DNA of 64,000 nt from an uncultured Alphaproteobacteria bacterium (GTDB taxonomy: Bacteria; Pseudomonadota; Alphaproteobacteria; JAPOUT01; G958296285). Shown piece after piece: positions 1 through 64,000 of this stretch. Location of the stretch: NCBI GenBank assembly GCA_958296285.1, contig OY282459.1, positions 124,001 through 188,000 of the forward strand, in the 5' to 3' direction. Under the pieces are notes generated by a model. That model made no database searches, was not told the origin of the DNA, and saw only the letters and a list, made by a program, of their open reading frames with translations. The position numbers and the translations under genes are program-made. Each line of letters begins with the position of its first letter. Position 1 is the stretch's first letter.

Positions 1-983
1 TCCGCCATGCGATTGGCGAAACCCCATTCATTATCATACCACGCCAAGACTCTCGCCAAAGCCCCTTCCACATGATGCGCGCCTGTGGCGTCATAAATGC
101 ATGAGCAGCTGTTGTGGTTAAAATCGCTGGAGACAAGGGGCGCGTCCGAGACCCCCAATATGCCGGACAAAGAGCCGGACGCCGCCTGCCGCAGCGATTC
201 CTCCATCGCCTTCAGATCCAAAATCCGCTTGGGCTGAAAGACCAAATCTATCAGCGAGACATTCGGAGTCGGCACGCGAATTGCCGTCCCGGTGATGCGC
301 CCCTCCAGCTGCGGCAGAACCAAGCCGATCGCCTTCGCCGCGCCGGTGGAGGTCGGAATCATGGAAAGCGCCGCCGCGCGCGCGCGCCGCAAATCCTGAT
401 GCGCCAAATCCTGCAGCCGCTGATCGCCTGTATAAGCATGGACGGTCGTCATATGCCCCCGCTCTATGCCGCAAAAATCGTCCAAGACGGAGGCTAGAGG
501 CGCGAGACAATTGGTCGTGCAGGAGGCGTTGGAAATCACTGTGTCGTCAGGGGCGAGGGAGGCGTGGTTGACGCCATAGACGATGGTCTTGTCGGCGTCA
601 GGCGAAGGGGCGGAGATCAAGACGCGCTTCGCGCCCGCCGAGAGATGCGCCGCCGCCGCCTCGCGCTTGACGAAGCGCCCTGTGCATTCCAAGACCAAAT
701 CCATGCCCATCTCGCCCCATGGAAGCGCCGAAGGCTCGGCTTCGGAGAGCGCGCGAATCTTATCCTTCCCGACAGAGATGAAAGAATCCTCCGCCGCGAC
801 CGTCTCGGCAAGAGCGCCATGCACCGAATCATATTGAAGCAGATAGGCGTTCTCTGTCGCGCCCGCCAAATCGTTGATCGCGGCGACCTCTATTTCGCGA
901 TAGAGACCGCGCCGCCGCCCCTCCACAATGGCGCGAAGAGTCAGACGGCCAATGCGTCCAAAGCCATTGATGGCGATTCTCAT
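1..983 (-). CDS. gap: Glyceraldehyde-3-phosphate dehydrogenase, C-terminus cut by window edge
   Basis: Glycolytic enzyme that oxidises and phosphorylates glyceraldehyde 3-phosphate with NAD(P). The frame starts at ATG 983 with the nucleotide-binding motif INGFGRIGRL. The catalytic segment SNASCTTNCL is at 501-545, with the nucleophile Cys155, and the base follows in TTVHAYTGDQ. The frame stays open to WYDNEWGFANRMA at the left edge, so only about ten residues are missing. The start lies 5 bp after the tkt stop, so the two genes form a tkt-gap operon typical of Alphaproteobacteria. No frameshift was found; the Cys and Trp codons are both in phase with ATG 983. Confidence 0.96.
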   Translation of the reverse strand, partial: MRIAINGFGRIGRLTLRAIVEGRRRGLYREIEVAAINDLAGATENAYLLQYDSVHGALAETVAAEDSFISVGKDKIRALSEAEPSALPWGEMGMDLVLECTGRFVKREAAAAHLSAGAKRVLISAPSPDADKTIVYGVNHASLAPDDTVISNASCTTNCLAPLASVLDDFCGIERGHMTTVHAYTGDQRLQDLAHQDLRRARAAALSMIPTSTGAAKAIGLVLPQLEGRITGTAIRVPTPNVSLIDLVFQPKRILDLKAMEESLRQAASGSLSGILGVSDAPLVSSDFNHNSCSCIYDATGAHHVEGALARVLAWYDNEWGFANRMA

Positions 984-988
984 CGCCG

Positions 989-3169
989 TCAGCCGCGCTT
1001 CCGCGCGAGAAGGGCGCGCGCCGCTTCGGCGGCGGCTTCCGCCGTGATTCCGAAATGCTCAAACAGCACTTCCCCCGCGCCGCTGGCGCCGAAGCCCTCC
1101 ATGCCGATGAAGAGTCCGTCCTCGCCCAAATAGCGCCGCCATCCCATCTCGCCCGCCGCCTCTATCGCGATGCGCGCCGAGGATGCGCCCAAAACGCTCT
1201 TGCGGTAATCCTCGTCCTGCGCCGCGAAAAACTCCCAGCACGGCATGGAGACGACCCGCGCCTGAAGATTGTCCAAAGACAAAATCCGCCGCGCTTCCAT
1301 CGCCACCGAAACCTCGGATCCTGTCGCCAAGAAGGTGATGTCCGCCTCGCCGTCGCTCTCCGCGATCTCATAAGCGCCGCGCGCGCTTTGGTTTCCGTTC
1401 TCGTCCTGCGTCCTGACGGCGGGGACATTTTGGCGCGTGAGAATGAGCGCGCTCGGACCTTTCGCGTTCCGCAAAGCCGCCTCCCAGCACTCCGCCGTCT
1501 CCACCGCGTCCGCCGGGCGAAAGACGGACAAATTCGGAATAGCCCGCAAAGACGCCAAATGCTCCACAGGCTGATGAGTCGGACCGTCCTCGCCCAAGCC
1601 GATGGAATCATGGGTGAAAAGATAAATGACGCGCAGCCCCATCAGCGCCGAGAGCCGCAGCGCCGGACGGCAATAATCGCTAAAGACCAAAAACGTCCCG
1701 CCATAGGGAATGAAGCCGCCATGCAGAGCCAAGCCGTTCATCACCGCCGCCATGCCATGCTCTCTCACTCCGTAATGGAGAAAGCGCCCGCCATAATTCT
1801 GGGCGCTCAAGACGCTCTGCGAAGAGGCGCGGGCGTTGTTTGAGCCTGTCAGATCGGCGGAGCCGCCAAGAAGGGCGGGAATGTCGGACGCCAGTTTCTC
1901 TAAAACGGCTCCTGAGGCGCGCCTTGTCGCGCTCTCCTCCTTCTCTTTCAGAAAGCGCCTCTTCAGCGCCGAGACGCTCCGCGAAAGACCATCGGGAAGA
2001 GCGGCGGACAGACGATGCCGAAACTCGGCCTGCTTCTCCTCGCCCAGCGATAAAAAACGCTTCTCCCAAGCGTGATGCGCCTTCGCGCCGCGAAGTCCCG
2101 CCAAACGCCAAGCGTCCAAAATGGGGCCCGGGATTTCAAAAGGCGGGGCTGGCCAGCGCAGTCTTTTTCGCGCGCCCGCCGCCTCTTCCGCGCCCAAAGG
2201 CGCGCCATGCGAAGCGGCGTCTCCCTCCTTGTTCGGCGCGCCATAGCCAATCTTCGTGCGACAGGAAATGAAGGTCGGCAAATCCGATTCCAAAGCCTTC
2301 TCTATCGCCTGCCCGATTTTCTCATGGTTATGACCGTCCACGCGCCTTGAATGCCATCCCGCCGCGGCGAATCTGGCCGCCGCGTCGCTGGAATCCGAGA
2401 GCGACAGCGCCCCGTCAATCGTGACGCGATTGTCGTCATGGAGAACGACAAGCCCGGAAAGTTTGAGATGCCCCGCGAGCGAAATCGCCTCATGGCTTAA
2501 GCCCTCCATCAGATCGCCGTCTGACGCTAGGACGTAAGTCCTGTGGCGGATGAGGGCGTCGCCGAACTCGGCGTTCAAGACGCGCTCGGCGAGCGCCATG
2601 CCGACCGCGCCCCCGATGCCCTGTCCTAGAGGGCCTGTCGTCATCTCCACGCCCGCCGCGCAGCCCAGTTCCGGATGGCCGGGCGTTTTAGACCCCAAGC
2701 GCCGATAGGATTGCAAATCGCCAAGAGCGATATCCTCCACGCCCAGCAAATATAAAAGACTGTAAAGAAGCATGGAGCCATGCCCCGCCGACAAAATAAA
2801 CCGATCTCTGTCGTGCCAAGAGGGCGCGCGCGGATCAAAGTTAAAAAATCGCGTGAAAAGCACAGTCGCGATATCCGCCGCGCCCATCGGCATTCCGGGA
2901 TGACCGCTTCCGGCGCGCTCCACCGCGTCCATTGAGAGAACGCGAAGCGCATGCGCCATCTCAACAGGCGAGACGCTCGCGCCGTTGACGCTCGCGTCTC
3001 TGACGCCCGCGTCTCTGACGCTCTTGCCGTTGACGCCCGCGTCTCTGACGCTCGCGCCGCTGACGCTCGCGTCCCTCGCCGAGACTCGCTTCTTCGCCGC
3101 GCCCCCCGCAGAAGAGGCGCTCTTCTTCGCACGCTTTGGCGCCATAGGAGAAATGATCGTGAATCCCAA
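989..3169 (-). CDS. tkt: Transketolase
   Basis: Thiamine-diphosphate enzyme of the pentose phosphate/Calvin pathways that transfers two-carbon units between sugar phosphates. The 726-residue frame contains the family landmarks GSGHPGMPMGAAD, GHGSMLLYSLLYLLG, the ThDP/Mg motif around GDGDLMEG, and a C-terminal half with HDSIGLGEDGPTHQP. The first codon is TTG at 3169 with AGAGGG upstream; an ATG at 3145 is the alternative but has no obvious ribosome site. The first ~65 residues are unusual: a Lys/Arg/Ala-rich segment followed by degenerate repeats of the type VRDAGV/VNGASV, encoded by tandem short DNA repeats. The normal family N-terminus begins near PVEMAHALRVLSMDAVERA. First gene of an operon with gap. 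Confidence 0.96.
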   Translation of the reverse strand: MGFTIISPMAPKRAKKSASSAGGAAKKRVSARDASVSGASVRDAGVNGKSVRDAGVRDASVNGASVSPVEMAHALRVLSMDAVERAGSGHPGMPMGAADIATVLFTRFFNFDPRAPSWHDRDRFILSAGHGSMLLYSLLYLLGVEDIALGDLQSYRRLGSKTPGHPELGCAAGVEMTTGPLGQGIGGAVGMALAERVLNAEFGDALIRHRTYVLASDGDLMEGLSHEAISLAGHLKLSGLVVLHDDNRVTIDGALSLSDSSDAAARFAAAGWHSRRVDGHNHEKIGQAIEKALESDLPTFISCRTKIGYGAPNKEGDAASHGAPLGAEEAAGARKRLRWPAPPFEIPGPILDAWRLAGLRGAKAHHAWEKRFLSLGEEKQAEFRHRLSAALPDGLSRSVSALKRRFLKEKEESATRRASGAVLEKLASDIPALLGGSADLTGSNNARASSQSVLSAQNYGGRFLHYGVREHGMAAVMNGLALHGGFIPYGGTFLVFSDYCRPALRLSALMGLRVIYLFTHDSIGLGEDGPTHQPVEHLASLRAIPNLSVFRPADAVETAECWEAALRNAKGPSALILTRQNVPAVRTQDENGNQSARGAYEIAESDGEADITFLATGSEVSVAMEARRILSLDNLQARVVSMPCWEFFAAQDEDYRKSVLGASSARIAIEAAGEMGWRRYLGEDGLFIGMEGFGASGAGEVLFEHFGITAEAAAEAARALLARKRG
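2970..3079. repeat. Degenerate tandem repeat inside the 5' end of tkt
   Basis: About 110 bp made of repeated GACGCTCGCGTCTCT / GACGCCCGCGTCTCT units, period roughly 15-18 bp. Each unit holds a small inverted repeat, GCGTC-TCT-GACGC. It is translated in frame as a non-conserved linker before the transketolase core. Confidence 0.8.
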
Positions 3170-3305
3170 AAAGCCCTCTTGCGCCTAAAAAAGAGACGCG
3201 ACAGCCCTCGCGCGATCTTCACGCAATCGGCGCGCATAGACAAGACCCGAAGCGCGGCAGAGTCAATGGGCTATCAGAATTTTCTCTCTCACAATATCCT
3301 CGCGC

Positions 3306-3334
3306 TTGACCGCGGCCTGTCTGCCGCTTAACCT
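3306..3334 (+). promoter_or_regulatory. Candidate sigma-70 promoter for the small coiled-coil gene and zapA
   Basis: TTGACC at 3306-3311 and TAACCT at 3329-3334, separated by 17 bp, in the ~250-bp divergent gap between tkt and the zapA pair. The -35 is good and the -10 is only a fair match. No other signal was recognised in this gap. Confidence 0.4.
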
Positions 3335-3418
3335 TAAAAAAGGGCGTCATGGCGCGAAGTGATTCGCTCGCCGCCCGCGCCCGCCGCCGCCCGCCCATCA
3401 TGCCGAGAGACGAAAAGG

Positions 3419-3580
3419 ATGGAAGACGAGATCAACGAGTTAGAAAATGCCGTCCTCGCGCTTTCCGGCGCGCTGGACAGGCTGGAGAGAGTCCTTGCCG
3501 AGCTGCCTAGACCTTCTCGTCAAATCGCTCAACAGGAAGAGACCAATCTTGAGACCGGCCAAGAGGCGCGGAGCGATTGA
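3419..3580 (+). CDS. Small coiled-coil protein upstream of zapA (DUF4164-like)
   Basis: A 53-residue acidic protein starting MEDEINELENAVLALSGALD. Its leucine/hydrophobic heptads predict one short coiled coil. Alphaproteobacteria often carry a small coiled-coil gene (DUF4164) just before zapA; the assignment rests on this position and on composition, not on a diagnostic motif. The frame is open further upstream to 3359, but that extension is Pro/Ala/Arg-rich and looks non-coding. The stop ends one base before the zapA ATG, so translation is probably coupled. Confidence 0.6.
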   Translation: MEDEINELENAVLALSGALDRLERVLAELPRPSRQIAQQEETNLETGQEARSD

Positions 3581-3581
3581 C

Positions 3582-3959
3582 ATGCCTTCTGTGATTGTCA
3601 ATGTGAATCATCGCAATTACACGGTGGTCTGCGGCGAGGGGCAGGAGGGACGGATTCAAGACCTTGCTGATTATTTCGCCAAGCGTTTCGCCGAGATTCA
3701 GGAGGCGGGGGGGCATGCCAGCGAGATTCAGCATATGCTCATCGCCGGCTTGACGATCGCGGATGAGATGATCGCGCTGCGGGACGCTCATGATGAGTTG
3801 AAGGAGGAGGTTGAGCGCGAGCGCGAGAAAGCCGAAGTTGAGAGACAGGAAGCCGAGAAGCGGCAGACTGTTTTGACTGAGGCGATTCAGAATGCGGGTC
3901 GGCGTGTGGAGAGGATTCTTCATAGACTCACGCGCAAGGAGCAAGAGATAGAGTTTTAG
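3582..3959 (+). CDS. zapA: Cell division protein ZapA
   Basis: ZapA binds FtsZ protofilaments and bundles them at the septum in the cytoplasm. The 125-residue product starts MPSVIVNVNHRNYTVVCGEG, which matches the N-terminal beta-hairpin domain of ZapA, followed by LADYFAKRFAEI and a long C-terminal coiled coil rich in Glu, Lys and Arg. Start chosen at ATG 3582 because the family begins there and GGAGCG precedes it; the open frame extends upstream only over the preceding gene. It is followed by repeat DNA, then 6S RNA and fthC, the same neighbourhood as zapA-ssrS-fau in enterobacteria. Confidence 0.9.
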   Translation: MPSVIVNVNHRNYTVVCGEGQEGRIQDLADYFAKRFAEIQEAGGHASEIQHMLIAGLTIADEMIALRDAHDELKEEVEREREKAEVERQEAEKRQTVLTEAIQNAGRRVERILHRLTRKEQEIEF

Positions 3960-3975
3960 CCGCCGCGCTCCAAAA

Positions 3976-4240
3976 AAGGGGGGGCGGCGAGCCGCCGCGG
4001 GGTCGCTGCCGCGACAGGCATCTTTTTCATAGATAGGCATGCATTTTTGCCGCAGGGGAACTATTGCATAGAAGCTGGAGGTAAAGGGGGGTTTGGGGGG
4101 CTAGCCCCCCAAGAAAAACCAAGCGGGCGAAGCCCGCTATAGTCGGCGGGCGTGGCGAAACGAAGCGAGCGTCAGCCACTCGTGGCGTAGCGAGCGAGCA
4201 AATGCGACCCACCCACGCGCCCCCTGCTCGCATGAGACAA
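3976..4240. repeat. Modular intergenic repeat, copy 1
   Basis: Contains in order: a short GGCGGCGAGCCGCC stem; an ~85-bp module that recurs elsewhere (GACAGGCATCTTTTTCAT ... CCGCAGGGGAACTA ... GAAGCTGGAGGTAAAGG); the palindrome GGGGGGCTAGCCCCCC; a GCGGGCGAAGCCCGC hairpin; and the arm AGTCGGCGGGCGTGGCGAAA followed by ACCCACCCACGCGC. It lies 3' of zapA and convergent with the next minus-strand genes. With copy 2 it fills most of the gap between zapA and 6S RNA. Confidence 0.85.
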
Positions 4241-4298
4241 TAGGCGGGCATTCGTAATCTATGCCCGCTTGAACAAAGATAAAGCCGATGAGGCTTTT

Positions 4299-4472
4299 TC
4301 AGGATGCGAGCCTGAGAAGAATTGCGCCTGTCAGGGTGAAGTTCGCTATCATGAAGGTGATAGTGACTCCGATCATCCATTTTAGCAAACGTACATCGCT
4401 TCGGAGCTCTGCGATTTGCTCCTCTATGCGCCGCAGCCGTGATTCTTCACGGACGGTTTCTATGGCTTTCAC
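4299..4472 (-). pseudogene. Partial second copy of the adjacent coiled-coil membrane protein
   Basis: Reading the minus strand from GTG 4472 gives VKAIETVREESRLRRIEEQ and then LRSDVRLLKWM and a hydrophobic C-terminus ending at TGA 4299-4301. This parallels residues ~24-80 of the gene at 4489-4734. The ~23-residue N-terminus of the intact copy is missing, and in frame upstream there is no ATG before a stop. The DNA of both copies shares long identical runs (for example around GCCGCAGCCGTGATTCTTC), so the duplication is fairly recent. It may be a remnant or a short gene with a GTG start. Confidence 0.6.
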
Positions 4473-4488
4473 GGCGAGCGTTGAGGTT

Positions 4489-4734
4489 TTATCCGAACAT
4501 GATTCGGATGAAAGCCATCACCATAAGGCCTAGGATCCCTCCGCACATCCATTTCAAGAGGTGTATCTCGCTTCTCATTTCGGCCATTTCGGCTCGGAGT
4601 TCTCCGATTTTTTCCTCTATGCGCCGCAGCCGTGATTCTTCACGGACAGTTTCTATGGCTTTCACGGCGGCAGCGGCTTTCTGGTCGCTAACCTTCGCTT
4701 CTTTGAGGGCATCATAGACGTCAACAAGACTCAT
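4489..4734 (-). CDS. Small coiled-coil, membrane-anchored protein (function unknown)
   Basis: An 81-residue product starting MSLVDVYDALKEAKVSDQKA. It has a charged amphipathic helix, REESRLRRIEEKIGELRAEM, predicted to form a coiled coil, then one transmembrane helix from about residue 63 (WMCGGILGLMVMAFI). The design resembles the DUF1640/CCDC90 group of short coiled-coil membrane proteins, but I cannot confirm membership. The start has TGAGGAGATAAACC upstream, a good ribosome site. A truncated second copy follows downstream. Both copies lie between inverted copies of the modular repeat. Confidence 0.65.
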   Translation of the reverse strand: MSLVDVYDALKEAKVSDQKAAAAVKAIETVREESRLRRIEEKIGELRAEMAEMRSEIHLLKWMCGGILGLMVMAFIRIMFG

Positions 4735-4815
4735 GGTTTATCTCCTCGTGGTTGCGTGATTGTAGCGCTTCTCCTCTTCGCCCGCAATCTCCCCGAAAAA
4801 GAGAAAACGAGAAAA

Positions 4816-5071
4816 CCCCAGCCCCTGCTTACAAGAGCTCTTGCGGCAGGGGCGGTTGGGGGGTGGGTCGCTTTTGCTTGTTCGCTACGCTCACTGCGCA
4901 AAAGCTTTTTTCCCACCCCACCCCCCAACCGATAGGCTGCCTTACGGCAGCCTTGGTTTTTTTGGGGGGCAAGCCCCCCAAACCCCCCTTCACCTTCAGC
5001 TTCTATGCACTAGTTCCCCTGCGGCAAAAACACATGCCTATCCATGAAAAAAATGCCTGCCGCGGCAGCGA
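4816..5071. repeat. Modular intergenic repeat, copy 2 (inverted relative to copy 1)
   Basis: Order: CCCCTGC-TTACAAGAGCTCTT-GCGGCAGGGG hairpin; a long G/C stem around TTGGGGGGTGGG ... CCCACCCC; a GGCTGCCTTACGGCAGCC hairpin; GGGGGGCAAGCCCCCC; then the ~85-bp module seen in copy 1, here in reverse orientation (4992-5071). Copies 1 and 2 therefore face each other around the small coiled-coil genes. Confidence 0.85.
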
Positions 5072-5128
5072 CAATGACGCGAATTCTATTCCCCTTCCTC
5101 AAAAGCCATGCTAAATTAAAAACGCGGG

Positions 5129-5307
5129 CGCTGTCCGGTGCGCGGAAGACCGAATATGCTCCGGGCCTTGTAATCCTCTCGGGAGCCGTCCCTGCTTTCG
5201 GCCGTGGCCGGAAATACATGGCGCCCACCTGTCTTTTCAGGTCCGGAGGAGGTGTCAGAAACGGCTGCGACGGCCCCGTCTCCTCCTCCAACGCGGCGGG
5301 GACAGCG
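5129..5307 (+). ncRNA. ssrS: 6S RNA
   Basis: 6S RNA binds the sigma-70 RNA polymerase holoenzyme and mimics an open promoter in stationary phase. The ends form a closing stem, CGCTGTCC (5129-5136) with GGACAGCG (5300-5307). The 3' half contains GGCGCCCACCTG-TCTTTT-CAGGTC followed by AACGGCTGCGACGGCC, which parallels the 3' half of enterobacterial 6S RNA (CACCUUGAACC... then UUACAGCCUGCGGCGG). Position between zapA and fthC is the classic ssrS location. A TAAATT hexamer at 5113-5118 could be the -10 box. End points are approximate. Confidence 0.8.
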
Positions 5308-5310
5308 ACT

Positions 5311-5958
5311 ATGTCTCAACCATCCAAAATCGCGCGGGCGAAAGCGCGTCTTCGCCAAGACGCTCTCGCCAAAAGAGCCTCCCGCCAAAGCCAAGAGGCG
5401 CGAAAGGCGGCGCAAGAAATCGCGCGGCATTTCGGCTCGTCCTTTCTGTCGGAAGAAAAGGCGATCTGTGTCGCCGCCTATCTTGCCGTGAAGGGCGAGA
5501 TCAGCCCCGCGCCGCTCCTCGCGCGCCTTCGCCAAGAAGGACGCCGATGCGCTCTGCCCTGCATAGAAGAAGGCGAAGAGGATATGATTTTCCGAGAATG
5601 CGCCGCGCCCGGCGTTCCTCTCAAGATGAACCGCTTTCGGATTCCTCAGCCGCCGCCCGACATGCCCGCCATCGCCCCTGACATGATCCTCGCGCCGCTT
5701 CTCGCTTTTGACCGCGAGGGCTATCGTTTGGGCTATGGCGGAGGCTTTTACGATCGCGCCATCGCGCGGATGAGGCGCGGCGCATCAAAACGCCGCGCAT
5801 CAGAACGCGGCGCGGACGGTCATTCGCCTCCTCTTGCCGTTGGTTTGGCTTTCGCGGCGCAGGAGGAGGCGCGGATTCCTCGTGAAGAGCATGACGCGCC
5901 TTTGGACGCTGTTCTCACGGAGAGGGGCGTCATTGTGCCTCGCGGTTTTTCCGAATGA
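5311..5958 (+). CDS. fthC: 5-formyltetrahydrofolate cyclo-ligase
   Basis: ATP-dependent enzyme that converts 5-formyl-THF to 5,10-methenyl-THF. Start taken at ATG 5311 (MSQPSKIARAKARLRQDALA); the frame is open upstream only through the 6S RNA gene. The C-terminal signature is LAFDREGYRLGYGGGFYDRA, the nucleotide/substrate-binding motif of the family. 215 residues is slightly long; part of the excess is a small duplicated stretch (KRRASERGADGHS) after the GGGFYDR motif. It overlaps the next gene by ATGA, so both are translationally coupled. Confidence 0.93.
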   Translation: MSQPSKIARAKARLRQDALAKRASRQSQEARKAAQEIARHFGSSFLSEEKAICVAAYLAVKGEISPAPLLARLRQEGRRCALPCIEEGEEDMIFRECAAPGVPLKMNRFRIPQPPPDMPAIAPDMILAPLLAFDREGYRLGYGGGFYDRAIARMRRGASKRRASERGADGHSPPLAVGLAFAAQEEARIPREEHDAPLDAVLTERGVIVPRGFSE

Positions 5959-6773
5959 GAATCTTATTTTTGGGCGATGTTGTCGGACGCTCGGCGCGCG
6001 AGGCTCTTATTAAAGAGACGCCGCGATTGCGCGAGTCTTTGCGGCTGGATTGCGTGATTGTGAATGGCGAGAACGCGGCGGGCGGGTTTGGCATCACGGC
6101 GGCGATTGCCGAGGATTTTTTTGCTGCTGGCGTGGATGTCATCACGACTGGCAATCATGTTTGGGATCAGGCGGAGGCGGCGGAGTTGTTGGCGCGCGAG
6201 CCCAGACTTTTGCGGCCGGACAATTATCCGCCGCGGACGCCGGGGCGAGGCGGCGGGGTTTTCAAGACGCGGTCGGGCGAGGCGATTTGCGTCATTAATT
6301 TGATGGGTCGGCTTTTCATGCCCATCGCGTCTGACAATCCTTTTGATGCGGCGGAGCGTTGGATGGCGCGTCATATTTTGGGTCGTGATGTGGCGGCTTT
6401 TGTTGTGGACATGCATGCCGAGTCGGTATCGGAGAAGATGGCGATGGGGCATTTTTGTGATGGGCGCGTCAGTTTGGTTGTGGGGTCTCATACGCATGCT
6501 CCGACTTCGGATGAGCGGATTTTATTGGGCGGCACGGCTTACATGACGGATGCGGGGATGTGCGGCAATTATGATTCGGTTGTGGGTTTTGAGAAGGAGA
6601 AGAGCGTTCGGCAGTGGGCGACGGCGGTGCCGGGGGGTCGCAAGGGTTCTGCGTTAGGGGAGGCGAGTTTGTGCGGGGTTTATGTTGAGACGGATGGCAG
6701 GGGTTTGGCGGTGGATGTTGGGGCTTTGCGTTTGGGGGGGTTGCTGCTGCCGACTTTGCCGAGCTCCCGTTGA
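5955..6773 (+). CDS. YmdB-type metallophosphoesterase (TIGR00282 family)
   Basis: Cytoplasmic metal-dependent phosphodiesterase of the family that includes Bacillus YmdB. Metal-ligand motifs are in order: MRILFLGDVVGR, VNGENAAGGFGI, TTGNHVWDQ, DMHAESVSEKMAMG and VGSHTHAPTSDE. 272 residues matches the family. The start overlaps the fthC stop. The last codons (PSSR-stop) lie inside the left terminal inverted repeat of the downstream modular repeat, so that element supplies the stop. The physiological substrate in Proteobacteria is not settled. Confidence 0.9.
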   Translation: MRILFLGDVVGRSAREALIKETPRLRESLRLDCVIVNGENAAGGFGITAAIAEDFFAAGVDVITTGNHVWDQAEAAELLAREPRLLRPDNYPPRTPGRGGGVFKTRSGEAICVINLMGRLFMPIASDNPFDAAERWMARHILGRDVAAFVVDMHAESVSEKMAMGHFCDGRVSLVVGSHTHAPTSDERILLGGTAYMTDAGMCGNYDSVVGFEKEKSVRQWATAVPGGRKGSALGEASLCGVYVETDGRGLAVDVGALRLGGLLLPTLPSSR

Positions 6774-7068
6774 GGGGGGTTTGGGGGGCTAGCCCCCCAA
6801 GAAAAACCAAGCGGCGCGGAGCGCCGCTACAGGTCGGCGGGCGTGGCGAAACGAAGCGAGCGTTAGCGAGCGAGAAAGCCCGCCGACTTCCCTGCTTACA
6901 AGAGCTCTTGCGAGCAGGGGGCGCGTGGGTGGGTCGCATTTGCTCGCTCGCTCTGCTCGCTTCGCAAATGCTCTTTTCCCACCCACCCACGCGCTTTCGG
7001 GGGGGATTCCCCCCCGATCCCCCTCTTTTTTTGGGGGGCAAGCCCCCCAAACCCCCCTCAACGGGAGC
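6763..7068. repeat. Modular intergenic repeat, copy 3, with ~36-bp terminal inverted repeats
   Basis: Left end GCTCCCGTTGAGGGGGG then TTTGGGGGGCTAGCCCCCC (6763-6798). The right end (7033-7068) is its near-perfect inverted copy, differing at the centre of the CTAG/CTTG palindrome. Inside are hairpins GCGGCGCGGAGCGCCGC, AGTCGGCGGGCG ... GCCCGCCGAC, CCCTGC-TTACAAGAGCTCTTGC-GAGCAGGGG, GCGTGGGTGGG ... CCCACCCACGC and GGGGGGATTCCCCCC. It sits between convergent genes, and both stop codons fall within the terminal repeats. Confidence 0.9.
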
Positions 7069-7990
7069 GGGAGCGCCGCCCAAAATCCACAGCCCCCGTC
7101 TCCTGTCCCTCCAAAACAATCTTCTCCCGAACCCGCCGCGCCCGAACAAAACGACCCCGCAAAGACTCCCCATCTCCCCCCGCAACCTCATCGCGCAACA
7201 ACGCCAAATGCGACAAAAAACGATCCAACATCGCCAAACTCTCCTCCCGATTGCCTAAAAAAATATCGCGCCACATCACAGGATCACTCGCCGCCAACCG
7301 CGTGAAATCCCGAAATCCCCCCGCGCTGTAAGACACCAAATCACGCCGATCCCCCCCCTCTAAAGACGCCGCCATGTCCGTCATCGCATAAGCCACCAAA
7401 TGCGGCAAATGACTCGTCAACGCCAAAACCCGATCATGACGCGCAACATCCATCTCCGCCACGCGCGACCCGCACAACTCCCAAAAAACCCGAACCCGAT
7501 CCACAACCCCCCGCGGAACGCCCGCAAGAGGCGTCAAAATGCACCAACGCCCGTCAAACAACTCCGCGAACCCCGCCTCAGGACCAGAACGCTCCGTCCC
7601 CGCCACAGGATGCGCCGGCACGAAAAAAACCCCAGACGGCACCAACGGCAGCAGCGCCTCAACCACAGACCCCTTGACAGATCCCACATCGCTGACAATC
7701 GCGCCCTCCTTCACAAAAGACGCGATCGGCGCGAAAACCGACCCCATCGCCCCAACAGGAACGCACAAAACCACAAGATCAGCGTCCCGAACAGCCTCCT
7801 CAGCCCTCTCATGCAGCGAATCGGCAAGCGCCAGCGCCGCCGCCTTGTCGCGAGTCGCCTTCCCCCGCGAAACGCCGGCAATATGACCAGCAAGATTCCC
7901 GCGCCTCATGCTCAGCGCCAAACTGGAGCCAATCAAGCCCAATCCAATAATCGCCACGCGCCGAAACAGCGCCGTCTCGCGCCGCTTCAT
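7058..7990 (-). CDS. tyrA: Prephenate/arogenate dehydrogenase
   Basis: NAD(P)-dependent oxidative decarboxylation in tyrosine biosynthesis. The Rossmann motif IIGLGLIGSSLALSMRR is at residues ~14-30. Further family marks are VVLCVPVGAM, VSDVGSVKGSV and the substrate motif FVPAHPVAGTERSG. 310 residues is usual for the monofunctional enzyme. It overlaps hisC by ATGA, giving the alphaproteobacterial chorismate mutase-hisC-tyrA order. The last residues, RRSRSR, are encoded in the end of the adjacent repeat. Confidence 0.93.
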   Translation of the reverse strand: MKRRETALFRRVAIIGLGLIGSSLALSMRRGNLAGHIAGVSRGKATRDKAAALALADSLHERAEEAVRDADLVVLCVPVGAMGSVFAPIASFVKEGAIVSDVGSVKGSVVEALLPLVPSGVFFVPAHPVAGTERSGPEAGFAELFDGRWCILTPLAGVPRGVVDRVRVFWELCGSRVAEMDVARHDRVLALTSHLPHLVAYAMTDMAASLEGGDRRDLVSYSAGGFRDFTRLAASDPVMWRDIFLGNREESLAMLDRFLSHLALLRDEVAGGDGESLRGRFVRARRVREKIVLEGQETGAVDFGRRSRSR

Positions 7991-9111
7991 CCACCCCCCC
8001 CCTCGCGCGACATGAACTCCTCCAAAGTTCGCGCGAACCGCTCTGTCGCCTCGTCAAGAGCGGCGCTGGCGCGAAGCGCGTCAGGAAGCGCGTAAATCCC
8101 CATAGGACGCAGCTGAAAACCCCGCGCCGCCAAAAAACGATAGGCGCGAGACGCTTGATCCTCCCCGCGCGGAAACCGCATCAAAATGAAATTGGTCTCC
8201 GACAATGGCGCGTCCAACCCCAAAGCGATCGCCCTCTCCCGCATCGCAGCCCGCCAGCCTATCGCATGACGGCGGACGCGATCGGTGAATCCTACATCTT
8301 CATAAGCCGCCCGCCCGGCGGCGAGCGCCGCCCCGGAAACATTGAACGGCGCGCGCGTCCTGTTCAGCATCTCGGCGACCTCCGCCGGCGCGTAAGCCCA
8401 GCCCAAACGCAGCGCGGCGAGACCATAAATCTTGGAAAAAGTCCGCGTCATCACGACATTCTCGCTCTCCCCAACAAGAGACATGGCGGAAATATCATCC
8501 GCCCTGTCGGCATATTCGGCATAGGCGGCGTCTATGACAAGGAGCGTCTTTTCGGGAAGCGCCGCGTGAAGACGGCGAATCTCCTCCTCGCCCATGCAGC
8601 TGGAGGTCGGATTGTTCGGATTGGCGAGAAAGACGATTTTCGTCCGCTCCGAGACTTTCTCTAAAATCCGATCGGCGCGCGCCATCAGCTCCTCCTCCTC
8701 GGCGATGACGGGACGCCCGCCCGCCGCCAAAATCGCGATTCTGTAAATGGCGAAGCCATGCCGCATGTGAATCGCCTCGTCCCCCGCCTCCAAATAAATC
8801 TGCGCCAAGAGATGAATAATCTCGTCAGACCCCGCGCCGCAGACGATCCGCGCCGCCTCTATTCCGTGCCGCGCGGCGATTGTCTGCCGCAGCGCCGTCG
8901 CGTCTCCATCGGGGTAAAGCGAGAGATTGTCCGCCGCCTTCAAATAAGCCGCCCGCGCCTTCGCGCTCGCCCCGAAGGGCGACTCATTGGACGACATTTT
9001 CACCGCCCCCGGAATGGAAGAATCGGGCGCTTCGCCCCCCTGATAGCGGAGGATTTTGAGAATGCCGCCGCGCGGCTTCGGTCTGTCTTTCGCGCCTCTC
9101 ATCGCTTTCAT
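7987..9111 (-). CDS. hisC: Histidinol-phosphate/aromatic aminotransferase
   Basis: PLP-dependent class I/II aminotransferase. Start set at ATG 9111, which overlaps the stop of the upstream chorismate mutase gene (ATGA); the longer open frame beyond it is antisense-phase noise over that gene. Motifs: SSNESPFGAS near the N-terminus, FLANPNNPTSSCM, DAAYAEYA, and the PLP-lysine region TRTFSKIYGLAALRLGW. 374 residues. Between chorismate mutase and prephenate dehydrogenase it may serve both histidine and Phe/Tyr synthesis. Confidence 0.93.
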   Translation of the reverse strand: MKAMRGAKDRPKPRGGILKILRYQGGEAPDSSIPGAVKMSSNESPFGASAKARAAYLKAADNLSLYPDGDATALRQTIAARHGIEAARIVCGAGSDEIIHLLAQIYLEAGDEAIHMRHGFAIYRIAILAAGGRPVIAEEEELMARADRILEKVSERTKIVFLANPNNPTSSCMGEEEIRRLHAALPEKTLLVIDAAYAEYADRADDISAMSLVGESENVVMTRTFSKIYGLAALRLGWAYAPAEVAEMLNRTRAPFNVSGAALAAGRAAYEDVGFTDRVRRHAIGWRAAMRERAIALGLDAPLSETNFILMRFPRGEDQASRAYRFLAARGFQLRPMGIYALPDALRASAALDEATERFARTLEEFMSREGGGG

Positions 9112-9920
9112 GATCGCTTCACGGCGAGGGGTTTGGCGAAGCCGCCCAAATAGACGAGAGCGCCCATTCTCCGCGCGAGCGCGCTCAGCCTGTCGTCCCC
9201 TTTGGCGATATGACCGTCCAGCGCCAAGAGCGTCTGGCCTTCCTCGCGGCATAAAATCTCGCCGACAAGAGAGCCGTCTCGCAAATTTTGCGCGGGCGCG
9301 TCTTTGTCGTCCTTGGCGCGAAGGAGGGTGATGTCGTCTCCTGAGGCGCGCCATTCTCGGCGCATGACGACATAAAGCGCCGCGCCGTCTTCGCCGCCTG
9401 AAAGAAAAGGAAGGCGCGCGACAATCTGAAGGGGGGGCGTCAAGAGACGCCACCATCGCCTCCCCTCTTTCGGAAGGAGGCTTGTCGGCGCCGGCAGCAT
9501 CGCCAGCAGAGACGGATCCGCCTTGGCGGCTTTGAGCGTCTCTTCGGCGCTCTCTAAAAGGCGGATTGTTCCGCCCGCGCCGCATTGCGCCCGCGCGATG
9601 TCCAAGAAGCGCGGCGTCTCGGCGGGCGCGAAAAGCGCCGCCTCAAGAACTTTCCGCATTTGGATTTGTGCCGCCGCCGCGCAAATCTCCTGCCATATCC
9701 GCAAGAGCGATTCCAAAGCCATTGGCCCCCGATGGTCTCTTATCCGCGCGCGAAAGAGCGCCGCTTCGCGTTCAGGACGATAGGCGCTCTTTTCGCCTGA
9801 TGCGCGTTTTTTTTCGCCGAGCGCCGTCATGCGATCCATGCGCCGCATCAGACGGGCGTGGATTTCGGCGTCCAGCGCGTCAATCTCGCCTCTTATCGCT
9901 TCTATGCCATCTTTCTCCAT
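9108..9920 (-). CDS. Chorismate mutase (AroQ type) with C-terminal extension
   Basis: Converts chorismate to prephenate. Residues ~1-90 form the AroQ helical domain ([20 protein letters not shown], then [12 protein letters not shown] and RPEREAALF). Residues ~90-270 are an extra domain with no prephenate dehydratase TRF motif, so this is not a full P-protein. Alphaproteobacteria often carry such a two-part chorismate mutase beside hisC. Divergent from metX with about 100 bp between the starts; no SAM riboswitch was recognised in that gap. Confidence 0.82.
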
Positions 9921-10022
9921 GCCTCTCGCCGCCCCTCTCGCCGCCCATTGCCGCTCTTTGCCGCCTCTCGCCGATCGCCTCTTTCGCGCGCCGCCTTTTC
10001 ACGACAGGCGAGATGGTGCAAT

Positions 10023-11912
10023 ATGAACCCTCTGCCGTCCCAACCGCAATCCCTCGCTGATGCCGCCATGCCAAGAGAAGAGAGAGACGAGATGATCTTC
10101 CGCCCCGATGAGCCTCTCGCTCTCGCCTGCGGCGAGGCGCTGCCCCAGCTGGAGATCGCCTATCAGACCTATGGCGCCTTGAATGCCGAAAAAAGCAACG
10201 CCGTTCTGATCTGCCATGGCATCACCGGCGATCAGCACGCGGCGGGCAGGCATCCGATCACGGAGAAGCCCGGATGGTGGGATCGCGTGGTCGGCGAGGG
10301 GAAGGTTTTGGATCCCTCTCGCTATTTCGTTATCTGCGCGAATGTGCTGGGGGGCTGCATGGGCTCTACGGGTCCCGGCAGCCTCAAGCCCGGCGGCGAC
10401 AAGCCTTACGGGCTGTCTTTCCCCGCCATCACGATCGGCGACATGGTGGAGGCGCAGAGGCGTCTGATTGATCATTTGGGGATAGAGCGGCTTTTATGCG
10501 TCATAGGCGGCTCTATGGGCGGCATGCAGGCGCTCCGATGGGCGGCGCGCTATTCGGATCGCTTGAGCGGAGTCGTTCCGATCGCGACTGCGGCTAGGCA
10601 TTCGGCGCAGAACATCGCCTTTCACGAGGTCGGACGCCAAGCGATCATGGCGGATCCGCGATGGCGGGGCGGCGATTACGCCGAGAGAGGCGAGACGCCT
10701 CAGAAGGGCTTGGCGGTCGCGCGGATGGCGGCGCACATCACCTATCTTTCCGAGCCGGCGCTTCATCGCAAATTCGGACGCAATCTGCAAGACAGGGAGC
10801 GCGTCTCTTATGGTTTTGAGGCGGATTTTCAGATAGAGAGTTATCTCAGGCATCAGGGTTTCACCTTCGTGGATCGTTTTGACGCGAACTCTTATTTGTA
10901 TCTGACGCGGGCGATGGATTATTTTGACTTGGCTGCTGATTATGGCGGCAATTTGGCGAAGGCTTTCGCGGCGAGCGCTTCGCGTTTTTGTCTGATTTCC
11001 TTCACGAGCGATTGGCTTTTCCCGACGGCTGACAGTCGGCAGATTTTGCGCGCGCTCAATGGGTCTGCCGCCGATGCCAGTTTCGTGGAGATTGAGAGCG
11101 ACAAGGGGCATGACGCTTTTTTGTTGGATGAGCCGGAGATGTTTGGCGTTTTGGACGGGTTTTTGAAATCGCTGTCGGGACGGAGCGATGGTCGGCGGCG
11201 CGGGGGGCGCGGCGGGGGCGAGGGCGAGGGGGGTTCGTCCTTTCGGGAGAATCGCGTGGATTTGGATGTGATTGCCGGGATGATTGCGCCTGAGGCTCGG
11301 GTTTTGGACATTGGCTGCGGCGATGGGGAGTTGCTTTCGCGGCTGATTGCGTCTGGTCGGCGGGGCGTTGGGATTGAGCTCAGTCAGGATGGGGTGAATC
11401 GCTGCGTGGCTCGGGGGCTTTCGGTTGTTCAGGGCGATGCGGACACGGATTTGGCGGATTATCCGGACGGCGCTTTTGACGATGTTGTTTTGAGTCAGAC
11501 TTTGCAGGCGGTGGGTCGTCCGCGGGCGGTTTTGGAGCAGATGTTGCGGATAGGGTCTCGGGCGATTGTGTCGTTTCCGAATTTTGGGCATTGGCGTTGT
11601 CGGTTGTATTTGGCGTTTTGGGGTCGGATGCCGATGACGTTGTTGCTGCCGCATTTTTGGTTTGAGACTCCGAATGCGCATTTATGCACGGTGATGGATT
11701 TTGAGCGGTTATGTTGGGAGATGGGTTTGAGGATGGAGCGTTTTGTGGGTTTGGATGGTGGTGGGAAGCCGCGGCGATTTTTGGGGAGGTTTGGGTTTTT
11801 GGCGAATTTATTTTCGGAGCAGGCGGTTTTTCTGCTGACGCGCTCCAGTGAAGGGGGGTTTGGGGGGCTTGCCCCCCAAGAGAAAGGGGGTTCGGGGGAA
11901 ACCCCCGAATAG
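10023..11912 (+). CDS. metXW: Fused homoserine O-acetyltransferase (MetX) and MetW
   Basis: One uninterrupted 629-residue frame joins two proteins that are normally encoded by adjacent genes. Residues ~20-385 are MetX, an alpha/beta-hydrolase that acylates homoserine: nucleophile Ser164 in [10 protein letters not shown], Asp330 in [12 protein letters not shown], His363 in DKGHDAF. A Gly/Arg-rich linker (~385-410) leads to MetW, a SAM-methyltransferase-fold partner ([14 protein letters not shown], then [16 protein letters not shown] and [11 protein letters not shown]) ending near FLLTRSS. The last 20 residues are translated from the downstream repeat. Start chosen at ATG 10023; an in-frame ATG at 10068 is possible. 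Confidence 0.92.
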
Positions 11913-12148
11913 TCGGCGGGCGTGGCGAAACGAAGCGGGCGAAGCGCGTAGCGCAAGCCCGCGAGAAAGCCCGCCGACCCCCCTGCTTACAAGAGCTCTT
12001 CTAGCAGGGGGCGCGTGGGTGGGTCGCATTTGCTCGTTTCGCGTTGCTTCACTCGCAAATGCTTTTTTCCCACCCACCCACGCGCTTTCGGGGGGATTCC
12101 CCCCGACCCCCCCTTTCTCAAGGGGGGCAAGCCCCCCTTGACCCCCCT
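11849..12148. repeat. Modular intergenic repeat, copy 4
   Basis: Starts within the end of metXW (AAGGGGGGTTTGGGGGGC, then GCCCCCC) and ends one base before the plsC-like stop. The right end, read on the other strand, repeats the left (GGGGGGCTTGCCCCCC with a GAGAAAGGGGG tail), so the ends are imperfect terminal inverted repeats of about 40 bp. The core has the same AGTCGGCGGGCG stem, AAGAGCTCTT hairpin, CGTGGGTGGG stem and GGGGGGATTCCCCCC hairpin as copy 3. It lies between convergent genes. Confidence 0.9.
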
Positions 12149-12149
12149 C

Positions 12150-12902
12150 TTAACGCGATCCCTCCGCCTCTAACCGCGCCGTCCCAGCCTCTATATCCCC
12201 AACAAGACGAGCCATAAAAACCTCCCGCGACAAACCCGGCGGAATCACAGGCAAAGCCTCCACAACAATCCGACCAGACCTATGAACAAAAGACCGCCGA
12301 GGCCAAAATAAACCCGAATTCACCGCCATCGGAACACACGGCAACCCAAGACCCCGATAAAGAGCCGCAACCCCAGACTTGTAATCCGGCTCCGCGCCCG
12401 GCAAACGCCGCCGCCCCTCAGGAAAAATCACAATGCGATGACCGCTCGCCGCCCGCTTCCTCCCAAGCCGAATGAGCTTCCTCAACGCCGAAACCCCCGC
12501 GCCCCTGTCCAACGGAAGCGCCGAAAGTTTCAAAAGATAAAGCCCGTAAATCGGAATCGCAATCAAACTCCGCTTCATGACAATCGCGTTCATCGGAACA
12601 TGCGAGACAAGCGCCACCGTATCCCACGCCGATTGATGCTTGCAGGCAATGATGCAAGGCGCGTCAGGAAGCGAGTCAAAATTCCGAAACTCGCAAACCG
12701 TCCCCAAACACAAACGATAAATCCAAAAAGACGCCGCGCCCCATAAATGCGCGCCGCGATAAAGATAACGCTGCGGCAAAACAAGACACGGCAGCAAAAT
12801 GACGCAGCACACAGCCAAAAAACCATAAAACAAAACGGTGAAAAGCAAGGTGCGAAAAAAATTAACCAGCACAACGCCCCTCCGAAACTCCAGCGCAGCC
12901 AT
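12150..12902 (-). CDS. 1-acyl-sn-glycerol-3-phosphate acyltransferase (PlsC-like)
   Basis: Inner-membrane acyltransferase of phospholipid synthesis. A hydrophobic N-terminus (residues ~13-45) is followed by the four acyltransferase blocks: the HX4D motif in CKHQSAWDT, a block II region around VMKRSLIAIP, FPEGRRR and VPMAVNSG. 250 residues fits the family. Second acyl specificity cannot be read from sequence. Separated by 7 bp from ftsX upstream, so it is probably the last gene of the ftsE-ftsX transcript. Confidence 0.9.
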   Translation of the reverse strand: MAALEFRRGVVLVNFFRTLLFTVLFYGFLAVCCVILLPCLVLPQRYLYRGAHLWGAASFWIYRLCLGTVCEFRNFDSLPDAPCIIACKHQSAWDTVALVSHVPMNAIVMKRSLIAIPIYGLYLLKLSALPLDRGAGVSALRKLIRLGRKRAASGHRIVIFPEGRRRLPGAEPDYKSGVAALYRGLGLPCVPMAVNSGLFWPRRSFVHRSGRIVVEALPVIPPGLSREVFMARLVGDIEAGTARLEAEGSR

Positions 12903-12909
12903 GACGTCC

Positions 12910-13806
12910 TCAAAGCGACTCGTTCAAGATTCGGCGCATATGATAGCGCACCAGCCGATGGGTGAGAAGCGCCGCGAAAACGGGAATCAAAAGAAGAGCG
13001 GCATAATCCGCCGGCTCCAGAACAAAGCCCCCCGCCCAAAGCAAAAGAAGCGCGTCAGGCGCTTTCTCAGCGAGCGCGTCCAGCGCGAAAAGCGCCGCCG
13101 CGCCCAAAAGAACCCCCGCCATCCCCCAGCGAAAAATCAGAAGCAAAAACCAACTCTGAAGACGCCGCGCGATAAACCCCTCCTCCGCGCCGACATAAAG
13201 CAGAATCTCAATCGTGTCGCGATGAGCCATGCAAGCCAGCCGCGCGCCCAAAATGACAATCGCGCCCATGCCAAAAAGCCCGCAAGCCACGACAATCGCC
13301 GAAAGAAGCTGCACAAGAGTTCGCGCCTCGCCAACCCGCTTCGCCATTTCGCTCTCGGCGCTGCCGCTGGCGCCAGGCCAAAAACCCTCTATCTCCTCCA
13401 TCAAATCTCGGCGGAGAGAAAGATCCGAAACGCGCAGGCGAAGACCAATCAAACGCGGCAGAGGCAGCCACGCGGCGTCAAAATCCTCGCCGAGCCACGG
13501 CGCGATCAAATCGCCGACTGTTTCACGGGGAACGAATCGCGCCGCCGCGACAGATTCATGCTGATTGAGAAAATCCAAAAGCGCGCGCTCGCGCTCCTCC
13601 ATCCGCGCCTCGCTCTCGCCCTGCAGAAGAGGGAGATAGAGATCCATGCCGTGGAGATGGCGCTCTTGGAAAAGATCCGCCCAGCGCATGAGTCCGAGCG
13701 CGCCGCCGAGCGCCAAGGCGAGGAGGAACGTCATCAGCCCAAGAGCCGGACCCAGCACGCCGCGCGGCGCGGCAAGCGAAGGGATAAGACGCGAGCGCTC
13801 AGCCAT
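12910..13806 (-). CDS. ftsX: Cell division ABC permease FtsX
   Basis: Membrane partner of FtsE, which links the divisome to peptidoglycan hydrolase activation. 298 residues with a cytoplasmic N-terminus, a first transmembrane helix at ~20-40, a periplasmic domain, and three C-terminal helices (around LLSAIVVACGLFGMGAIVIL, GMAGVLLGAAALFAL and YAALLLIPVFAALL). The FtsX coupling segment RDTIEILLYVGAEEGFIAR is present. Its start lies 8 bp inside the end of ftsE, so the pair is co-translated. Confidence 0.9.
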   Translation of the reverse strand: MAERSRLIPSLAAPRGVLGPALGLMTFLLALALGGALGLMRWADLFQERHLHGMDLYLPLLQGESEARMEERERALLDFLNQHESVAAARFVPRETVGDLIAPWLGEDFDAAWLPLPRLIGLRLRVSDLSLRRDLMEEIEGFWPGASGSAESEMAKRVGEARTLVQLLSAIVVACGLFGMGAIVILGARLACMAHRDTIEILLYVGAEEGFIARRLQSWFLLLIFRWGMAGVLLGAAALFALDALAEKAPDALLLLWAGGFVLEPADYAALLLIPVFAALLTHRLVRYHMRRILNESL

Positions 13807-14461
13807 AAGAGAGCCGCCCCTCCTCCAAATGCAAAATCGCCGCCCTCTCCGGGCGCGACAAAGACGGCGTATGAGTCGCCAAAATGACGCTCGTGCCCAT
13901 GCGATTCATCTCGGCGAAAAGATGCAGGATGCGCTCGGCATTTTCCGGATCTATGTTGCCTGTCGGCTCGTCCGCCATCAGAATGTCCGGCCCGCCGACG
14001 ACGGCGCGCGCGACCGCCGCGCGCTGCTTCTCGCCGCCGGACAAAGTCGGCGGATAAGCGTCCCGCCTCTCCGCCAAGCCGACCCATTCAATCAGTTCCA
14101 AAACATCGCTCCTATAGCGACTCTGCCTCTCGCCGCGCGCGCGGAGCGGCAGCGCGATATTCTCATAAACCGTCATATGGGAAATGAGGCGGAATTCCTG
14201 AAAGACGATGCCCATGCGCCTCCGCAACAAAGAGCGCTCGCCGGGCGGCAGAAGCGAGACATCCTGATCAAAAATCCTGATGAGTCCGCGCGAAGGCTGC
14301 CGCGCGAGAAAAAAAAGACTGAGCAAAGAGGTCTTCCCCGCCCCGGAGGGGCCGACCAGCAGACAGAAGGCGTTTTTTTCTATCGTCAGAGAAACATCGC
14401 GCAGGATTTCCGGCCCATGTCCATAGCGCATGCCGACATTCTCGCAGGAGAGAATCGTCAT
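13799..14461 (-). CDS. ftsE: Cell division ABC ATPase FtsE
   Basis: Cytoplasmic ATPase that drives FtsX. Walker A GPSGAGKTSL, Q-loop in VFQEFRLI, ABC signature LSGGEKQRAAVARA, Walker B ILMADEPTGNID and a following H-loop in ILATHTPSL. 220 residues, the usual FtsE size. Overlaps ftsX by 8 bp downstream and the lysA stop by 4 bp upstream, giving a lysA-ftsE-ftsX-plsC run on the minus strand. Confidence 0.93.
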   Translation of the reverse strand: MTILSCENVGMRYGHGPEILRDVSLTIEKNAFCLLVGPSGAGKTSLLSLFFLARQPSRGLIRIFDQDVSLLPPGERSLLRRRMGIVFQEFRLISHMTVYENIALPLRARGERQSRYRSDVLELIEWVGLAERRDAYPPTLSGGEKQRAAVARAVVGGPDILMADEPTGNIDPENAERILHLFAEMNRMGTSVILATHTPSLSRPERAAILHLEEGRLSYG

Positions 14462-15774
14462 GGGCTTCGCCGCGCGGAAGAAGGCGCGCGCTCGTCAAGA
14501 AGCCATGGCGGAAGAGGATCGCGCTCCAGCATCTCTCGCCGGCTTTCGCGGGCGCGGGCGAGCCAAATGCGGGAATCCGAGACGATGATCTCGGCAAGGC
14601 GCGGGCGTCCATTATAGGAGGAGGCCATGACGGCGCCATAGGCGCCGGCGTCCATCAGGGCGATGAGATCGCCCGCCGCCATCGGAGGAAGAGGCGCGGC
14701 GGAGGCGAAGCGGTCGCCGCTCTCGCAGACGGGGCCGACGATTTGGCACGGCGCGGCGGGCGCGGCGGCGGCGCTTTTCGCCTCCTCCCTGACGGCGAGA
14801 ACGGCGTGGCTCGCGCCATAAAGGGCGGGGCGCAGAAAATCGTTCATCGCGGCGTCCACGACAAGGATTCGCTCGCCGGAAGGCGCGGTCTTCTGATAGA
14901 GGACGGAGGCGAGGAGAATCCCAGCCGAGGCGGTCAGCGCGCGCCCCGGCTCCAAAATGAGAGGGAGTTCGGTCTCGCGCCAAACTTGGCGGACGAGATC
15001 GGCATAGTCTTCCAGCGAGAGCGCGGCTCTCTCTAAATCTTGCCCATAGGCGAATCCGCCGCCCAAATCCAGCCGCGCCACCGGCAGCCCCTCCTGACGG
15101 AGCGCTTTCGCCAAGCCGGCGAGTTTTCCAAAAGCCTCGCGGAACGGGGCGGCGTCAAGAATCTGGCTTCCGATATGAACGGCGAGCCCCTGCATGGCGA
15201 GCGAAGGCTCTTTGGCGGCGGCGCGATAGATTTCGGGAATCTTTTCCAGAGGCAGTCCGAATTTGTCGCCTTCGCGCCCTGTGGCGATTTTCTCGTGTCC
15301 GCCCGCCGCGACATTCGGATTGACGCGGAGCGCCACAGGCGCGCGAATGCCGGAAGCCTGCGCGATCTCTATCAGCGCCGCCAGCTCCTCTTCCGATTCC
15401 ACATTGATTTGCGCGATGCCCATTTTAAGAGCGAGCGCGAGCTCCTCTTTCCTCTTGCCGACTCCGGAGAAGATGATGGCGGAGGGCTGAACGCCGGCTT
15501 GGAGAGCGCGGCGCATCTCGCCCTCCGAGACGATGTCCGCGCCCGCCCCAGCCCGCGCGAGGATCCTCACCACGGCCAGATTGAAATTCGCCTTCAGCGC
15601 GTAGCAGAGAAGGACGGGGCAGCCGCGAAGCGCCGCCGCCATGCGATCGTAAAGGGCGCGGAGTTCGCCCGCCGCATAGACATAGAGCGGCGTGCCGAAA
15701 CGCCGCGCGATCTCGTCCAGCGGCGCGTTCTCAGCATGGAGAATCCCGCGGCGATAAGAGAAACTGCCGGTCAT
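14458..15774 (-). CDS. lysA: Diaminopimelate decarboxylase
   Basis: PLP enzyme, last step of lysine synthesis (meso-DAP to lysine). Start set at ATG 15774 (MTGSFSYRRGILHAENAPLD), the family N-terminus, 7 bp after the lipoprotein stop. PLP-lysine in CYALKANFNLAVVRIL, glycine-rich phosphate loop in DLGGGFAYG, and the CESGDRFA substrate motif are all present. 438 residues is slightly long. Third gene of the argH-lipoprotein-lysA series common in Proteobacteria. Confidence 0.94.
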   Translation of the reverse strand: MTGSFSYRRGILHAENAPLDEIARRFGTPLYVYAAGELRALYDRMAAALRGCPVLLCYALKANFNLAVVRILARAGAGADIVSEGEMRRALQAGVQPSAIIFSGVGKRKEELALALKMGIAQINVESEEELAALIEIAQASGIRAPVALRVNPNVAAGGHEKIATGREGDKFGLPLEKIPEIYRAAAKEPSLAMQGLAVHIGSQILDAAPFREAFGKLAGLAKALRQEGLPVARLDLGGGFAYGQDLERAALSLEDYADLVRQVWRETELPLILEPGRALTASAGILLASVLYQKTAPSGERILVVDAAMNDFLRPALYGASHAVLAVREEAKSAAAAPAAPCQIVGPVCESGDRFASAAPLPPMAAGDLIALMDAGAYGAVMASSYNGRPRLAEIIVSDSRIWLARARESRREMLERDPLPPWLLDERAPSSARRSP

Positions 15775-15781
15775 GGCGGCG

Positions 15782-15967
15782 CTATTCCTCAAGAATGTCT
15801 TGGAGGGGATCGACATAACCGACATCCTCGGCGAGATCGTGCCAAGGCTCCGCTTGAGGGCTTGCGCCTGTCGGGGCGCGGGGCCGCGCGCTCCTGCCGC
15901 ATGAGGCGAGGAGGGCGAGGGAGGCGAGAACAGCGAAGGCGGCGAGGGCGGGGGCGGGGCGGCTCAT
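15782..15967 (-). CDS. lptM: Small LptM/YifL-like lipoprotein
   Basis: A 61-residue product: MSRPAPALAAFAVLASLALL is a signal peptide ending in a lipobox LLAS-C, then a short Pro/Ser-rich tail and an acidic C-terminus (YVDPLQDILEE). Position between argH and lysA is where Proteobacteria carry this small lipoprotein; in E. coli it assists LptD maturation. The symbol rests on size, lipobox and location; sequence similarity cannot be judged at this length. Start overlaps the argH stop (ATGA). Confidence 0.72.
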   Translation of the reverse strand: MSRPAPALAAFAVLASLALLASCGRSARPRAPTGASPQAEPWHDLAEDVGYVDPLQDILEE

Positions 15968-17388
15968 TTTTGATCTTTCCTTTGATCTCTCTCGGGTTTT
16001 TCGCCGATGAGTCTCTTGCGCCATTCTTCGGCGCGGGCGCTGACCTCTTTGGGCGCGGTGCCGCCATAAGAGACGCGCCGCGCGACCGCCTTTTCCAGCG
16101 AAAAACCGTCATAGGCGTCCTGCGTCATGCTGGGAATGATGGCGCGGATCTCGTCCCATTGGAGTTTGGCGAGATCGCCGCCTGTTTTTTCGGCGCGGCG
16201 TATCAGCGCGCCGACTTGGGCGTGGGCTTCGCGGAACGGGACCTTTTTTTCTTGAACGAGCCAATCGGCGAGATCGGTCGCCAACGGATAGCCTTTGGCG
16301 GCCATGCGGCGCATCGCCTCTTCATGGACTTTCAGCCCTGCGATCATGCCTGTCATGGCGGGAAGCGAGGTTTTGAGAGCGTCCAAAGATTGAAAGACCG
16401 CCTCCTTATCCTGCTGCATGTCTTTGGCGTAGGCGAGGGGGAGCGCTTTCATGACGATCAGCAAGTCGGTGAAGGCGCCGGCGGCGCGTCCCAGCTGCGC
16501 GCGGATGAGTTCGGCGGCGTCTGGATTTTTCTTTTGCGGCATCATGGAGGAGCCTGTCATATAGGCTTCGGGCAGCGAGACGAAGGCGAAGGCGGGGGAC
16601 GCCCACAGCACGATCTCTTCGGCGAGGCGCGAGAGATGCATGGCGATGATGGCGGCGGCGGACAGCGTTTCCAGCGCGAAGTCGCGGTCGGAGACGGCGT
16701 CCAGCGCATTCGCCGCCACGCCTTCCAAGCGGAGCGTTTTGGCGACTCTTTGTCTGTCAATCGGAAAGGAGGTTCCGGCGAGCGCGCCCGCGCCGAGCGG
16801 GTTTTGATTGACGCGGCGGCGGGCGTCTTTGAGCCTCGCGCGGTCGCGGGCGAGCATTTCCACATAGGCGAGGCAGTGATGTCCGAAGGTGATGGGCTGT
16901 CCGTTTTGGAGATGGGTGAAGCCCGGCATGATTGTCGCGGCGTGGGCGCGGGCTTGGCTCACCAGCGCTTTTTGGAGCGCCGCGAGCGCTTGTTGGAGCG
17001 CGTCTATCTCTTCGCGGATATAGAGGCGGAAGTCCAGCGCGACTTGATCGTTGCGCGAGCGCGCCGTATGGAGTTTGCCTGCGAGAGCCGCGCCCACTTT
17101 CTCGCCCAGCGCCGCTTCAATGTTCATATGGATGTCTTCCAGCGCGGCGTCAAAGGGGAAGCGCTCTTCGGCGATCTCTTTGGCGATGGCGTCCAGCGCT
17201 TCGCAGATTTTCTCGCTTTCTTTTTTCGTCAAGATTCCGCAATGGGCGAGCATTTGGCTATGGGCTTTGGAGCCTGCGATATCTTGGGCGTAGAGGCGTT
17301 TGTCAAAGCCTATGGAGGCGTTGAGCGCCTGCAGACGGGGATCGGGCGCGTGTTGGAATCGTCCTTTTCGCATTGTTTGGCGCGGCAT
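15964..17388 (-). CDS. argH: Argininosuccinate lyase
   Basis: Cleaves argininosuccinate to arginine and fumarate. The 474-residue frame holds the fumarase/aspartase-superfamily regions: LHTARSRNDQVALDFRLYIR, TIMPGFTHLQNGQPITFGHH, and the loop signature GSSMMPQKKNPDAAELIRA with the catalytic Ser. It starts about 65 bp from the divergent adenosyltransferase gene at 17453. Cytoplasmic homotetramer in the family. Confidence 0.95.
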   Translation of the reverse strand: MPRQTMRKGRFQHAPDPRLQALNASIGFDKRLYAQDIAGSKAHSQMLAHCGILTKKESEKICEALDAIAKEIAEERFPFDAALEDIHMNIEAALGEKVGAALAGKLHTARSRNDQVALDFRLYIREEIDALQQALAALQKALVSQARAHAATIMPGFTHLQNGQPITFGHHCLAYVEMLARDRARLKDARRRVNQNPLGAGALAGTSFPIDRQRVAKTLRLEGVAANALDAVSDRDFALETLSAAAIIAMHLSRLAEEIVLWASPAFAFVSLPEAYMTGSSMMPQKKNPDAAELIRAQLGRAAGAFTDLLIVMKALPLAYAKDMQQDKEAVFQSLDALKTSLPAMTGMIAGLKVHEEAMRRMAAKGYPLATDLADWLVQEKKVPFREAHAQVGALIRRAEKTGGDLAKLQWDEIRAIIPSMTQDAYDGFSLEKAVARRVSYGGTAPKEVSARAEEWRKRLIGEKPERDQRKDQK

Positions 17389-17452
17389 GGGGGCGTCCTT
17401 TTCTTGGCGAGTTTTCCTGATAGACTATGCGGTCTTTCGGGGACAATATCCT

Positions 17453-18046
17453 ATGGTTCGTCTCAACAGAATCTACACGCGCGGGGGCGATAAGGGAACG
17501 ACCTCTTTGGGAGACGGTCGGCGCGTCATGAAGACCGATCCGCGGGTGGAGGCTTATGGCGCGGTGGATGAGCTCAATGCCCATTTGGGCTCGGCGCGGC
17601 TCGCATTGGAAGAGGCGGGCGCGAAAGATTTGGCGGATAGGATCGCGCGGATTCAGAATGATCTTTTTGATTTGGGCGCGGATTTATCCGTGCCGATCAA
17701 GGAGAATGAGGAGGCGGGGTCGGTTTTGCGGATCGGGGCGGAGAGGGTTCAATGGCTGGAATCGGAGATAGACGCTTTGACGGAGATTTTGCCGCCTTTG
17801 ACCTCTTTTCTTTTGCCTGGGGGGTCTCGCGGGTCGGCGGCGCTTCATATGGCGCGGACGGTGGCGCGGCGGGCGGAGCGGCGCATATTGGCTTTGGCGG
17901 AGCGGGAGGGGGTTGTTTTGAATCTTCAGGCTTGCGTTTATATGAATCGGTTGTCGGATTATCTTTTTTGCGCGGCGCGGAAAGCGGCGGAGGGGGGGGA
18001 GATTTTGTGGCGTCCTGGCGGGGGCGAGAGGGGGGATAGGGGATAG
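17453..18046 (+). CDS. PduO-type cob(I)alamin adenosyltransferase
   Basis: Forms adenosylcobalamin from ATP and cob(I)alamin. Start at ATG 17453 (MVRLNRIYTRGGDKGTTSLG), the exact family N-terminus. Also visible: DPRVEAYGAVDELNAHLG, the ATP/cobalamin motif in LHMARTVARRAERR, and NRLSDYLFCAARKA. 197 residues. The start lies in the gap shared with argH on the other strand, so both are probably driven from there. It implies an adenosylcobalamin-dependent enzyme elsewhere in the genome. Confidence 0.93.
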   Translation: MVRLNRIYTRGGDKGTTSLGDGRRVMKTDPRVEAYGAVDELNAHLGSARLALEEAGAKDLADRIARIQNDLFDLGADLSVPIKENEEAGSVLRIGAERVQWLESEIDALTEILPPLTSFLLPGGSRGSAALHMARTVARRAERRILALAEREGVVLNLQACVYMNRLSDYLFCAARKAAEGGEILWRPGGGERGDRG

Positions 18047-18116
18047 GAATAGATGCGGGTTTTGTTTTTTTATGTTAGTTTTGGCTGATGGTTTGTTAGA
18101 GAGATGAGGATTTGTC

Positions 18117-18320
18117 ATGGCGGTTCCGAGGAAGAAGGTATCGGCTTCGCGGCGGGGCAAGCGGCGTTCTGGTCATAGGGATCGGGCGATTGTTTATGTT
18201 GAGGATCGTGAGAGTGGAGATTTGCATCGTCCGCATCATATGGTTTTGGAGACGGGGGTTTATCGTGGTCGTGTTGTGAAGGAGCCGCGGGTTCGCGTTG
18301 AGGAGTCTGAGGAGGGCTGA
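18117..18320 (+). CDS. rpmF: 50S ribosomal protein L32
   Basis: A 67-residue basic protein with the L32 pattern: [20 protein letters not shown], then [18 protein letters not shown] purine-rich GAGATGAGGA precedes the ATG. In most Alphaproteobacteria rpmF is followed by plsX-fabH; here it is followed by a modular repeat and the convergent rmuC gene. The zinc-ribbon cysteines of some L32 proteins are absent, as in the C-minus form. Confidence 0.92.
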
Positions 18321-18327
18321 CCTGCTC

Positions 18328-18645
18328 CAAAAGATAAGGGGGTGTGGGGGGGATTATCCCCCCCACGAAAACCAAGGCTGCCGAAGGCAGCCTACGAGTC
18401 GGCGGGCGTGGCGAAACGAAGCGGGCGAAGCGCGTAGCGCAAGCCCGCGAGAAAGCCCGCCGACCCCCCTGCTTACAAGAGCTCCTGCGAGCAGGGGGCG
18501 CGGGGGGTGGGTCGCATTTGCTCGCTCGCTTTGCTCGCTTCGCAAATGCTTTTTCCCCACCCCACCCCCCGCGCTTTCGGGGGGATTCCCCCCGACCCCC
18601 CCTTTCTCAAGGGGGGCAAGCCCCCCTTGACCCCCCTTCACCAGA
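18328..18645. repeat. Modular intergenic repeat, copy 5
   Basis: Fills the gap between convergent rpmF and rmuC. Modules: GGGGGGATTATCCCCCC; GGCTGCCGAAGGCAGCC; AGTCGGCGGGCG ... GCCCGCCGAC; CCCTGC-TTACAAGAGCTCCTGC-GAGCAGGGG; a long G/C stem around GGGGGGTGGG ... CCCCACCCCCC; GGGGGGATTCCCCCC; CAAGGGGGGCAAGCCCCCCT. The middle modules are nearly identical to copies 3 and 4; the outer hairpin is different. Confidence 0.9.
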
Positions 18646-18668
18646 GCAAGCCAAACCTCCACACCCCC

Positions 18669-19568
18669 TCAATCGCCGTCTATATCCCCAATCTTCCCAA
18701 CACGCCGAACTATCCTCTCCCCAATCTTCCGCATCTCATCTATCGCCCCCCGAAGATGCCCAAAATACGTCTCGCTCCTCTCTACCTCCCGATATAACTT
18801 CTCAACATCCGACCCCAACCTCCGAACATCATCCCTAATCTCATCCGCCTTCTCCGCCATCCGAACATCCCGCAAAACAGACCGAACCGTCATCAACAAC
18901 GCCATCAAGGTGCTCGGCGAAACCAAATAAACCCGCCTGCGATAACTCTCCTCCACAACCTCCAACAACGAAGCATGAATCTCCGCATAAACCGCCTCGG
19001 ACGGAACGAATAAAAGCGCAATCTCCGCCGTCTCGCCCGCCACAATATAATTCTCCCCAATGACGCCAATCTGCCTCCTCAAAGCATCGCGCATCCCGCG
19101 CCGCGCCCGCTCTTTGGAATCCTCATCCCGCGCCTCGCGGAAATCATTGAAATCCTTCAAGGGAAATTTGGAATCAATCCCAATCGGACCCGGCGGATCA
19201 TCCAACTTCAACAAACAATCCACGCGCTTGCCATTGGAAAGAACCGCCTGAAAATCAGCCATCCTCTTCGGCAGCGCCGCCAAAACAATCGCCTCCAACT
19301 GCGCCTCGCCAAAAGCGCCGCGCTGCTGAGGATTGCGGAGAATCTCCTCCAACCTCCCCGCCTGCAAAGAAAGATCGTCCAACGCCCCCAGCTTCTCGCG
19401 CACGCGCCCCATCGTCTCAGAAAGCGCCTGCGCCGCCTCCCGCGCCCCCCTCTCCTCCTCCCGCCTGTCCATCAGACGCGCGGCTAGAAAAAGCGCCGCG
19501 AAAAGCAAAGCCATCACGGCCACAAGAATGATCCAGAGCAATATCTCCGCCACAATCCCCTCATCCAT
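18669..19568 (-). CDS. rmuC: DNA recombination protein RmuC
   Basis: RmuC proteins have an N-terminal membrane anchor, a coiled coil and a PD-(D/E)XK nuclease-like domain; loss raises inversion between inverted repeats in E. coli. Here residues ~8-32 are a transmembrane helix, ~36-75 a coiled coil, followed by RGAFGEAQLEAIVLAALP, RVDCLLKLDD, GIDSKFPLKDF and ALLFVPSEAVYAEI, the diagnostic RmuC blocks. 299 residues is short for the family, mainly because the coiled coil is reduced. The link with repeat-rich DNA in this genome is only suggestive. Confidence 0.9.
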   Translation of the reverse strand: MDEGIVAEILLWIILVAVMALLFAALFLAARLMDRREEERGAREAAQALSETMGRVREKLGALDDLSLQAGRLEEILRNPQQRGAFGEAQLEAIVLAALPKRMADFQAVLSNGKRVDCLLKLDDPPGPIGIDSKFPLKDFNDFREARDEDSKERARRGMRDALRRQIGVIGENYIVAGETAEIALLFVPSEAVYAEIHASLLEVVEESYRRRVYLVSPSTLMALLMTVRSVLRDVRMAEKADEIRDDVRRLGSDVEKLYREVERSETYFGHLRGAIDEMRKIGERIVRRVGKIGDIDGD

Positions 19569-19631
19569 CTTTCATGAATCCGCCCCAGCGACTATATTAC
19601 ATCCAACGAAACGCCTCAGGAGACAAGACCG

Positions 19632-20168
19632 ATGATTCGCGACATTCTCATCGCGCCCAACCCCAAACTGAAAACAATCTCGCAGCCCGTCCGCCAAGTC
19701 GGCGCGCGCGAGCGCCGCCTCATGGACGACATGACCGAAACCATGTACGCCGCGGACGGAATCGGACTCGCCGCCATACAAATCGGAATCCCCGAAAGAA
19801 TCATCGTCATGGATCTGCGCGAAGACGAAGCGCGGAAACCTCTTTATTTCGTCAATCCGGAAATCTCGGGACAGAGCGCCAAGAAAGCCATCTACCGCGA
19901 AGGATGCCTCTCCGTCCCCGACATCTTTGAAGAGGTGGAGCGCCCCGCCGCCTGCCGCGCCCGCTTCCTAGACTATGACGGCAGCCCCCAAGAGATAGAA
20001 TGCTCCGAACTCCTCGCCACATGCCTGCAGCATGAGATGGATCATCTGAACGGCATTCTCTTCATAGATCATCTCTCGCGGCTGAAGCGCGACATGGCGC
20101 TCAAGAAACTCCGCAAGGCGAAAAAACGCGAGGAGAGCGCCCCGGAAAGACCGTCCCTCGCGCTTTGA
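19632..20168 (+). CDS. def: Peptide deformylase
   Basis: Removes the formyl group from nascent proteins. The three metal motifs are present: GIGLAAIQIG, EGCLSVP (Cys ligand) and CLQHEMDHLNGILF (two His ligands and catalytic Glu). 178 residues. A TATATT hexamer about 45 bp upstream could be the -10 of a promoter in the gap shared with rmuC, and AGGAGA precedes the ATG. First gene of def-fmt-truA-HD hydrolase, all tightly packed. Confidence 0.95.
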   Translation: MIRDILIAPNPKLKTISQPVRQVGARERRLMDDMTETMYAADGIGLAAIQIGIPERIIVMDLREDEARKPLYFVNPEISGQSAKKAIYREGCLSVPDIFEEVERPAACRARFLDYDGSPQEIECSELLATCLQHEMDHLNGILFIDHLSRLKRDMALKKLRKAKKREESAPERPSLAL

Positions 20169-20173
20169 GACCG

Positions 20174-21136
20174 ATGCGCCTTGTCTTCATGGCAAGCCCG
20201 GACTTCGCCGCGCCCGTCCTCAACGGTTTCTTGGAGAGGGGGCACGAGATCGCCGCGCTCTACACCATGCCCCGCGCCAAAAAGGGACGCGGGAAAAAGT
20301 CCCGCCCCTCGCCAATGGAAAAGCGCGGACGCGAAGCCGGCATCCCCGTCCGCGCCCCCCTCTCCCTCAAAGATGCGAGCGAAACCCGTATTTTGGAAAA
20401 GATAAAGCCTGACGCCGCGCTCGTCTTCGCCTATGGGCGCATGATTCCGCCGGAGATGCTCGCCATTCCGCCTTTGGGCTTCGTCAATCTGCATCTCTCG
20501 CTGCTGCCGCGCTGGCGGGGCGCGGCGCCTGTCGCCCGCGCCCTTTGGGCGGGCGACAAGGAGACGGGCGTCAGCGTCATGCGGATGGACGCCGGATTGG
20601 ACACAGGCCCCCTCCTCGCGCAGCGCCGAATCCCGATAGGCTTTGGCGAGGATTGCGGCGCGCTCCTCGCCAAACTCATCGCCATCGGCGGCGAGATTTT
20701 CGCCGAGACTGTGGAAGAGCTCGCGCGAGGCAAAGCGCGCGCCGCCCCCCAAGCTCAAAAGGGCGCGACCTATGCCGAAAAAATCCGAAAGGAAGAATGT
20801 CGGATAGATTGGAGCAAGCCCGCCGATTTGATCATGCGTCAGCTGATGGCGCTCTCGCCGAAACCCGGCGCATGGTGTCTGATCCCTTCCGAAAAGGGGG
20901 GCGCGCCGACGCGCCTCCGCATTCTCCGCGCCCAAAGAGAAGAAAGGGCGGGCGGCAAGGGCGGCGGCGCGGGCGGCGGGGGCGGCGAGATTTTGGAAGC
21001 GGGGGAATCGTTAAAAATCGCCTGCGGCAGAGACGCCCTCCGCATAGAGCGGGCGCAGAAGGAGGGGCGAAACGCCATGCCGATCGGCGATTTTCTCAGA
21101 GGCGCGCGCCTAAAAGCGGGCTGCCGCCTTCTCTAG
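20174..21136 (+). CDS. fmt: Methionyl-tRNA formyltransferase
   Basis: Formylates initiator Met-tRNA with 10-formyl-THF. Start taken at ATG 20174 (MRLVFMASPDFAAPVLNGFL); a TTG nine bases earlier overlaps the def stop. Catalytic region LHLSLLPRWRGAAPVARAL with the SLLP loop is intact, followed by TGVSVMRMDAGLDTGPLL. The C-terminal OB domain carries a glycine-rich insert (~residues 255-275). 320 residues. Coupled to def, a common arrangement because the two activities act in sequence. Confidence 0.94.
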   Translation: MRLVFMASPDFAAPVLNGFLERGHEIAALYTMPRAKKGRGKKSRPSPMEKRGREAGIPVRAPLSLKDASETRILEKIKPDAALVFAYGRMIPPEMLAIPPLGFVNLHLSLLPRWRGAAPVARALWAGDKETGVSVMRMDAGLDTGPLLAQRRIPIGFGEDCGALLAKLIAIGGEIFAETVEELARGKARAAPQAQKGATYAEKIRKEECRIDWSKPADLIMRQLMALSPKPGAWCLIPSEKGGAPTRLRILRAQREERAGGKGGGAGGGGGEILEAGESLKIACGRDALRIERAQKEGRNAMPIGDFLRGARLKAGCRLL

Positions 21137-21146
21137 GTCTGACAGA

Positions 21147-21902
21147 ATGCCGCGCTATAAAATCCTCCTAGAATATGACGGCAGCGCCTTCCACGGATGG
21201 CAGGCGCAGCGGGGTCATGATTCGGCGCAGGAGGCTTTGGCGCGCGCCTGCTTCGCCTACGCGCAGGAGGAGATCGTCCCTTACGGCGCCGGGCGCACCG
21301 ATTCCGGCGTCCATGCGCTGGGACAAGTCGCCCATTTGGATTTCTCGCGCGAGAAAGACCCGCGCGAAATGAAAGAGGCTTTGAACTTCCATCTCAAGCC
21401 GCAGCCGATCGTTCTGTTGGAGGCGTCTTTAGCCCCTCCGGATTTTCACGCCCGCCACAGCGCCAAAGCCAGAGCCTATCTTTACCGCATTTGGAATCGC
21501 GCCGAAGCGCTGACTTTTCAAAAGGGTCTTTTTTGGCATGTCCGCCAGCCTTTAAACATCGCGGCGATGCGGGAGGCGGCGGGGGTCTTTCTAGGGACGC
21601 ATGATTTCACGACCTTTCGCGCCGCCCATTGCCAAGCGGCGTCTCCGACCAAGACGCTGGACGCGCTGGAGATCGCCCGCCAAGGCGAGGAAATTCGGAT
21701 CGGCGCGAAAGCGCGATCCTTTCTCCATCATCAGATCAGAAGCCTCGTCGGCGCGCTCAAATATGTCGGCGAAGGCAGATGGACGGCGGAAGAGGCGCGC
21801 GCCGCGTTGGAGGCGAGAGATCGCGCGCGCTGTCCGCCAATGGCGCCGGCGCGCGGGCTTTATTTGGAGCGCGTCTTTTACGGCGAAGAGGAGACGGCAT
21901 GA
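21147..21902 (+). CDS. truA: tRNA pseudouridine(38-40) synthase
   Basis: Makes pseudouridine at positions 38-40 of tRNA anticodon arms. The catalytic Asp is in GAGRTDSGVHALGQVAHLD. N-terminal YKILLEYDGSAFHGWQAQ and the C-terminal FLHHQIRSLVGALKYVG are the other family blocks. 251 residues. Its stop overlaps the start of the next gene (ATGA). Confidence 0.95.
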   Translation: MPRYKILLEYDGSAFHGWQAQRGHDSAQEALARACFAYAQEEIVPYGAGRTDSGVHALGQVAHLDFSREKDPREMKEALNFHLKPQPIVLLEASLAPPDFHARHSAKARAYLYRIWNRAEALTFQKGLFWHVRQPLNIAAMREAAGVFLGTHDFTTFRAAHCQAASPTKTLDALEIARQGEEIRIGAKARSFLHHQIRSLVGALKYVGEGRWTAEEARAALEARDRARCPPMAPARGLYLERVFYGEEETA

Positions 21903-23152
21903 GCGAGAAGCGCATTTTGGATCCGATTCACGGTCTCATCGCTTTTGATCTCAAAGACGAGACCGACAATCTCGCTTGGGCGCTCATTCAAACCAGCGCC
22001 TTTCAGAGACTTCGGCGCATTCGGCAGTTGGGGCTTGCCGATCTCGTTTTCCCCGGCGCGACCCATACGCGCTTCACCCATTCTCTGGGCGTGTTTCATG
22101 TGGCGCGTCTGCTGCTGGCGAGGCTTCGGCGCGGCAGCCTCTCCTATGACGATGAGATGGGACGCGCCGCCGCCATCGCCGCCCTCCTTCACGATTTGGG
22201 ACACGGGCCCTTCAGCCACGTCTTTGAGAAAGCCGCGAAGATAAAGCACGAGGCATGGACGCTGCGAATCATCGCCGAAGAGGAGGAGATCGCCAAACAT
22301 TTGGAGCGGGCAGGCTTGTCGGGGCGTGTGCGCGATCTTTTTCTGCCAGGTCGCGCCTCTCCTTACGCGCAGATCGTCTCCAGCCAATTTGACGCCGATC
22401 GCTTGGACTATATGCGCCGCGATCGCTACATGACCGGCATGGGCGGCGGCGGCTTTGACTTTGACTGGCTTTTGGACTGTCTGGACGCCGATTGGGAGAA
22501 GGAAAAAATCTTCCTCAATCGCAAAGGAATCCGCAACGCCGAGGAATATCTGTTGGCGCGATATCATCTTTACATTCACGCCTATATGCATAAAGGGGTT
22601 CGGGGGGCGGAGCGCGCGCTCGCCGATTTGCTGAAGCGGGTCGGAGAATCCGATCCATTGGGAGAGAGTTTGGCTTTGGCGGCGGATGATCTTGCCGCCT
22701 ATCTGCGTCTTGACGATTCCGTTCTTTTGGGAGCGCTGCATCGTTTGCGGGAGGGGGGAGGTTCGCTTTCGCGTCTGTCGGACTCTCTTCTGTCGCGCCG
22801 CCTGCCGCGCTGCTGGGACTTGGCGGCGGAGGCTTACGCCGGCGGCGATTTTTCGGAGGGCGATCGGGAGAGGGTTTCGGCGCAGCTGGCGCTTTTCAAG
22901 ACCCGTCTGAAAGAGAGCGGGATCGGCTCTTTCTATTTGGACGAGACGCGGATTTCCGCCTATCGCCGCACAAGGGCGGGAGAGAAGGAGCGCGACACCA
23001 TATGGACGAAGGAGGGCGAGAAGGGAGAGTTGCGCGACATCCAAGAGGTCTCGTCTTTGGTGGCGGCGATGCCGGAGCATCACATTATGCGTCTTTATAG
23101 TTTTGACGAATCCCAAATAGAGGCGGCGAAAAAACTTTGGCGCGGCGGCTAA
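21899..23152 (+). CDS. HD-domain phosphohydrolase (SAMHD1/YdhJ-like)
   Basis: Metal-dependent phosphohydrolase of the dGTPase-like HD superfamily. Start at ATG 21899, overlapping truA; the longer frame upstream is the truA shadow. Landmarks: ILDPIHGLIAFD, FQRLRRIRQLGLADLVFPGA, TRFTHSLGVFH, the HD motif ALLHDLGHGPFSHVFE and SSQFDADRLDYMRRD. 417 residues. Whether it acts on dNTPs or another nucleotide cannot be told from sequence. Confidence 0.88.
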   Translation: MSEKRILDPIHGLIAFDLKDETDNLAWALIQTSAFQRLRRIRQLGLADLVFPGATHTRFTHSLGVFHVARLLLARLRRGSLSYDDEMGRAAAIAALLHDLGHGPFSHVFEKAAKIKHEAWTLRIIAEEEEIAKHLERAGLSGRVRDLFLPGRASPYAQIVSSQFDADRLDYMRRDRYMTGMGGGGFDFDWLLDCLDADWEKEKIFLNRKGIRNAEEYLLARYHLYIHAYMHKGVRGAERALADLLKRVGESDPLGESLALAADDLAAYLRLDDSVLLGALHRLREGGGSLSRLSDSLLSRRLPRCWDLAAEAYAGGDFSEGDRERVSAQLALFKTRLKESGIGSFYLDETRISAYRRTRAGEKERDTIWTKEGEKGELRDIQEVSSLVAAMPEHHIMRLYSFDESQIEAAKKLWRGG

Positions 23153-23167
23153 TCCGCCATCGCATGG

Positions 23168-25714
23168 CTAATCGGCCATCGCATGAATGAGTCGCGCCGG
23201 CGGATGGCGCAGCGCGCGAAACTCCACCGCCAAGCCAAGACAGATCGTCAGCAGGCACGCCAAGATGACAGTCCCGGCGAGCGGAAGAGGCAGAAAGATC
23301 CATTCGGCGCGCATGATCTGCGTGATGATCGCCCATGCGGCGAGCGCGCCGATGAGAATCGCCGCCGCGGCCGAGATCAATCCGAGAAGCGCATATTCCA
23401 AAAGACGCGCCAAAAGCAGCCGCCGCCTTGTCGCGCCCAGCACTTTAAAGATGACCGCCTCATAAAGTTTCCGCCGATAGCCGACCGCGATCGCGCCGGA
23501 CAGAACCAAAGCGCCCATCAAGAGCGTCAGCAGACTCGCCGCCCGCGCCGCGCCGGCGATGTTCTCCAAAATGCCCTTGACGGCGTCAATCGCGCCTCTG
23601 ACCGAAATGATCGCGATATTCGGAAAACGCTCGGCGATGGCGCGTCTCAGCGCGGCTTCCTCATCCTCATCCACGCCGAAGGCGGCGACATAGGAATGGG
23701 GCGCGTCTCGCAGCGGCGCGGGCGAAAAGACGAGGACGAAATTGATGCCCATCGATTCCCAGTCAATCCTGCGGATATTGGCGATTTTGGCGGTCATCCT
23801 GCGCCCCAAAACGCTGACGCTCAACGAATCGCCGATCCCAAGACCGAAATCGCGCGCCAATTCCTCGTCCAGCGAGAGGAGCGGCGCGCCGTCATAATCG
23901 GCGTCCCACCATCGCCCCTCCATGACAGCGCTGCCGGAAGGGGCGGCGGCGGCGTAGGTCAGTCCGCGATCGCCGCGAAGCGCCCAAGCGCTGTCGGCGG
24001 CGATCTTCGCCTCTTCGGCGCGCGCCCCGTTCAGATGGGTGATGCGTCCGCGCAAAATCGGCGTGAAAGAAAGATCGGAAAGCCCCGCTTTCTCCGCCAG
24101 CAAATCTTTGAGCGCGGCTCTCTGATCGCCTCTTATGTCGGTCAGGAAGAAGGCGGGGGCGCGGGCGGGCAGTTCTGAGCGAATCTGGCTTTGGATATTG
24201 CCGTCCACCAGAGCCACCGAAGAGAGAAGCGCCAAGCCCAGCGAAAGGGCGAGAACGATGCGCGAGGATGTCCCGCCCGGCCGCGTCAAAGAGGCGCGGA
24301 GGATTCTCCAAAGCCAGCCGCCGGCGGCGGGGAGTCTGGCGGCGGCTTTAAGGAGAATCATGGTCAATCCTTGAAGCGCCAAAATCGCGGCGGCGCAGCC
24401 CAGCAGAAAATAAAGCGCGAAGCGGCTGTCCGGCGCGGTCAGAAAAGCGAGGAGCAACAGAAGAAGCGCGAGCGCCGCCGAAAGAATCCGATAGCGCCAT
24501 GCGGGACTGGCGTCCCAATCTTGAATATGGGCGCGGAAGAGCGCGGCGGGCGGCGTCTCGCGCGCCGCCGCCAGCGGCCAAACCGAGAAGAGCAGCGCGC
24601 AGACAAAGCCGTAAAGCGCGCTCATCAATAAAGGCAGAGGGTAAAGCGCCGGAATAAGCGGCACCGGAATGCGCCCGGCCGCAAGAGCGTCCATCAGAAA
24701 AGGCGCGGCAGCCCCCGCCGCCACGCCGACCGCCACGCCGACCGCCGTCAAAATCAGAATCTGCGAGAGGTAAATCAGAAAGACCAGATCAAGACCCGCC
24801 CCCAGACATTTCAACGTGGCGATGCGGCGGAGGCGCGATTGAAGATGCGCCGAGACGGCATTGGAAACGCCAATCCCGCCAATGACGAGCGCGGCGAGCG
24901 CGCTCAAACTGAGAAAAAAGCCGATTCGCTCTATAAAATCGCGGATTTGCGGACTGCTATTCTCGCGGTCGCGGATGCGAAAGCCCTCTTCGGGAAAGCG
25001 CTGGCGCAACCGCTGCGCGAAATCGGCAAGCGAGGCGCGCGCCGCGTCCTTCAAGGCGAGGCGGTAATGATAGGCGAGGAGGCTGCCCGGCGCCGCCAAG
25101 CCCGTGGCGTCCAGCGCCTCCTGCGAGATCATCATGCGCGGCGCGTAAACGACATTGTCGGCGAGACGATCCGGCTCGGAGAGAATCCGCGCCCTCAACA
25201 CGAACTCCGCCTCGCCAATGCGAATGGACGAGCCCTCTCTCACCCCCAGCATCCGCGCGACAGAGGGATCGTAAAGCGCGCCGTAGCGCCCGTCTCTCAA
25301 AGCGAAACTCTCTGAAAGGGGCGCGGCGGGCTTCGTCTCCATGCGCCCGGCCAGAGGGTAGAGCGCATCCACCGCTTTGAGAGAAACGAGAAGAGACTCG
25401 TCTCCGGCGCGCGCCATGGCGTTCATGCGGCGGACTTCGGAGACTTGCGAGGCGAAGTCGGCGAAAAAGGCGCGGGCGGCAGGCGGCGCGGCGCGGTGCG
25501 CCAGACGCAGTTCCACATCGCCCCCCAAAATGGCGCGCCCTTCCCGCGCCATGCCGGCGTAAAGCGCTTCGGCGAAACTGCCGACCGCCGCGAGCGCCGC
25601 CGTCCCCAAAGCCAAACAGGCGAAGAAGATTCGGAAGCCCGTCAAGCGTCCGCGCATATCTTTGAGCGCGATGGCGAGCGCCAAGGGCAGCCGCTTATAA
25701 AGACGAGCGCTCAC
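23168..25714 (-). CDS. ABC transporter permease, YbbP family
   Basis: Large inner-membrane permease with two MacB/FtsX-type repeats. The start is GTG 25714, overlapping the ATPase stop (GTGA) and preceded by GGAAAGAGA; the ATG further upstream lies inside the ATPase gene. 848 residues: N-terminal helix ~25-50, a periplasmic domain, three helices (~260-380), a hydrophobic centre, a second periplasmic domain and three C-terminal helices. Substrate unknown. The ybbP-ybbA-divergent tesA order is the same as in E. coli. Confidence 0.88.
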   Translation of the reverse strand: MSARLYKRLPLALAIALKDMRGRLTGFRIFFACLALGTAALAAVGSFAEALYAGMAREGRAILGGDVELRLAHRAAPPAARAFFADFASQVSEVRRMNAMARAGDESLLVSLKAVDALYPLAGRMETKPAAPLSESFALRDGRYGALYDPSVARMLGVREGSSIRIGEAEFVLRARILSEPDRLADNVVYAPRMMISQEALDATGLAAPGSLLAYHYRLALKDAARASLADFAQRLRQRFPEEGFRIRDRENSSPQIRDFIERIGFFLSLSALAALVIGGIGVSNAVSAHLQSRLRRIATLKCLGAGLDLVFLIYLSQILILTAVGVAVGVAAGAAAPFLMDALAAGRIPVPLIPALYPLPLLMSALYGFVCALLFSVWPLAAARETPPAALFRAHIQDWDASPAWRYRILSAALALLLLLLAFLTAPDSRFALYFLLGCAAAILALQGLTMILLKAAARLPAAGGWLWRILRASLTRPGGTSSRIVLALSLGLALLSSVALVDGNIQSQIRSELPARAPAFFLTDIRGDQRAALKDLLAEKAGLSDLSFTPILRGRITHLNGARAEEAKIAADSAWALRGDRGLTYAAAAPSGSAVMEGRWWDADYDGAPLLSLDEELARDFGLGIGDSLSVSVLGRRMTAKIANIRRIDWESMGINFVLVFSPAPLRDAPHSYVAAFGVDEDEEAALRRAIAERFPNIAIISVRGAIDAVKGILENIAGAARAASLLTLLMGALVLSGAIAVGYRRKLYEAVIFKVLGATRRRLLLARLLEYALLGLISAAAAILIGALAAWAIITQIMRAEWIFLPLPLAGTVILACLLTICLGLAVEFRALRHPPARLIHAMAD

Positions 25715-26445
25715 TCTCTTTCCTCCTTTGGAGATTCGGTCAGACGCCCTTCGCGCATATGGAGGGCGCGCTGGCAATTTTTGGCGAGGGCGGCGTCATG
25801 GGTGGCGATGAGAAGCGCCGCGCCTTTCTCGCGCTGAAGTTCAAAGAGGAGGGCGGCGGCGTCCGAGGCGCGCTTTTGATCCAGATTGCCTGTCGGCTCA
25901 TCGGCGAGAATGATGGAGGGCTGCGAGATGAGGGCGCGCGCCAAAGCGACCCTCTGCTGCTCGCCGCCGGACAATTGCGCCGGATAATGAGAGAGTCTGG
26001 CGCTCAAGCCCACGCGGGCGAGAATCTCTTTCGCGCGAGCCTCCGCCTTGCGGCCGCCGATCAGTTCCAAGACGAGCGCCGTATTTTCCAAAGCCGTCAT
26101 CGTCGGGATCAGATGGAAGGATTGAAAGACGATTCCGATATGCTCTCCGCGGAAGCGCGCGCGGCTGTCTTCATTGAGGCTTGTCAGATCGCGCCCCAGC
26201 GCGCGGACATTCCCTCGGCTTGGGAGTTCCAAGCCTGCCGAGAGCATCAGGAGCGTGCTTTTTCCGGATCCCGACGGTCCGACAATCGCGACCGATTCGC
26301 CTTTCGCGACAGTCAGACGCACGCCGCGCAAAATATCCACCGTCCCTCCCGCCGAGGGAAGGCTCAGATGGACGTCTTCAAAGGCGAGAATGGGTGGCGG
26401 CACGGGCGAAGCTTGCTCTTTCGGTGGGCAGAGGATAAACCTCAT
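25711..26445 (-). CDS. ABC transporter ATP-binding protein, YbbA/LolD type
   Basis: ATPase partner of the YbbP-like permease. Walker [13 protein letters not shown]-loop in [11 protein letters not shown], signature [14 protein letters not shown], Walker [12 protein letters not shown] and H-loop in LIATHDAAL. 244 residues; the first ~18 are non-conserved, so an internal start is possible. Divergent from tesA with only ~34 bp between the annotated starts, so the promoters must overlap or lie inside the coding ends. Confidence 0.92.
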
Positions 26446-26479
26446 CTCTCTTGTCTCGCAAGGGTTGAAGGAGGGCTTT

Positions 26480-27184
26480 ATGCGTTTTGGCTTATCTTTT
26501 TTGGTTTCGGCGTTTTTCTGCTTCGCCTCATTCGGGGCGGCGCGTCTTGACGCGGCGGCGGCGGGGGCGGCGGCGGCGGAGCGTCCTGTTCTCCTTATTT
26601 ACGGCGACAGTTTGAGCGCCGGCTATCGGCTCTCCGCTCAAGATGGCTTCGCGCCGCAATTGGCGCGGGCGCTTCAAGAGAAAGGATGGGACGTGGAGGT
26701 TCGCAATGCCAGCGTTTCCGGCGAGACGAGCGCAGGCGGGCGCGAGCGTCTGTCATGGACTCTCTCCTCTCTTCCGCGAGACGCGCCCCGCATCGTCATT
26801 TTGGAATTGGGCGCCAATGACGCTCTTCGCGGAAAGAATCCGCGGCGCTTGGAAAAAAATCTGGACGCGATGATCGCGCGGATGAAGGATTTGGGCATAG
26901 AGATTCTGCTTGCCGGGATGCGCGCGCCTCGCAATATGGGCGGGCGCTATCGGGAGAGTTTTGACTCTATCTATCCGCGTCTTGCCGAGAAGCATGGCAT
27001 TGTGCTTTATCCTTTTTTTCTGGAGGGGGTGGCTTTGATGCCGTCTCTCAATCTTTTGGACGGGATTCATCCGAACAAAGCGGGCGTGGCGAGGATTGTC
27101 TCCGGCATTCTGCCCTATGTGGAGAAGGCTCTGCGCCGCGCCACAGGCGCGGAGAAAAAGGACGAGCGCCGATGGTTTTGGTGA
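26480..27184 (+). CDS. tesA: GDSL-type esterase/lysophospholipase (TesA-like)
   Basis: Periplasmic SGNH hydrolase. Start at ATG 26480 with a strong AAGGAGGG site. Residues 1-33 are a signal peptide; it includes a GCGTCTTGACGC palindromic unit (ARLDAAAAGAAAAE). SGNH blocks: IYGDSLSAGY (Ser nucleophile), NASVSGETSAGG (Gly), ELGANDALRG (Asn) and DGIHPNKAG (Asp/His). 234 residues. Divergent from ybbA, as in E. coli. The Arg/Lys-rich C-terminal tail is not conserved. Confidence 0.92.
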   Translation: MRFGLSFLVSAFFCFASFGAARLDAAAAGAAAAERPVLLIYGDSLSAGYRLSAQDGFAPQLARALQEKGWDVEVRNASVSGETSAGGRERLSWTLSSLPRDAPRIVILELGANDALRGKNPRRLEKNLDAMIARMKDLGIEILLAGMRAPRNMGGRYRESFDSIYPRLAEKHGIVLYPFFLEGVALMPSLNLLDGIHPNKAGVARIVSGILPYVEKALRRATGAEKKDERRWFW

Positions 27185-27225
27185 GACATGATTCTCTCAA
27201 GAGAGGCTGAAGGGGGATTTTTCTG

Positions 27226-28278
27226 ATGCCGATGGAGTATCGCGCTTTGGGGCGCAGCGACATTAAAGTGAGCGGCATCTGTCTGGGGACGATGACGTGG
27301 GGGCAGCAAAACACCGAGTCTGACGGCCATGCGCAGATGGATCGCGCCCTTGATGCCGGGGTCAATTTCTTTGACGCGTCCGAAATGTATCCGATCCCGC
27401 CGCAAGCCGAGACGAAGGGGCGCACCGAAGAGATTATCGGCTCATGGTTTCGGGCGCGGAAGAATAGGGAGAAGATCATTTTGGCGACAAAGGTCGCCGG
27501 GCGTTCTTCGCGTCTGTCGTGGCTTCGGAAGGATGGGGGTCTTGTGGAGCAGAGCAGGTCGCAGATTTTGGAGGCGTTGGAGGCGAGTTTGCGGCGGCTT
27601 CAGACCGATTACATTGATTTGTATCAGCTGCATTGGCCCGACAGACCGATGCGTTTATTTGGCGGGCGGTTGGGCTATGAGCCGATGGAGGGGGAGAGCC
27701 GTCCGATTGGCGAGATTTTGGAGACGCTCGCCCTATGCGTCAAGTCGGGGAAGGTTCGGCATATTGGATTGTCCAATGAGACGTCATGGGGGATCATGTC
27801 GTTTTTGCATGAGGCGGAGATGCGGGATTTGCCGCGGATTGCGTCTGTTCAGAACGCGTATAATTTTCTGAACAGGACGTATGAGTTGGTGGGGAGCGAG
27901 ATTGCGCATCGGGAGGGCGTTGGCTTGTTGGCGTATTCGCCGTTGGCGCAGGGTTATCTTACTGGGAAGTATCAGGGCGGCGCGTTGCCTGCGGGGTCTC
28001 GGAAGGCGTTGTTTCGGCGCTTGCAGCGTTATGAGACGGAGGGGTCATCGGATCGGATTGACGAGTATTTGGCGGTGGCGGAGAGGCACGGGCTAGACGC
28101 TTCGCAGATGGCGAATGCTTTTGTTTTGGGTCGGGATTTTGTGACGTCCAACATTATTGGGGCGACTTCTATGGATCAGTTGGATTTGGCGTTGGGGTCT
28201 GTGGATGTTGAGTTGGGCGCGGAATGTTTGGCGGATATTGAGGCTGTTCATCTGCGGCAGCCTTACCCGTGTCCCTGA
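27226..28278 (+). CDS. tas: Aldo/keto reductase, Tas family
   Basis: NADPH-dependent oxidoreductase with a TIM-barrel fold. Family blocks: YRALGRSDIKVSGICLGTMT, NFFDASEMYPIPP (with the catalytic Asp/Tyr), LATKVAG, DYIDLYQLHWPDR, HIGLSNETSWG and YSPLAQGYLTGKY. 350 residues matches the Tas subfamily. Ribosome site GAAGGGGGA is 11 bp upstream. Natural substrate is not predictable. It ends 8 bp before a modular repeat. Confidence 0.88.
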   Translation: MPMEYRALGRSDIKVSGICLGTMTWGQQNTESDGHAQMDRALDAGVNFFDASEMYPIPPQAETKGRTEEIIGSWFRARKNREKIILATKVAGRSSRLSWLRKDGGLVEQSRSQILEALEASLRRLQTDYIDLYQLHWPDRPMRLFGGRLGYEPMEGESRPIGEILETLALCVKSGKVRHIGLSNETSWGIMSFLHEAEMRDLPRIASVQNAYNFLNRTYELVGSEIAHREGVGLLAYSPLAQGYLTGKYQGGALPAGSRKALFRRLQRYETEGSSDRIDEYLAVAERHGLDASQMANAFVLGRDFVTSNIIGATSMDQLDLALGSVDVELGAECLADIEAVHLRQPYPCP

Positions 28279-28285
28279 TGGCTTG

Positions 28286-28536
28286 GCTCCCGTTGAGGGG
28301 GGTTTGGGGGGGTCGCTGCCGCGACAGGCATCTTTTTCATGGATAGGCATGTGTTTTTGCCGCAGGGGAACTAATGCATAGAAGCTGAAGGTGAAGGGGG
28401 GTTTGGGGGGCGAGCCCCCCAAAAAAAACCAAGCGGGCGACAGCCCGCTATAGTCGGCGGGCGTGGCGAAACAAAGCGAGCGTTAGCCACTCGTGGCGTA
28501 GCGAGCGAGAAAGCCCGCCGACCCCCCTGCTCGCAT
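28286..28536. repeat. Modular intergenic repeat, copy 6
   Basis: Begins with the GCTCCCGTTGAGGGGGG end seen in copy 3, then the ~85-bp module (GACAGGCATCTTTTTCAT ... CCGCAGGGGAACTAATGC), a second GGGGGG palindrome, a GCGGGCGACAGCCCGC hairpin and the AGTCGGCGGGCG ... GCCCGCCGAC stem. It breaks off in the CCCCCTGC hairpin, so the right half of the usual unit is missing; the restriction-modification genes follow. Confidence 0.85.
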
Positions 28537-28580
28537 GAATCATGAGAAATATGCGATACTCGGCGAGCCATCCATGATTC
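28537..28580. promoter_or_regulatory. Inverted repeat upstream of the methyltransferase gene
   Basis: GAATCATG (28537-28544) and CATGATTC (28573-28580) form an 8-bp inverted repeat around an AT-richer stretch (AAATATGCGATACT) that could hold a -10 element. It might be an operator for expression control of the restriction-modification genes. Weak evidence; 8-bp arms occur by chance. Confidence 0.25.
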
Positions 28581-28597
28581 GGTAAAAGAGGAGCGCC

Positions 28598-29473
28598 ATG
28601 CCGGCCACAGCTGTTAAAAGACGCAAAGAGACAGGAATATCCATAGCGCCGGCTACGGCTTTGATTCGCCCGCGCGTTCTTATCGGCGACTGTCTCAAGG
28701 CGATGGAAAAACTGCCCGCAGAAAGCGTGGATCTGATATTCACATCCCCTCCCTACGCGGAAGCGAGAAAAAGCAGCTATGGCGGAATCGCTCCAAACGA
28801 TTATGTCGTCTGGTTTATGCCCCGCGCGAAAGAGATGATGCGCGTTCTTAAGCCATCGGGCTCTTTCATTCTGAATATTAAAGAAAAAACCGCCAATGGA
28901 GAAAAACTCACTTACGTGCTGGAACTCATCCAAGCGATGCGGAAGGAGGGCTGGCTCTGGACGGAGGAATATATTTGGCACAAGAAGAACTGCTATCCCG
29001 GAAAATGGCCCAACAGATTCAGAGACGCTTGGGAGAGGCTGCTTCACTTCACGAAGAGAAAGACCTTCAAGATGCTTCAGGAAAACGTCATGATTCCTGC
29101 TGGAGATTGGCAAAAGAAACGTCTGCGCAAACTCAGCGAGACCGACATGATCCGAGATGAATCGCGCTCAAAGAGCGGGTTTGGAAAAAACATCTCCCAT
29201 TGGGTCGGGCGTGAAAAAGCTTATCCGACCAACGTTCTGCATATCGCCACGGAATGCGCGAACAAAAACCACAGCGCGACATTTCCGCTTTCATTGCCCG
29301 AATGGTTCATAAAATTGCTCACCGAGCCGGGGGATACAGTGCTGGACCCTTTCTGCGGCTCGGGGACGACGCTTATAGCCGCGCAGAATCTGAGCCGCGA
29401 GAGCATCGGAATGGAAATTCTGCCTGAATATAAAGAACTGATTCTTGAAAGGATTAAAAACAACGGTGGATGA
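28598..29473 (+). CDS. Type II DNA methyltransferase (beta class, probably N4-cytosine)
   Basis: The catalytic motif TSPPY is at residues 49-53 and the SAM-binding motif LDPFCGSGTT at 249-258. Catalytic before SAM motif is the beta-class order; S-P-P-Y (not D-P-P-Y) favours N4-cytosine over N6-adenine. 291 residues. AGAGGAG precedes the ATG. Its end overlaps the start of the restriction endonuclease gene. Composition is less GC-rich than the flanking housekeeping genes, with more AAA and AAC codons, consistent with acquisition. Confidence 0.85.
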   Translation: MPATAVKRRKETGISIAPATALIRPRVLIGDCLKAMEKLPAESVDLIFTSPPYAEARKSSYGGIAPNDYVVWFMPRAKEMMRVLKPSGSFILNIKEKTANGEKLTYVLELIQAMRKEGWLWTEEYIWHKKNCYPGKWPNRFRDAWERLLHFTKRKTFKMLQENVMIPAGDWQKKRLRKLSETDMIRDESRSKSGFGKNISHWVGREKAYPTNVLHIATECANKNHSATFPLSLPEWFIKLLTEPGDTVLDPFCGSGTTLIAAQNLSRESIGMEILPEYKELILERIKNNGG

Positions 29474-30242
29474 CAAAACACGCAAAGAGATTGAGGCGTT
29501 CATAAGAAAAGAATGTGAGCAATTCCGAGCGAAGCTCCTCGCGAAAATTCGCTCGTCTGGATGGATAGAGATAAAAACTGTCATCCCGACAAAAAACCCC
29601 TATATGTATGCCGCTTTGGGGATAAGAAATCCAAGAGACTTGGCTGAGGATTTGACGATGGACAAATTCTCATCCAGCAAGGAAACCATTTTTGGCGATC
29701 TGATAGAGCGCGTTGCGATCAATGCGGATCAAAAAATCCATGGCGGCGACAAATCGGCGGCGGAAGGAATAGACCTTGAAACCAAAAGACAAAAAAACGG
29801 GCATTCGATCAAATGCTTGGTGGCGATAAAATCGGGGCCGAATTGGGGCAATAGCAGCCAAGTCAAAAAAATGATCACGGATATGAGAGCGGCATCAGTC
29901 AAGTTAAGAACGAGCGGACATAAGGAAGAAATCAGACTGATCAACGGCTGCTGCTATGGGAGGCCAGAGAAAAACCCTCATAAGCCAAAAGGCTATGAAA
30001 AACTTGTCGGGAGAGCCTTTTGGGAATTCATCACTGATGAGTCCTCATTTTATAAGGATATGATCGTCCCGATACAGGGAGTTCATACGGAAAAAGCAGG
30101 CGGCGAGATTAAGAAAGCGCTGGGCAAAAAAATTGACCAGCTGGAGACAGAAATTGCGCGGAAATTCACCCATGAAAAATCCGATGAGCTGGATTACCAA
30201 CTGATCCTGAAATATCAAGAAGCATCCCGAAAGAAATCCTAA
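29466..30242 (+). CDS. Type II restriction endonuclease, PmeII-like
   Basis: Likely the nuclease partner of the methyltransferase. The central block GIDLETKRQKNGHSIKC, LVAIKSGPNWGNSSQVKKM and INGCCYGR, then FWEFITDE, resembles the PmeII family; D and the I-K pair would supply a PD-(D/E)XK-type metal site. GTG 29466 is preferred (AAAGGA 12 bp upstream, overlap with the methyltransferase stop), giving 258 residues; a TTG at 29445 is also possible. Recognition sequence cannot be read. It ends 35 bp before tRNA-Arg. Confidence 0.75.
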   Translation: MDDKTRKEIEAFIRKECEQFRAKLLAKIRSSGWIEIKTVIPTKNPYMYAALGIRNPRDLAEDLTMDKFSSSKETIFGDLIERVAINADQKIHGGDKSAAEGIDLETKRQKNGHSIKCLVAIKSGPNWGNSSQVKKMITDMRAASVKLRTSGHKEEIRLINGCCYGRPEKNPHKPKGYEKLVGRAFWEFITDESSFYKDMIVPIQGVHTEKAGGEIKKALGKKIDQLETEIARKFTHEKSDELDYQLILKYQEASRKKS

Positions 30243-30276
30243 ACGGACAGCGCCAAGAACCTCTTTCTTGAGAGGG

Positions 30277-30350
<74 letters not shown>

Positions 30351-30378
30351 AAACCAAACCCCTTCTACCACAACACAA

Positions 30379-31425
30379 CTAAATCTCTCCGCCAAAGAAA
30401 TCCCCCCCATCAGAACTATCCGATCCACCCGCCCCGCGAGTCAAACGCACAAACAAATCCTCCAAAGCAGGCTCCCTCGTCGTCATGTCCGCCACCACAA
30501 CCCCCGCATCCGACAACGCCGACAAAATCACCGCCATCTTCACGCTCCGCGGATGATAATGAACCCGCAAACGACCCTCGCCATCCAACCGAGCCTCCAC
30601 ATCCGGCGGCATGGACGGAACGCGCGCAAGCCTCGCCTCAGGCGTGATGACCAACTGCTTCGCATCCATCTGACCCACAAGATCAGATGTCGCCCCCTCC
30701 GCAATCACCGCGCCGTCATCTATGATCGCGATCCGATCGCAAAGCGCCTCCGCCTCCTCCAAATAATGAGTCGTCAAAATGATCGTCACGCCCTCAGCGT
30801 TCATCTGACGGACATGCGCCCATAATTGCCGCCTCAACTCTATATCCACGCCGGCGGTCGGCTCGTCCAAAACGAGAATCGGCGGCGCATGCACCATCGC
30901 CTTCATCACCATCAAGCGCCGCCGCATCCCGCCCGAAAGCGTCCTGCTATAAGCATCGGCTTTGTCCTCCAAACTCAACAGACGCAAAATCTCGTCCGTG
31001 CGGCGCTCGCGGCGCGGCACGCCATAAAGCCCCGCCTGCAAATCCAAAATCTCGCGCGGCGTGAAAAAAGGATCAATATGCAACTCCTGCGGAACAATCC
31101 CAATGGCGGCGCGCGCCTCGCGCGGATTGACGTCAATGTCAAAACCCCAAATGCGGACGCGTCCGCCGCTCTTGATCGTCAAGCCGCCCAAAATATTAAT
31201 GAAGGTGGATTTCCCCGCCCCATTCGGGCCAAGAAGAGCGAAAATAGAGCCGCGCTTAACCCGCAGATCAATGCCGCCCAAAGCCTCTTTCGCCGGCTGC
31301 CCTTTCTGCGCGCGATAAATCTTGTGCAATCCGCGCGCGTCAATAGCATAATCGGTCTTGGAGGGAGGCATGTCGCGGGCAGTCTTCGCCACCGCCCGAT
31401 GCGCTTCCTCCGTCTCGTAAAGCAT
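30379..31425 (-). CDS. ABC-2 type transporter ATP-binding protein
   Basis: Walker A GPNGAGKSTF, signature LSGGMRRRLM, Walker B LVLDEPTAGVD and H-loop in LTTHYLEEAEAL. 348 residues: ATPase domain ~25-250, then a C-terminal domain (~255-330) typical of exporter ATPases such as DrrA/YadG. No permease gene is adjacent; downstream is tRNA-Arg and the restriction enzyme. The start at 31425 is only 11 bp from the divergent polA ATG; an in-frame ATG at 31371 (MPPSKTDYAIDARG) may be the true start. Confidence 0.88.
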   Translation of the reverse strand: MLYETEEAHRAVAKTARDMPPSKTDYAIDARGLHKIYRAQKGQPAKEALGGIDLRVKRGSIFALLGPNGAGKSTFINILGGLTIKSGGRVRIWGFDIDVNPREARAAIGIVPQELHIDPFFTPREILDLQAGLYGVPRRERRTDEILRLLSLEDKADAYSRTLSGGMRRRLMVMKAMVHAPPILVLDEPTAGVDIELRRQLWAHVRQMNAEGVTIILTTHYLEEAEALCDRIAIIDDGAVIAEGATSDLVGQMDAKQLVITPEARLARVPSMPPDVEARLDGEGRLRVHYHPRSVKMAVILSALSDAGVVVADMTTREPALEDLFVRLTRGAGGSDSSDGGDFFGGEI

Positions 31426-31436
31426 GATGAAACCCC

Positions 31437-34250
31437 ATGATCGCTGACGCCAAGACCCACGCCGACAAGCCCAGCCATCTTTATTTGGTGGATGGCTATG
31501 GCTATGTCTTCCGCGCCTATCACGCGCTGCCGCCTCTGACGCGCCAATCCGACAAACTTCCTGTCGGCGCGGTTCAGGGCTTTTCTAACATGCTCCACAA
31601 ATTGCGGGAAGAGATAAAGACCGAATCGCCGACAGTCAGCCATCTCGGAGTCGTCTTTGACGCGCCGGGCGCCTCCTTCCGCCAGTCTCTTTATCCGGAT
31701 TACAAGGCGAATCGCCCGCCGGCGCCGGAGGATCTCGTCCCGCAATTCCCTCTGACGCGCCGCGCGGCGGACGCTTTCGGCATCGCCGTCCTTGAGAAAG
31801 AAGGGCTGGAAGCCGACGACATCATCGCCGCCTATGCGATGGAGGCTCAGAGACGAGGCGCGAAAGTCAGCATCGTCTCGTCCGACAAAGACCTGATGCA
31901 GCTCGTCTCCAAGAATGTCCGCATGGTGGACAGCATGAAAGACAGACTCATTGACGAGGAGGGGGTTTTCTCGCGCTTCGGCGTCATGCCCTCCAAACTG
32001 GGAGATTTGCTGGCGCTGGCAGGCGATTCCTCCGACAACATCCCTGGCGCGCCGGGGATCGGTCCGAAGACGGCGGCGGCGCTCTTGGAGGATTATGGCG
32101 ATCTGGAAACGCTCTTGGCGCGCGCCGAAGAAATCCAGCAGCCGAAGCGCCGCGAAGCGCTGACGGACTTCGCCGATCAGATACGCCTGTCGCGCCGCCT
32201 CGTCTCTCTGAAGGATGACGAGATTCCGCAGCCCTTGGAGGCACTCGCCATCAGAGAGCCCGACCCCGAAAGGCTGATGGCGTTTCTCCATGAGATGGAG
32301 TTTCGCTCGCTGACGCGGCGCGTGGCGAAGGCTTTGGATATCGGAGACGCCGCTCTTCCGCCCCCGCGCCCCCGCGCCCTCTCTCTGCCTTTGGAGGATG
32401 ACGCGGCGGCGCGGCAGCCGATAGACCGCTCCCTTTATCAGCTCATCCGCGAGGCCTCCGTCTTGAAAGATTGGGTCGCGCGGGCGCGGGACGCCGGCGC
32501 GGTCGCCGTGGATACGGAGACCTCATCGCTGGACGCGATGCGGGCCGACCTTGTCGGCATATCGCTGGCGCTCTCAGAGAAGGAATGCCGCTACATCCCC
32601 CTCCTCCATCAAAAGCCGAACGGAACGATGGAGGATCAAATGTCGCAAGAGGAGGCGCTAAAGCTTCTGAAACCTCTCTTGGAAGATGAGAGCGTCTTGA
32701 AGATTCTGCATAATGCCAAATATGACATGGCGATTTTTAGACGCCATGGAATCCATCTCGCGCCGGTGGATGACACGATGCTCCTCTCCTACGCGCTGGA
32801 CGGCGGCGTCAGAAATCATGGCTTGGACAATCTCGCCAAAACGCATCTCCATCACGAGCCGATCCCTTATAAAGAGGTGGCAGGCGTTGGCAAGAAGCGG
32901 ATTCCGTTCCAAAAAGTTCCGCTCAAACAGGCAAGCGAATATGCCGCCGAAGACGCCGATATGACGCTGCGGCTGCATCGGATTTTGCGCCCGCGCCTGC
33001 TCAAAGAGCGGATGGTCTCGGTCTATGAGACATTGGAGCGCCCGCTCATCGCCGTCCTGCTGGCGATGGAGGCGCGAGGCGTCCGCGTGGAAAAGGAGGC
33101 GCTCCGCCTCCTCTCTGACGAGTTCGCGCGATCCCTCAAAAAGATGGAAGAGGAGATTCACCAAATCGCGGGCGAAGAGTTCAACATCGCCTCCCCGCAG
33201 CAGATGGGTCGGATTCTCTTTGAGAAACTGAACCTCCCGGGCGGAGGCAGGACGCGCACAGGCCAATGGAGCACGCGCGCCGGTCTGTTGGAGGAGCTGG
33301 CGGCGGAGGGGCATGAGTTTCCGCGCCGTCTTTTGGACTGGCGGCATTTGGCGAAACTGAAAAGCACTTATACCGACGCCCTCCCTCTTTTCATTAATCC
33401 CGAGACCGGGCGCGTCCATACCTCTTACGCGATGGCGGCGGCGGCGACAGGCAGGCTCGCCTCGTCTGATCCCAATCTCCAAAACATTCCGATTCGCACC
33501 GAAGAAGGCAGGCGCATCCGCAAAGCCTTTGTCGCCGAGGAGGGTCATCTTCTGTTGAGCGCCGACTACAGCCAGATTGAGCTGCGGCTCTTGGCGCATA
33601 TTGGCGGCGTGTCGGCGCTGCGCGAGGCTTTCGCGCGAGGCGCGGACATTCACGCCATGACGGCGGCGGAGATTTTCGGCGGCAGCCCCGAGACCATAAA
33701 CGCCGAGACGCGCCGCCGCGCGAAAGCGATCAATTTCGGGATCATTTACGGCATATCGGCGTTTGGCTTGGCGCGGCAATTGGGGATTGGTCGGGCGGAA
33801 GCGGCGGATTATATCGCGCTTTATATGAGCAGGTTCCCCGGCATCAGCGATTACATGAAAGAGACGAAGGCGCGATGCCGCGAGCGAGGCTATGTGGAAA
33901 CTCTTTTTGGTCGGCGCTGTCATCTGCCGGGGATTAATGACAAGAACGCGGCGCGGCGCGGTTTTTCGGAGAGGGCGGCGATCAACGCGCCGATGCAAGG
34001 CTCCGCCGCCGACATCATCCGCCGCGCGATGATCCGAATGGATGAGGCGATCAGAGAAGCCGGTCTCAAATCGCGGATGCTGATGCAAGTCCATGACGAG
34101 CTTGTCTTTGAGACGCCGGAAGGCGAGGCGGATCGCGCCGCTGTCATTATTAAAGAGGTGATGGCGGAGGCGCCTCTGCCCTTCTGCCGTCTCTCCGTGC
34201 CTCTTGACGTGGATGTGCATCTGGGCAAGGATTGGGAGACCGCTCACTAA
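31437..34250 (+). CDS. polA: DNA polymerase I
   Basis: Repair and Okazaki-fragment polymerase. N-terminal 5'-3' exonuclease (LYLVDGYGYVFRAYHALPPL, VVFDAPGASFRQSLYPDYKA), a central proofreading domain with intact acidic motifs (DTETSSLDAM, HNAKYDMAIF, YAAEDADMTLRL) and the polymerase domain: YSQIELRLLAHIGG (motif A), RRRAKAINFGIIYGISAFG (motif B) and VHDELVFE (motif C). 937 residues is normal. Start as in the family. Confidence 0.97.
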   Translation: MIADAKTHADKPSHLYLVDGYGYVFRAYHALPPLTRQSDKLPVGAVQGFSNMLHKLREEIKTESPTVSHLGVVFDAPGASFRQSLYPDYKANRPPAPEDLVPQFPLTRRAADAFGIAVLEKEGLEADDIIAAYAMEAQRRGAKVSIVSSDKDLMQLVSKNVRMVDSMKDRLIDEEGVFSRFGVMPSKLGDLLALAGDSSDNIPGAPGIGPKTAAALLEDYGDLETLLARAEEIQQPKRREALTDFADQIRLSRRLVSLKDDEIPQPLEALAIREPDPERLMAFLHEMEFRSLTRRVAKALDIGDAALPPPRPRALSLPLEDDAAARQPIDRSLYQLIREASVLKDWVARARDAGAVAVDTETSSLDAMRADLVGISLALSEKECRYIPLLHQKPNGTMEDQMSQEEALKLLKPLLEDESVLKILHNAKYDMAIFRRHGIHLAPVDDTMLLSYALDGGVRNHGLDNLAKTHLHHEPIPYKEVAGVGKKRIPFQKVPLKQASEYAAEDADMTLRLHRILRPRLLKERMVSVYETLERPLIAVLLAMEARGVRVEKEALRLLSDEFARSLKKMEEEIHQIAGEEFNIASPQQMGRILFEKLNLPGGGRTRTGQWSTRAGLLEELAAEGHEFPRRLLDWRHLAKLKSTYTDALPLFINPETGRVHTSYAMAAAATGRLASSDPNLQNIPIRTEEGRRIRKAFVAEEGHLLLSADYSQIELRLLAHIGGVSALREAFARGADIHAMTAAEIFGGSPETINAETRRRAKAINFGIIYGISAFGLARQLGIGRAEAADYIALYMSRFPGISDYMKETKARCRERGYVETLFGRRCHLPGINDKNAARRGFSERAAINAPMQGSAADIIRRAMIRMDEAIREAGLKSRMLMQVHDELVFETPEGEADRAAVIIKEVMAEAPLPFCRLSVPLDVDVHLGKDWETAH

Positions 34251-34307
34251 AGTGATTCGTTTATGCCTTTCGGAAAGAGGCGGGCGTTGCGAGAAGAGGG
34301 AGGAAAA

Positions 34308-34883
34308 ATGTCCGCACAGCTTGTGGAGGCGATCCGCGATCGCGCCCTGGTTATCAATGAGGGGATCGCGCTTTCTTCGGGACGGCAGAGCGGTTTCTAC
34401 TTTAATATGAAGGCGCTGACGATGGAATCGGAAGCCGCCTCTCTCATTGCCGATCTGCTTTATGAGAAGGTCGCGCCGTTGGGCGCGGATTATGTCGGCG
34501 GGATGGCGATTGGGGCTGTGCCTCTGATAAGCTGCCTCCTCATGCGCAGCCAACGGAGAGACGTAAAAATGCGCGGCTTCTTCCTGCGCAGAGAAGTCAA
34601 AAAACATGGCTTGCAAAATCTGTTTGAGGGCTTGGCTGAGGACGAGACGCTGAGGGATAAGAAGATCGTCATTTTGGACGATGTGGCCACGACAGGCGGA
34701 TCGGCGCAGGAAGCCATTGACGCTGTGGAAATGGTGGGCGGCGAGATTGTCAAGATTCTGGCGATCGTGGATCGGGAAGAGGGGGCGCGCGAGGCGCTCA
34801 AAGGATATGATTTTGATTCTCTTTGCGTGGCGACAGATTTTCCCGAACTTGCCGAGTTGCTTTCCAAAGCGAGAGCGGCATAG
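34308..34883 (+). CDS. pyrE: Orotate phosphoribosyltransferase
   Basis: Pyrimidine synthesis: orotate plus PRPP to OMP. Start set at ATG 34308 because GGGAGGAAAA directly precedes it; 15 codons upstream are also open. PRPP-binding motif VILDDVATTGGSAQEAIDAV, the flexible loop around LRREVKKHGLQN, and SGFYFNMKALTMES near the N-terminus. 191 residues. It lies 57 bp after polA, probably the same transcript. Confidence 0.92.
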   Translation: MSAQLVEAIRDRALVINEGIALSSGRQSGFYFNMKALTMESEAASLIADLLYEKVAPLGADYVGGMAIGAVPLISCLLMRSQRRDVKMRGFFLRREVKKHGLQNLFEGLAEDETLRDKKIVILDDVATTGGSAQEAIDAVEMVGGEIVKILAIVDREEGAREALKGYDFDSLCVATDFPELAELLSKARAA

Positions 34884-34932
34884 ATAAGTTTTTCTTCACG
34901 CCTCGCTTGTCGGCGTTCAAGGACAAGAAGAT

Positions 34933-35230
34933 ATGAGACGGATTTTCACGATCTTATGGGTGATGGCGGGGGCGCTGTCGCTGCGGCTCGGGATAGATTT
35001 CACGCGAGGGCGGCGCGAGACGGTCGGCGAGGCGGGGACGCTGGATTTGGGATCGCATCGCGTTGGGGGGGGAGGATGCGATTGCGCCTTATGAGGATAC
35101 GGCGGCGTTGTTGGCGCGGGAGTTTCCGGGGAGGGTTCGGGCGGTGAGGATTGAGGGTGCGGGACATGCTTTGTTGCCTGAGGCTCCTTCTCGGATTCGG
35201 TCGGTTGTTTTGGATTTTCTGAAGAAATAA
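34933..35230 (+). pseudogene. Remnant of an alpha/beta-hydrolase gene
   Basis: The 3' part (about 35035-35230) reads LGGEDAIAPYEDTAALLARE and then GAGHALLPEAPSRIR ... VLDFLKK-stop, which looks like the last strand, catalytic His and final helix of an alpha/beta-hydrolase. It has no start in its own frame. An ATG at 34933 opens a different frame (MRRIFTILWVMAGALSL) that ends at TGA after an eight-G run at 35065-35072. The 200 or so residues expected upstream are absent, so this is a decayed C-terminal fragment. The rest of the gap after pyrE shows nothing recognisable. Confidence 0.4.
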
Positions 35231-35235
35231 CGCGC

Positions 35236-35552
35236 TCCATGTGAAGGGGGGTGTGGGGGGCTAGCCCCCCGCAAAAAACAAGGTTGCCGTGAGGCAACCT
35301 ATAGGTCGGCGGGCGTGGCGCAACGAAGCAAGCGAGGCGAGCGTAGCGAGACGAGCTTGCGAGAAGCCCGCCGACCCCCCTCCAAGAGCTCTTGCGGGCA
35401 GGGGGCGCGTGGGTGGGTCGCATTTGCTCGCTGCACTGCGTTTGCTCGCAAATGCTTTTTTCCCACCCACCCACGCGTTTTCGGGGGGATTCCCCCCGAC
35501 CCCCCCTTTCTCAAGGGGGGCAAGCCCCCCTTGACCCCCCTTTACGGGAGCG
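35236..35552. repeat. Modular intergenic repeat, copy 7
   Basis: GTGAAGGGGGGTGTGGGGGG and CTAGCCCCCC start; hairpin AGGTTGCCGTGAGGCAACCT; AGTCGGCGGGCG-type stem with a longer loop; CAAGAGCTCTTG hairpin; GCGTGGGTGGG ... CCCACCCACGC; GGGGGGATTCCCCCC; CAAGGGGGGCAAGCCCCCCT; end CCCCCCTTTACGGGAGC, related to the GCTCCCGTTGA end. Its last bases abut the stop of the minus-strand gene at 35555. It marks the left border of the accessory region. Confidence 0.9.
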
Positions 35553-35554
35553 CC

Positions 35555-36076
35555 CTAGCGCCAAAAAACATTGTAAAGAATCACGAAAGCGAAAAACGCC
35601 ACAACAAAAAGAAAAAAACAAATCATCATCGCGCTAAACCATCCGCCTCTATAATTTCCGCCCAACGCCCCGATCGTCTTGCGATGCCAAAACCTCCAAA
35701 CCATCTCCCAAAAGCCGACATAAACCGCCGCATGAACATAACCAAAAAAAACAGCGCCCGATCTGTAAGCATCGCTTACAACCTCTTCCATCAATGGATC
35801 GCATGGCTCCGGCGATCGGATGGATCCGAAAGGATATTGCTCCTGACATTCCTCCAGCGCCTTCACATCCAAACTGTGCCGCGTCTCAGCGCCTAAAACG
35901 ACAAAGACGTAGCCTGCCCCAATGGCAAGGACGAGTCTTGCGAATCGGAGCGAGGCGCTGTGCTTCGGAGCGGCGGCGAAGACGAGCGCCGGCGGGACGA
36001 CAATCAGAAGCCAAAGCCAAAAATTGACAGGAACGTCAACCAAGAGAATGACAATCGTTGCGGCGATTTCCAGCAT
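35555..36076 (-). CDS. Predicted multi-pass membrane protein, unknown function
   Basis: 173 residues with about four transmembrane helices: ~5-35 (IVILLVDVPVNFWLWLLIVV and following), ~45-62, ~108-128 and ~148-170. A polar loop (~65-105) contains two cysteines, in ALEECQEQYP and SPEPCDPLM, that could pair outside the cytoplasm. I do not recognise the family. GGGGAGAGC lies upstream of the ATG. It is divergent from the toxin-like gene at 36216 with ~140 bp between, so it could be part of that locus, but nothing proves it. Confidence 0.6.
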   Translation of the reverse strand: MLEIAATIVILLVDVPVNFWLWLLIVVPPALVFAAAPKHSASLRFARLVLAIGAGYVFVVLGAETRHSLDVKALEECQEQYPFGSIRSPEPCDPLMEEVVSDAYRSGAVFFGYVHAAVYVGFWEMVWRFWHRKTIGALGGNYRGGWFSAMMICFFLFVVAFFAFVILYNVFWR

Positions 36077-36215
36077 GATGCTCTCCCCGTCTAGGACGGA
36101 AGATTATCATGGGGCAGCCCAACCCAAGCGGAGATGTTTTTCTTATCCACGTCCGATGAAAGCGCATTAAATATCAATCTGTTGGACAATTTCAACCGCG
36201 CCGGAGCGCCTTCTC

Positions 36216-37010
36216 ATGCATGTGGATTCCCCTCTCTATCGCAAAGCTTTTGAAGCCTATCTTCGCAAGGGGACTCCGATCGCGTCTTTTGTGAAGCGGG
36301 CGCGGACGACCACGCATTATATTTGGCGCACCCAAAGAGACAACAAGGTTCGCCCGAGCCATCGCGCCAATGAAGGAAAGATTTTCTCTTGGGACAGCCC
36401 TCCTCCGACAGGTCATCCTGGGGAAGCACCCAATTGTCGGTGTTATGCAGAGCCACATATTCAGGGCGGAGAACAGATGCGCATTCGGCACACAGGGTAT
36501 CAGAACACCGGCTCCAGAAGATGGTCAGACTTCGATATGGCCATGCACTATCTCTTTGGAAATGGCAAAACCGTCATTCTGCGAGAAGTGGGTCTTCTCG
36601 AGGATTTCGTCAACCGCTATAAACAAATAGGCGGACAAAACCTTTTGGGAAAAATTGCCGATAAGGCGCGCGCAAACATTGGACAAAGTTTTAGCGGCGA
36701 ACATCCGGAAAGATATAACATGAGACCAGTCGTTTGGAGTCTAGGAGGCGTAACCGTTATCGGAGAATTCTCCGGAACTTGCAGCCTAAAAAAGGGATTA
36801 ATATTCACCCAGGGGAGAATAAAATTTATTGTGGAGGAGACATACAAAGATGTTCTCGACCCTTCCAACAAATATCCTGATGATGAGCACCCTCCATATG
36901 ATCTTCCCATTGCGCAAATTTACGACGTTACAGATGAGTGGCGTGGTTCATTCAGTGGATATGTCCTTCAAGATCGCTCTAGGAGCAGATACAGATATGA
37001 TAAAAAATAG
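36216..37010 (+). CDS. MuF-like / colicin-M-like toxin candidate
   Basis: 264 residues in two parts. Residues ~35-80 match the C-terminal motif of phage Mu gpF-type minor head proteins: QRDNKVRPSHRANEGKIFSW, then GHPGEAPNCRCYAEP with C74 and C76. Residues ~100-260 resemble the catalytic domain of colicin M, which cuts lipid II: HYLFGNG (111-117) equals the HYLxGNG motif, then VIGEFSGTCSLKKG and the acidic segment YKDVLDP (D212, D215) where colicin M has DKYD; His225 follows. The colicin M Tyr is Leu here. No signal peptide or secretion domain is visible. GGAG lies 10 bp upstream of the ATG. Six paralogous membrane proteins follow on the same strand. Confidence 0.7.
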   Translation: MHVDSPLYRKAFEAYLRKGTPIASFVKRARTTTHYIWRTQRDNKVRPSHRANEGKIFSWDSPPPTGHPGEAPNCRCYAEPHIQGGEQMRIRHTGYQNTGSRRWSDFDMAMHYLFGNGKTVILREVGLLEDFVNRYKQIGGQNLLGKIADKARANIGQSFSGEHPERYNMRPVVWSLGGVTVIGEFSGTCSLKKGLIFTQGRIKFIVEETYKDVLDPSNKYPDDEHPPYDLPIAQIYDVTDEWRGSFSGYVLQDRSRSRYRYDKK

Positions 37011-37025
37011 ACATCAACATAACCC

Positions 37026-37616
37026 ATGAAATTCTCTCCGCGGATTGTCTACAAGACAGCAAAATACGGGCTCTTTATCGCGCTATGTCTCCCGCCCGCA
37101 TGGTGTATCGTAGACAGCTATAATAGAAGGCAAATCTGCGCGGAACTGCCCAATGGCGCGATCCTTGGCTATACAGCATTCCTAGATCCAACACAGTTTC
37201 TATGGGAACCCTATCCGACTCTCAAGGCGCGCGATGGCACGACATTAATCCAAAGCGAACGCCACTTGGAAAGTCTCTCCTTTTCTAGAACGACAGTCTA
37301 TGGGGTTGTCGGGCCAAGATCGAGTCTCATGGACAGCGAAGGATTCTATAGCAGTTTCGCCTATAGGCCGGATGTCGGCTTGGTCTTGGCGGAGAGAAAC
37401 GGCGCGCTCTACAGAAAGATCGTCAAAGAGGACACAACGTCAAAGCGGTCAAGAATCCCCCGCGGACTGCTAGAGTATCATGCGCGTCTCTTCAACGCCG
37501 CTTTGCCGAAAATGGGAGAACACACGCTGATAGATATCTTTATCGCATACAATTATCTGTCGGGAGATCCTGCCTATCGGCGCGAGGATTGCCCGTTGGA
37601 CATTTTCCCTCAATGA
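37026..37616 (+). CDS. Putative periplasmic immunity protein, paralogue 1
   Basis: 196 residues: a short basic N-terminus, one transmembrane helix (~12-30), then a ~160-residue domain that would face the periplasm. Conserved features of the array: RRQIC (Cys38), LPNGAILGYTAFLDP, PTLKARDGTTLI, TTVYGVVG, YRPDVGLV, ALYRKI, and DPAYRREDCPLDIFP (Cys189). The two cysteines frame the domain and may form a disulfide. It starts 16 bp after the toxin-like gene and lacks a clear ribosome site. From RRQIC to its end it differs from paralogue 4 by only two residues. Confidence 0.75.
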   Translation: MKFSPRIVYKTAKYGLFIALCLPPAWCIVDSYNRRQICAELPNGAILGYTAFLDPTQFLWEPYPTLKARDGTTLIQSERHLESLSFSRTTVYGVVGPRSSLMDSEGFYSSFAYRPDVGLVLAERNGALYRKIVKEDTTSKRSRIPRGLLEYHARLFNAALPKMGEHTLIDIFIAYNYLSGDPAYRREDCPLDIFPQ

Positions 37617-37634
37617 GGATGGAAGCCGCGCCTC

Positions 37635-38240
37635 ATGATGAAATCTTTTCTGAGACGATCCTACAGGCTCATCAAATACGCGTTTCTTGTCGCGTCATGC
37701 TCTTTCTTTGTCTTGCTGGTGATCAGCCTCTATAGGACGCGTCAAATCTGCGTGGAACTGCCGAATGGCGCGATCATCGGCTATATGGCGTTTCTTGATC
37801 CGAAACAGTCCTTATGGGACGCCTATCCGACTCTCAAAGCGCCAGACGGCGCAACATTGATCCACAACGACAATTACGCGGACAGTTTCTCCTTTTCCGA
37901 AACGACAGTCTATGGCACTGTCGGGCCAAGATTGGATCTCCATGGCCGATCGGGGCCCTTTCATGCCTTCGCTTATAGGCCGGATGTCGGTCTTGTCATA
38001 GAAGAGGAAAACCCCGCGCTCTATAGAAAAATCGTCAAAGAGGACAGAAGAAAAGAGGGGAGAAGAAACCCGGGAAGGATTGCCCCTGGGCTGAAAGAGT
38101 ATTACGCGCGTCTCACCAAAATGCCTGCGTTGAAAAACACGGAGAACGGGGTGACCGATATCTGGACAACTTACGAATATATGTCAAAAGTCCCGGCTTA
38201 TCGGCGCGAGAACTGCCCGTTGGATATTTTCCCTCAATGA
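37635..38240 (+). CDS. Putative periplasmic immunity protein, paralogue 2
   Basis: 201 residues, same plan: anchor helix ~14-32 (FLVASCSFFVLLVISLY), RTRQIC (Cys39), LPNGAIIGYMAFLDP, SETTVYGTVGPR, AYRPDVGLV, PALYRKIVKED, and PAYRRENCPLDIFPQ (Cys194). It has a Lys/Arg-rich insert after KIVKED. The start follows a leader, ATGGAAGCCGCGCCTC, which is repeated before paralogues 4 and 5 and contains the GGAAG ribosome site. Its anchor segment is almost identical to that of paralogue 4. Confidence 0.75.
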   Translation: MMKSFLRRSYRLIKYAFLVASCSFFVLLVISLYRTRQICVELPNGAIIGYMAFLDPKQSLWDAYPTLKAPDGATLIHNDNYADSFSFSETTVYGTVGPRLDLHGRSGPFHAFAYRPDVGLVIEEENPALYRKIVKEDRRKEGRRNPGRIAPGLKEYYARLTKMPALKNTENGVTDIWTTYEYMSKVPAYRRENCPLDIFPQ

Positions 38241-38812
38241 GAATGGGGAGGATGCGCCTTGTCCTGCGGCTTTTCTACAGAGCGATCAAGTATGTTTTGC
38301 TCGTTCCGTTCCTTCTGCTTTCGCTCTTCCTCTTTTCGGCGGCTTATCTTAATCATTCTCGCCGTTGCGCGGCGCTCCCCAATGGCTTGATTCTCGGCTA
38401 TGGGTCATTTTTGGATGCTCGGCGCTATGCGTTGAACTTCCATCCGACCCTGCTCTTGCCGGATGGGACGCCGCTCTTGGCGCGTGAGGATTATGTTCAT
38501 CATTTTTATTTTTCGCGGAGCACGGTCTATGGCGTGGCGGGGCGGCGGCGCGATCTTGACGGTTCTGCCGCTCCCGCGCCCTATCGCTTCCTCTATAGAG
38601 AGGATGTTGGTCTCGCGCTTGAGACGGAGAATCCTGAGCGCTATAAGAGGCTCAGAGACGAAGCGGGACGATTGCGTGAAGCGCTTCCCCAAATTCGTTA
38701 TGCGGCAGATTCTTTCGCGCATAATGATATAAAGGCAGCCTATGACTATATGTCGCAAGACCCTGCCTACAGGCGCGAGAACTGCCCGTTGAGTCTTTTT
38801 CCTGATTCTTGA
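38237..38812 (+). CDS. Putative periplasmic immunity protein, paralogue 3
   Basis: 191 residues, a more divergent member. Anchor helix ~17-38, SRRC (Cys44), LPNGLILGYGSFLD, FYFSRSTVYGVAG, YREDVGLALE, and DPAYRRENCPLSLFP (Cys183). Closest in this set to paralogue 6 (shared SFLD/SFFD, HHFYFS and YREDVG). ATG 38237 overlaps the stop of paralogue 2; an in-frame ATG at 38252 directly follows GGGGAGG and is an alternative. Confidence 0.75.
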   Translation: MRMGRMRLVLRLFYRAIKYVLLVPFLLLSLFLFSAAYLNHSRRCAALPNGLILGYGSFLDARRYALNFHPTLLLPDGTPLLAREDYVHHFYFSRSTVYGVAGRRRDLDGSAAPAPYRFLYREDVGLALETENPERYKRLRDEAGRLREALPQIRYAADSFAHNDIKAAYDYMSQDPAYRRENCPLSLFPDS

Positions 38813-38827
38813 TGGAAGCCGCGCCTC

Positions 38828-39421
38828 ATGATGAAATCTTTCCCGCGCCAATCCTACAGGCTCATCAAATACGGGTTTCTTGTCGCGTCATGCTCTTTCT
38901 TTGTCTTGCTGGTGATCAGCCTCTATAGGACGCGTCAAATCTGCGCGGAACTGCCTAATGGCGCGATCCTTGGCTATACAGCATTCCTAGACCCAACACA
39001 GTTCCTATGGGAACCCTATCCGACTCTCAAGGCGCGCGATGGCACGACATTAATCCAAAGCGAACGCCACTTGGAAAGTCTCTCCTTTTCTAAAACGACA
39101 GTCTATGGGGTTGTCGGGCCAAGATCGAGTCTCACGGACAGCGAAGGATTCTATAGCAGTTTCGCCTATAGGCCGGATGTCGGCTTGGTCTTGGCGGAGA
39201 GAAACGGCGCGCTCTACAGAAAGATCGTCAAAGAGGACACAACGTCAAAGCGGTCAAGAATCCCCCGCGGACTGCTAGAGTATCATGCGCGTCTCTTCAA
39301 CGCCGCTTTGCCGAAAATGGGAGAACACACGCTGATAGATATCTTTATCGCATACAATTATCTGTCGGGAGATCCTGCCTACAGACGCGAGGATTGCCCG
39401 TTGGACATTTTCCCTCAATGA
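38828..39421 (+). CDS. Putative periplasmic immunity protein, paralogue 4 (mosaic of 2 and 1)
   Basis: 197 residues. The first ~39 residues match paralogue 2 with three changes, while everything after the QIC motif matches paralogue 1 with two changes, and the DNA follows the same pattern. The switch lies near CAAATCTGCGCGGAACTGCC (about 38936-38956). This is the signature of recombination or gene conversion inside the array. Cys39 and Cys190 are kept, as are the other conserved blocks. The leader ATGGAAGCCGCGCCTC precedes the start. Confidence 0.78.
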   Translation: MMKSFPRQSYRLIKYGFLVASCSFFVLLVISLYRTRQICAELPNGAILGYTAFLDPTQFLWEPYPTLKARDGTTLIQSERHLESLSFSKTTVYGVVGPRSSLTDSEGFYSSFAYRPDVGLVLAERNGALYRKIVKEDTTSKRSRIPRGLLEYHARLFNAALPKMGEHTLIDIFIAYNYLSGDPAYRREDCPLDIFPQ

Positions 39422-39439
39422 AAATGGAAGCCGCGCCCC

Positions 39440-40003
39440 ATGATGAAAAATCGCCTTCGCTTCTCAATCAAGATCGGGACATGCGCCCTCCTCGCGCTGC
39501 CGTGCCTTTCTCTGCTCGTGATGCTGATGACGTCCTATGAGGCGCGTCAAATCTGCGCGGCGCTGCCGAATGGGGCGATTGTCGGCTATCACGCCTTTTT
39601 TGATCCGCGCGAGCCGCGATGGACGCCCTATCCGATATTGAAACGCCGCGATGGCGCGGCGCTTCTCTTGGAGAAGCGCGTCTTTCCGTTCTTCTTCACC
39701 GAGACGACCGCCTATGGCATGGTCTCTGCGGGGGGCGTCTATCAAAATCGCGCCGGCTTCGCCTATAGGCCCGATGTCGGCATGGTCTCTGAGAGCAAAG
39801 ACCCGGCGCTCTATAAAAAACTCCAAAGCGAGGCCGGGGAGGCGGACGCCCCGATTTTCCGCGCCCACAATGACGAAGATCGCGACCGCGATGGTCCGAG
39901 TCGCATGGGGCTTCGTCTCTTTTATCAGACGATGATTCAAGACCCCGTCTATCGGCGCGAGGATTGTCCGCTCGCCCTTTTCCCGAAACTCTTCCCCGAA
40001 TGA
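39440..40003 (+). CDS. Putative periplasmic immunity protein, paralogue 5
   Basis: 187 residues: anchor helix ~14-32, ARQIC (Cys39), LPNGAIVGYHAFFDP, FTETTAYGMVS, YRPDVGMV, DPALYKKLQ, and DPVYRREDCPLALFP (Cys176). The C-terminal half before the last motif is shorter and acidic (HNDEDRDRDG). Start preceded by ATGGAAGCCGCGCCCC, the same leader as before paralogues 2 and 4. Its stop is close to the start of paralogue 6. Confidence 0.74.
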   Translation: MMKNRLRFSIKIGTCALLALPCLSLLVMLMTSYEARQICAALPNGAIVGYHAFFDPREPRWTPYPILKRRDGAALLLEKRVFPFFFTETTAYGMVSAGGVYQNRAGFAYRPDVGMVSESKDPALYKKLQSEAGEADAPIFRAHNDEDRDRDGPSRMGLRLFYQTMIQDPVYRREDCPLALFPKLFPE

Positions 40004-40011
40004 GGCGCGCC

Positions 40012-40656
40012 ATGACGAAAGACCTGTCCGAGATGATCGCCAAAACGATAAAATACGCTCTTTTGGGTCTTTTGGCTCTTCCCTTTCTGTGGTCTCTTGG
40101 GGCGCTTTCGGGGTCTTATTATCGGGCGCGGATTTGCGCGGAGTTTCCGAACGGCTTGCTTTTGGGCTACGGGTCTTTTTTTGACAAAGGCGGCTTTGTC
40201 TTGAACCGCGTCTTGACCTTGAAGCGCGCGGACGGAAGAGCGCTCATTCCGCCTGAGGATTTTCTCCATCATTTTTATTTTTCCGAGCGCGCGGTTTATG
40301 GCGCGGCGGGACGGCGGCGGCGCTTATCGGACGAGACCGCCCCCGCGCCCGCGCCTTATCGCTTCGCCTATAGAGAGGATGTCGGTTTTGCGCTTGAGAA
40401 GAGGGACGCGGCGCTTTATCGGAAGATCAAAGAGGAGGCGGGTTCGTTGATAAGGATCAAGCCGCCTCCGCCTTCGCGTTTTTTGAGAGAGATGCGCTCG
40501 CTGATGGATTCTGCGGCTCGCGGCTCGCGCGCTGAGGTTTCTGCCGATTTTTTCATGCATCGGGACATTCGGGCGGTTTGGTTGGCGATGTTGGATCGGT
40601 CTTATGGCGGGCGTTATCGGCGTTCGGGCTGTGTTTTGGCGATTTTCTCTGAGTGA
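40012..40656 (+). CDS. Putative periplasmic immunity protein, paralogue 6
   Basis: 214 residues from ATG 40012, which has GAGG six bases upstream; ATG 40000 overlaps the previous stop and is less likely. Anchor helix ~15-33, RARIC (Cys42), FPNGLLLGYGSFFD, HHFYFSERAVYG, YREDVGFALEKRDAALYRKI, and a diverged end, RRSGCVLAIFSE (Cys207). It has an extra ~30-residue stretch before the last motif. It is the last member of the array and the most divergent at the C-terminus. Confidence 0.73.
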   Translation: MTKDLSEMIAKTIKYALLGLLALPFLWSLGALSGSYYRARICAEFPNGLLLGYGSFFDKGGFVLNRVLTLKRADGRALIPPEDFLHHFYFSERAVYGAAGRRRRLSDETAPAPAPYRFAYREDVGFALEKRDAALYRKIKEEAGSLIRIKPPPPSRFLREMRSLMDSAARGSRAEVSADFFMHRDIRAVWLAMLDRSYGGRYRRSGCVLAIFSE

Positions 40657-40702
40657 GCGGATCATCCGCCGCAGGAGATCATCTGAAGCGGATCATCCGC
40701 CG
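40657..40702. repeat. Two direct copies of a short palindrome (possible terminator)
   Basis: GCGGATCATCCGCCG at 40657-40671 and again at 40688-40702. Each contains the perfect inverted repeat GCGGAT-C-ATCCGC. The pair lies between the last immunity-like gene and the convergent VOC gene, and the second copy encodes the end of the VOC gene. A bidirectional terminator or attenuation role is plausible, but there is no T-run. Confidence 0.45.
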
Positions 40703-41070
40703 AAGCAGAAGGCGGCGAGTTTATTTCCGTCTAGGTCTCGGAAGTATCCGATATAGAATCCGCCTTGGTTTCCTCTGGGTCCTGGGTCGCCTTCGTTGGT
40801 TCCGCCGAGCGAGAGGGCTTTTTCGTGGATAGCGTGGACGTTGTCTTTTGTTTTGACATTGAGGGCGATCATGGTTCCGTTTCCTGCGGTGGCGGTTTTT
40901 TCGTCATAGGGGATGCAGACGGAGACCATGCCTTTTCTTGATTCGTCTGCCCAGGCGGTTTGGCGCTCGTTGGTCATGATCACTTCGGCGCCGAGGATTT
41001 TGAAGAGTTCGCCGTAGAATTTTCTTGCTTTGGCGAGATCGTTTGTTCCGATCATTGTGTATCCGATCAT
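40693..41070 (-). CDS. VOC (glyoxalase/dioxygenase) family protein
   Basis: 125 residues with the VOC beta-alpha-beta pattern: MIGYTMIGTNDLAKARKFYG at the start and GGFYIGYFRDLDGNKLAAF near the end. Only one or two of the usual metal ligands can be seen (the DLDGNK motif is kept), so activity is uncertain; some members are resistance or binding proteins. GGGAGAGAG lies before the ATG. Convergent with the immunity-like array. Confidence 0.82.
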   Translation of the reverse strand: MIGYTMIGTNDLAKARKFYGELFKILGAEVIMTNERQTAWADESRKGMVSVCIPYDEKTATAGNGTMIALNVKTKDNVHAIHEKALSLGGTNEGDPGPRGNQGGFYIGYFRDLDGNKLAAFCFGG

Positions 41071-41103
41071 TTTTTCTCTCTCCCTAGTAAGTGGTTTCGC
41101 GGA

Positions 41104-42021
41104 TTATGCCGTGTTGCCGCGCTTCCGCGCTTCTATCCGCCATACTTCTTTTTTCCAGTGCGCCATGCTTCTGAGCTGTTTTAACTTCCCCTCATCGTAA
41201 TCGCTGTCTCCACGCCTGATAATGTTTTCTTCCCCCCAGGGCGGGGTTTGCCCCTTCGGCAGACGCGGTTCAAGATCCTTATAATATCGGATCCCTTCTA
41301 TCCCGTAAGGACCGCTTTCAGTGTTAGACAAATCAACCAAAGACAAATTGGCTCCATGCGATAAGGGACAATACTCCTCATGCCTATCTGGAGAACCTTT
41401 ACCCCAGCTAAAGAAGATCGGGATTTTGCGTTTCTGTCCCCGTATAAACCTATTTGGAGAACCTTCCCCCCATCTCTCGAATTCTAGCTTGGCACGAGAC
41501 AATCGGGATCCGGACAAGTCAGCAGCCGTTAAGTCAGCATGGATCAGTTTAGCGTCTATCAAATTAGCCTCAAACAGATCGGCCCCACACAAAAAAGTAT
41601 CGGACAGATCAGCGCCGCCTAAATCAGCGCGGGAAAGATTGGCTTTTATCAAACCAGCCTTATTCAATTTAGCATCGGACAGATTAGTATCGGACAGATT
41701 CGCTCCATTCAATCCGGCTTCGCGCAAATCAGCCTTGTGCAAATCCGCTTGGCGCAAATCCGCTTGGCGCAAATCCGCCCTACGCAGATCGGCATAAGAC
41801 AAATCGGCATGAGACAAATCAACCCCGCGCAGATATGCGCCGCGGAAAGTAGATTTCATAAAAGAGAAATGGGATAAATTTGTTCCCTCAGGCAGATAGA
41901 CGTCCCGAAAACCCTTGCGGCTTAAATCAATACTCTTTCGTTCCTTAGGCGTTTTGACGATGGCGGCGAGAGCTTCCAGCGCAGCTTTACTGACCTCTTT
42001 TTGTCCTATGCTTCTACGCAT
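41104..42021 (-). CDS. Pentapeptide-repeat protein (C-terminal half of a split membrane protein)
   Basis: 305 residues. Residues ~50-180 are tandem A(D/N)LXX repeats (for example LSHADLSYADLRRADLRQAD), which form a right-handed beta helix. No transmembrane helix. The N-terminal segment (SKAALEALAAIVKTPKERKS, DLSRKGFRDVYLPEGTNLSHF) aligns with the middle of the intact paralogue at 42532-43713. The gene lies 11 bp after the membrane protein gene at 42033-42524, in another frame. Together the two equal the paralogue, so this is a split version of it. Function unknown. Confidence 0.8.
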   Translation of the reverse strand: MRRSIGQKEVSKAALEALAAIVKTPKERKSIDLSRKGFRDVYLPEGTNLSHFSFMKSTFRGAYLRGVDLSHADLSYADLRRADLRQADLRQADLHKADLREAGLNGANLSDTNLSDAKLNKAGLIKANLSRADLGGADLSDTFLCGADLFEANLIDAKLIHADLTAADLSGSRLSRAKLEFERWGEGSPNRFIRGQKRKIPIFFSWGKGSPDRHEEYCPLSHGANLSLVDLSNTESGPYGIEGIRYYKDLEPRLPKGQTPPWGEENIIRRGDSDYDEGKLKQLRSMAHWKKEVWRIEARKRGNTA

Positions 42022-42032
42022 TTTGAGAACTC

Positions 42033-42524
42033 CTATCCTTCGCCTTCTTCTTCGTCTGACGCCTCCTCCATAATATCATTATTGCTAGCCAGCATGGCAA
42101 TGATTTCTTTTATCGCTTGCGCCAGAATGTCGTTATGCTCTAGATTCTCGCTCAGTTTCCGCAGAATTGCGAGGACGCCCACCTTCACTTCGGGATCGTC
42201 ATTCTTGTATCGCTCCAGGGCGCGAGAGAAAATGTCTATCGCGTTTCTGTCTTGAGCGATGTCATTTTGGCGCTTCATCTCCGCCGTGCGCCGCGCTGCC
42301 AAATAAAGCCCGCCCGTTGCGATGAAAAATGCCGAAATAGTTGTAGCAAGCGCCACCTTAATGCCGAAAACGCCGTGGGAAACATACAAAACGGCAGGAG
42401 GGAGAATGAGAATCCAAAAGGCTATGACAAGATTGTCCCATTTAGCCCAAAAAGATCGAATCCATTGCCAAGCCCTTTGCCGCCAAAGCGGAGCCTTTTT
42501 TTCTGTATTTTCTGTCATCTCCAC
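42033..42524 (-). CDS. Two-helix membrane protein (N-terminal half of the split pentapeptide protein)
   Basis: 163 residues with two transmembrane helices (~32-52 and ~57-76), then YLAARRTAEMKRQNDIAQDR and NAIDIFSRALERY, which repeat YLTARRTAEMNRQNNLVEQR and NAADTFSRAVDQL in the next gene upstream. The region after it (GVLAILRKLSENLEHNDILA) is helical and HEAT-like. It ends acidic (EEASDEEEGEG). The start is probably GTG 42524 with AAGGG upstream. It lacks the pentapeptide domain, which is encoded separately just downstream. Confidence 0.72.
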   Translation of the reverse strand: MEMTENTEKKAPLWRQRAWQWIRSFWAKWDNLVIAFWILILPPAVLYVSHGVFGIKVALATTISAFFIATGGLYLAARRTAEMKRQNDIAQDRNAIDIFSRALERYKNDDPEVKVGVLAILRKLSENLEHNDILAQAIKEIIAMLASNNDIMEEASDEEEGEG

Positions 42525-42531
42525 TCTGCCC

Positions 42532-43713
42532 TTATCCAGCGCTCGTTGGTAAGTGTAACTCGAGGTCTTCTAATTCCCCTTCAGAATAGTTATTATCTCC
42601 GGGTTTGATAATGCTGTCATCTCCTTCCTGCAAATCCAAATTCTTTGGCAGATTCGGAGGGAAGCGCTCATAGAACCGTATACCTTTTAGCTGATTCTCT
42701 GTAAGATTTATGGTATCTATTAAATTAGCTCCACTCAAATTGGCATCTTTCAACTTGGCTCTGTCCAGATCAGCGCTCTTTAAATCAGCATGGAACAAAT
42801 CAGCCCCGCGCAAATCGGCTTCTCTCAACCAAGTTTCTTTCAAATCAGCATGCATCGAACTAATCCAACGCAAATTGGCCCCCCTCAACTTAGCCCCTCT
42901 CAAGTTGGTGCAATAAAAATCAGCCCCACGCAAATCGACTCGGTACAACACGGCCTCTCTCAAGTCGCTACAGAAAAAATTAGCCCCGCGCAAATCGGTT
43001 TCTCTAAAAGAAGCCTTTCGCAAATCAGCTTCAGTAAAATCGAAAAAGGATAGATCACTTCCCTCATCAAAATTGAGATTTCGCAAATCTGTGCGACTCA
43101 AATTAACCGCTGTGCGCTCTGCATAACCTTTGGCGATAGAACCAAGAGCTTTGATCGCATCTTCCACATCCAATTTGTCCTCTCTCTTCTCCACTCTTCC
43201 CACCCGTTCTCCCGTTTTTTCATCCCTCTCCGTCATTAGAACACGGTCGCTGACAAAGGCGATGAGGGTTTTGATAACCATCTGTCTCAGATCGTTCTCT
43301 TTTTCGGCGCTCTCACCCAACTGACTCAAAGTGGCGATGCCGCCTCGCCGCACCGCCGATCTATCATGTCCCAGCTGATCCACGGCGCGAGAAAAAGTGT
43401 CTGCCGCGTTTCTTTGCTCTACGAGATTATTTTGGCGGTTCATCTCCGCCGTGCGCCTCGCCGTCAGATAGAGAGCCGCTGTCGCAAAGAAGAAAGCGGA
43501 AAGGGTAGCCGCGATAGATAAGCTCTCTTCAAGTGTCCGTGCGGTTTCCTCTTTAAGTTCAACGCAGAAGATGAAATAATAAAAAGCCGCTGCAGTCGGA
43601 AAAACGATCCAAAGAACGAGCCAAACCTTCCACCATGCGAAACCCCAAGAGATAAGACTCTTCTTAACGCCTTGAGGGATATTCTTGATCCATTGCCAAA
43701 GCGAATCGGTCAT
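42532..43713 (-). CDS. Membrane-anchored pentapeptide-repeat protein
   Basis: 393 residues: two transmembrane helices (~30-55 and ~70-90), a conserved YLTARRTAEMNRQNN segment, a helical region (IATLSQLGESAEKENDLRQM), then pentapeptide repeats from ~190 to ~340 (LRKASFRETDLRGANFFCSD and similar). The start is ATG 43713 with GGGAGAC upstream; the longer frame runs into tRNA-His and is not real. This domain order is seen in pentapeptide proteins thought to act at membranes, but no function is established. It is the full-length paralogue of the split pair downstream. Confidence 0.8.
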   Translation of the reverse strand: MTDSLWQWIKNIPQGVKKSLISWGFAWWKVWLVLWIVFPTAAAFYYFIFCVELKEETARTLEESLSIAATLSAFFFATAALYLTARRTAEMNRQNNLVEQRNAADTFSRAVDQLGHDRSAVRRGGIATLSQLGESAEKENDLRQMVIKTLIAFVSDRVLMTERDEKTGERVGRVEKREDKLDVEDAIKALGSIAKGYAERTAVNLSRTDLRNLNFDEGSDLSFFDFTEADLRKASFRETDLRGANFFCSDLREAVLYRVDLRGADFYCTNLRGAKLRGANLRWISSMHADLKETWLREADLRGADLFHADLKSADLDRAKLKDANLSGANLIDTINLTENQLKGIRFYERFPPNLPKNLDLQEGDDSIIKPGDNNYSEGELEDLELHLPTSAG

Positions 43714-43739
43714 CTCTGTCTCCCTGTGTGCTTCCCTGC

Positions 43740-43816
43740 TGGTACAGCCGGGTGGATTCGAACCACCGACCTCTTGATCCACAATCAAGCGCTCTAACCA
43801 ACTGAGCTACGGCTGC
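43740..43816 (-). tRNA. tRNA-His (anticodon GTG), G1:U72 / A73 form
   Basis: Acceptor GCAGCCG (5' end at 43816) pairs with CGGCTGT, giving a G1:U72 wobble pair. The discriminator is A73 and CCA is encoded. D arm TAGCTCAGTTGGTTAGAGC, anticodon stem-loop CTTGA-TTGTGGA-TCAAG, T arm GGTGGTTCGAATCCACC. Most bacteria have G-1:C73 in tRNA-His; the form here matches a clade of Alphaproteobacteria with an altered histidyl-tRNA synthetase. Confidence 0.95.
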
Positions 43817-43861
43817 CCAAAAACCCTTCTAATCCTAGAACGCCAAGCTTGCAAGCAGAAG

Positions 43862-44202
43862 GCGCGGCGGCGAGCCGCCGCGGGCATCTTTTTCATAGAG
43901 AGGCATTTTGGGTTTGCCGCAGGGGAACTAACGCATAAAAGCTGGAGGTAAAGGGGGGTTTGGGGGGCTAGCCCCCCAAAAAAACCAAGCGGGCGTTAGC
44001 CCGCTATTCAAGAGCTCTTGGAGGGGGGTCGGCGGGCTTTCTCGCGGGCTTGCGCTACGCGCTTCGCCCGCTTCGTTTCGCCACGCCCGCCGACTTTTCG
44101 GGGGTTTCCCCCGAACCCCCTTTTCTTGGGGGAACTTCGTTCCCCCAAACCCCCTTTTTACTTTCAGCTTCTATGCATTAGTTCCCCCAAACCCCCGCAA
44201 GA
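43862..44202. repeat. Modular intergenic repeat, copy 8 (ends inverted)
   Basis: Starts with GGCGGCGAGCCGCCGC and the ~85-bp module (GGCATCTTTTTCATAGAG ... CCGCAGGGGAACTAACGC), then GGGGGGCTAGCCCCCC, GCGGGCGTTAGCCCGC, CAAGAGCTCTTG, a TCGGCGGGC ... GCCCGCCGA stem, and GGGGGTTTCCCCCGA. It finishes with the ~85-bp module in reverse (TTTCAGCTTCTATGCATTAG). So it is a large imperfect palindrome between tRNA-His and the Bax-inhibitor gene. It forms the right border of the accessory region. Confidence 0.88.
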
Positions 44203-44227
44203 CACATCAACTTCGCGCAATTCCCTC

Positions 44228-44255
44228 TTGAAATCACAACCAAAATGATTATCCT
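44228..44255 (+). promoter_or_regulatory. Candidate sigma-70 promoter of the Bax-inhibitor-like gene
   Basis: TTGAAA at 44228-44233 and TATCCT at 44250-44255 with a 16-bp spacer, in a short AT-richer stretch about 40 bp upstream of the ATG at 44298. Confidence 0.45.
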
Positions 44256-44297
44256 ATCCTCATAAATACACGCCGAATCCTCCCAAAGGAGACCCCC

Positions 44298-45107
44298 ATG
44301 GCAGACCCCCGCAACCCCCACGGCACGCCGAAATCCGCCTACCACGCCGGCACAGGCTTCGCCGAAGACATAGACCACGGACTCCGAGCCTATATGCTCC
44401 GAGTCTACAACTTCATGGCAGGAGGACTCGCCCTGACAGGCCTCGTCGCTTGGTTCACCGCCCAATCAGGACTCTATCTCTGGATGGCGCAAACCGGCTT
44501 CATTTGGATCGCCGCCCTCGCGCCCCTCGGACTCGTCTTCTACTTCTCCTTCCGCCTCCACGCCATGAGCGTGGAAAAAGCGCAGACCGTCTTTTGGATC
44601 TACGCAGGACTGATGGGACTCTCACTCGCCGGAATCTTCCTCTTCTACACAGGCGCATCCATCGCCAGAGTCTTCCTCATCACCGCCGCCGCCTTCGGAG
44701 CGCTCTCGCTCTACGGCTACACGACAAAACGCGACCTCTCGCCAATGCGAACCTTCCTGATGATCAGCCTGTTCGGAATCATCATCGGTCTTGTCGTCAA
44801 TTGGTTCATGCAGAGCGCGGCGCTCCATTTCGCGCTCTCGGTCATCGGCGTGCTGGTCTTCGCAGGGCTGACGGCTTACGACACCCAGCAGATCCGCGAA
44901 ATGTATTATCTGGGCGGAAGAGCCGCGCCAATGCGCTTCGGCGGCATGAGCGGCAGAGGCGGCGAAACCCATCTTTCCGCATCCCAGCCCGCCGCGCTGG
45001 AGGAAATGCGCGGAAAAATGGCCGTCATGGGCGCGCTCCGTCTTTATTTGGACTTCATCAACATGTTCATCTTCCTCCTCCACATCTTTGGAGGACAGAG
45101 ACAGTAG
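44298..45107 (+). CDS. Bax inhibitor-1/YccA family membrane protein
   Basis: 269 residues with seven transmembrane helices. Family marks: YNFMAGGLALTGLVAW, the central helices, AYDTQQIREMYY and the C-terminal ALRLYLDFINMFIFLLHIF. An Arg/Gly-rich loop (MRFGGMSGRGGET) is inserted before the last helix. YccA-type members in bacteria bind FtsH or act as pH-sensitive calcium leak channels. AAAGGAGA precedes the ATG. It is followed by the Gld-type ABC genes, probably as a separate unit. Confidence 0.9.
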   Translation: MADPRNPHGTPKSAYHAGTGFAEDIDHGLRAYMLRVYNFMAGGLALTGLVAWFTAQSGLYLWMAQTGFIWIAALAPLGLVFYFSFRLHAMSVEKAQTVFWIYAGLMGLSLAGIFLFYTGASIARVFLITAAAFGALSLYGYTTKRDLSPMRTFLMISLFGIIIGLVVNWFMQSAALHFALSVIGVLVFAGLTAYDTQQIREMYYLGGRAAPMRFGGMSGRGGETHLSASQPAALEEMRGKMAVMGALRLYLDFINMFIFLLHIFGGQRQ

Positions 45108-45155
45108 CGCCCCTCTCCGCGTCAAGCGGAAGGGCGGACGCATCGGGACGCCCCG

Positions 45156-46109
45156 ATGATTGACGCCGCCCAACTGACGAAATCTTTCGGCAGCCATCGC
45201 GCCGTCCGCAACCTCAATCTCCGCGCCGACAAAGGCGATGTGATCGGCCTCTTGGGACCGAACGGCGCCGGCAAAACCACCACGATGCGAATGATGTCCG
45301 GCTATCTGACGCCGAGCGCCGGGCGCGTCTCGCTCTGCGGATGCGACATGGCTAAAGCGCCCAGAGAAGCGCAGAGGCATCTGGGCTATCTGCCCGAAGG
45401 CAATCCGGTCTATGGCGAGATGACGCCCTTCTCGTTCCTGCGCTTTGTCGCGGCGGCGCGGGATCTGTCTCGCCGCCGCCAGCCAAAGGCGATCGCCCGC
45501 GCGCTCCATCTGACCTCTTTGGAGGAGGTCGCGCATCAAAGAGTGGATACGCTTTCCAAAGGCTATCGCCGCCGCGTGGGGCTGGCGCAGGCGCTTCTCC
45601 ATGATCCGCCCGTTCTCATTTTGGACGAGCCGACAGACGGGCTGGATCCGAATCAAAAGCGCCGCATAAGATCGCTGGTGCGCGAACTCGCCTCGGAGAA
45701 AACGATCCTCATCTCCACCCATATTTTGGAGGAGGTGCTGGAAAACTGCGCGCGCATTTTGGTCATGGGCGGCGGACGCGTCTTGGCGGACGGCACGGCG
45801 GCGGCGCTGATGGCGCGATCCGCCTATCATCAAGCGGTGAGCCTGCGGATCGCCTTCGGCGATGAAGAGCGGGCGCGAGCCGCGCTGGGCAAACTGGAGG
45901 GAGTCGCGCGCCATGAGACGCGGCGGCGCGGCGATTCCCTGCTGCTGACCCTTTTCCCGCGGGAAGGCGCGGAGCCGTTCGCTCTGGCGCGAAAGGCGCG
46001 CGAGGCGGCGTCCGCCGACAAAATCCCGATCGCCGCCCTTCAGATAGAAGAAGGGCGCTTGGACGATCTCTTCCACGAACTGACCAAAGCGAAGGAGAAG
46101 GCGCGATGA
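45156..46109 (+). CDS. Gld-type ABC transporter ATP-binding protein
   Basis: Walker A GPNGAGKTTTMR, signature LSKGYRRRVGLAQA, Walker B LILDEPTDGLD and H-loop in ISTHILEEV. 317 residues including the C-terminal domain found in GldA/NosF-type ATPases. It overlaps the permease gene by ATGA. Genes of this four-part set (ATPase, ABC-2 permease, GldG-type protein, DUF4340 protein) occur in many non-gliding Proteobacteria, so gliding should not be inferred. Confidence 0.88.
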   Translation: MIDAAQLTKSFGSHRAVRNLNLRADKGDVIGLLGPNGAGKTTTMRMMSGYLTPSAGRVSLCGCDMAKAPREAQRHLGYLPEGNPVYGEMTPFSFLRFVAAARDLSRRRQPKAIARALHLTSLEEVAHQRVDTLSKGYRRRVGLAQALLHDPPVLILDEPTDGLDPNQKRRIRSLVRELASEKTILISTHILEEVLENCARILVMGGGRVLADGTAAALMARSAYHQAVSLRIAFGDEERARAALGKLEGVARHETRRRGDSLLLTLFPREGAEPFALARKAREAASADKIPIAALQIEEGRLDDLFHELTKAKEKAR

Positions 46110-46843
46110 CGCCGCTCCTCGCCATCTTCCGCCGCGAGATCGCCGCCTATGGCGCGACTCCGATGGGGGCGGCGCTGATCACCGTCTTTCTCATCGCCAA
46201 CGCTTCCTGCGCCTTTTATTTGGGGCGTCTCTTGGAGAGCGATGACGCCTCTCTGGCGATTTCTTTCGCCTTTCATCCGTGGCTTTATCTTTTTCTGATG
46301 CCCGCTTTGGCGATGCGCCTCTTCGCCGAAGAGCGGGAGCGGGGGACTTTTGAGCTGCTGATGACGCTTCCCCTTCGGCTCTCCCATATCGTCTTGGCGA
46401 AATTCCTCGCCGCCTGGGCGATGGCGGCGCTCGCCCTTCTCTTGACAACGCCCCTATGGGCGACAGTCGCCTATTTGGGCGATCCCGATCACGGCGTGAT
46501 CGCGGCGGGCTACGCGGCGAGTTTTCTCCTTGCCGGAGCCTATTTGTCCATCTCGCTCGCCGTCTCGGTTCTGACGAAGAGTCAGACCGTCGCCTTTATC
46601 GGCGCGGTTCTTCTGTGCTTTCTCTTCTCCATTGGCGGGGAGGAGGCGGCGCGGAGCGCGCTCGCCGCGCTTTTCGGCGACAAGGTCTCGCAGATCGCCG
46701 CGACAATGAGTTTCACGATCCATTTTGACGCCATCGCCAAGGGCTTTCTTGATCTCTCCGACATTCTCTTTTTCCTCTCCCATATCGCCTTTTGGCTTAT
46801 CGCGGCGACAAGGCTGGCCGATCTTGTTCGGCAGACCTCATGA
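46106..46843 (+). CDS. ABC-2 type permease, GldF-like
   Basis: 245 residues with six transmembrane helices. It starts MTPLLAIFRREIAAYGATPM, typical for ABC-2 permeases, and has the conserved block MRLFAEERERGTFELLMTLP after the second helix. Overlaps the ATPase stop and the GldG-like start by four bases each. It would form the membrane channel for the adjacent ATPase. Confidence 0.86.
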   Translation: MTPLLAIFRREIAAYGATPMGAALITVFLIANASCAFYLGRLLESDDASLAISFAFHPWLYLFLMPALAMRLFAEERERGTFELLMTLPLRLSHIVLAKFLAAWAMAALALLLTTPLWATVAYLGDPDHGVIAAGYAASFLLAGAYLSISLAVSVLTKSQTVAFIGAVLLCFLFSIGGEEAARSALAALFGDKVSQIAATMSFTIHFDAIAKGFLDLSDILFFLSHIAFWLIAATRLADLVRQTS

Positions 46844-48777
46844 GCGCGCCTGCCCGCTCTTTCCCCTCTTTGAGCCACAAGAGATTTTTTCCGCCTCTTC
46901 GCGCGGCGGCGGATCTTTTGCTGATCGCCGTCATTGTCATATCGCTCAACATCTCGGCGGGGATTTTTTTTCGCGGGGCGCGGATAGATCTGACCGAGCG
47001 GAATCTTTACAGCCTCGCCGAAGGCGCGAAGCGTCTGATAAGCCAAATGGAGCGGAAGATCACGATCCGACTGTTTTTCTCCAAGAGGCTTGCGGCGTCT
47101 TATCCGGCGCTTTTCGCGCAGGGCGAGCGAGTCGCCGATCTTTTGCGGCAGATGGCGGCGCTCTCAGACGGCAAAATCGCGCTGGAGATCATAGACCCGG
47201 AGCCTTTCAGCGCCGAAGAAGATCGCGCCATCGCTTATGGCGTGCGAGGAATCCCGACACGGGAGGGCGAGCTTCTCTATTTCGGCCTCCACGGCGTGAG
47301 CGCCTTTGGGGGCGAGGAGCGGATTCCGTTCTTCTCGCCGATGCGCGAGGACTATCAGCAATATGACATCGCGCGGCTGATTGAGGCGCTCGCCCGTCCG
47401 CGCAAAGAGGCGCTGGGACTCGTGACGAGCCTCCCCTTTGACACAGGCGCCGGAGGACTCCCCGCCGCGATGGAAGGACGCGCCAAGCCCTTCGCCATCT
47501 ATCAAGAGATGCGCGAGCGCTTTGACTTGACCTTTCTTGAGCAGGATTTTCGGGTCGTTCCGGATCGCCTTCGCGTTCTGATGGTCGCTCACCCGAAGCC
47601 TCTGTCGGAGGCGACTCTTTACGCGATTGACCAGTTCGTCATGCGGGGGGGGCGTCTCCTTCTTTTTTTGGATCCGTGGTCGGAACTGAGCCTCGTCTCG
47701 TCAGGAGGCGCGCTGCTGCGGGGATCGCGGAGGCAGTCCGACTTAAAGCCGCTTCTGGAATCTTGGGGCATTCTCTATTCGCCGGAAGAGGTCGTCGCCG
47801 ACCGCGCGCGCGCGATGCGCGTGGCGGCGGGCGGCTCTGCCAGAGACCCGCTCGCCGACTATGTGCTGTGGCTGGCTTTGGAGGGCGAGAGCATCGGGCG
47901 GGACGCCATCACCAGCCAGTTGGACAGAGTTCATTTGGCGAGCGCCGGAAGGCTTCGCGCCGCGCCCGATTATCAGGGCGCGGTTCATCCTCTGCTCATG
48001 AGTTCGGCGGATTCGGCGATCCTCCCGCCTCCGGCGTCTTTAAAGAGCGCCTCGCCGCGCGCCCTCCTTGAGAGTTTCGCGCCTCAGGGCGAGCGTCATA
48101 TTTTGGCGGCGCGGTTCTCCGGCTCATTCAAGAGCGCTTTCGCCAAGCCGCCTCCCGATCCCGCCGAGAAGCCTGACGCCCTCGCCGAAGCGCCCAGACC
48201 CGACCCCATCGCGCGGACGGCAGAAGGCGAGATCGTCATTTTCGCTGATTCCGATCTCTTTGACGATCGCTTTTGGGTCGCCCGCGAAGCCTTTCCGACA
48301 GGCGAGGCTCTGCGCCCCATCGCCGACAATGGCAAGATCGTCATGAACGCGATTGATTGGCTGATGGGCTCTGACGCGCTCATCGCTCTTCGCGCCCGCG
48401 AGAGGGCGCGGCGGCCCTTCTTGAAGATGGAGGAACTGCGCCAGCGCGCCGAAGAGCGCTATCGCGCCGAAGAGCGCGCGCTGGAAAAAAGAGTGGCGGA
48501 GATAGAAAAAGCGATCAGCGACAATGCGCGGGAAGGTGAAGGGCGTCTTGACGCGGGGCGTCTTGACGCGGCGGCGGCGGCGTCTGACATGCGGGCGGCG
48601 CTTCTCAAAAACCGCCGCGCGCTCCGTGACGTTCGCGGCAAACTTCGCGCCGATATGGAGAATCTCGCCAACCGTCTTCTTTTTCTCAATATCGCGCTGG
48701 CGCCCTTTCTTGTCTTGGCGGCGGCGCTCCTCTTGACGCTTTGGCGGAGGCGCGTCTTGACGCGGCGGCGGCAATGA
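46840..48777 (+). CDS. GldG-type protein of an ABC transporter complex
   Basis: 645 residues from ATG 46840, which overlaps the permease stop. One N-terminal transmembrane helix (~21-42), a large extracytoplasmic domain (LTERNLYSLAEGAKRLISQM, KITIRLFFSKRL, DQFVMRGGRLLLFLDPWSEL), a coiled coil (~525-600) and a C-terminal helix (~605-635). Two tandem GCGTCTTGACGC palindromic units insert GRLDAGRLDAAAAAS into the coiled coil. The fold places it as an uncharacterised accessory subunit. Confidence 0.85.
   Translation: MSAPARSFPSLSHKRFFPPLRAAADLLLIAVIVISLNISAGIFFRGARIDLTERNLYSLAEGAKRLISQMERKITIRLFFSKRLAASYPALFAQGERVADLLRQMAALSDGKIALEIIDPEPFSAEEDRAIAYGVRGIPTREGELLYFGLHGVSAFGGEERIPFFSPMREDYQQYDIARLIEALARPRKEALGLVTSLPFDTGAGGLPAAMEGRAKPFAIYQEMRERFDLTFLEQDFRVVPDRLRVLMVAHPKPLSEATLYAIDQFVMRGGRLLLFLDPWSELSLVSSGGALLRGSRRQSDLKPLLESWGILYSPEEVVADRARAMRVAAGGSARDPLADYVLWLALEGESIGRDAITSQLDRVHLASAGRLRAAPDYQGAVHPLLMSSADSAILPPPASLKSASPRALLESFAPQGERHILAARFSGSFKSAFAKPPPDPAEKPDALAEAPRPDPIARTAEGEIVIFADSDLFDDRFWVAREAFPTGEALRPIADNGKIVMNAIDWLMGSDALIALRARERARRPFLKMEELRQRAEERYRAEERALEKRVAEIEKAISDNAREGEGRLDAGRLDAAAAASDMRAALLKNRRALRDVRGKLRADMENLANRLLFLNIALAPFLVLAAALLLTLWRRRVLTRRRQ
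48543..48569. repeat. Two tandem GCGTC-TT-GACGC palindromes, period 15, inside the GldG-like gene
   Basis: Perfect 5-bp-arm palindromes at 48543-48554 and 48558-48569. Another single copy is at 48752-48763 near the 3' end of the same gene. They are read in frame as a GRLDA repeat. The same unit appears in tesA (26542-26553), ccmA (53517-53528) and mtaB. Confidence 0.8.
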
Positions 48778-49790
48778 CAAGACATTTGACGCTTTTGGCG
48801 GCGGCGGCGCTGGCGGCGGCATCGGCTTTTCTTCTCTCGCGCCATGAGGCGCGGATGACCCAGAGCGCTTTCGCGCCGAAGCGAATCTTTCCGACATTGG
48901 CGGAGAAACTGGAGACAGTCCGAGAGATTCAGATCACGCGCGGGAAAGGTCTGGGGGGCGTGGAGAGAATCACGCTCGTCAAGCCTGACGGGGAGGCGTT
49001 TTTCGCCGTGGCGGAGCGCGGCTTTTTCCCCGCCCGGAAAGCGCGCGCGCGGCGTCTTCTGATCGGCTTGTCGCAGCTGGAGGCGCATGAGGCGCGGACG
49101 GCGCGAGAGACCGATCACGCCGATTTGGGTCTTGTCGCGCCTGAACAGCTCGGGAGCGCGCTTCGGATCGCCCTCATGGACGGCGAAGGCGAGACGCTCG
49201 CCAATCTTCTTTTCGGGAAGCGTCCGCGCGAGGGCGCGTCTGTTTTGGGCGAGAGCGCCATTTATGTCCGCGAGGAGGGCGAGCTGGGCATCTGGCTGGC
49301 GCGAGGCTCTCTGCCTTTGCGAGCCGATCCGCGCGACTGGCTGGCGCTCCCCCGACCCGCCATGCCGTTGGAGAGCATCGCCCTTATGGAATTCGCCGAA
49401 CTCGCCCCCATAGACACAGACGGCGAAGCGGCAGGGGCGCGAAGGGCGGGGGCGGCGCGGGCGGCGCGGCGCTTTGATCGGGAAAGCGCCAGCGCTCCCT
49501 TTCGCCCCGCCGCTCATGACGCGCCCGGCGCGGCGCGTCTCCTTTCGCGTCTGCGCTTTCAAGACGTCCGCCGCCGAGAAACCCGCGATCGCCCGCTTTG
49601 GCGCATTCGCTATGGCGATTTTTCGGGAAGGCGGCGGACAATCTCGCTCCTTGTCGCCGAGGATCGCCTTTGGGCGGCGTTCCATCAAGAGAGCGATCCC
49701 GCCTCTCATCGCTGGAAAGATTGGCTCTTTGAAATCCCTCTTGGACAGGGATCGGATTTGTTAAAATTTTTCGCGCCGCCCTCTTCCTAG
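48774..49790 (+). CDS. DUF4340 domain protein
   Basis: 338 residues: signal anchor (~4-22, LTLLAAAALAAASAFLLSR) followed by an extracytoplasmic domain with ETDHADLGLVAPEQLGSALR and FGKRPREGASVL, typical of DUF4340. Its start overlaps the GldG-like stop (ATGA), so it belongs to that operon. An Ala/Arg-rich loop (~215-240) is non-conserved. It overlaps the end of the convergent DUF1223 gene by 4 bp. Confidence 0.82.
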   Translation: MTRHLTLLAAAALAAASAFLLSRHEARMTQSAFAPKRIFPTLAEKLETVREIQITRGKGLGGVERITLVKPDGEAFFAVAERGFFPARKARARRLLIGLSQLEAHEARTARETDHADLGLVAPEQLGSALRIALMDGEGETLANLLFGKRPREGASVLGESAIYVREEGELGIWLARGSLPLRADPRDWLALPRPAMPLESIALMEFAELAPIDTDGEAAGARRAGAARAARRFDRESASAPFRPAAHDAPGAARLLSRLRFQDVRRRETRDRPLWRIRYGDFSGRRRTISLLVAEDRLWAAFHQESDPASHRWKDWLFEIPLGQGSDLLKFFAPPSS

Positions 49791-50608
49791 CGCAGGATTC
49801 GCGCCGCGCCCCATATCGCGCCATGCCCGTTCTCCTGAACGAGAATGGCGACTCCGCCGTCTTTCGGGACAAGGTCGGCGGGGAGGGTCAGGCGGAGCGC
49901 CTCGCCGCGCCACATGCCGACAGGCATCATATTGCCGACTATATTGACGTAAGTGAGTTTGCGTCCGCCATTTTCGCCGCGCAGCACATTGACCTCTCTC
50001 ATTCCGACAAAAGGCATGAGCCAGACAGTCGTATTGACCGCGCCGCCGCCTTCCCACGCGCCGACATCCACGCGAAGCATTTTGGCGTCCATAGAGAGGC
50101 TGACCGGCGCGCGTCCGAGAAAGGGATTCTCGGCGGCGAGAACGGTCTTGACGGCGCGGCGGCGGCTGCCGACCACATCGCGCTTCCCATTGATGACCAT
50201 TTGCGGCGTATAGACCGCGCCGCCTTTGCCCATGGCGCGAGAGTAATCGCGCTGGCGCTTCGTATGGCGGGCGCTCGCGAAATTATCCTTCCAGCCCAGA
50301 TAGTCCCAATAATCCACGGCGAGGGAGAGGACGAGAAGATCGTCCCGCATGGCGAGTTCCTGCGCGAGGCGATCGGCGGGCGGGCAGGAGGAGCAGCCCT
50401 GACTCGTGAAAAGTTCCACGACCGACTTGATTCCGTCCGAAGAGGCGGTCTTCTCCGCATGAGCCTCTGGCGCTTGACAGAGGAAAGCGAAAAAAGCGAA
50501 AAGCGCCGCCAAAAATAGCGGCGCGAGCGCCGCGTCTCTTCCCGTAAGGACTCTTTTCTTTAAAAAAACTGCCGGCATCATCGTTCCCATCCCCCGCGCT
50601 TTCAGCAT
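49787..50608 (-). CDS. DUF1223 secreted thioredoxin-like protein
   Basis: Up to 273 residues. After a signal peptide (~30-52, ending EAHA) comes VELFTSQGCSSCPPADRLAQ, the CxxC-containing signature of DUF1223, then VDYWDYLGWKDNFASARHT and YTPQMVINGKRDVVG. The fold is thioredoxin-like; the role is unknown. The ATG at 50581 (MMPAVF) has GGGAACG upstream and may be the real start. Confidence 0.85.
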   Translation of the reverse strand: MLKARGMGTMMPAVFLKKRVLTGRDAALAPLFLAALFAFFAFLCQAPEAHAEKTASSDGIKSVVELFTSQGCSSCPPADRLAQELAMRDDLLVLSLAVDYWDYLGWKDNFASARHTKRQRDYSRAMGKGGAVYTPQMVINGKRDVVGSRRRAVKTVLAAENPFLGRAPVSLSMDAKMLRVDVGAWEGGGAVNTTVWLMPFVGMREVNVLRGENGGRKLTYVNIVGNMMPVGMWRGEALRLTLPADLVPKDGGVAILVQENGHGAIWGAARILR

Positions 50609-50667
50609 AGTCCGATGGCGCGCCCAAAGGCAATGACATTTCCGCGAGAAACAGGAGGCTCAGCCTG

Positions 50668-53370
50668 TCAAGCCGCCAAGCGCCGAAGAACGTAAGGCAG
50701 AATGCCGTCATGCGCCATATAGGCGAGTTCGCGCCCCGTATCCACGCGGCAGATGAGAGCGATTTCGCGCTTCGCGCCATCGGGAGAAAGAATGGTCGCG
50801 GCGATGGTCTGTTTTGTCCGAAGCGCCCCGCCCCAATCCAAACTGACCGTCTCCGCGCCTGTCAGATTCAGCCCGCGCCAGCTCTCGCCCTCTGCGAATT
50901 GCAGAGGCAGAACGCCCATGCCGATCAAATTGGAGCGATGAATCCGCTCAAAAGACTGCGCGATCACGGCGCGGACGCCCAAAAGGCGCGTCCCCTTCGC
51001 CGCCCAGTCGCGGCTGGAGCCTGTGCCATATTCGCGGCCGGCGAAAATCACGAGAGGGACGCCCCGCTCGGCATAGACCCGCGCGGCCTCATAGATGGAA
51101 AGGGCGCGATCGTCAGGATAAAGCCGCGTCTCTCCGCCTTCCGATCCCGGCGCCATTTGGTTGCGAAGACGCCCATTGGCGAAAGTGCCGCGAATCATCA
51201 CCTCATGATTGCCGCGCCGCGCGCCGTAGGAATTGAAATCCCCAATCGCCACGCCCTCCCCCTTCAGATAGGCGGCGGCGGGACTGTCGCCGCTTATCGC
51301 GCCGGCAGGGCTGATATGATCGGTCGTGATGCTGTCCTCCAACAAAGCGAGAATATGCGCCTCTTTGACAGGGGGCGGCGGCGCTTGAGACGCGGAGACA
51401 GTCTCAAAAAAGGGAGGCGGGCGAACATAGGTGGAGGCGGAGTCCCAATCATAGACCGTCTTTTTGGAGGCGCGGACGCCGCGCCACGCCGCGTCCCCGT
51501 CAAAGACTTTCGCGTAGCGCTTGGCGAAAAGGGGCGGCGAAATCGCCCGCGCCATCGCTTCGCTGATGGCGGCGTCGCTGGGCCAAATCTCCTTCAGAAA
51601 GACGGGCTTCCCCGCTTTGTCCGCGCCCAGAGGCTCGCGGGTCAGATCGCGGCGGATGGATCCCGCCAACGCGTAGGCGACGACCAGCATCGGCGAGGCC
51701 AGATAATTGGCGCGGACATCGGCATGGATTCGCCCCTCAAAATTGCGATTGCCCGACAGAATGGCGGCGGCCGTGATGCCCTCTTTGGCGATCGCGTCAG
51801 AGAGCGCCGGCGGGAGGGGTCCCGAATTGCCAATGCAGGTCGTGCAGCCATAGCCGACAAGATGAAAGCCCAAAGCGTCCAAATCTTTCTGAAGATCGGC
51901 TTTCTCAAGATAGTCCGCGACAACTTGCGAGCCGGGCGCCAAGGAGGTCTTGACCCAAGGCTTGACGGCAAGACCGCGCGCCCGCGCTTCTCGCGCCAAC
52001 AGACCCGCCCCCAGCATCACGCGCGGATTGGAAGTGTTCGTGCAGGAGGTGATCGCCGCGATGACAATGTCGCCGTCCCCCAAATCGTGATTCGCGCCCG
52101 CCACCGGAACGCGCTCCTTTGGCGAGCGCTTTGTCTGGGCTTGGCTTTCCATGAAGGAAGAGAAAGATTCTGCGGCGTCTTCCAGCGCCACGCGATCCTG
52201 CGGGCGGCGGGGGCCTGCCAAAGCGCCCGAGACCTCGCCCAAATCCAAAGAAAGGGAGGAGGAAAAAAGCGGCTCCGGCGCGTCCTCATCGCGGAAAAGC
52301 CCCTGCGCGCGCGCGTAAGTCTCCACCAGAGCGCATTGATCCTCATGGCGCGCCGTTCTTTTCAGATAAGCGATCGTCTCGCCATCCACGGCGAAGAAGC
52401 TGCATGTCGCGCCATATTCGGGGGCCATGTTGGCGATTGTCGCCCTGTCCTCCAAAGCCAGATGGCGCAAGCCCGGGCCGGCGAACTCCACGAAACGCCC
52501 GACCACGCCATGGGCGCGAAGCATTTCGGTGATGCGGAGAACCAAATCGGTCGCCGTCACGCCCTCGCGCAAGCGCCCGGTGAGACGCATCCCCACCACA
52601 TCGGGGAGGGTCATGGAGACGGGCTGCCCCAGCATCGCGGCTTCGGCTTCAATCCCGCCGACCCCCCAGCCCAAAACGCCCAGCGCGTTGATCATCGTCG
52701 TATGGCTGTCCATGCCCACGAGCGTGTCGGGAAAGACGAGCGCGCCGCCATCCTCCAAAGGCGAAAGGCGCGCCACCTCCGCCAAATGCTCCAAATTGAC
52801 CTGATGGCAAATGCCTGTCCCTGGCGGAACGACTCGGAAGTTGCGAAAGGTTTGAGCGCCCCATTTCAGAAACGCGTAGCGCTCTTGGTTGCGCGCATAT
52901 TCGCGCTCCCGATTATAAGCCATAGCCTGAAGGCTGCCGAAGCGATCCACCATGACCGAATGATCCACGACCAAATCCACAGGCACGAGCGGATTGACGC
53001 GCTCGGGCGACCCCCCCATCTTTTGAAGAGCGTCCCGCATCGCGGCAAGATCGGCGAGAGCCGGAACGCCGGTCAAATCCTGCATCAGAACCCGCGCCGG
53101 ACGGAAGGCGATCTCATGGGACGAGCGCCGCTCGTCAAGCCATGCGGCGAGAGCCTCCATATCCTCCTTCCGCGCCGTCTCGCCATCCTCATGCCGCAGC
53201 AGATTCTCAAGAAGAATCCGCAGGCAGAAAGGCAGACGGCTGACGCCCTTCAATCCGTTCTCTTCCGCCGCTTTGAGGCTGAAATAGGCGAAGCGCCTCT
53301 TCCCCAAAGCGAAATGGCTGAGAGATTGGAAACTGTCGGGGTTGGCGGGGGCGGCGGGGCTTTTCGGCAT
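50668..53370 (-). CDS. acnA: Aconitate hydratase A
   Basis: TCA-cycle iron-sulfur enzyme interconverting citrate and isocitrate. 900 residues: LARDLTGVPALADLAAMRDA-type N-terminal block (as VLMQDLTGVPALADLAAMRD), the cluster ligands in AITSCTNTSNP and YGCTTCIGNSG, GDFNSYGARRGNHEVM, and the swivel-domain GREYGTGSSRDWAAKG. All three cluster cysteines are present. Divergent from ccmA with ~90 bp between, the usual alphaproteobacterial order. Confidence 0.96.
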   Translation of the reverse strand: MPKSPAAPANPDSFQSLSHFALGKRRFAYFSLKAAEENGLKGVSRLPFCLRILLENLLRHEDGETARKEDMEALAAWLDERRSSHEIAFRPARVLMQDLTGVPALADLAAMRDALQKMGGSPERVNPLVPVDLVVDHSVMVDRFGSLQAMAYNREREYARNQERYAFLKWGAQTFRNFRVVPPGTGICHQVNLEHLAEVARLSPLEDGGALVFPDTLVGMDSHTTMINALGVLGWGVGGIEAEAAMLGQPVSMTLPDVVGMRLTGRLREGVTATDLVLRITEMLRAHGVVGRFVEFAGPGLRHLALEDRATIANMAPEYGATCSFFAVDGETIAYLKRTARHEDQCALVETYARAQGLFRDEDAPEPLFSSSLSLDLGEVSGALAGPRRPQDRVALEDAAESFSSFMESQAQTKRSPKERVPVAGANHDLGDGDIVIAAITSCTNTSNPRVMLGAGLLAREARARGLAVKPWVKTSLAPGSQVVADYLEKADLQKDLDALGFHLVGYGCTTCIGNSGPLPPALSDAIAKEGITAAAILSGNRNFEGRIHADVRANYLASPMLVVAYALAGSIRRDLTREPLGADKAGKPVFLKEIWPSDAAISEAMARAISPPLFAKRYAKVFDGDAAWRGVRASKKTVYDWDSASTYVRPPPFFETVSASQAPPPPVKEAHILALLEDSITTDHISPAGAISGDSPAAAYLKGEGVAIGDFNSYGARRGNHEVMIRGTFANGRLRNQMAPGSEGGETRLYPDDRALSIYEAARVYAERGVPLVIFAGREYGTGSSRDWAAKGTRLLGVRAVIAQSFERIHRSNLIGMGVLPLQFAEGESWRGLNLTGAETVSLDWGGALRTKQTIAATILSPDGAKREIALICRVDTGRELAYMAHDGILPYVLRRLAA

Positions 53371-53460
53371 GGCGTCTCCTTTGTTCCGCGCCGCGTCAGG
53401 CGCATAGGCACTATAATAGGAGAGCGCCGCCCTATCAACCTGCTCCCGAAAAGGACGCTT

Positions 53461-54105
53461 ATGCCAAACGACTATGCGAAAAGACTCCGCGCCGAAAATC
53501 TCGCCTGCGCGGCGGGGCGTCTTGACGCGGGGCGTCTTCTCTTTGAGAATCTCACTTTCGCGCTTCTGCCCGGCGAGCGTTTGGATGTGTCGGGGCGGAA
53601 CGGAAGCGGCAAGACGACCCTTCTGGCGGTTCTCGCCGGCATCCGCGCCGCCTCACAAGGGCGGGTTCATTATGACGGACTCCTTCATTATGTCGGACAT
53701 GAGAACGCTCTTTGCGACGCCCTCAGCTGCGAAGAGACTCTCGCTTTTTGGGCGAGGCTCTATGGCGCGAGAGGGCGGGACGAGATTTCCGAGATTGCCG
53801 AGAAATCTTTGGCGTTCGCCGATCTTCTTTCTCTTCGGAGGAGCGCGGTCGGTTTTTTGTCGGCGGGGCAGAAGCGGCGCTTGGCGCTGAGCCGTCTCGT
53901 CATGACGCCGCGCCCTTTATGGATTTTGGACGAGGCGGAGCAGTCTCTAGACCATGAGGCCCGCGACAAGCTGCGGGCGCTCATCAGACGCCATCTCGCG
54001 CGAGGCGGAATGTTGATAGCGGCGGGGCATGGAAAGACAGCGTCCGCGGCGAAAGGGATTCCGGCGAAGCGCGTATTTTTGGGCGAAAGGGGGGAGGGCG
54101 CGTGA
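53461..54105 (+). CDS. ccmA: Cytochrome c maturation ATPase CcmA
   Basis: ATPase of the CcmABCD complex that releases holo-CcmE. 214 residues from ATG 53461. Walker A GRNGSGKTTLLAVLAG, signature LSAGQKRRLALSRL, Walker B LWILDEAEQSLD (Pro replaced by Ala, as seen in CcmA). A GCGTCTTGACGC unit at 53517-53528 adds AGRLDAGRL near the N-terminus. The same frame is open far upstream, but that part is antisense to acnA. It overlaps ccmB by GTGA. Confidence 0.93.
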   Translation: MPNDYAKRLRAENLACAAGRLDAGRLLFENLTFALLPGERLDVSGRNGSGKTTLLAVLAGIRAASQGRVHYDGLLHYVGHENALCDALSCEETLAFWARLYGARGRDEISEIAEKSLAFADLLSLRRSAVGFLSAGQKRRLALSRLVMTPRPLWILDEAEQSLDHEARDKLRALIRRHLARGGMLIAAGHGKTASAAKGIPAKRVFLGERGEGA

Positions 54106-54767
54106 TCGGTTTTTTCGGTTTTTTCGGGTTTTTCCTCGCCGTTCTTTCGCGGGATTTGCGGGTCATGGCGCGGGGCTCGGGGAGCGCCACGCTTTTCGCT
54201 CTCTCGGCTCTTTTGGCGCTTGCCTTGGCGCGCGCGCCGGACGCCGCGCCTGAAGATCCGGGCTTGATTTGGCTGATCATCCTTCTGACTCTGCTGCCGG
54301 CGATGGATCGCCTTTTCGCCGAAGAGATCGCCGATGGCGCATGCGCTCTGATCATGACTCTGCCGGCGCCTCTTGAGTTTTTCATTTTGGCGAAACTTTT
54401 GGCGCGCTGGATCGCGGCGCAGCCTCTTTTGCTGGCGGCGGCGCTCTTCTCTTTGTCTTTGGGATCGTCTTTCTCCCAGAGCGCGGCGCTTTATTTTTGT
54501 CTTCTGCCCGGCGCGCTTGCCGCCATTTTGCTGGGAGGCTTGCCCGCCGCGCTGACGGCGCGTCTCTCGCGCGCCGGCGCTCTGACGGCGTTTCTGACCG
54601 CGCCCTTTTTCCTGCCGCTTCTCATTTTTGGAAGCGCCGCCTCTCGTCTTTCGTGGGATCTTTTATTCTCCGCGCCGTCTTTTCTGCTGCTCTTGGCGCT
54701 TCTGTGCCTGTCTTTGGCGCTGGCGCCGATCGCCGCCGCCGCCGCCCTCAGGAACGCTCTTGCTTGA
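54102..54767 (+). CDS. ccmB: Heme exporter membrane protein CcmB
   Basis: 221 residues with six transmembrane helices, starting at GTG 54102 over the ccmA stop. CcmB marks: FLAVLSRDLRVMARGSGSAT at the N-terminus, DRLFAEEIADGACALIMTLP, and ILAKLLARWIAAQPLLLAA. It partners CcmA and CcmC in the inner membrane for cytochrome c heme delivery. Confidence 0.93.
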   Translation: MIGFFGFFGFFLAVLSRDLRVMARGSGSATLFALSALLALALARAPDAAPEDPGLIWLIILLTLLPAMDRLFAEEIADGACALIMTLPAPLEFFILAKLLARWIAAQPLLLAAALFSLSLGSSFSQSAALYFCLLPGALAAILLGGLPAALTARLSRAGALTAFLTAPFFLPLLIFGSAASRLSWDLLFSAPSFLLLLALLCLSLALAPIAAAAALRNALA

Positions 54768-54794
54768 AGCGCGGGAATCTCCAATTATGATCTC

Positions 54795-55520
54795 ATGACC
54801 TATGAGACCATGACGCTCGCCAATCCCCGACGCTTTGACGCGGTCGCGCGGCTGGCGATTCCGATTTTCGGCGCATTGAGCGCGCTGCTGTTCGCGGCGG
54901 GGCTGGGGCTGTCCTTCGCCGCGCCTCCCGATTATCAGCAGGGCGAGACGGCGCGGATCATGTTCGTCCATGTGCCTGCGGCTTGGATGGCGCTTGCCGT
55001 CTATGGCTTTTTGGCGGCTTTGAGCGCGGCGCATCTGATCTTCCGCGCGCCTGTCGCCGACATCGCCGCGGAGGCGGCCGCGCCTTTGGGCGCGTCTTTC
55101 ACGGCGCTGGCTCTCATCACCGGCGCGCTTTGGGGGCAGCCCATTTGGGGAACATGGTGGGTTTGGGACGCGCGTCTGACGTCTGTTCTCGTCCTGCTCT
55201 TTCTCTATTTGGGCTATATGGCGCTGAGGCGCGCGCTTGAAAAAGAGACGCAAGGCGCGCGGGCGGCGGCGCTGTTGGCGCTCGCCGGCGCGATCAATCT
55301 GCCGATCGTGAAATTCTCGGTGGATTGGTGGAGCACCTTGCATCAGCCCGCGAGCGTCTTTCGCGCTGACGGTCCTCGCTTGGACTCGGCGTTTTTGACT
55401 CCGCTTTTGGTGATGGCGGCGGCTTACGCGGTTTTTTTCGCGGCGCTGCTTCTGATCTTGATGCGCGCCGAACTTCTGCGCCGCAAGAATCAGAGTCTCG
55501 CGGCGGCGCTCGCCCGATGA
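54795..55520 (+). CDS. ccmC: Heme-handling protein CcmC
   Basis: 241 residues, six transmembrane helices. The tryptophan-rich WWD domain is WGTWWVWDARLTSVLVL; flanking heme-ligand His residues are in FVHVPAAWMA and STLHQPASV. It attaches heme to CcmE. The stop overlaps the start of the fused ccmDG by four bases. Position after ccmB is standard. Confidence 0.95.
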   Translation: MTYETMTLANPRRFDAVARLAIPIFGALSALLFAAGLGLSFAAPPDYQQGETARIMFVHVPAAWMALAVYGFLAALSAAHLIFRAPVADIAAEAAAPLGASFTALALITGALWGQPIWGTWWVWDARLTSVLVLLFLYLGYMALRRALEKETQGARAAALLALAGAINLPIVKFSVDWWSTLHQPASVFRADGPRLDSAFLTPLLVMAAAYAVFFAALLLILMRAELLRRKNQSLAAALAR

Positions 55521-56239
55521 CCGAATGGACGTTTTATGTCGGCGCGAGCTATGGGATCAGCGCCTCTATTTTGTTGGCGATGCTGCTCTTCGCGTGGCGG
55601 CGTCTCGCGGCGCAGAAAAAGCAAGCCCGCCATTTGGAGACTCTGGCGCGAGAGAAAAAAAAGAAACAAGAGAAACAAGAGAAGCGCCAAAGCGAGCGTG
55701 GTCTTCAATCTCTTCCTTTGGCGGCGGCGCTGTTGGCGCTCTCGGCGCTGGCTTTGGCGCTATGGGGATCGCTGTCGGAGAAGCCCGCGCCTTTTTCCCA
55801 AAACAGGCTTGCCGCCGGCAGGCTTGCCGCCGCGCCGGCGCTCTCTCTTCCCGCCATTGACGGAATTTCCACGCCGGGCTTCTCCGACAGCGATCTTTTG
55901 GGACAGCGCGCTCTTCTGAATGTATGGGCGTCATGGTGCGCGCCGTGCCGCGCGGAGCATCCGCTTTTGATGCGCTTGTCGCGGCGGCGGGATTTAAAAC
56001 TTTTCGGGATCGCTTACAAAGACGCGCCTGAAGATTCGCGGCGCTTTCTCAATCGCTACGGCAATCCGTTTTGGCGTTTGGGGCAGGATCAGCATGGCGA
56101 GGCGATCTTGGCGCTTGGGGTCTCTGGCGTTCCCGAGACTCTTCTGCTGGACGAGGCGGGGCGGATTCTTCTGCATCACCGAGGCCCTTTGACGGAGGCT
56201 GTCGTCAGAGACGCCGTTCTGCCTCTGCTCTCGCGCTAG
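55517..56239 (+). CDS. ccmDG: CcmD-CcmG fusion protein
   Basis: One 240-residue frame. Residues 1-40 are a CcmD (TFYVGASYGISASILLAMLL, then a basic end), residues 41-64 a Lys/Glu/Gln-rich linker, and residues ~65-240 a CcmG/DsbE: anchor helix ~66-84, then LLNVWASWCAPCRAEHP with C141 and C144, and GVSGVPETLLLDEAG. CcmG reduces apocytochrome cysteines in the periplasm. Normally ccmD and ccmG are separate genes. In the fusion, the CcmD helix and CcmG anchor would place the linker in the cytoplasm. A short repeat (NRLAAGRLAAAP) follows the anchor. Confidence 0.88.
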   Translation: MTEWTFYVGASYGISASILLAMLLFAWRRLAAQKKQARHLETLAREKKKKQEKQEKRQSERGLQSLPLAAALLALSALALALWGSLSEKPAPFSQNRLAAGRLAAAPALSLPAIDGISTPGFSDSDLLGQRALLNVWASWCAPCRAEHPLLMRLSRRRDLKLFGIAYKDAPEDSRRFLNRYGNPFWRLGQDQHGEAILALGVSGVPETLLLDEAGRILLHHRGPLTEAVVRDAVLPLLSR

Positions 56240-56251
56240 GGGGCGCTATGG

Positions 56252-57450
56252 CTAGGCTTCGCGCCCGATCAGACGGTCGCCGTCTCTAGAGAGGCGGAGC
56301 GTTGGGATGCCGCCGACTGCCTGATCTCTTTCTGTCTCCACGAGGGCATGGCAGGGGGTTTTGCCGCTGCGGGGCGTTTCCATCAGGCATGGGAGGCTTT
56401 GCCGGTCAAGGCTTTTGAGATGACGCAGACGCGCCGTGGCGGAGTCCTCGCGCAAGATTCGGGCGCGCTCATGGATAAGGGTTTTTGGAAGTTGGGGCAT
56501 TCGCGCCGCGATCGTCTCGGGGTGCGGCGAGAAGGGAAAGACGTGCGCGGCGGCGAGACGGCATTCTTTAATTATGTCGCGGGTTCTCTGAAACATGGTT
56601 TCTGTTTCGGTGGGGAATCCTGCGATGAGGTCTGCGGTGAGGGCGATGTCGGGTCGGATGGAGCGGAGTTTTTCGGCGAGTCTGATGATGTCTTGGCGGT
56701 CATGTCGGCGGCGCATTCTTTTGAGGATGATGCTGTCGCCGGCTTGGATAGAGAGATGGAGATGGGGCTGCAGGCGCGGCTCTTCGGCGATGAGGCGAAG
56801 GAGGGCGGGGTCTATGGCGGCGGGGTCTAATGATGAGAGTCGCAGGCGCGACAGTGAGGGGATCGCGTTCAGGATCAGGCGGGCGAGCGCGCCGAGTTGG
56901 ATGCGGTTATGGTTGTAGGAGGCGATATCCACGCCTGTTAAGATGATTTCGCGCGCGGCGTTTGTGTGATGGAGATTTTGGGCGTCTTTAATTATGTCGC
57001 GTGGGGGTCGTGATTGGGCTTTTCCTCTTGCGATTCTTGTGATGCAGAAGGTGCAGAGATGGTCGCATCCCGTTTGGATTTTTAAAAATGCGCGGGCGCG
57101 TGGGGCGCGCGGGGGCGTGGCGGGGGCGGGGCGTCTTGACGCGGGGCGTCTTGACGCGGCGATGAAAGAGAGTTTTTGGTTGTTGGGGATGACGCGATGC
57201 GCTTCGGGCATATTTTGGAATTTTTGTGGATGGATTGTGGCGGCGCAACCTGTGATGATGATTTTATTTTTGGGCGGTTTTTTTTCGCGCGGCGGACAGT
57301 TTGACGGCTTTGGCGGATTGCTTCTTGAGTGACGGCGCAGCTGTTGATGATGGCTGTATTTTTCCATCCTTTTTGGTTGGCTTGATGGCGGATTATTTCG
57401 GACTCGGCGGCGTTGAGTCTGCACCCGAGCGTATAGACCTCAACGCTCAT
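56252..57450 (-). CDS. mtaB: tRNA t6A37 methylthiotransferase MtaB, interrupted by a -1 frameshift
   Basis: Radical-SAM enzyme that converts t6A to ms2t6A in tRNA. The N-terminus reads MSVEVYTLGCRLNAAESEII and NSCAVTQEA from ATG 57450. After an A8 run (T8 on the plus strand, 57278-57285) the reading must shift by -1 to continue with KIIITGCAATIHPQ, the radical-SAM motif TGCDHLCTFC and the TRAM end. All functional cysteines are present once the shift is made. Either slippage on A8 restores it, the gene is decaying, or the base count is wrong. Tandem palindromic units (57131-57157) add ASRRPASRRPA before the radical-SAM core. The ATG overlaps the dapF stop. Confidence 0.82.
57131..57157. repeat. 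Two tandem GCGTC-TT-GACGC palindromes, period 15, inside mtaB
   Basis: At 57131-57142 and 57146-57157, identical in spacing to those at 48543-48569 but lying in a gene on the opposite strand and translated in a different frame (ASRRP repeat). Confidence 0.8.
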
Positions 57451-58700
57451 TAGCCTAGCAACTGCTTTATAAGGTCAATGGCTTCATTGATTAGCCGCGC
57501 AATCACAGCTATCGCCCCAATTTTTCCAAGAGCGCGAAGAGGGGTCAGCAGATAGGCTTCTATGAACCCTGCGCGAACTTCCTTTTCGGGTTGCAACGAG
57601 ACAACCCCTTCCTCCAATTTGGCGACATTCTCCGAGACTTTTGGGTCGTTCAGTTGCAGATTTTTGGTCTCATCAATAACCTTTTGGACAGCTTCTCTAG
57701 CGGGTATCGCATTATCTCCGAGTGTTACCGTTCTGCCGGCGGCAGGCACATCTGCTCCATTCGGCATAGTGAGATAATGCTCATCCTGCGCCGATGTCGT
57801 CTCATATTGGTAATCAGGCTGACCATCTAGGCGCAGCACATTGTAGGTCGTGTTATAATGCACAAAACAGGGCCCATATCCCTTTGAGGGGAATCTCACA
57901 CCTTTCCTAGAGTTGTAGATCTGCTCTGTCTTTATGCCCGCAACCGCGATAGCGCAAGCCGCCGTGCCACAAGATTCGGTCATGTGAGTACCACGTTCCC
58001 AAACTTGCCATGACTGAATTTCCCCCCCCTCAATATGGGCAAAAGAAATATTAGCGCCTCGCGGAAAGATAGAATGATCTTCCAACTCTTCTCCGACTTT
58101 TCGCAAATCAGGCATAACCTCTAGCGTATCAAAGAAAAAGACAGCATGGGGGTTGCCGATATTGACACCGAAAAAGGGCGGAAGCGGCTTGCCCTCCGCT
58201 ATAATGGGAGGGTCAAGATGAACTTCGTATGTGTTCGGGACTTCATGTTTCAATGGAATCTCTCTCCAAGCAAAGCGCGGAGATTTTAATTTTGCACCGT
58301 AGAAATCATAACTCGTATGATCGGTTTCATGACTATGACGGCTGATAATGATGGGATCATCATCGGGATTAGACGATGTTGCTAGCATCACCCCTTTCTG
58401 CTCTCTTGTCTCTATCCAATCGCTTATTTCAGCCGTAATCAAACGTCCGACGCAAAGAGCGCCATTGCCGCAGGCTTCGGACTCGCTGCCATCACGGTTG
58501 AAGATACGCATGAAAACGTCTGCTTTAGATGAATACTTAAGGACGAGCAGCTGATCAAAGGGCTTGCCTTCGTCTTTCGCTTTTTGGGCGAGCGAGCGCA
58601 CTTGCTCGCGGTCGGGTAAAGGTTTTCTGTCCCGTGCGTCCAAGATCAGAAAGGCGTTGCCTTGCGCCTGCATCCGCCAATAGCGATATTTATCACTCAT
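57450..58700 (-). CDS. dapF: Diaminopimelate epimerase with a ~100-residue C-terminal extension
   Basis: Epimerises LL-DAP to meso-DAP for lysine and peptidoglycan. Catalytic cysteines: C77 in SEACGNGALC and C243 in TESCGTAACA; GVNIGNPHAVFF is also typical. The second site reads ERGTHMTESCG where most enzymes have ERG(A/V)GET..CG. 416 residues is far above the usual ~280; residues ~310-416 form an extra region ending in a hydrophobic helix (ALGKIGAIAVIARLINEAID) that could bind membrane. Composition is less GC-rich than its neighbours, hinting at acquisition. The stop overlaps the mtaB ATG (TAATG). Confidence 0.88.
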   Translation of the reverse strand: MSDKYRYWRMQAQGNAFLILDARDRKPLPDREQVRSLAQKAKDEGKPFDQLLVLKYSSKADVFMRIFNRDGSESEACGNGALCVGRLITAEISDWIETREQKGVMLATSSNPDDDPIIISRHSHETDHTSYDFYGAKLKSPRFAWREIPLKHEVPNTYEVHLDPPIIAEGKPLPPFFGVNIGNPHAVFFFDTLEVMPDLRKVGEELEDHSIFPRGANISFAHIEGGEIQSWQVWERGTHMTESCGTAACAIAVAGIKTEQIYNSRKGVRFPSKGYGPCFVHYNTTYNVLRLDGQPDYQYETTSAQDEHYLTMPNGADVPAAGRTVTLGDNAIPAREAVQKVIDETKNLQLNDPKVSENVAKLEEGVVSLQPEKEVRAGFIEAYLLTPLRALGKIGAIAVIARLINEAIDLIKQLLG

Positions 58701-58855
58701 AAGCCCTTATAAAACCTTTCGGCTTTTTATGTTCAAAGAGAGTCCGAGAATTCCAATTTACCAGAATACGCCATTCCTGATAATCTCCCACGAGCTATCG
58801 CGCAACGCCTGCCGAAGCAGGAATGGAACCACACTAAAGAAGAGTAGGAGGCATT

Positions 58856-59098
58856 ATGAACAAGAGCGATAAAACGAAAATCGCGTGGTATGCTTGGCTT
58901 ATCCCTCCATTTGTAGTGGTTGTGGGAATGGTTTTGCTTGGATATGGAGAAACATGTTACGCGAACATCTTTTGGGTGTGTATGTCTCGTAGGTTATTTA
59001 GTGATGATAGTCTTAGAACATTCATTTTGTTCTCTTTAGTTTGGGGGATTGTTTGGTGGCCTGTTGCTATTTTTTGGCTGAACAGGGACAACAAGTAA
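58856..59098 (+). CDS. Small two-helix membrane protein, unknown
   Basis: 80 residues with helices at ~10-30 (WYAWLIPPFVVVVGMVLLGY) and ~54-73 (FILFSLVWGIVWWPVAIFWL), and a polar loop with two cysteines (ETCYANIFWVCMSRR). A strong AGTAGGAGGC ribosome site precedes the ATG. It is AT-richer than its surroundings. No family recognised. It ends just before a modular repeat. The ~155 bp between it and the divergent dapF hold no recognised signal. Confidence 0.6.
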   Translation: MNKSDKTKIAWYAWLIPPFVVVVGMVLLGYGETCYANIFWVCMSRRLFSDDSLRTFILFSLVWGIVWWPVAIFWLNRDNK

Positions 59099-59107
59099 GT
59101 CAATAGC

Positions 59108-59322
59108 AAGGGGGGTGCGGGGGGTGCGACACCCCCCGCAAAAAACAAGGCGGCGAAGCCGCCTACAACTCATGCGAGCAGGGGAGGTCGGCGGGCTTCT
59201 CGCAGGCTCGCGCTGACGCGCTTCGCCTGCTTCGTTGCGCCACGCCCGCCGACTATAGCGGGCTACGCCCGCTCGGTTTTTCTTGGGGGGCTAGCCCCCC
59301 AAACCCCCCTCAACGGGAGCGC
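59108..59322. repeat. Modular intergenic repeat, copy 9
   Basis: Begins with GGGGGGTGCGACACCCCCC, GGCGGCGAAGCCGCC and a CGAGCAGGGG arm, then the TCGGCGGGC ... GCCCGCCGA stem, GCGGGCTACGCCCGC, GGGGGGCTAGCCCCCC and the end CCCCCCTCAACGGGAGC, the same terminal sequence as copy 3. It lies between two plus-strand genes, upstream of rpsP. Confidence 0.88.
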
Positions 59323-59372
59323 GTCAATCCCTCTTGACTGTCTAGCGCAGAAGCTTCTATGGAAAACCCACT

Positions 59373-59831
59373 ATGGCACTCAAAATCCGACTCGCCAGAG
59401 GCGGCGCAAAAAAACGCCCCCATTACCGAATCATCGTCGCAGAAGCCTCCGCGCCGCGAGACGGAAAATTCCTAGAAAAACTCGGTACCTACAACCCAAG
59501 ACTCCCCGCCGCCAACGAAAACCGAATCCTCTTCAACACAGACCGAATCCAACATTGGCTCAACCAAGGCGCGAAACCCACAGACCGAGTCTCTCGCTTC
59601 CTAGAAAACGCAGGAATCCTCCCTGCCAAAAAACGCCACAACCCGATCAAAGGCAAGCCCGGAAAAAAAGCTCAAGAACGTCTCAAAGCCGCCCAAACCG
59701 CCGCCGAAACGCCCCCATCAGAACCCTCCGAAGAATCCCCCGCCAAAGACGCCCCCGCCGAAGACGCTAGCGCCGAAGACCCCCCCGAAGACGACAAAGA
59801 CGAAAATAAAGACGATAAGCCTTCGGAATAA
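59373..59831 (+). CDS. rpsP: 30S ribosomal protein S16
   Basis: 152 residues: the S16 core is residues 1-90 ([60 protein letters not shown]), followed by a long Ala/Pro/Asp/Glu-rich tail, common in Alphaproteobacteria but long here. TTGACT ... TATGGA (18-bp spacer) just upstream resembles a promoter, but would leave almost no leader. The usual next gene, rimM, is missing; a repeat and trmD follow. Confidence 0.95.
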
Positions 59832-59832
59832 T

Positions 59833-60001
59833 CCAAGAGCTCCTGTAGCAGGGGGGTCGGCGGGCTTCTCGCGGGCTTGCCTCTACGAGGCTTCGCCCGC
59901 TTCGTTGCGCCACGCCCGCCGACTTTTCGGGGGTTTCCCCCGAACCCCCTTTTTCAAGGGGGGCTAGCCCCCCTTGACCCCCCTTTTTTCCTTTTTGGGA
60001 G
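59833..60001. repeat. Modular intergenic repeat, copy 10 (short), between rpsP and trmD
   Basis: CAAGAGCTCCTG hairpin and GCAGGGGGG, the TCGGCGGGC ... GCCCGCCGA stem, GGGGGTTTCCCCCGA, and CAAGGGGGGCTAGCCCCCCT. Only about 170 bp, lacking the CGTGGGTGGG stem. It occupies the place where rimM is normally encoded. Confidence 0.86.
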
Positions 60002-60008
60002 CGAAACC

Positions 60009-60764
60009 ATGCCCAAAAAACCCTTCCATGTCGGAGTCCTTACCCTCTTCCCTAACCTCTTTCCCGGCCCGCTCGGCATCAGCATCTTCCAACGCGCCCG
60101 CGATCAAGGCCTATGGACGCTCCAAACCTTCAACATCCGCGACCACGCCCCACAAAAACTCAAAGGCAGAATGGACGCGCCACCCTTCGGCGGCGGCAAA
60201 GGCATGATCCTCCGAGCCGACGCCATCGCCCCCGCCATAGACGCCGCCACGAAAAAAATCCCCAACGCCCCCCTCATCTGTCTCACCCCCGCCGGAAAAC
60301 CCCTGACCCAAGCCCGAATCCAAAAACTCGCCCAAGGGAACGGCGTCATCCTCCTCTGCAGCCGCTATGAAGGCTTGGACGAGCGCATCATAGAAGCCCG
60401 AAACGCCGAAGAAATCAGCATCGGCGACTTCCTCTTGTCAGGAGGCGAAACCGCCGCGCTCGCCCTCATAGAAGCAGCGCTCCGAATCCTCCCCGGCGTC
60501 ATGGGATCGGAAGAATCAGGAACCGCCGAGACCTTCCACAACAACCTCCTGCAGCACCCCCATTACACAAAACCCGCCCTCTGGGAAAATCGCGCCGCGC
60601 CCGAGATTCTCCTCTCCGGACACCACGCCCGCGTCAAAGAATGGCGCGAAGCCCAAGCCCTCCGCCGAACCCGCCTGCGCCGTCCCGACCTCGCCGAAAA
60701 ACATGACAAAAGCGCCAAGACTATGCTAGAAAAACCCCGCCGCTCCACAGAGAAAGACGCATGA
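60009..60764 (+). CDS. trmD: tRNA (guanine37-N1) methyltransferase
   Basis: Methylates G37 of tRNAs. Start at ATG 60009 ([20 protein letters not shown]); the frame upstream is repeat DNA. The trefoil-knot SAM site is visible: [50 protein letters not shown]-terminal [10 protein letters not shown] is the tRNA-binding end. 251 residues. Overlaps rplS by ATGA. Confidence 0.95.
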
Positions 60765-61162
60765 AGAGGCTTCTTGCCATGTCGCTCCACGATTTTGAAG
60801 AGGCGCAGCTCGCCGCGCGCGAAAAGCCGTCCGCCCTGCCCGATTTCGCGCCGGGCGACACAGTGGAAGTGCGCCTCAACATCGTGGAGGGCGAGCGCAA
60901 GCGCGTCCAAGCCTTTGAGGGCGTCTGCATCGCGCGATCGGGCAGAGGCATCCGCGCCAGTTTCACAGTGCGCAAGATTTCGCATGGCGAGGGCGTGGAG
61001 CGAGTCTTTCCGCTTCATAGTCCGACAATCGCCGGAATCAAAATCCTCCGCCGCGGCAGAGTGCGCCGCGCCAAACTCTATTATCTGCGCGCGCTCCGCG
61101 GACGCGCCGCGCGCATCAAGGAGAAACAGGAGACGCGCCCGCAATCCGGAAAAAAGAAATAA
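60761..61162 (+). CDS. rplS: 50S ribosomal protein L19
   Basis: 133 residues. L19 core: [60 protein letters not shown] and [17 protein letters not shown]. Its start overlaps the trmD stop, and [10 protein letters not shown] seven codons later could be an alternative start nearer to the common N-terminus. Basic C-terminal tail. Followed 12 bp later by leuC. Confidence 0.94.
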
Positions 61163-61174
61163 AAGAGATCGGCT

Positions 61175-62599
61175 ATGTCTAAGACCCTCGGGTTTAAAAC
61201 CCTCTATGACAAAATTTGGGACGGTCATTGCATAGAGACTCGGGCGGACGGCTCGTCTCTCATTGCGATTGACAGGCATCTCGTCCATGAGGTCACAAGC
61301 CCCCAAGCCTTTGAGGGCTTGCGGCAGGCGGGGCGGAGCGTCCGCGCCCCAACGAAAACGCTCGCTGTCGCCGATCACAATGTCCCGACAGAAGCCCGCG
61401 CCGGCGGCATAGAGGATCCCGAATCCCGACTGCAAATAGAAACCCTCGCCCGCAACTGCGAGACTTTCGGCATTCCCTTTTTCTCTATGGAGGACGAAAG
61501 ACAGGGGATCGTTCATATTATCGGGCCAGAGCAGGGCTTTACGCTGCCGGGGACGGTGATCGTCTGCGGCGACAGCCACACTTCCACCCATGGCGCGTTT
61601 GGCGCGCTGGCGCATGGGATCGGGACTTCGGAAGTGGAGCATGTCCTCGCCACGCAGACCCTCATTCAGAAAAAGGCGAAGAATATGCGGATTTCTCTAG
61701 AGGGGGTCGCGGGTGAAAACATCACGGCGAAGGATTTGATCCTCTCCGTCATTGGCGAGATTGGGACGGGCGGCGGCACGGGCTATGTCATGGAATATGC
61801 CGGCGCGGCGGTTCGGGCGCTCTCTATGGAGGGACGCATGACGCTCTGCAACATGTCCATTGAGGCGGGGGCGCGGGCGGGGCTGATCGCGCCGGACGAA
61901 AAAACTTTCGCTTACCTTGAGGGGCGTCCGATGACGCCGAAAGGCGATTTATGGGAGCGGGCGCTCGGCGATTGGGAGAATCTGCCGTCAGACGAAGGCG
62001 CGACATTTGACGCGGAGGTAAAACTGGACGTCTCCGATTTGCCGCCTTTAATCACATGGGGGACGAGTCCGCAGGATGTCGTCAAGGTATCGGGTCGCGT
62101 GCCGGATCCGTCTCAAGAGACAGACGCGGCGCGGCGCGAGGCGATAGGGCGGTCGCTTCGTTATATGGGCTTGCGCGGGGGCGAGAAGATGACGGAGATT
62201 GCGATTGATCGGGTTTTCATCGGGTCGTGCACCAATGGACGGATTGAGGATTTGCGCGAGGCGGCGCGTTTTGCCAAAGGCAGAAAAGTTTCGGATCGCG
62301 TTTCGGCGATGGTTGTTCCGGGTTCGGGTCTTGTGAAGTTGCAGGCGGAGGAAGAGGGTTTGGACAAGGTTTTTTTGGATGCGGGGTTTGAGTGGCGGGA
62401 GCCGGGCTGTTCCATGTGTTTGGCGATGAACGCCGACAAGCTTGCGCCGGGCGAGCGCTGCGCCTCTACGTCCAATCGGAATTTTGAGGGACGACAGGGA
62501 CGTGGCGGACGGACTCATCTTGTATCGCCTGCGATGGCGTCAGCGGCGGCGATCGCCGGGCGCTTCGTGGATATAAGAGAAGTTGAGGCGAAGGCGTGA
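61175..62599 (+). CDS. leuC: 3-isopropylmalate dehydratase large subunit
   Basis: Leucine synthesis; 4Fe-4S aconitase-family enzyme. 474 residues: [32 protein letters not shown], cluster ligands in [17 protein letters not shown] and [13 protein letters not shown], then [20 protein letters not shown]. In Alphaproteobacteria leuC commonly follows rplS and is followed by leuD; here an HTH-ImmA gene overlaps its end (GTGA) and leuD is not seen in the window. Confidence 0.95.
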
Positions 62600-63819
62600 A
62601 AGACCATCTGCCCGTTAATGGCGATGTTCTGCGCTGGGCGCGAGAGCGAGCGGGCTATTCCGTTCAAGAAATTGCGGAAAGGCTCAAAAGAACGGAAGAG
62701 CAAATCAAAGCGTGGGAAAACGCTGACAACGACTCCTCGCCTCCTTATGGGACGTTGGAGAAACTAGCCTATGATTGTTATAGGCGACCTCTTGCCCTCT
62801 TTTTCTTTCCTGAACCACCGGAAGAAGATTCCATTGACAAATCTTTTCGGACTTTACCCGAACATGAGCTAAATCAAATCCCACCTAGGATACGCTACCT
62901 TATTCGCAATGCTAGTGTGTTCCAAATGAATCTGGCGGAGTTGTTTGATGGTAGAAACCCCGCCTCAAAGCCAATTATTTACAACCTCAAAATAGCACTC
63001 CATGATGCTGACAATGTCGTTGTCTTTGCTGATCAAGCGCGTGACTATCTGGGCGTATCGGTTGACGAGCAACGGGCATGGACAAGCGACGAAGATGCTC
63101 TGAAAGCCTGGCGCGTGATCTTGGAGAATCATGGTGTCTTTACCTTCAAGGATTCTTTTAAGGAAAAGAAAAAGGATGCGCCTGAAAGCCCTTATTCAGG
63201 ATTCTGCCTGTATGACGAGGATTTTCCGATCATTTACCTCAACAACAATATGCCTAAGACGCGGCAGATTTTCACCCTGTTCCATGAACTGGCGCATCTG
63301 CTCGCTTCGGTGGCAAGGATTGATAAAGGCTTCGGCAATGATTACATCAACACTCTTTCAGGGGACGACCAACGCGTAGAGATTCTATGCAATCGGTTTT
63401 CTGCCGAATTCCTTATTCCCGCGAAGGAAATAAATGATCGTTTAAAATCACTCTCATCATCACCTGCTGATGAAGAAATCTCATTCTTCGCCCAAGAATT
63501 TTGCGTGAGCCGCGAGGTCATTTTGAGGCGTATGCGCGATTTAAGCATCGTGGCGCAGGGTTTTTATCAGAAAAAAGTCGCCCAATGGGAAAGAGAACGC
63601 ACAAAACGCAAAGAAAGGCAGAAAAAAAGCCCTGGCGGCCATCATGCTAATACTCAATCCACCTATCTCTCTAAAGCTTATATGGAGCGCGTGTTTGAGC
63701 TGCATTATAAAAATCAAATCACCCGTGATCAGGTGGCAGATTATTTGGGAACAGCGAAGAAGCCAGCGAAGTCCGATACCATTGACGATCTTGAGAACCT
63801 TTTACTCAAGAAAACCTGA
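62596..63819 (+). CDS. HTH and ImmA/IrrE-type metallopeptidase protein
   Basis: 407 residues. Residues ~7-60 form an XRE-type helix-turn-helix ([20 protein letters not shown]), and residues ~150-320 an ImmA/IrrE domain with the zinc-protease motif HELAH (230-234) and a later Glu in [11 protein letters not shown]. Such proteins cleave or control repressors and often pair with a toxin. Starts at GTG 62596 overlapping leuC. More AT-rich than leuC, suggesting acquisition. It lies 2 bp before the DUF4411-like gene. Confidence 0.85.
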
Positions 63820-63821
63820 CA

Positions 63822-64000
63822 ATGACTATTTATGTTTTTGATACCAGTCCTTTGGTAGACATTTTTCGCCACTACTACAGAGAGCGGTTCCCTACTTTCT
63901 GGAGTAAATTTGACGCCATAATCACAGAAGAAAGAACTACGTCGACAAGAGAGGTTCAGCGTGAATTGCAAGGGCGTGAAGACTCGGCTGCCCAATGGAG
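63822..64000 (+). CDS. DUF4411/PIN-like protein, truncated by the window edge
   Basis: The first 59 codons read MTIYVFDTSPLVDIFRHYYR and then FPTFWSKFDAII and STREVQREL. A V-F-D-T-S/S start followed by L and an acidic helix is typical of PIN-fold nucleases; DUF4411 proteins of this kind are usually encoded directly after an HTH-ImmA/IrrE gene, as here. Probable toxin of a two-gene module. The conserved acidic residues further on are outside the window. Confidence 0.7.
   Translation, partial: MTIYVFDTSPLVDIFRHYYRERFPTFWSKFDAIITEERTTSTREVQRELQGREDSAAQW

Follow-up and report, generated by a model that had tools for sequence, protein, structure and literature searches.

A MuF-type toxin gene and the six paralogues behind it

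The window (the whole 64,000-nucleotide stretch of DNA that we analyzed) carries a gene for a MuF-type polymorphic toxin and, directly after it, six paralogous genes that we refer to as p1 to p6. These features, with the evidence for each in parentheses, are as follows.

36216-37010, plus strand: MuF-type polymorphic toxin gene (PF04233, TIGR01641; toxin-domain homology with other loci)
37026-37616, plus strand: putative immunity paralogue 1 (p1), nearest the toxin; parent of the p4 periplasmic domain (informative sites, family relatives)
37635-38240, plus strand: putative immunity paralogue 2 (p2), the parent from which p4 has its anchor and 5' spacer (informative sites)
38237-38812, plus strand: putative immunity paralogue 3 (p3); closest to p6 (identities, trees)
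38828-39421, plus strand: putative immunity paralogue 4 (p4), the hybrid (informative sites, trees, anchor and domain identities)
39440-40003, plus strand: putative immunity paralogue 5 (p5) (protein identities)
40012-40656, plus strand: putative immunity paralogue 6 (p6) (protein identities)

The paralogues (37026-40656) are six intact ORFs on one strand with almost no space between them. Counting the toxin gene, the intergenic gaps are 8 to 18 bp, plus one 4-bp overlap, and the toxin gene and the array are most likely carried on one transcript. The six proteins are 187 to 214 residues long and share 34 to 87% identity, with most pairs at 34 to 55%. They cluster as one group with modest tree support (70 for the full protein, 46 for the domain). 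We considered duplication of a p1-p2-p3 triplet into p4-p5-p6 and rejected it; p3 and p6 are sisters, but p2 is nearer to p1 than to p5. Searches across 142 relatives and 385 genomes belonging to the class found no member of the p1-p6 family, a search of genome contigs with p4 alone returned no relative of the family, and no Pfam or NCBIfam model covers it.

Residues about 32 to 77 of the toxin protein correspond to the C-terminal part of the Phage_Mu_F domain (PF04233, E = 1.1e-12; TIGR01641, E = 6e-13). Only this part of the MuF domain is present, and relatives begin at the same place. The toxin domain itself (residues about 85 to 264) is homologous to toxin domains at other loci and matches phrog_31798 (E = 2.2e-9), while the protein has no Pfam or NCBIfam match other than MuF. 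A profile search of the toxin domain against the PDB produced a single weak hit (8w2s, 24 bits, 71 residues), and the AlphaFold model of the toxin, with a pLDDT of 32, was discarded. The GC content of the toxin gene is 47.8%, compared to 58.6% for the window, and the whole genome has one MuF hit. No surrounding prophage or phage neighbours were recognized around the gene in the window; the flanks of the module are chromosomal, with polA and pyrE upstream. On composition and gene context, the toxin-immunity module looks like a horizontally acquired unit that has become detached from its phage.

Several other features lie in the same sequence. A copy of a 310- to 340-bp dispersed repeat with inverted ends occupies 35221-35560; the 1.73-Mb genome was scored as having about 40 long copies (77 to 87% identity), and several more or partial copies lie in the window, e.g., at 6773, 11838, 18338, 59324, and 59985. 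After pyrE, 34956-35231 appears to be a decayed gene, and by eye the frame ending at 35231 resembles the C terminus of an alpha/beta hydrolase. Downstream of the array, 41104-42021 and 42532-43788 (minus strand) hold a gene for a pentapeptide-repeat protein (PF00805) beside another ORF that has repeats of a similar kind and, at its N terminus, a membrane region. The stretch at 42033-42524 resembles the N-terminal part of this second pentapeptide-type ORF (124-nt direct repeat at 42214 and 43379).

Pairing with the toxin and predicted architecture

The first sign that the two proteins belong together came from pTB4, a plasmid of Roseobacter denitrificans that encodes distant relatives of the two next to each other, straddling the start of the record. 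The immunity alignment alone, used as the query, brought up five genomic loci, and a separate search with only the toxin domain brought up seven viral contigs. At all 12 of these loci, the toxin domain is followed directly by one immunity gene, and five further viral contigs carry the same adjacent pair. An immunity gene is thus immediately downstream of the toxin domain in 18/18 relative loci, which amount to fewer than 18 independent cases since some of the viral contigs barely differ from each other. Every one of these relatives has a single immunity gene, compared to six in the window. On the viral contigs, the pair is flanked by head genes (portal, protease, capsid, and head-joining) on one side and tail genes on the other, as recognized by eye. 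From this pairing, we infer that p1 to p6 are immunity genes of the adjoining toxin, as had been presumed in the preliminary description of this DNA.

Other occurrences of the toxin domain depart from this arrangement. It is also found on carriers without MuF, namely, in Xenorhabdus and at L041, L042, and L043. The stand-alone copies without MuF at L013 (3980-4543) and L041, in Xenorhabdus adjoining an ISAs1 transposase, have no recognizable immunity gene. At L030 and L031, the matches to p4 span just 46 residues, and a profile search found no immunity gene at either. In a Tepidamorphus MAG (L017, 5604-6519), the toxin gene is broken (a 114-residue fragment) and the immunity gene is intact. 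Divergent copies of the toxin domain at L042 (1438-2243) and L043 (1390-2300) lie in Rhs-like cassette arrays and are each followed by a putative lipoprotein. These lipoproteins are candidates for an unrelated family of immunity proteins directed at that toxin domain. Phages and plasmids searched with an Rhs-like toxin-domain copy yielded no hit.

By hydropathy, all 19 aligned immunity proteins have one dominant hydrophobic segment with an invariant cysteine directly after it, and a second invariant cysteine lies near the C terminus. This pattern suggests a membrane anchor followed by a periplasmic domain. The structure model of p4 has a mean pLDDT of 73.6, and compared with the PDB it gave no match with an E value below 0.2. 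We propose that the toxin acts in the cell envelope, where an anchored periplasmic immunity protein would meet it. The small proteins that follow the toxin-domain copies outside MuF proteins at L042 and L043 have a lipobox-like start, which is consistent with an envelope target.

Mosaic structure and origin of paralogue 4

The preliminary description held that p4 is a recombinant of p2 and p1. We compared the three genes at 187 informative sites, where p1 differs from p2 and p4 equals one of the two. Up to 38935, p4 equals p2 at 50/53 sites; from 38946 on, it equals p1 at 132/134. The maximum chi-square (MaxChi) for the p4 mosaic was 163, a value reached by 0/50,000 permutations, and in a maximum descent test 0/200,000 permutations reached the observed value. 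The resulting segments are listed here.

38811-38935, plus strand: p2-like tract of p4, comprising spacer, start codons, cytoplasmic tail, and transmembrane anchor, both of these predicted (50/53 sites)
38936-38945, plus strand: recombination interval CAAATCTGCG, 10 bp, identical in p1, p2, and p4 (codons 36 to 40, RQICA; informative sites absent between 38935 and 38946)
38946-39440, plus strand: p1-like tract of p4, comprising the entire predicted periplasmic domain, the stop codon, and part of the next spacer (132/134 sites)

The switch of partner had been placed near 38936-38956. This location holds, but 38956 is a base private to p4, and so the upper limit moves down and the interval narrows to 38936-38945. 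The original span of 37635-39421 also left the second parent, p1 (37026-37616), outside. Neither tract stops at the ends of the gene. The p2-like tract begins within the p3/p4 spacer (about 38811), whose sequence GATGGAAGCCGCGCCTCATGATGAAATCTTT is the same as that of p2, and the p1-like tract extends beyond the p4 stop codon into the p4/p5 spacer (about 39440).

At the protein level, residues 1 to 39 of p4 differ from p2 by three changes (L6P, R8Q, and A16G) and residues 40 to 197 differ from p1 by two (R to K and M to T), both as first described. Nucleotide identity between p2 and p4 is 0.943 in the head and 0.708 in the tail, while that between p1 and p4 is 0.555 in the head and 0.983 in the tail; in the coding tail, p4 and p1 differ at 8 of 469 aligned bases. 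Recombination testing, which had been proposed as a check, gave the same picture, in that MaxChi and the comparison of trees both favor a mosaic over one phylogeny along the gene. Two unlinked trees had an AICc of 6939.1 versus 7129.8 for one tree, and this difference of approximately 190 units comes partly from the parameters of the unlinked model. In AU tests, the tail rejected the head topology (5e-5), while the head alone (138 columns) did not significantly reject the tail topology (0.32). Near the 3' end, p4 has TACAGA at 39374-39385 where p1 and p2 have TATCGG. The matching site in p3 (38762-38773) has TACAGG, perhaps another small conversion patch.

Synonymous divergence (dS) follows the same division. 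In the tail, dS is 0.055 for p1/p4 and 0.67 for p2/p4; in the head, it is 0.083 for p2/p4 and 1.6 for p1/p4. Values of about 0.06 to 0.08 in the hybrid tracts compare to 0.6 to 1.7 between other array pairs. Judged by these values, recombination within the array is young relative to the array itself, in agreement with the recent exchange originally suggested. They also bear on a reading without any recombination, under which the likeness of the p1/p4 domains and of the p2/p4 anchors would reflect unequal constraint on an old duplication. Anchor and domain do differ in evolutionary rate across the whole immunity family. However, the partner switch is sharp, falling inside 10 bp, and constraint fails as an explanation of the mosaic because synonymous sites change partner too. 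We consider this reading the most improbable of all. Hardly more credible is an assembly artefact arising from near-identical repeats, which had been raised as a way the original claim could fail. The p1/p4 match of about 500 bp does exceed short reads, but p4 has nine bases absent from both p1 and p2, distributed over both tracts, where a false p1-p2 join would give none. In addition, two p4 bases within the p1-like tract match the opposite parent, and the genome is a single 1.73-Mb contig. This argument is drawn from the assembled sequence.

The p1/p4 comparison by itself carries no direction of transfer. Hence, p1 could be the recombinant, an original p4 having given p1 its domain while p1 kept its own anchor. 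With p2 as the outgroup, the eight tail differences between p1 and p4 divide into two p1-derived, four p4-derived, and two without polarity. A wider comparison indicates p4. We compared 34 immunity pairs, within the window and beyond it. In 33 of them, among which are all pairs from other genomes, identity is lower in the anchor than in the domain. The only reversed pair is p2/p4 (anchor 0.92, domain 0.61). The most lopsided pair is p1/p4 (0.34 and 0.99), and p1/p2 (0.29 and 0.61) resembles pairs from other genomes, e.g., L022/L027 (0.21 and 0.58). Since p2/p4 is reversed, p1/p4 extreme, and p1/p2 ordinary, p4 is the hybrid; on these identities, p1 and p2 are unmixed relatives and p4 is the mixture. 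A recombinant p1 would leave p2/p4 an ordinary pair, yet p2/p4 alone has the anchor more conserved than the domain, and a second event would be needed. We therefore regard a recombinant p1 as unlikely.

How the hybrid was made is a separate question. Gene conversion or unequal crossing-over had been suggested. Recombination stands, but a plain crossing-over of p1 with p2 predicts the order p1-hybrid-p2, and the order seen is p1-p2-p3-hybrid, with p4 located between p3 and p5 and not between p1 and p2. Because the hybrid is placed after p3, its formation calls for non-reciprocal conversion of a fourth gene already present, for reinsertion, or for a later rearrangement. We favor gene conversion, or crossing-over with rearrangement, as the probable mechanism. 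In our model, homologous recombination inside the array, at the short identical stretch just past the anchor, produced p4. It fused a complete p1 periplasmic domain to the spacer, start of translation, and anchor taken from a p2 copy. The outcome would be homogenization of the domain belonging to the toxin-proximal gene.

The breakpoint (codons 36 to 40) is just C-terminal to the transmembrane anchor, and the predicted periplasmic domain of p4 equals that of p1 at 156/158 residues. Because a joint past the anchor leaves the p1 domain nearly unchanged, the specificity of p4 is expected to be that of p1. p4 would then supply the p1 specificity a second time on a different anchor, possibly for dosage or as a back-up, and would not be a new specificity. 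It had been proposed that new immunity specificities arise here by shuffling. Polyimmunity arrays are thought to broaden protection (PMC3482391), and the array as a whole has diverged (34 to 55% identity for most pairs), so different genes may recognize different toxins. However, the exchange in p4 was limited to the anchor and 5' region, its putative recognition domain is that of p1 with two changes, and the proposal was not borne out for this gene; we think it improbable that p4 gained a new specificity in this way. New specificity may apply instead to the older divergence of p2, p3, p5, and p6. A more speculative idea, which we hold only tentatively, is that the array evolves by swapping two separable cassettes, with the joint always in one place. 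One cassette would be a rapidly changing anchor plus its translation start, and the other a conserved recognition domain; recombination would then tune the expression level or membrane placement of the cognate immunity domain and leave its specificity as it was. Taken together, we favor an acquired MuF-type toxin with a six-copy immunity array in which p4 is a hybrid that duplicates the p1 specificity, with a probability of roughly 0.8.

Comparison with known toxin-immunity systems

The toxin-immunity pair described here has no Pfam or NCBIfam model, probably acts in the envelope, and occurs on prophages, a plasmid, and chromosomes. In one genome, its immunity gene has been multiplied to six, with young recombination between the copies visible. 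Together with its parents p1 and p2, p4 offers a ready-made domain swap with which to ask whether the periplasmic domain determines immunity specificity, what part the anchor plays, and whether immunity arrays serve dosage or breadth. These genes also call for caution, in that shuffling within an immunity array need not create new specificities.

The MuF polymorphic toxins of temperate phages (Jamet et al. 2017, PMC5576092) have the toxin domain C-terminal to MuF and a small immunity ORF immediately downstream. Like them, the locus in the window has a MuF-toxin fusion and an adjacent immunity gene, and its relatives lie in prophage structural clusters; unlike them, it has six immunity genes instead of one and no recognized prophage. 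We conclude that the locus is probably a MuF-type toxin-immunity system with the immunity gene multiplied to six, its toxicity and neutralization being predicted from the conserved pairing.

Homogeneous polyimmunity loci (Zhang et al. 2012, PMC3482391) are tandem paralogous immunity genes of one family. The array matches these in its single strand, single family, probable single transcript, and at least four genes. It differs in belonging to a family without a Pfam or NCBIfam model, in lying directly behind a toxin gene, and in its visible young intragenic recombination. Immunity arrays of the Vibrio cholerae T6SS also place several immunity genes downstream of one effector. They were attributed to displacement of horizontally acquired effector-immunity pairs, and duplication was rejected (PMC5361080). 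In contrast, p1 to p6 show a tendency to cluster as one group and trade sequence with one another.

The colicin M immunity protein Cmi, in which a cysteine bond is required for activity (PMC8469651), shares with the p1-p6 proteins one transmembrane anchor and a periplasmic domain, with one cysteine immediately following the anchor and another close to the C terminus (the disulfide being putative here). Cmi has 117 residues, whereas p1 to p6 have 187 to 214. The active-site motif of colicin M, DxYD(x5)HR (PMC8469651), is absent from all 14 toxin domains, on which ground colicin M membership of the toxin was rejected, and the toxin profile search found no colicin M structure. Because the toxin lacks the colicin M motif, we claim no kinship with colicin M and Cmi, and the likeness to Cmi is one of architecture.
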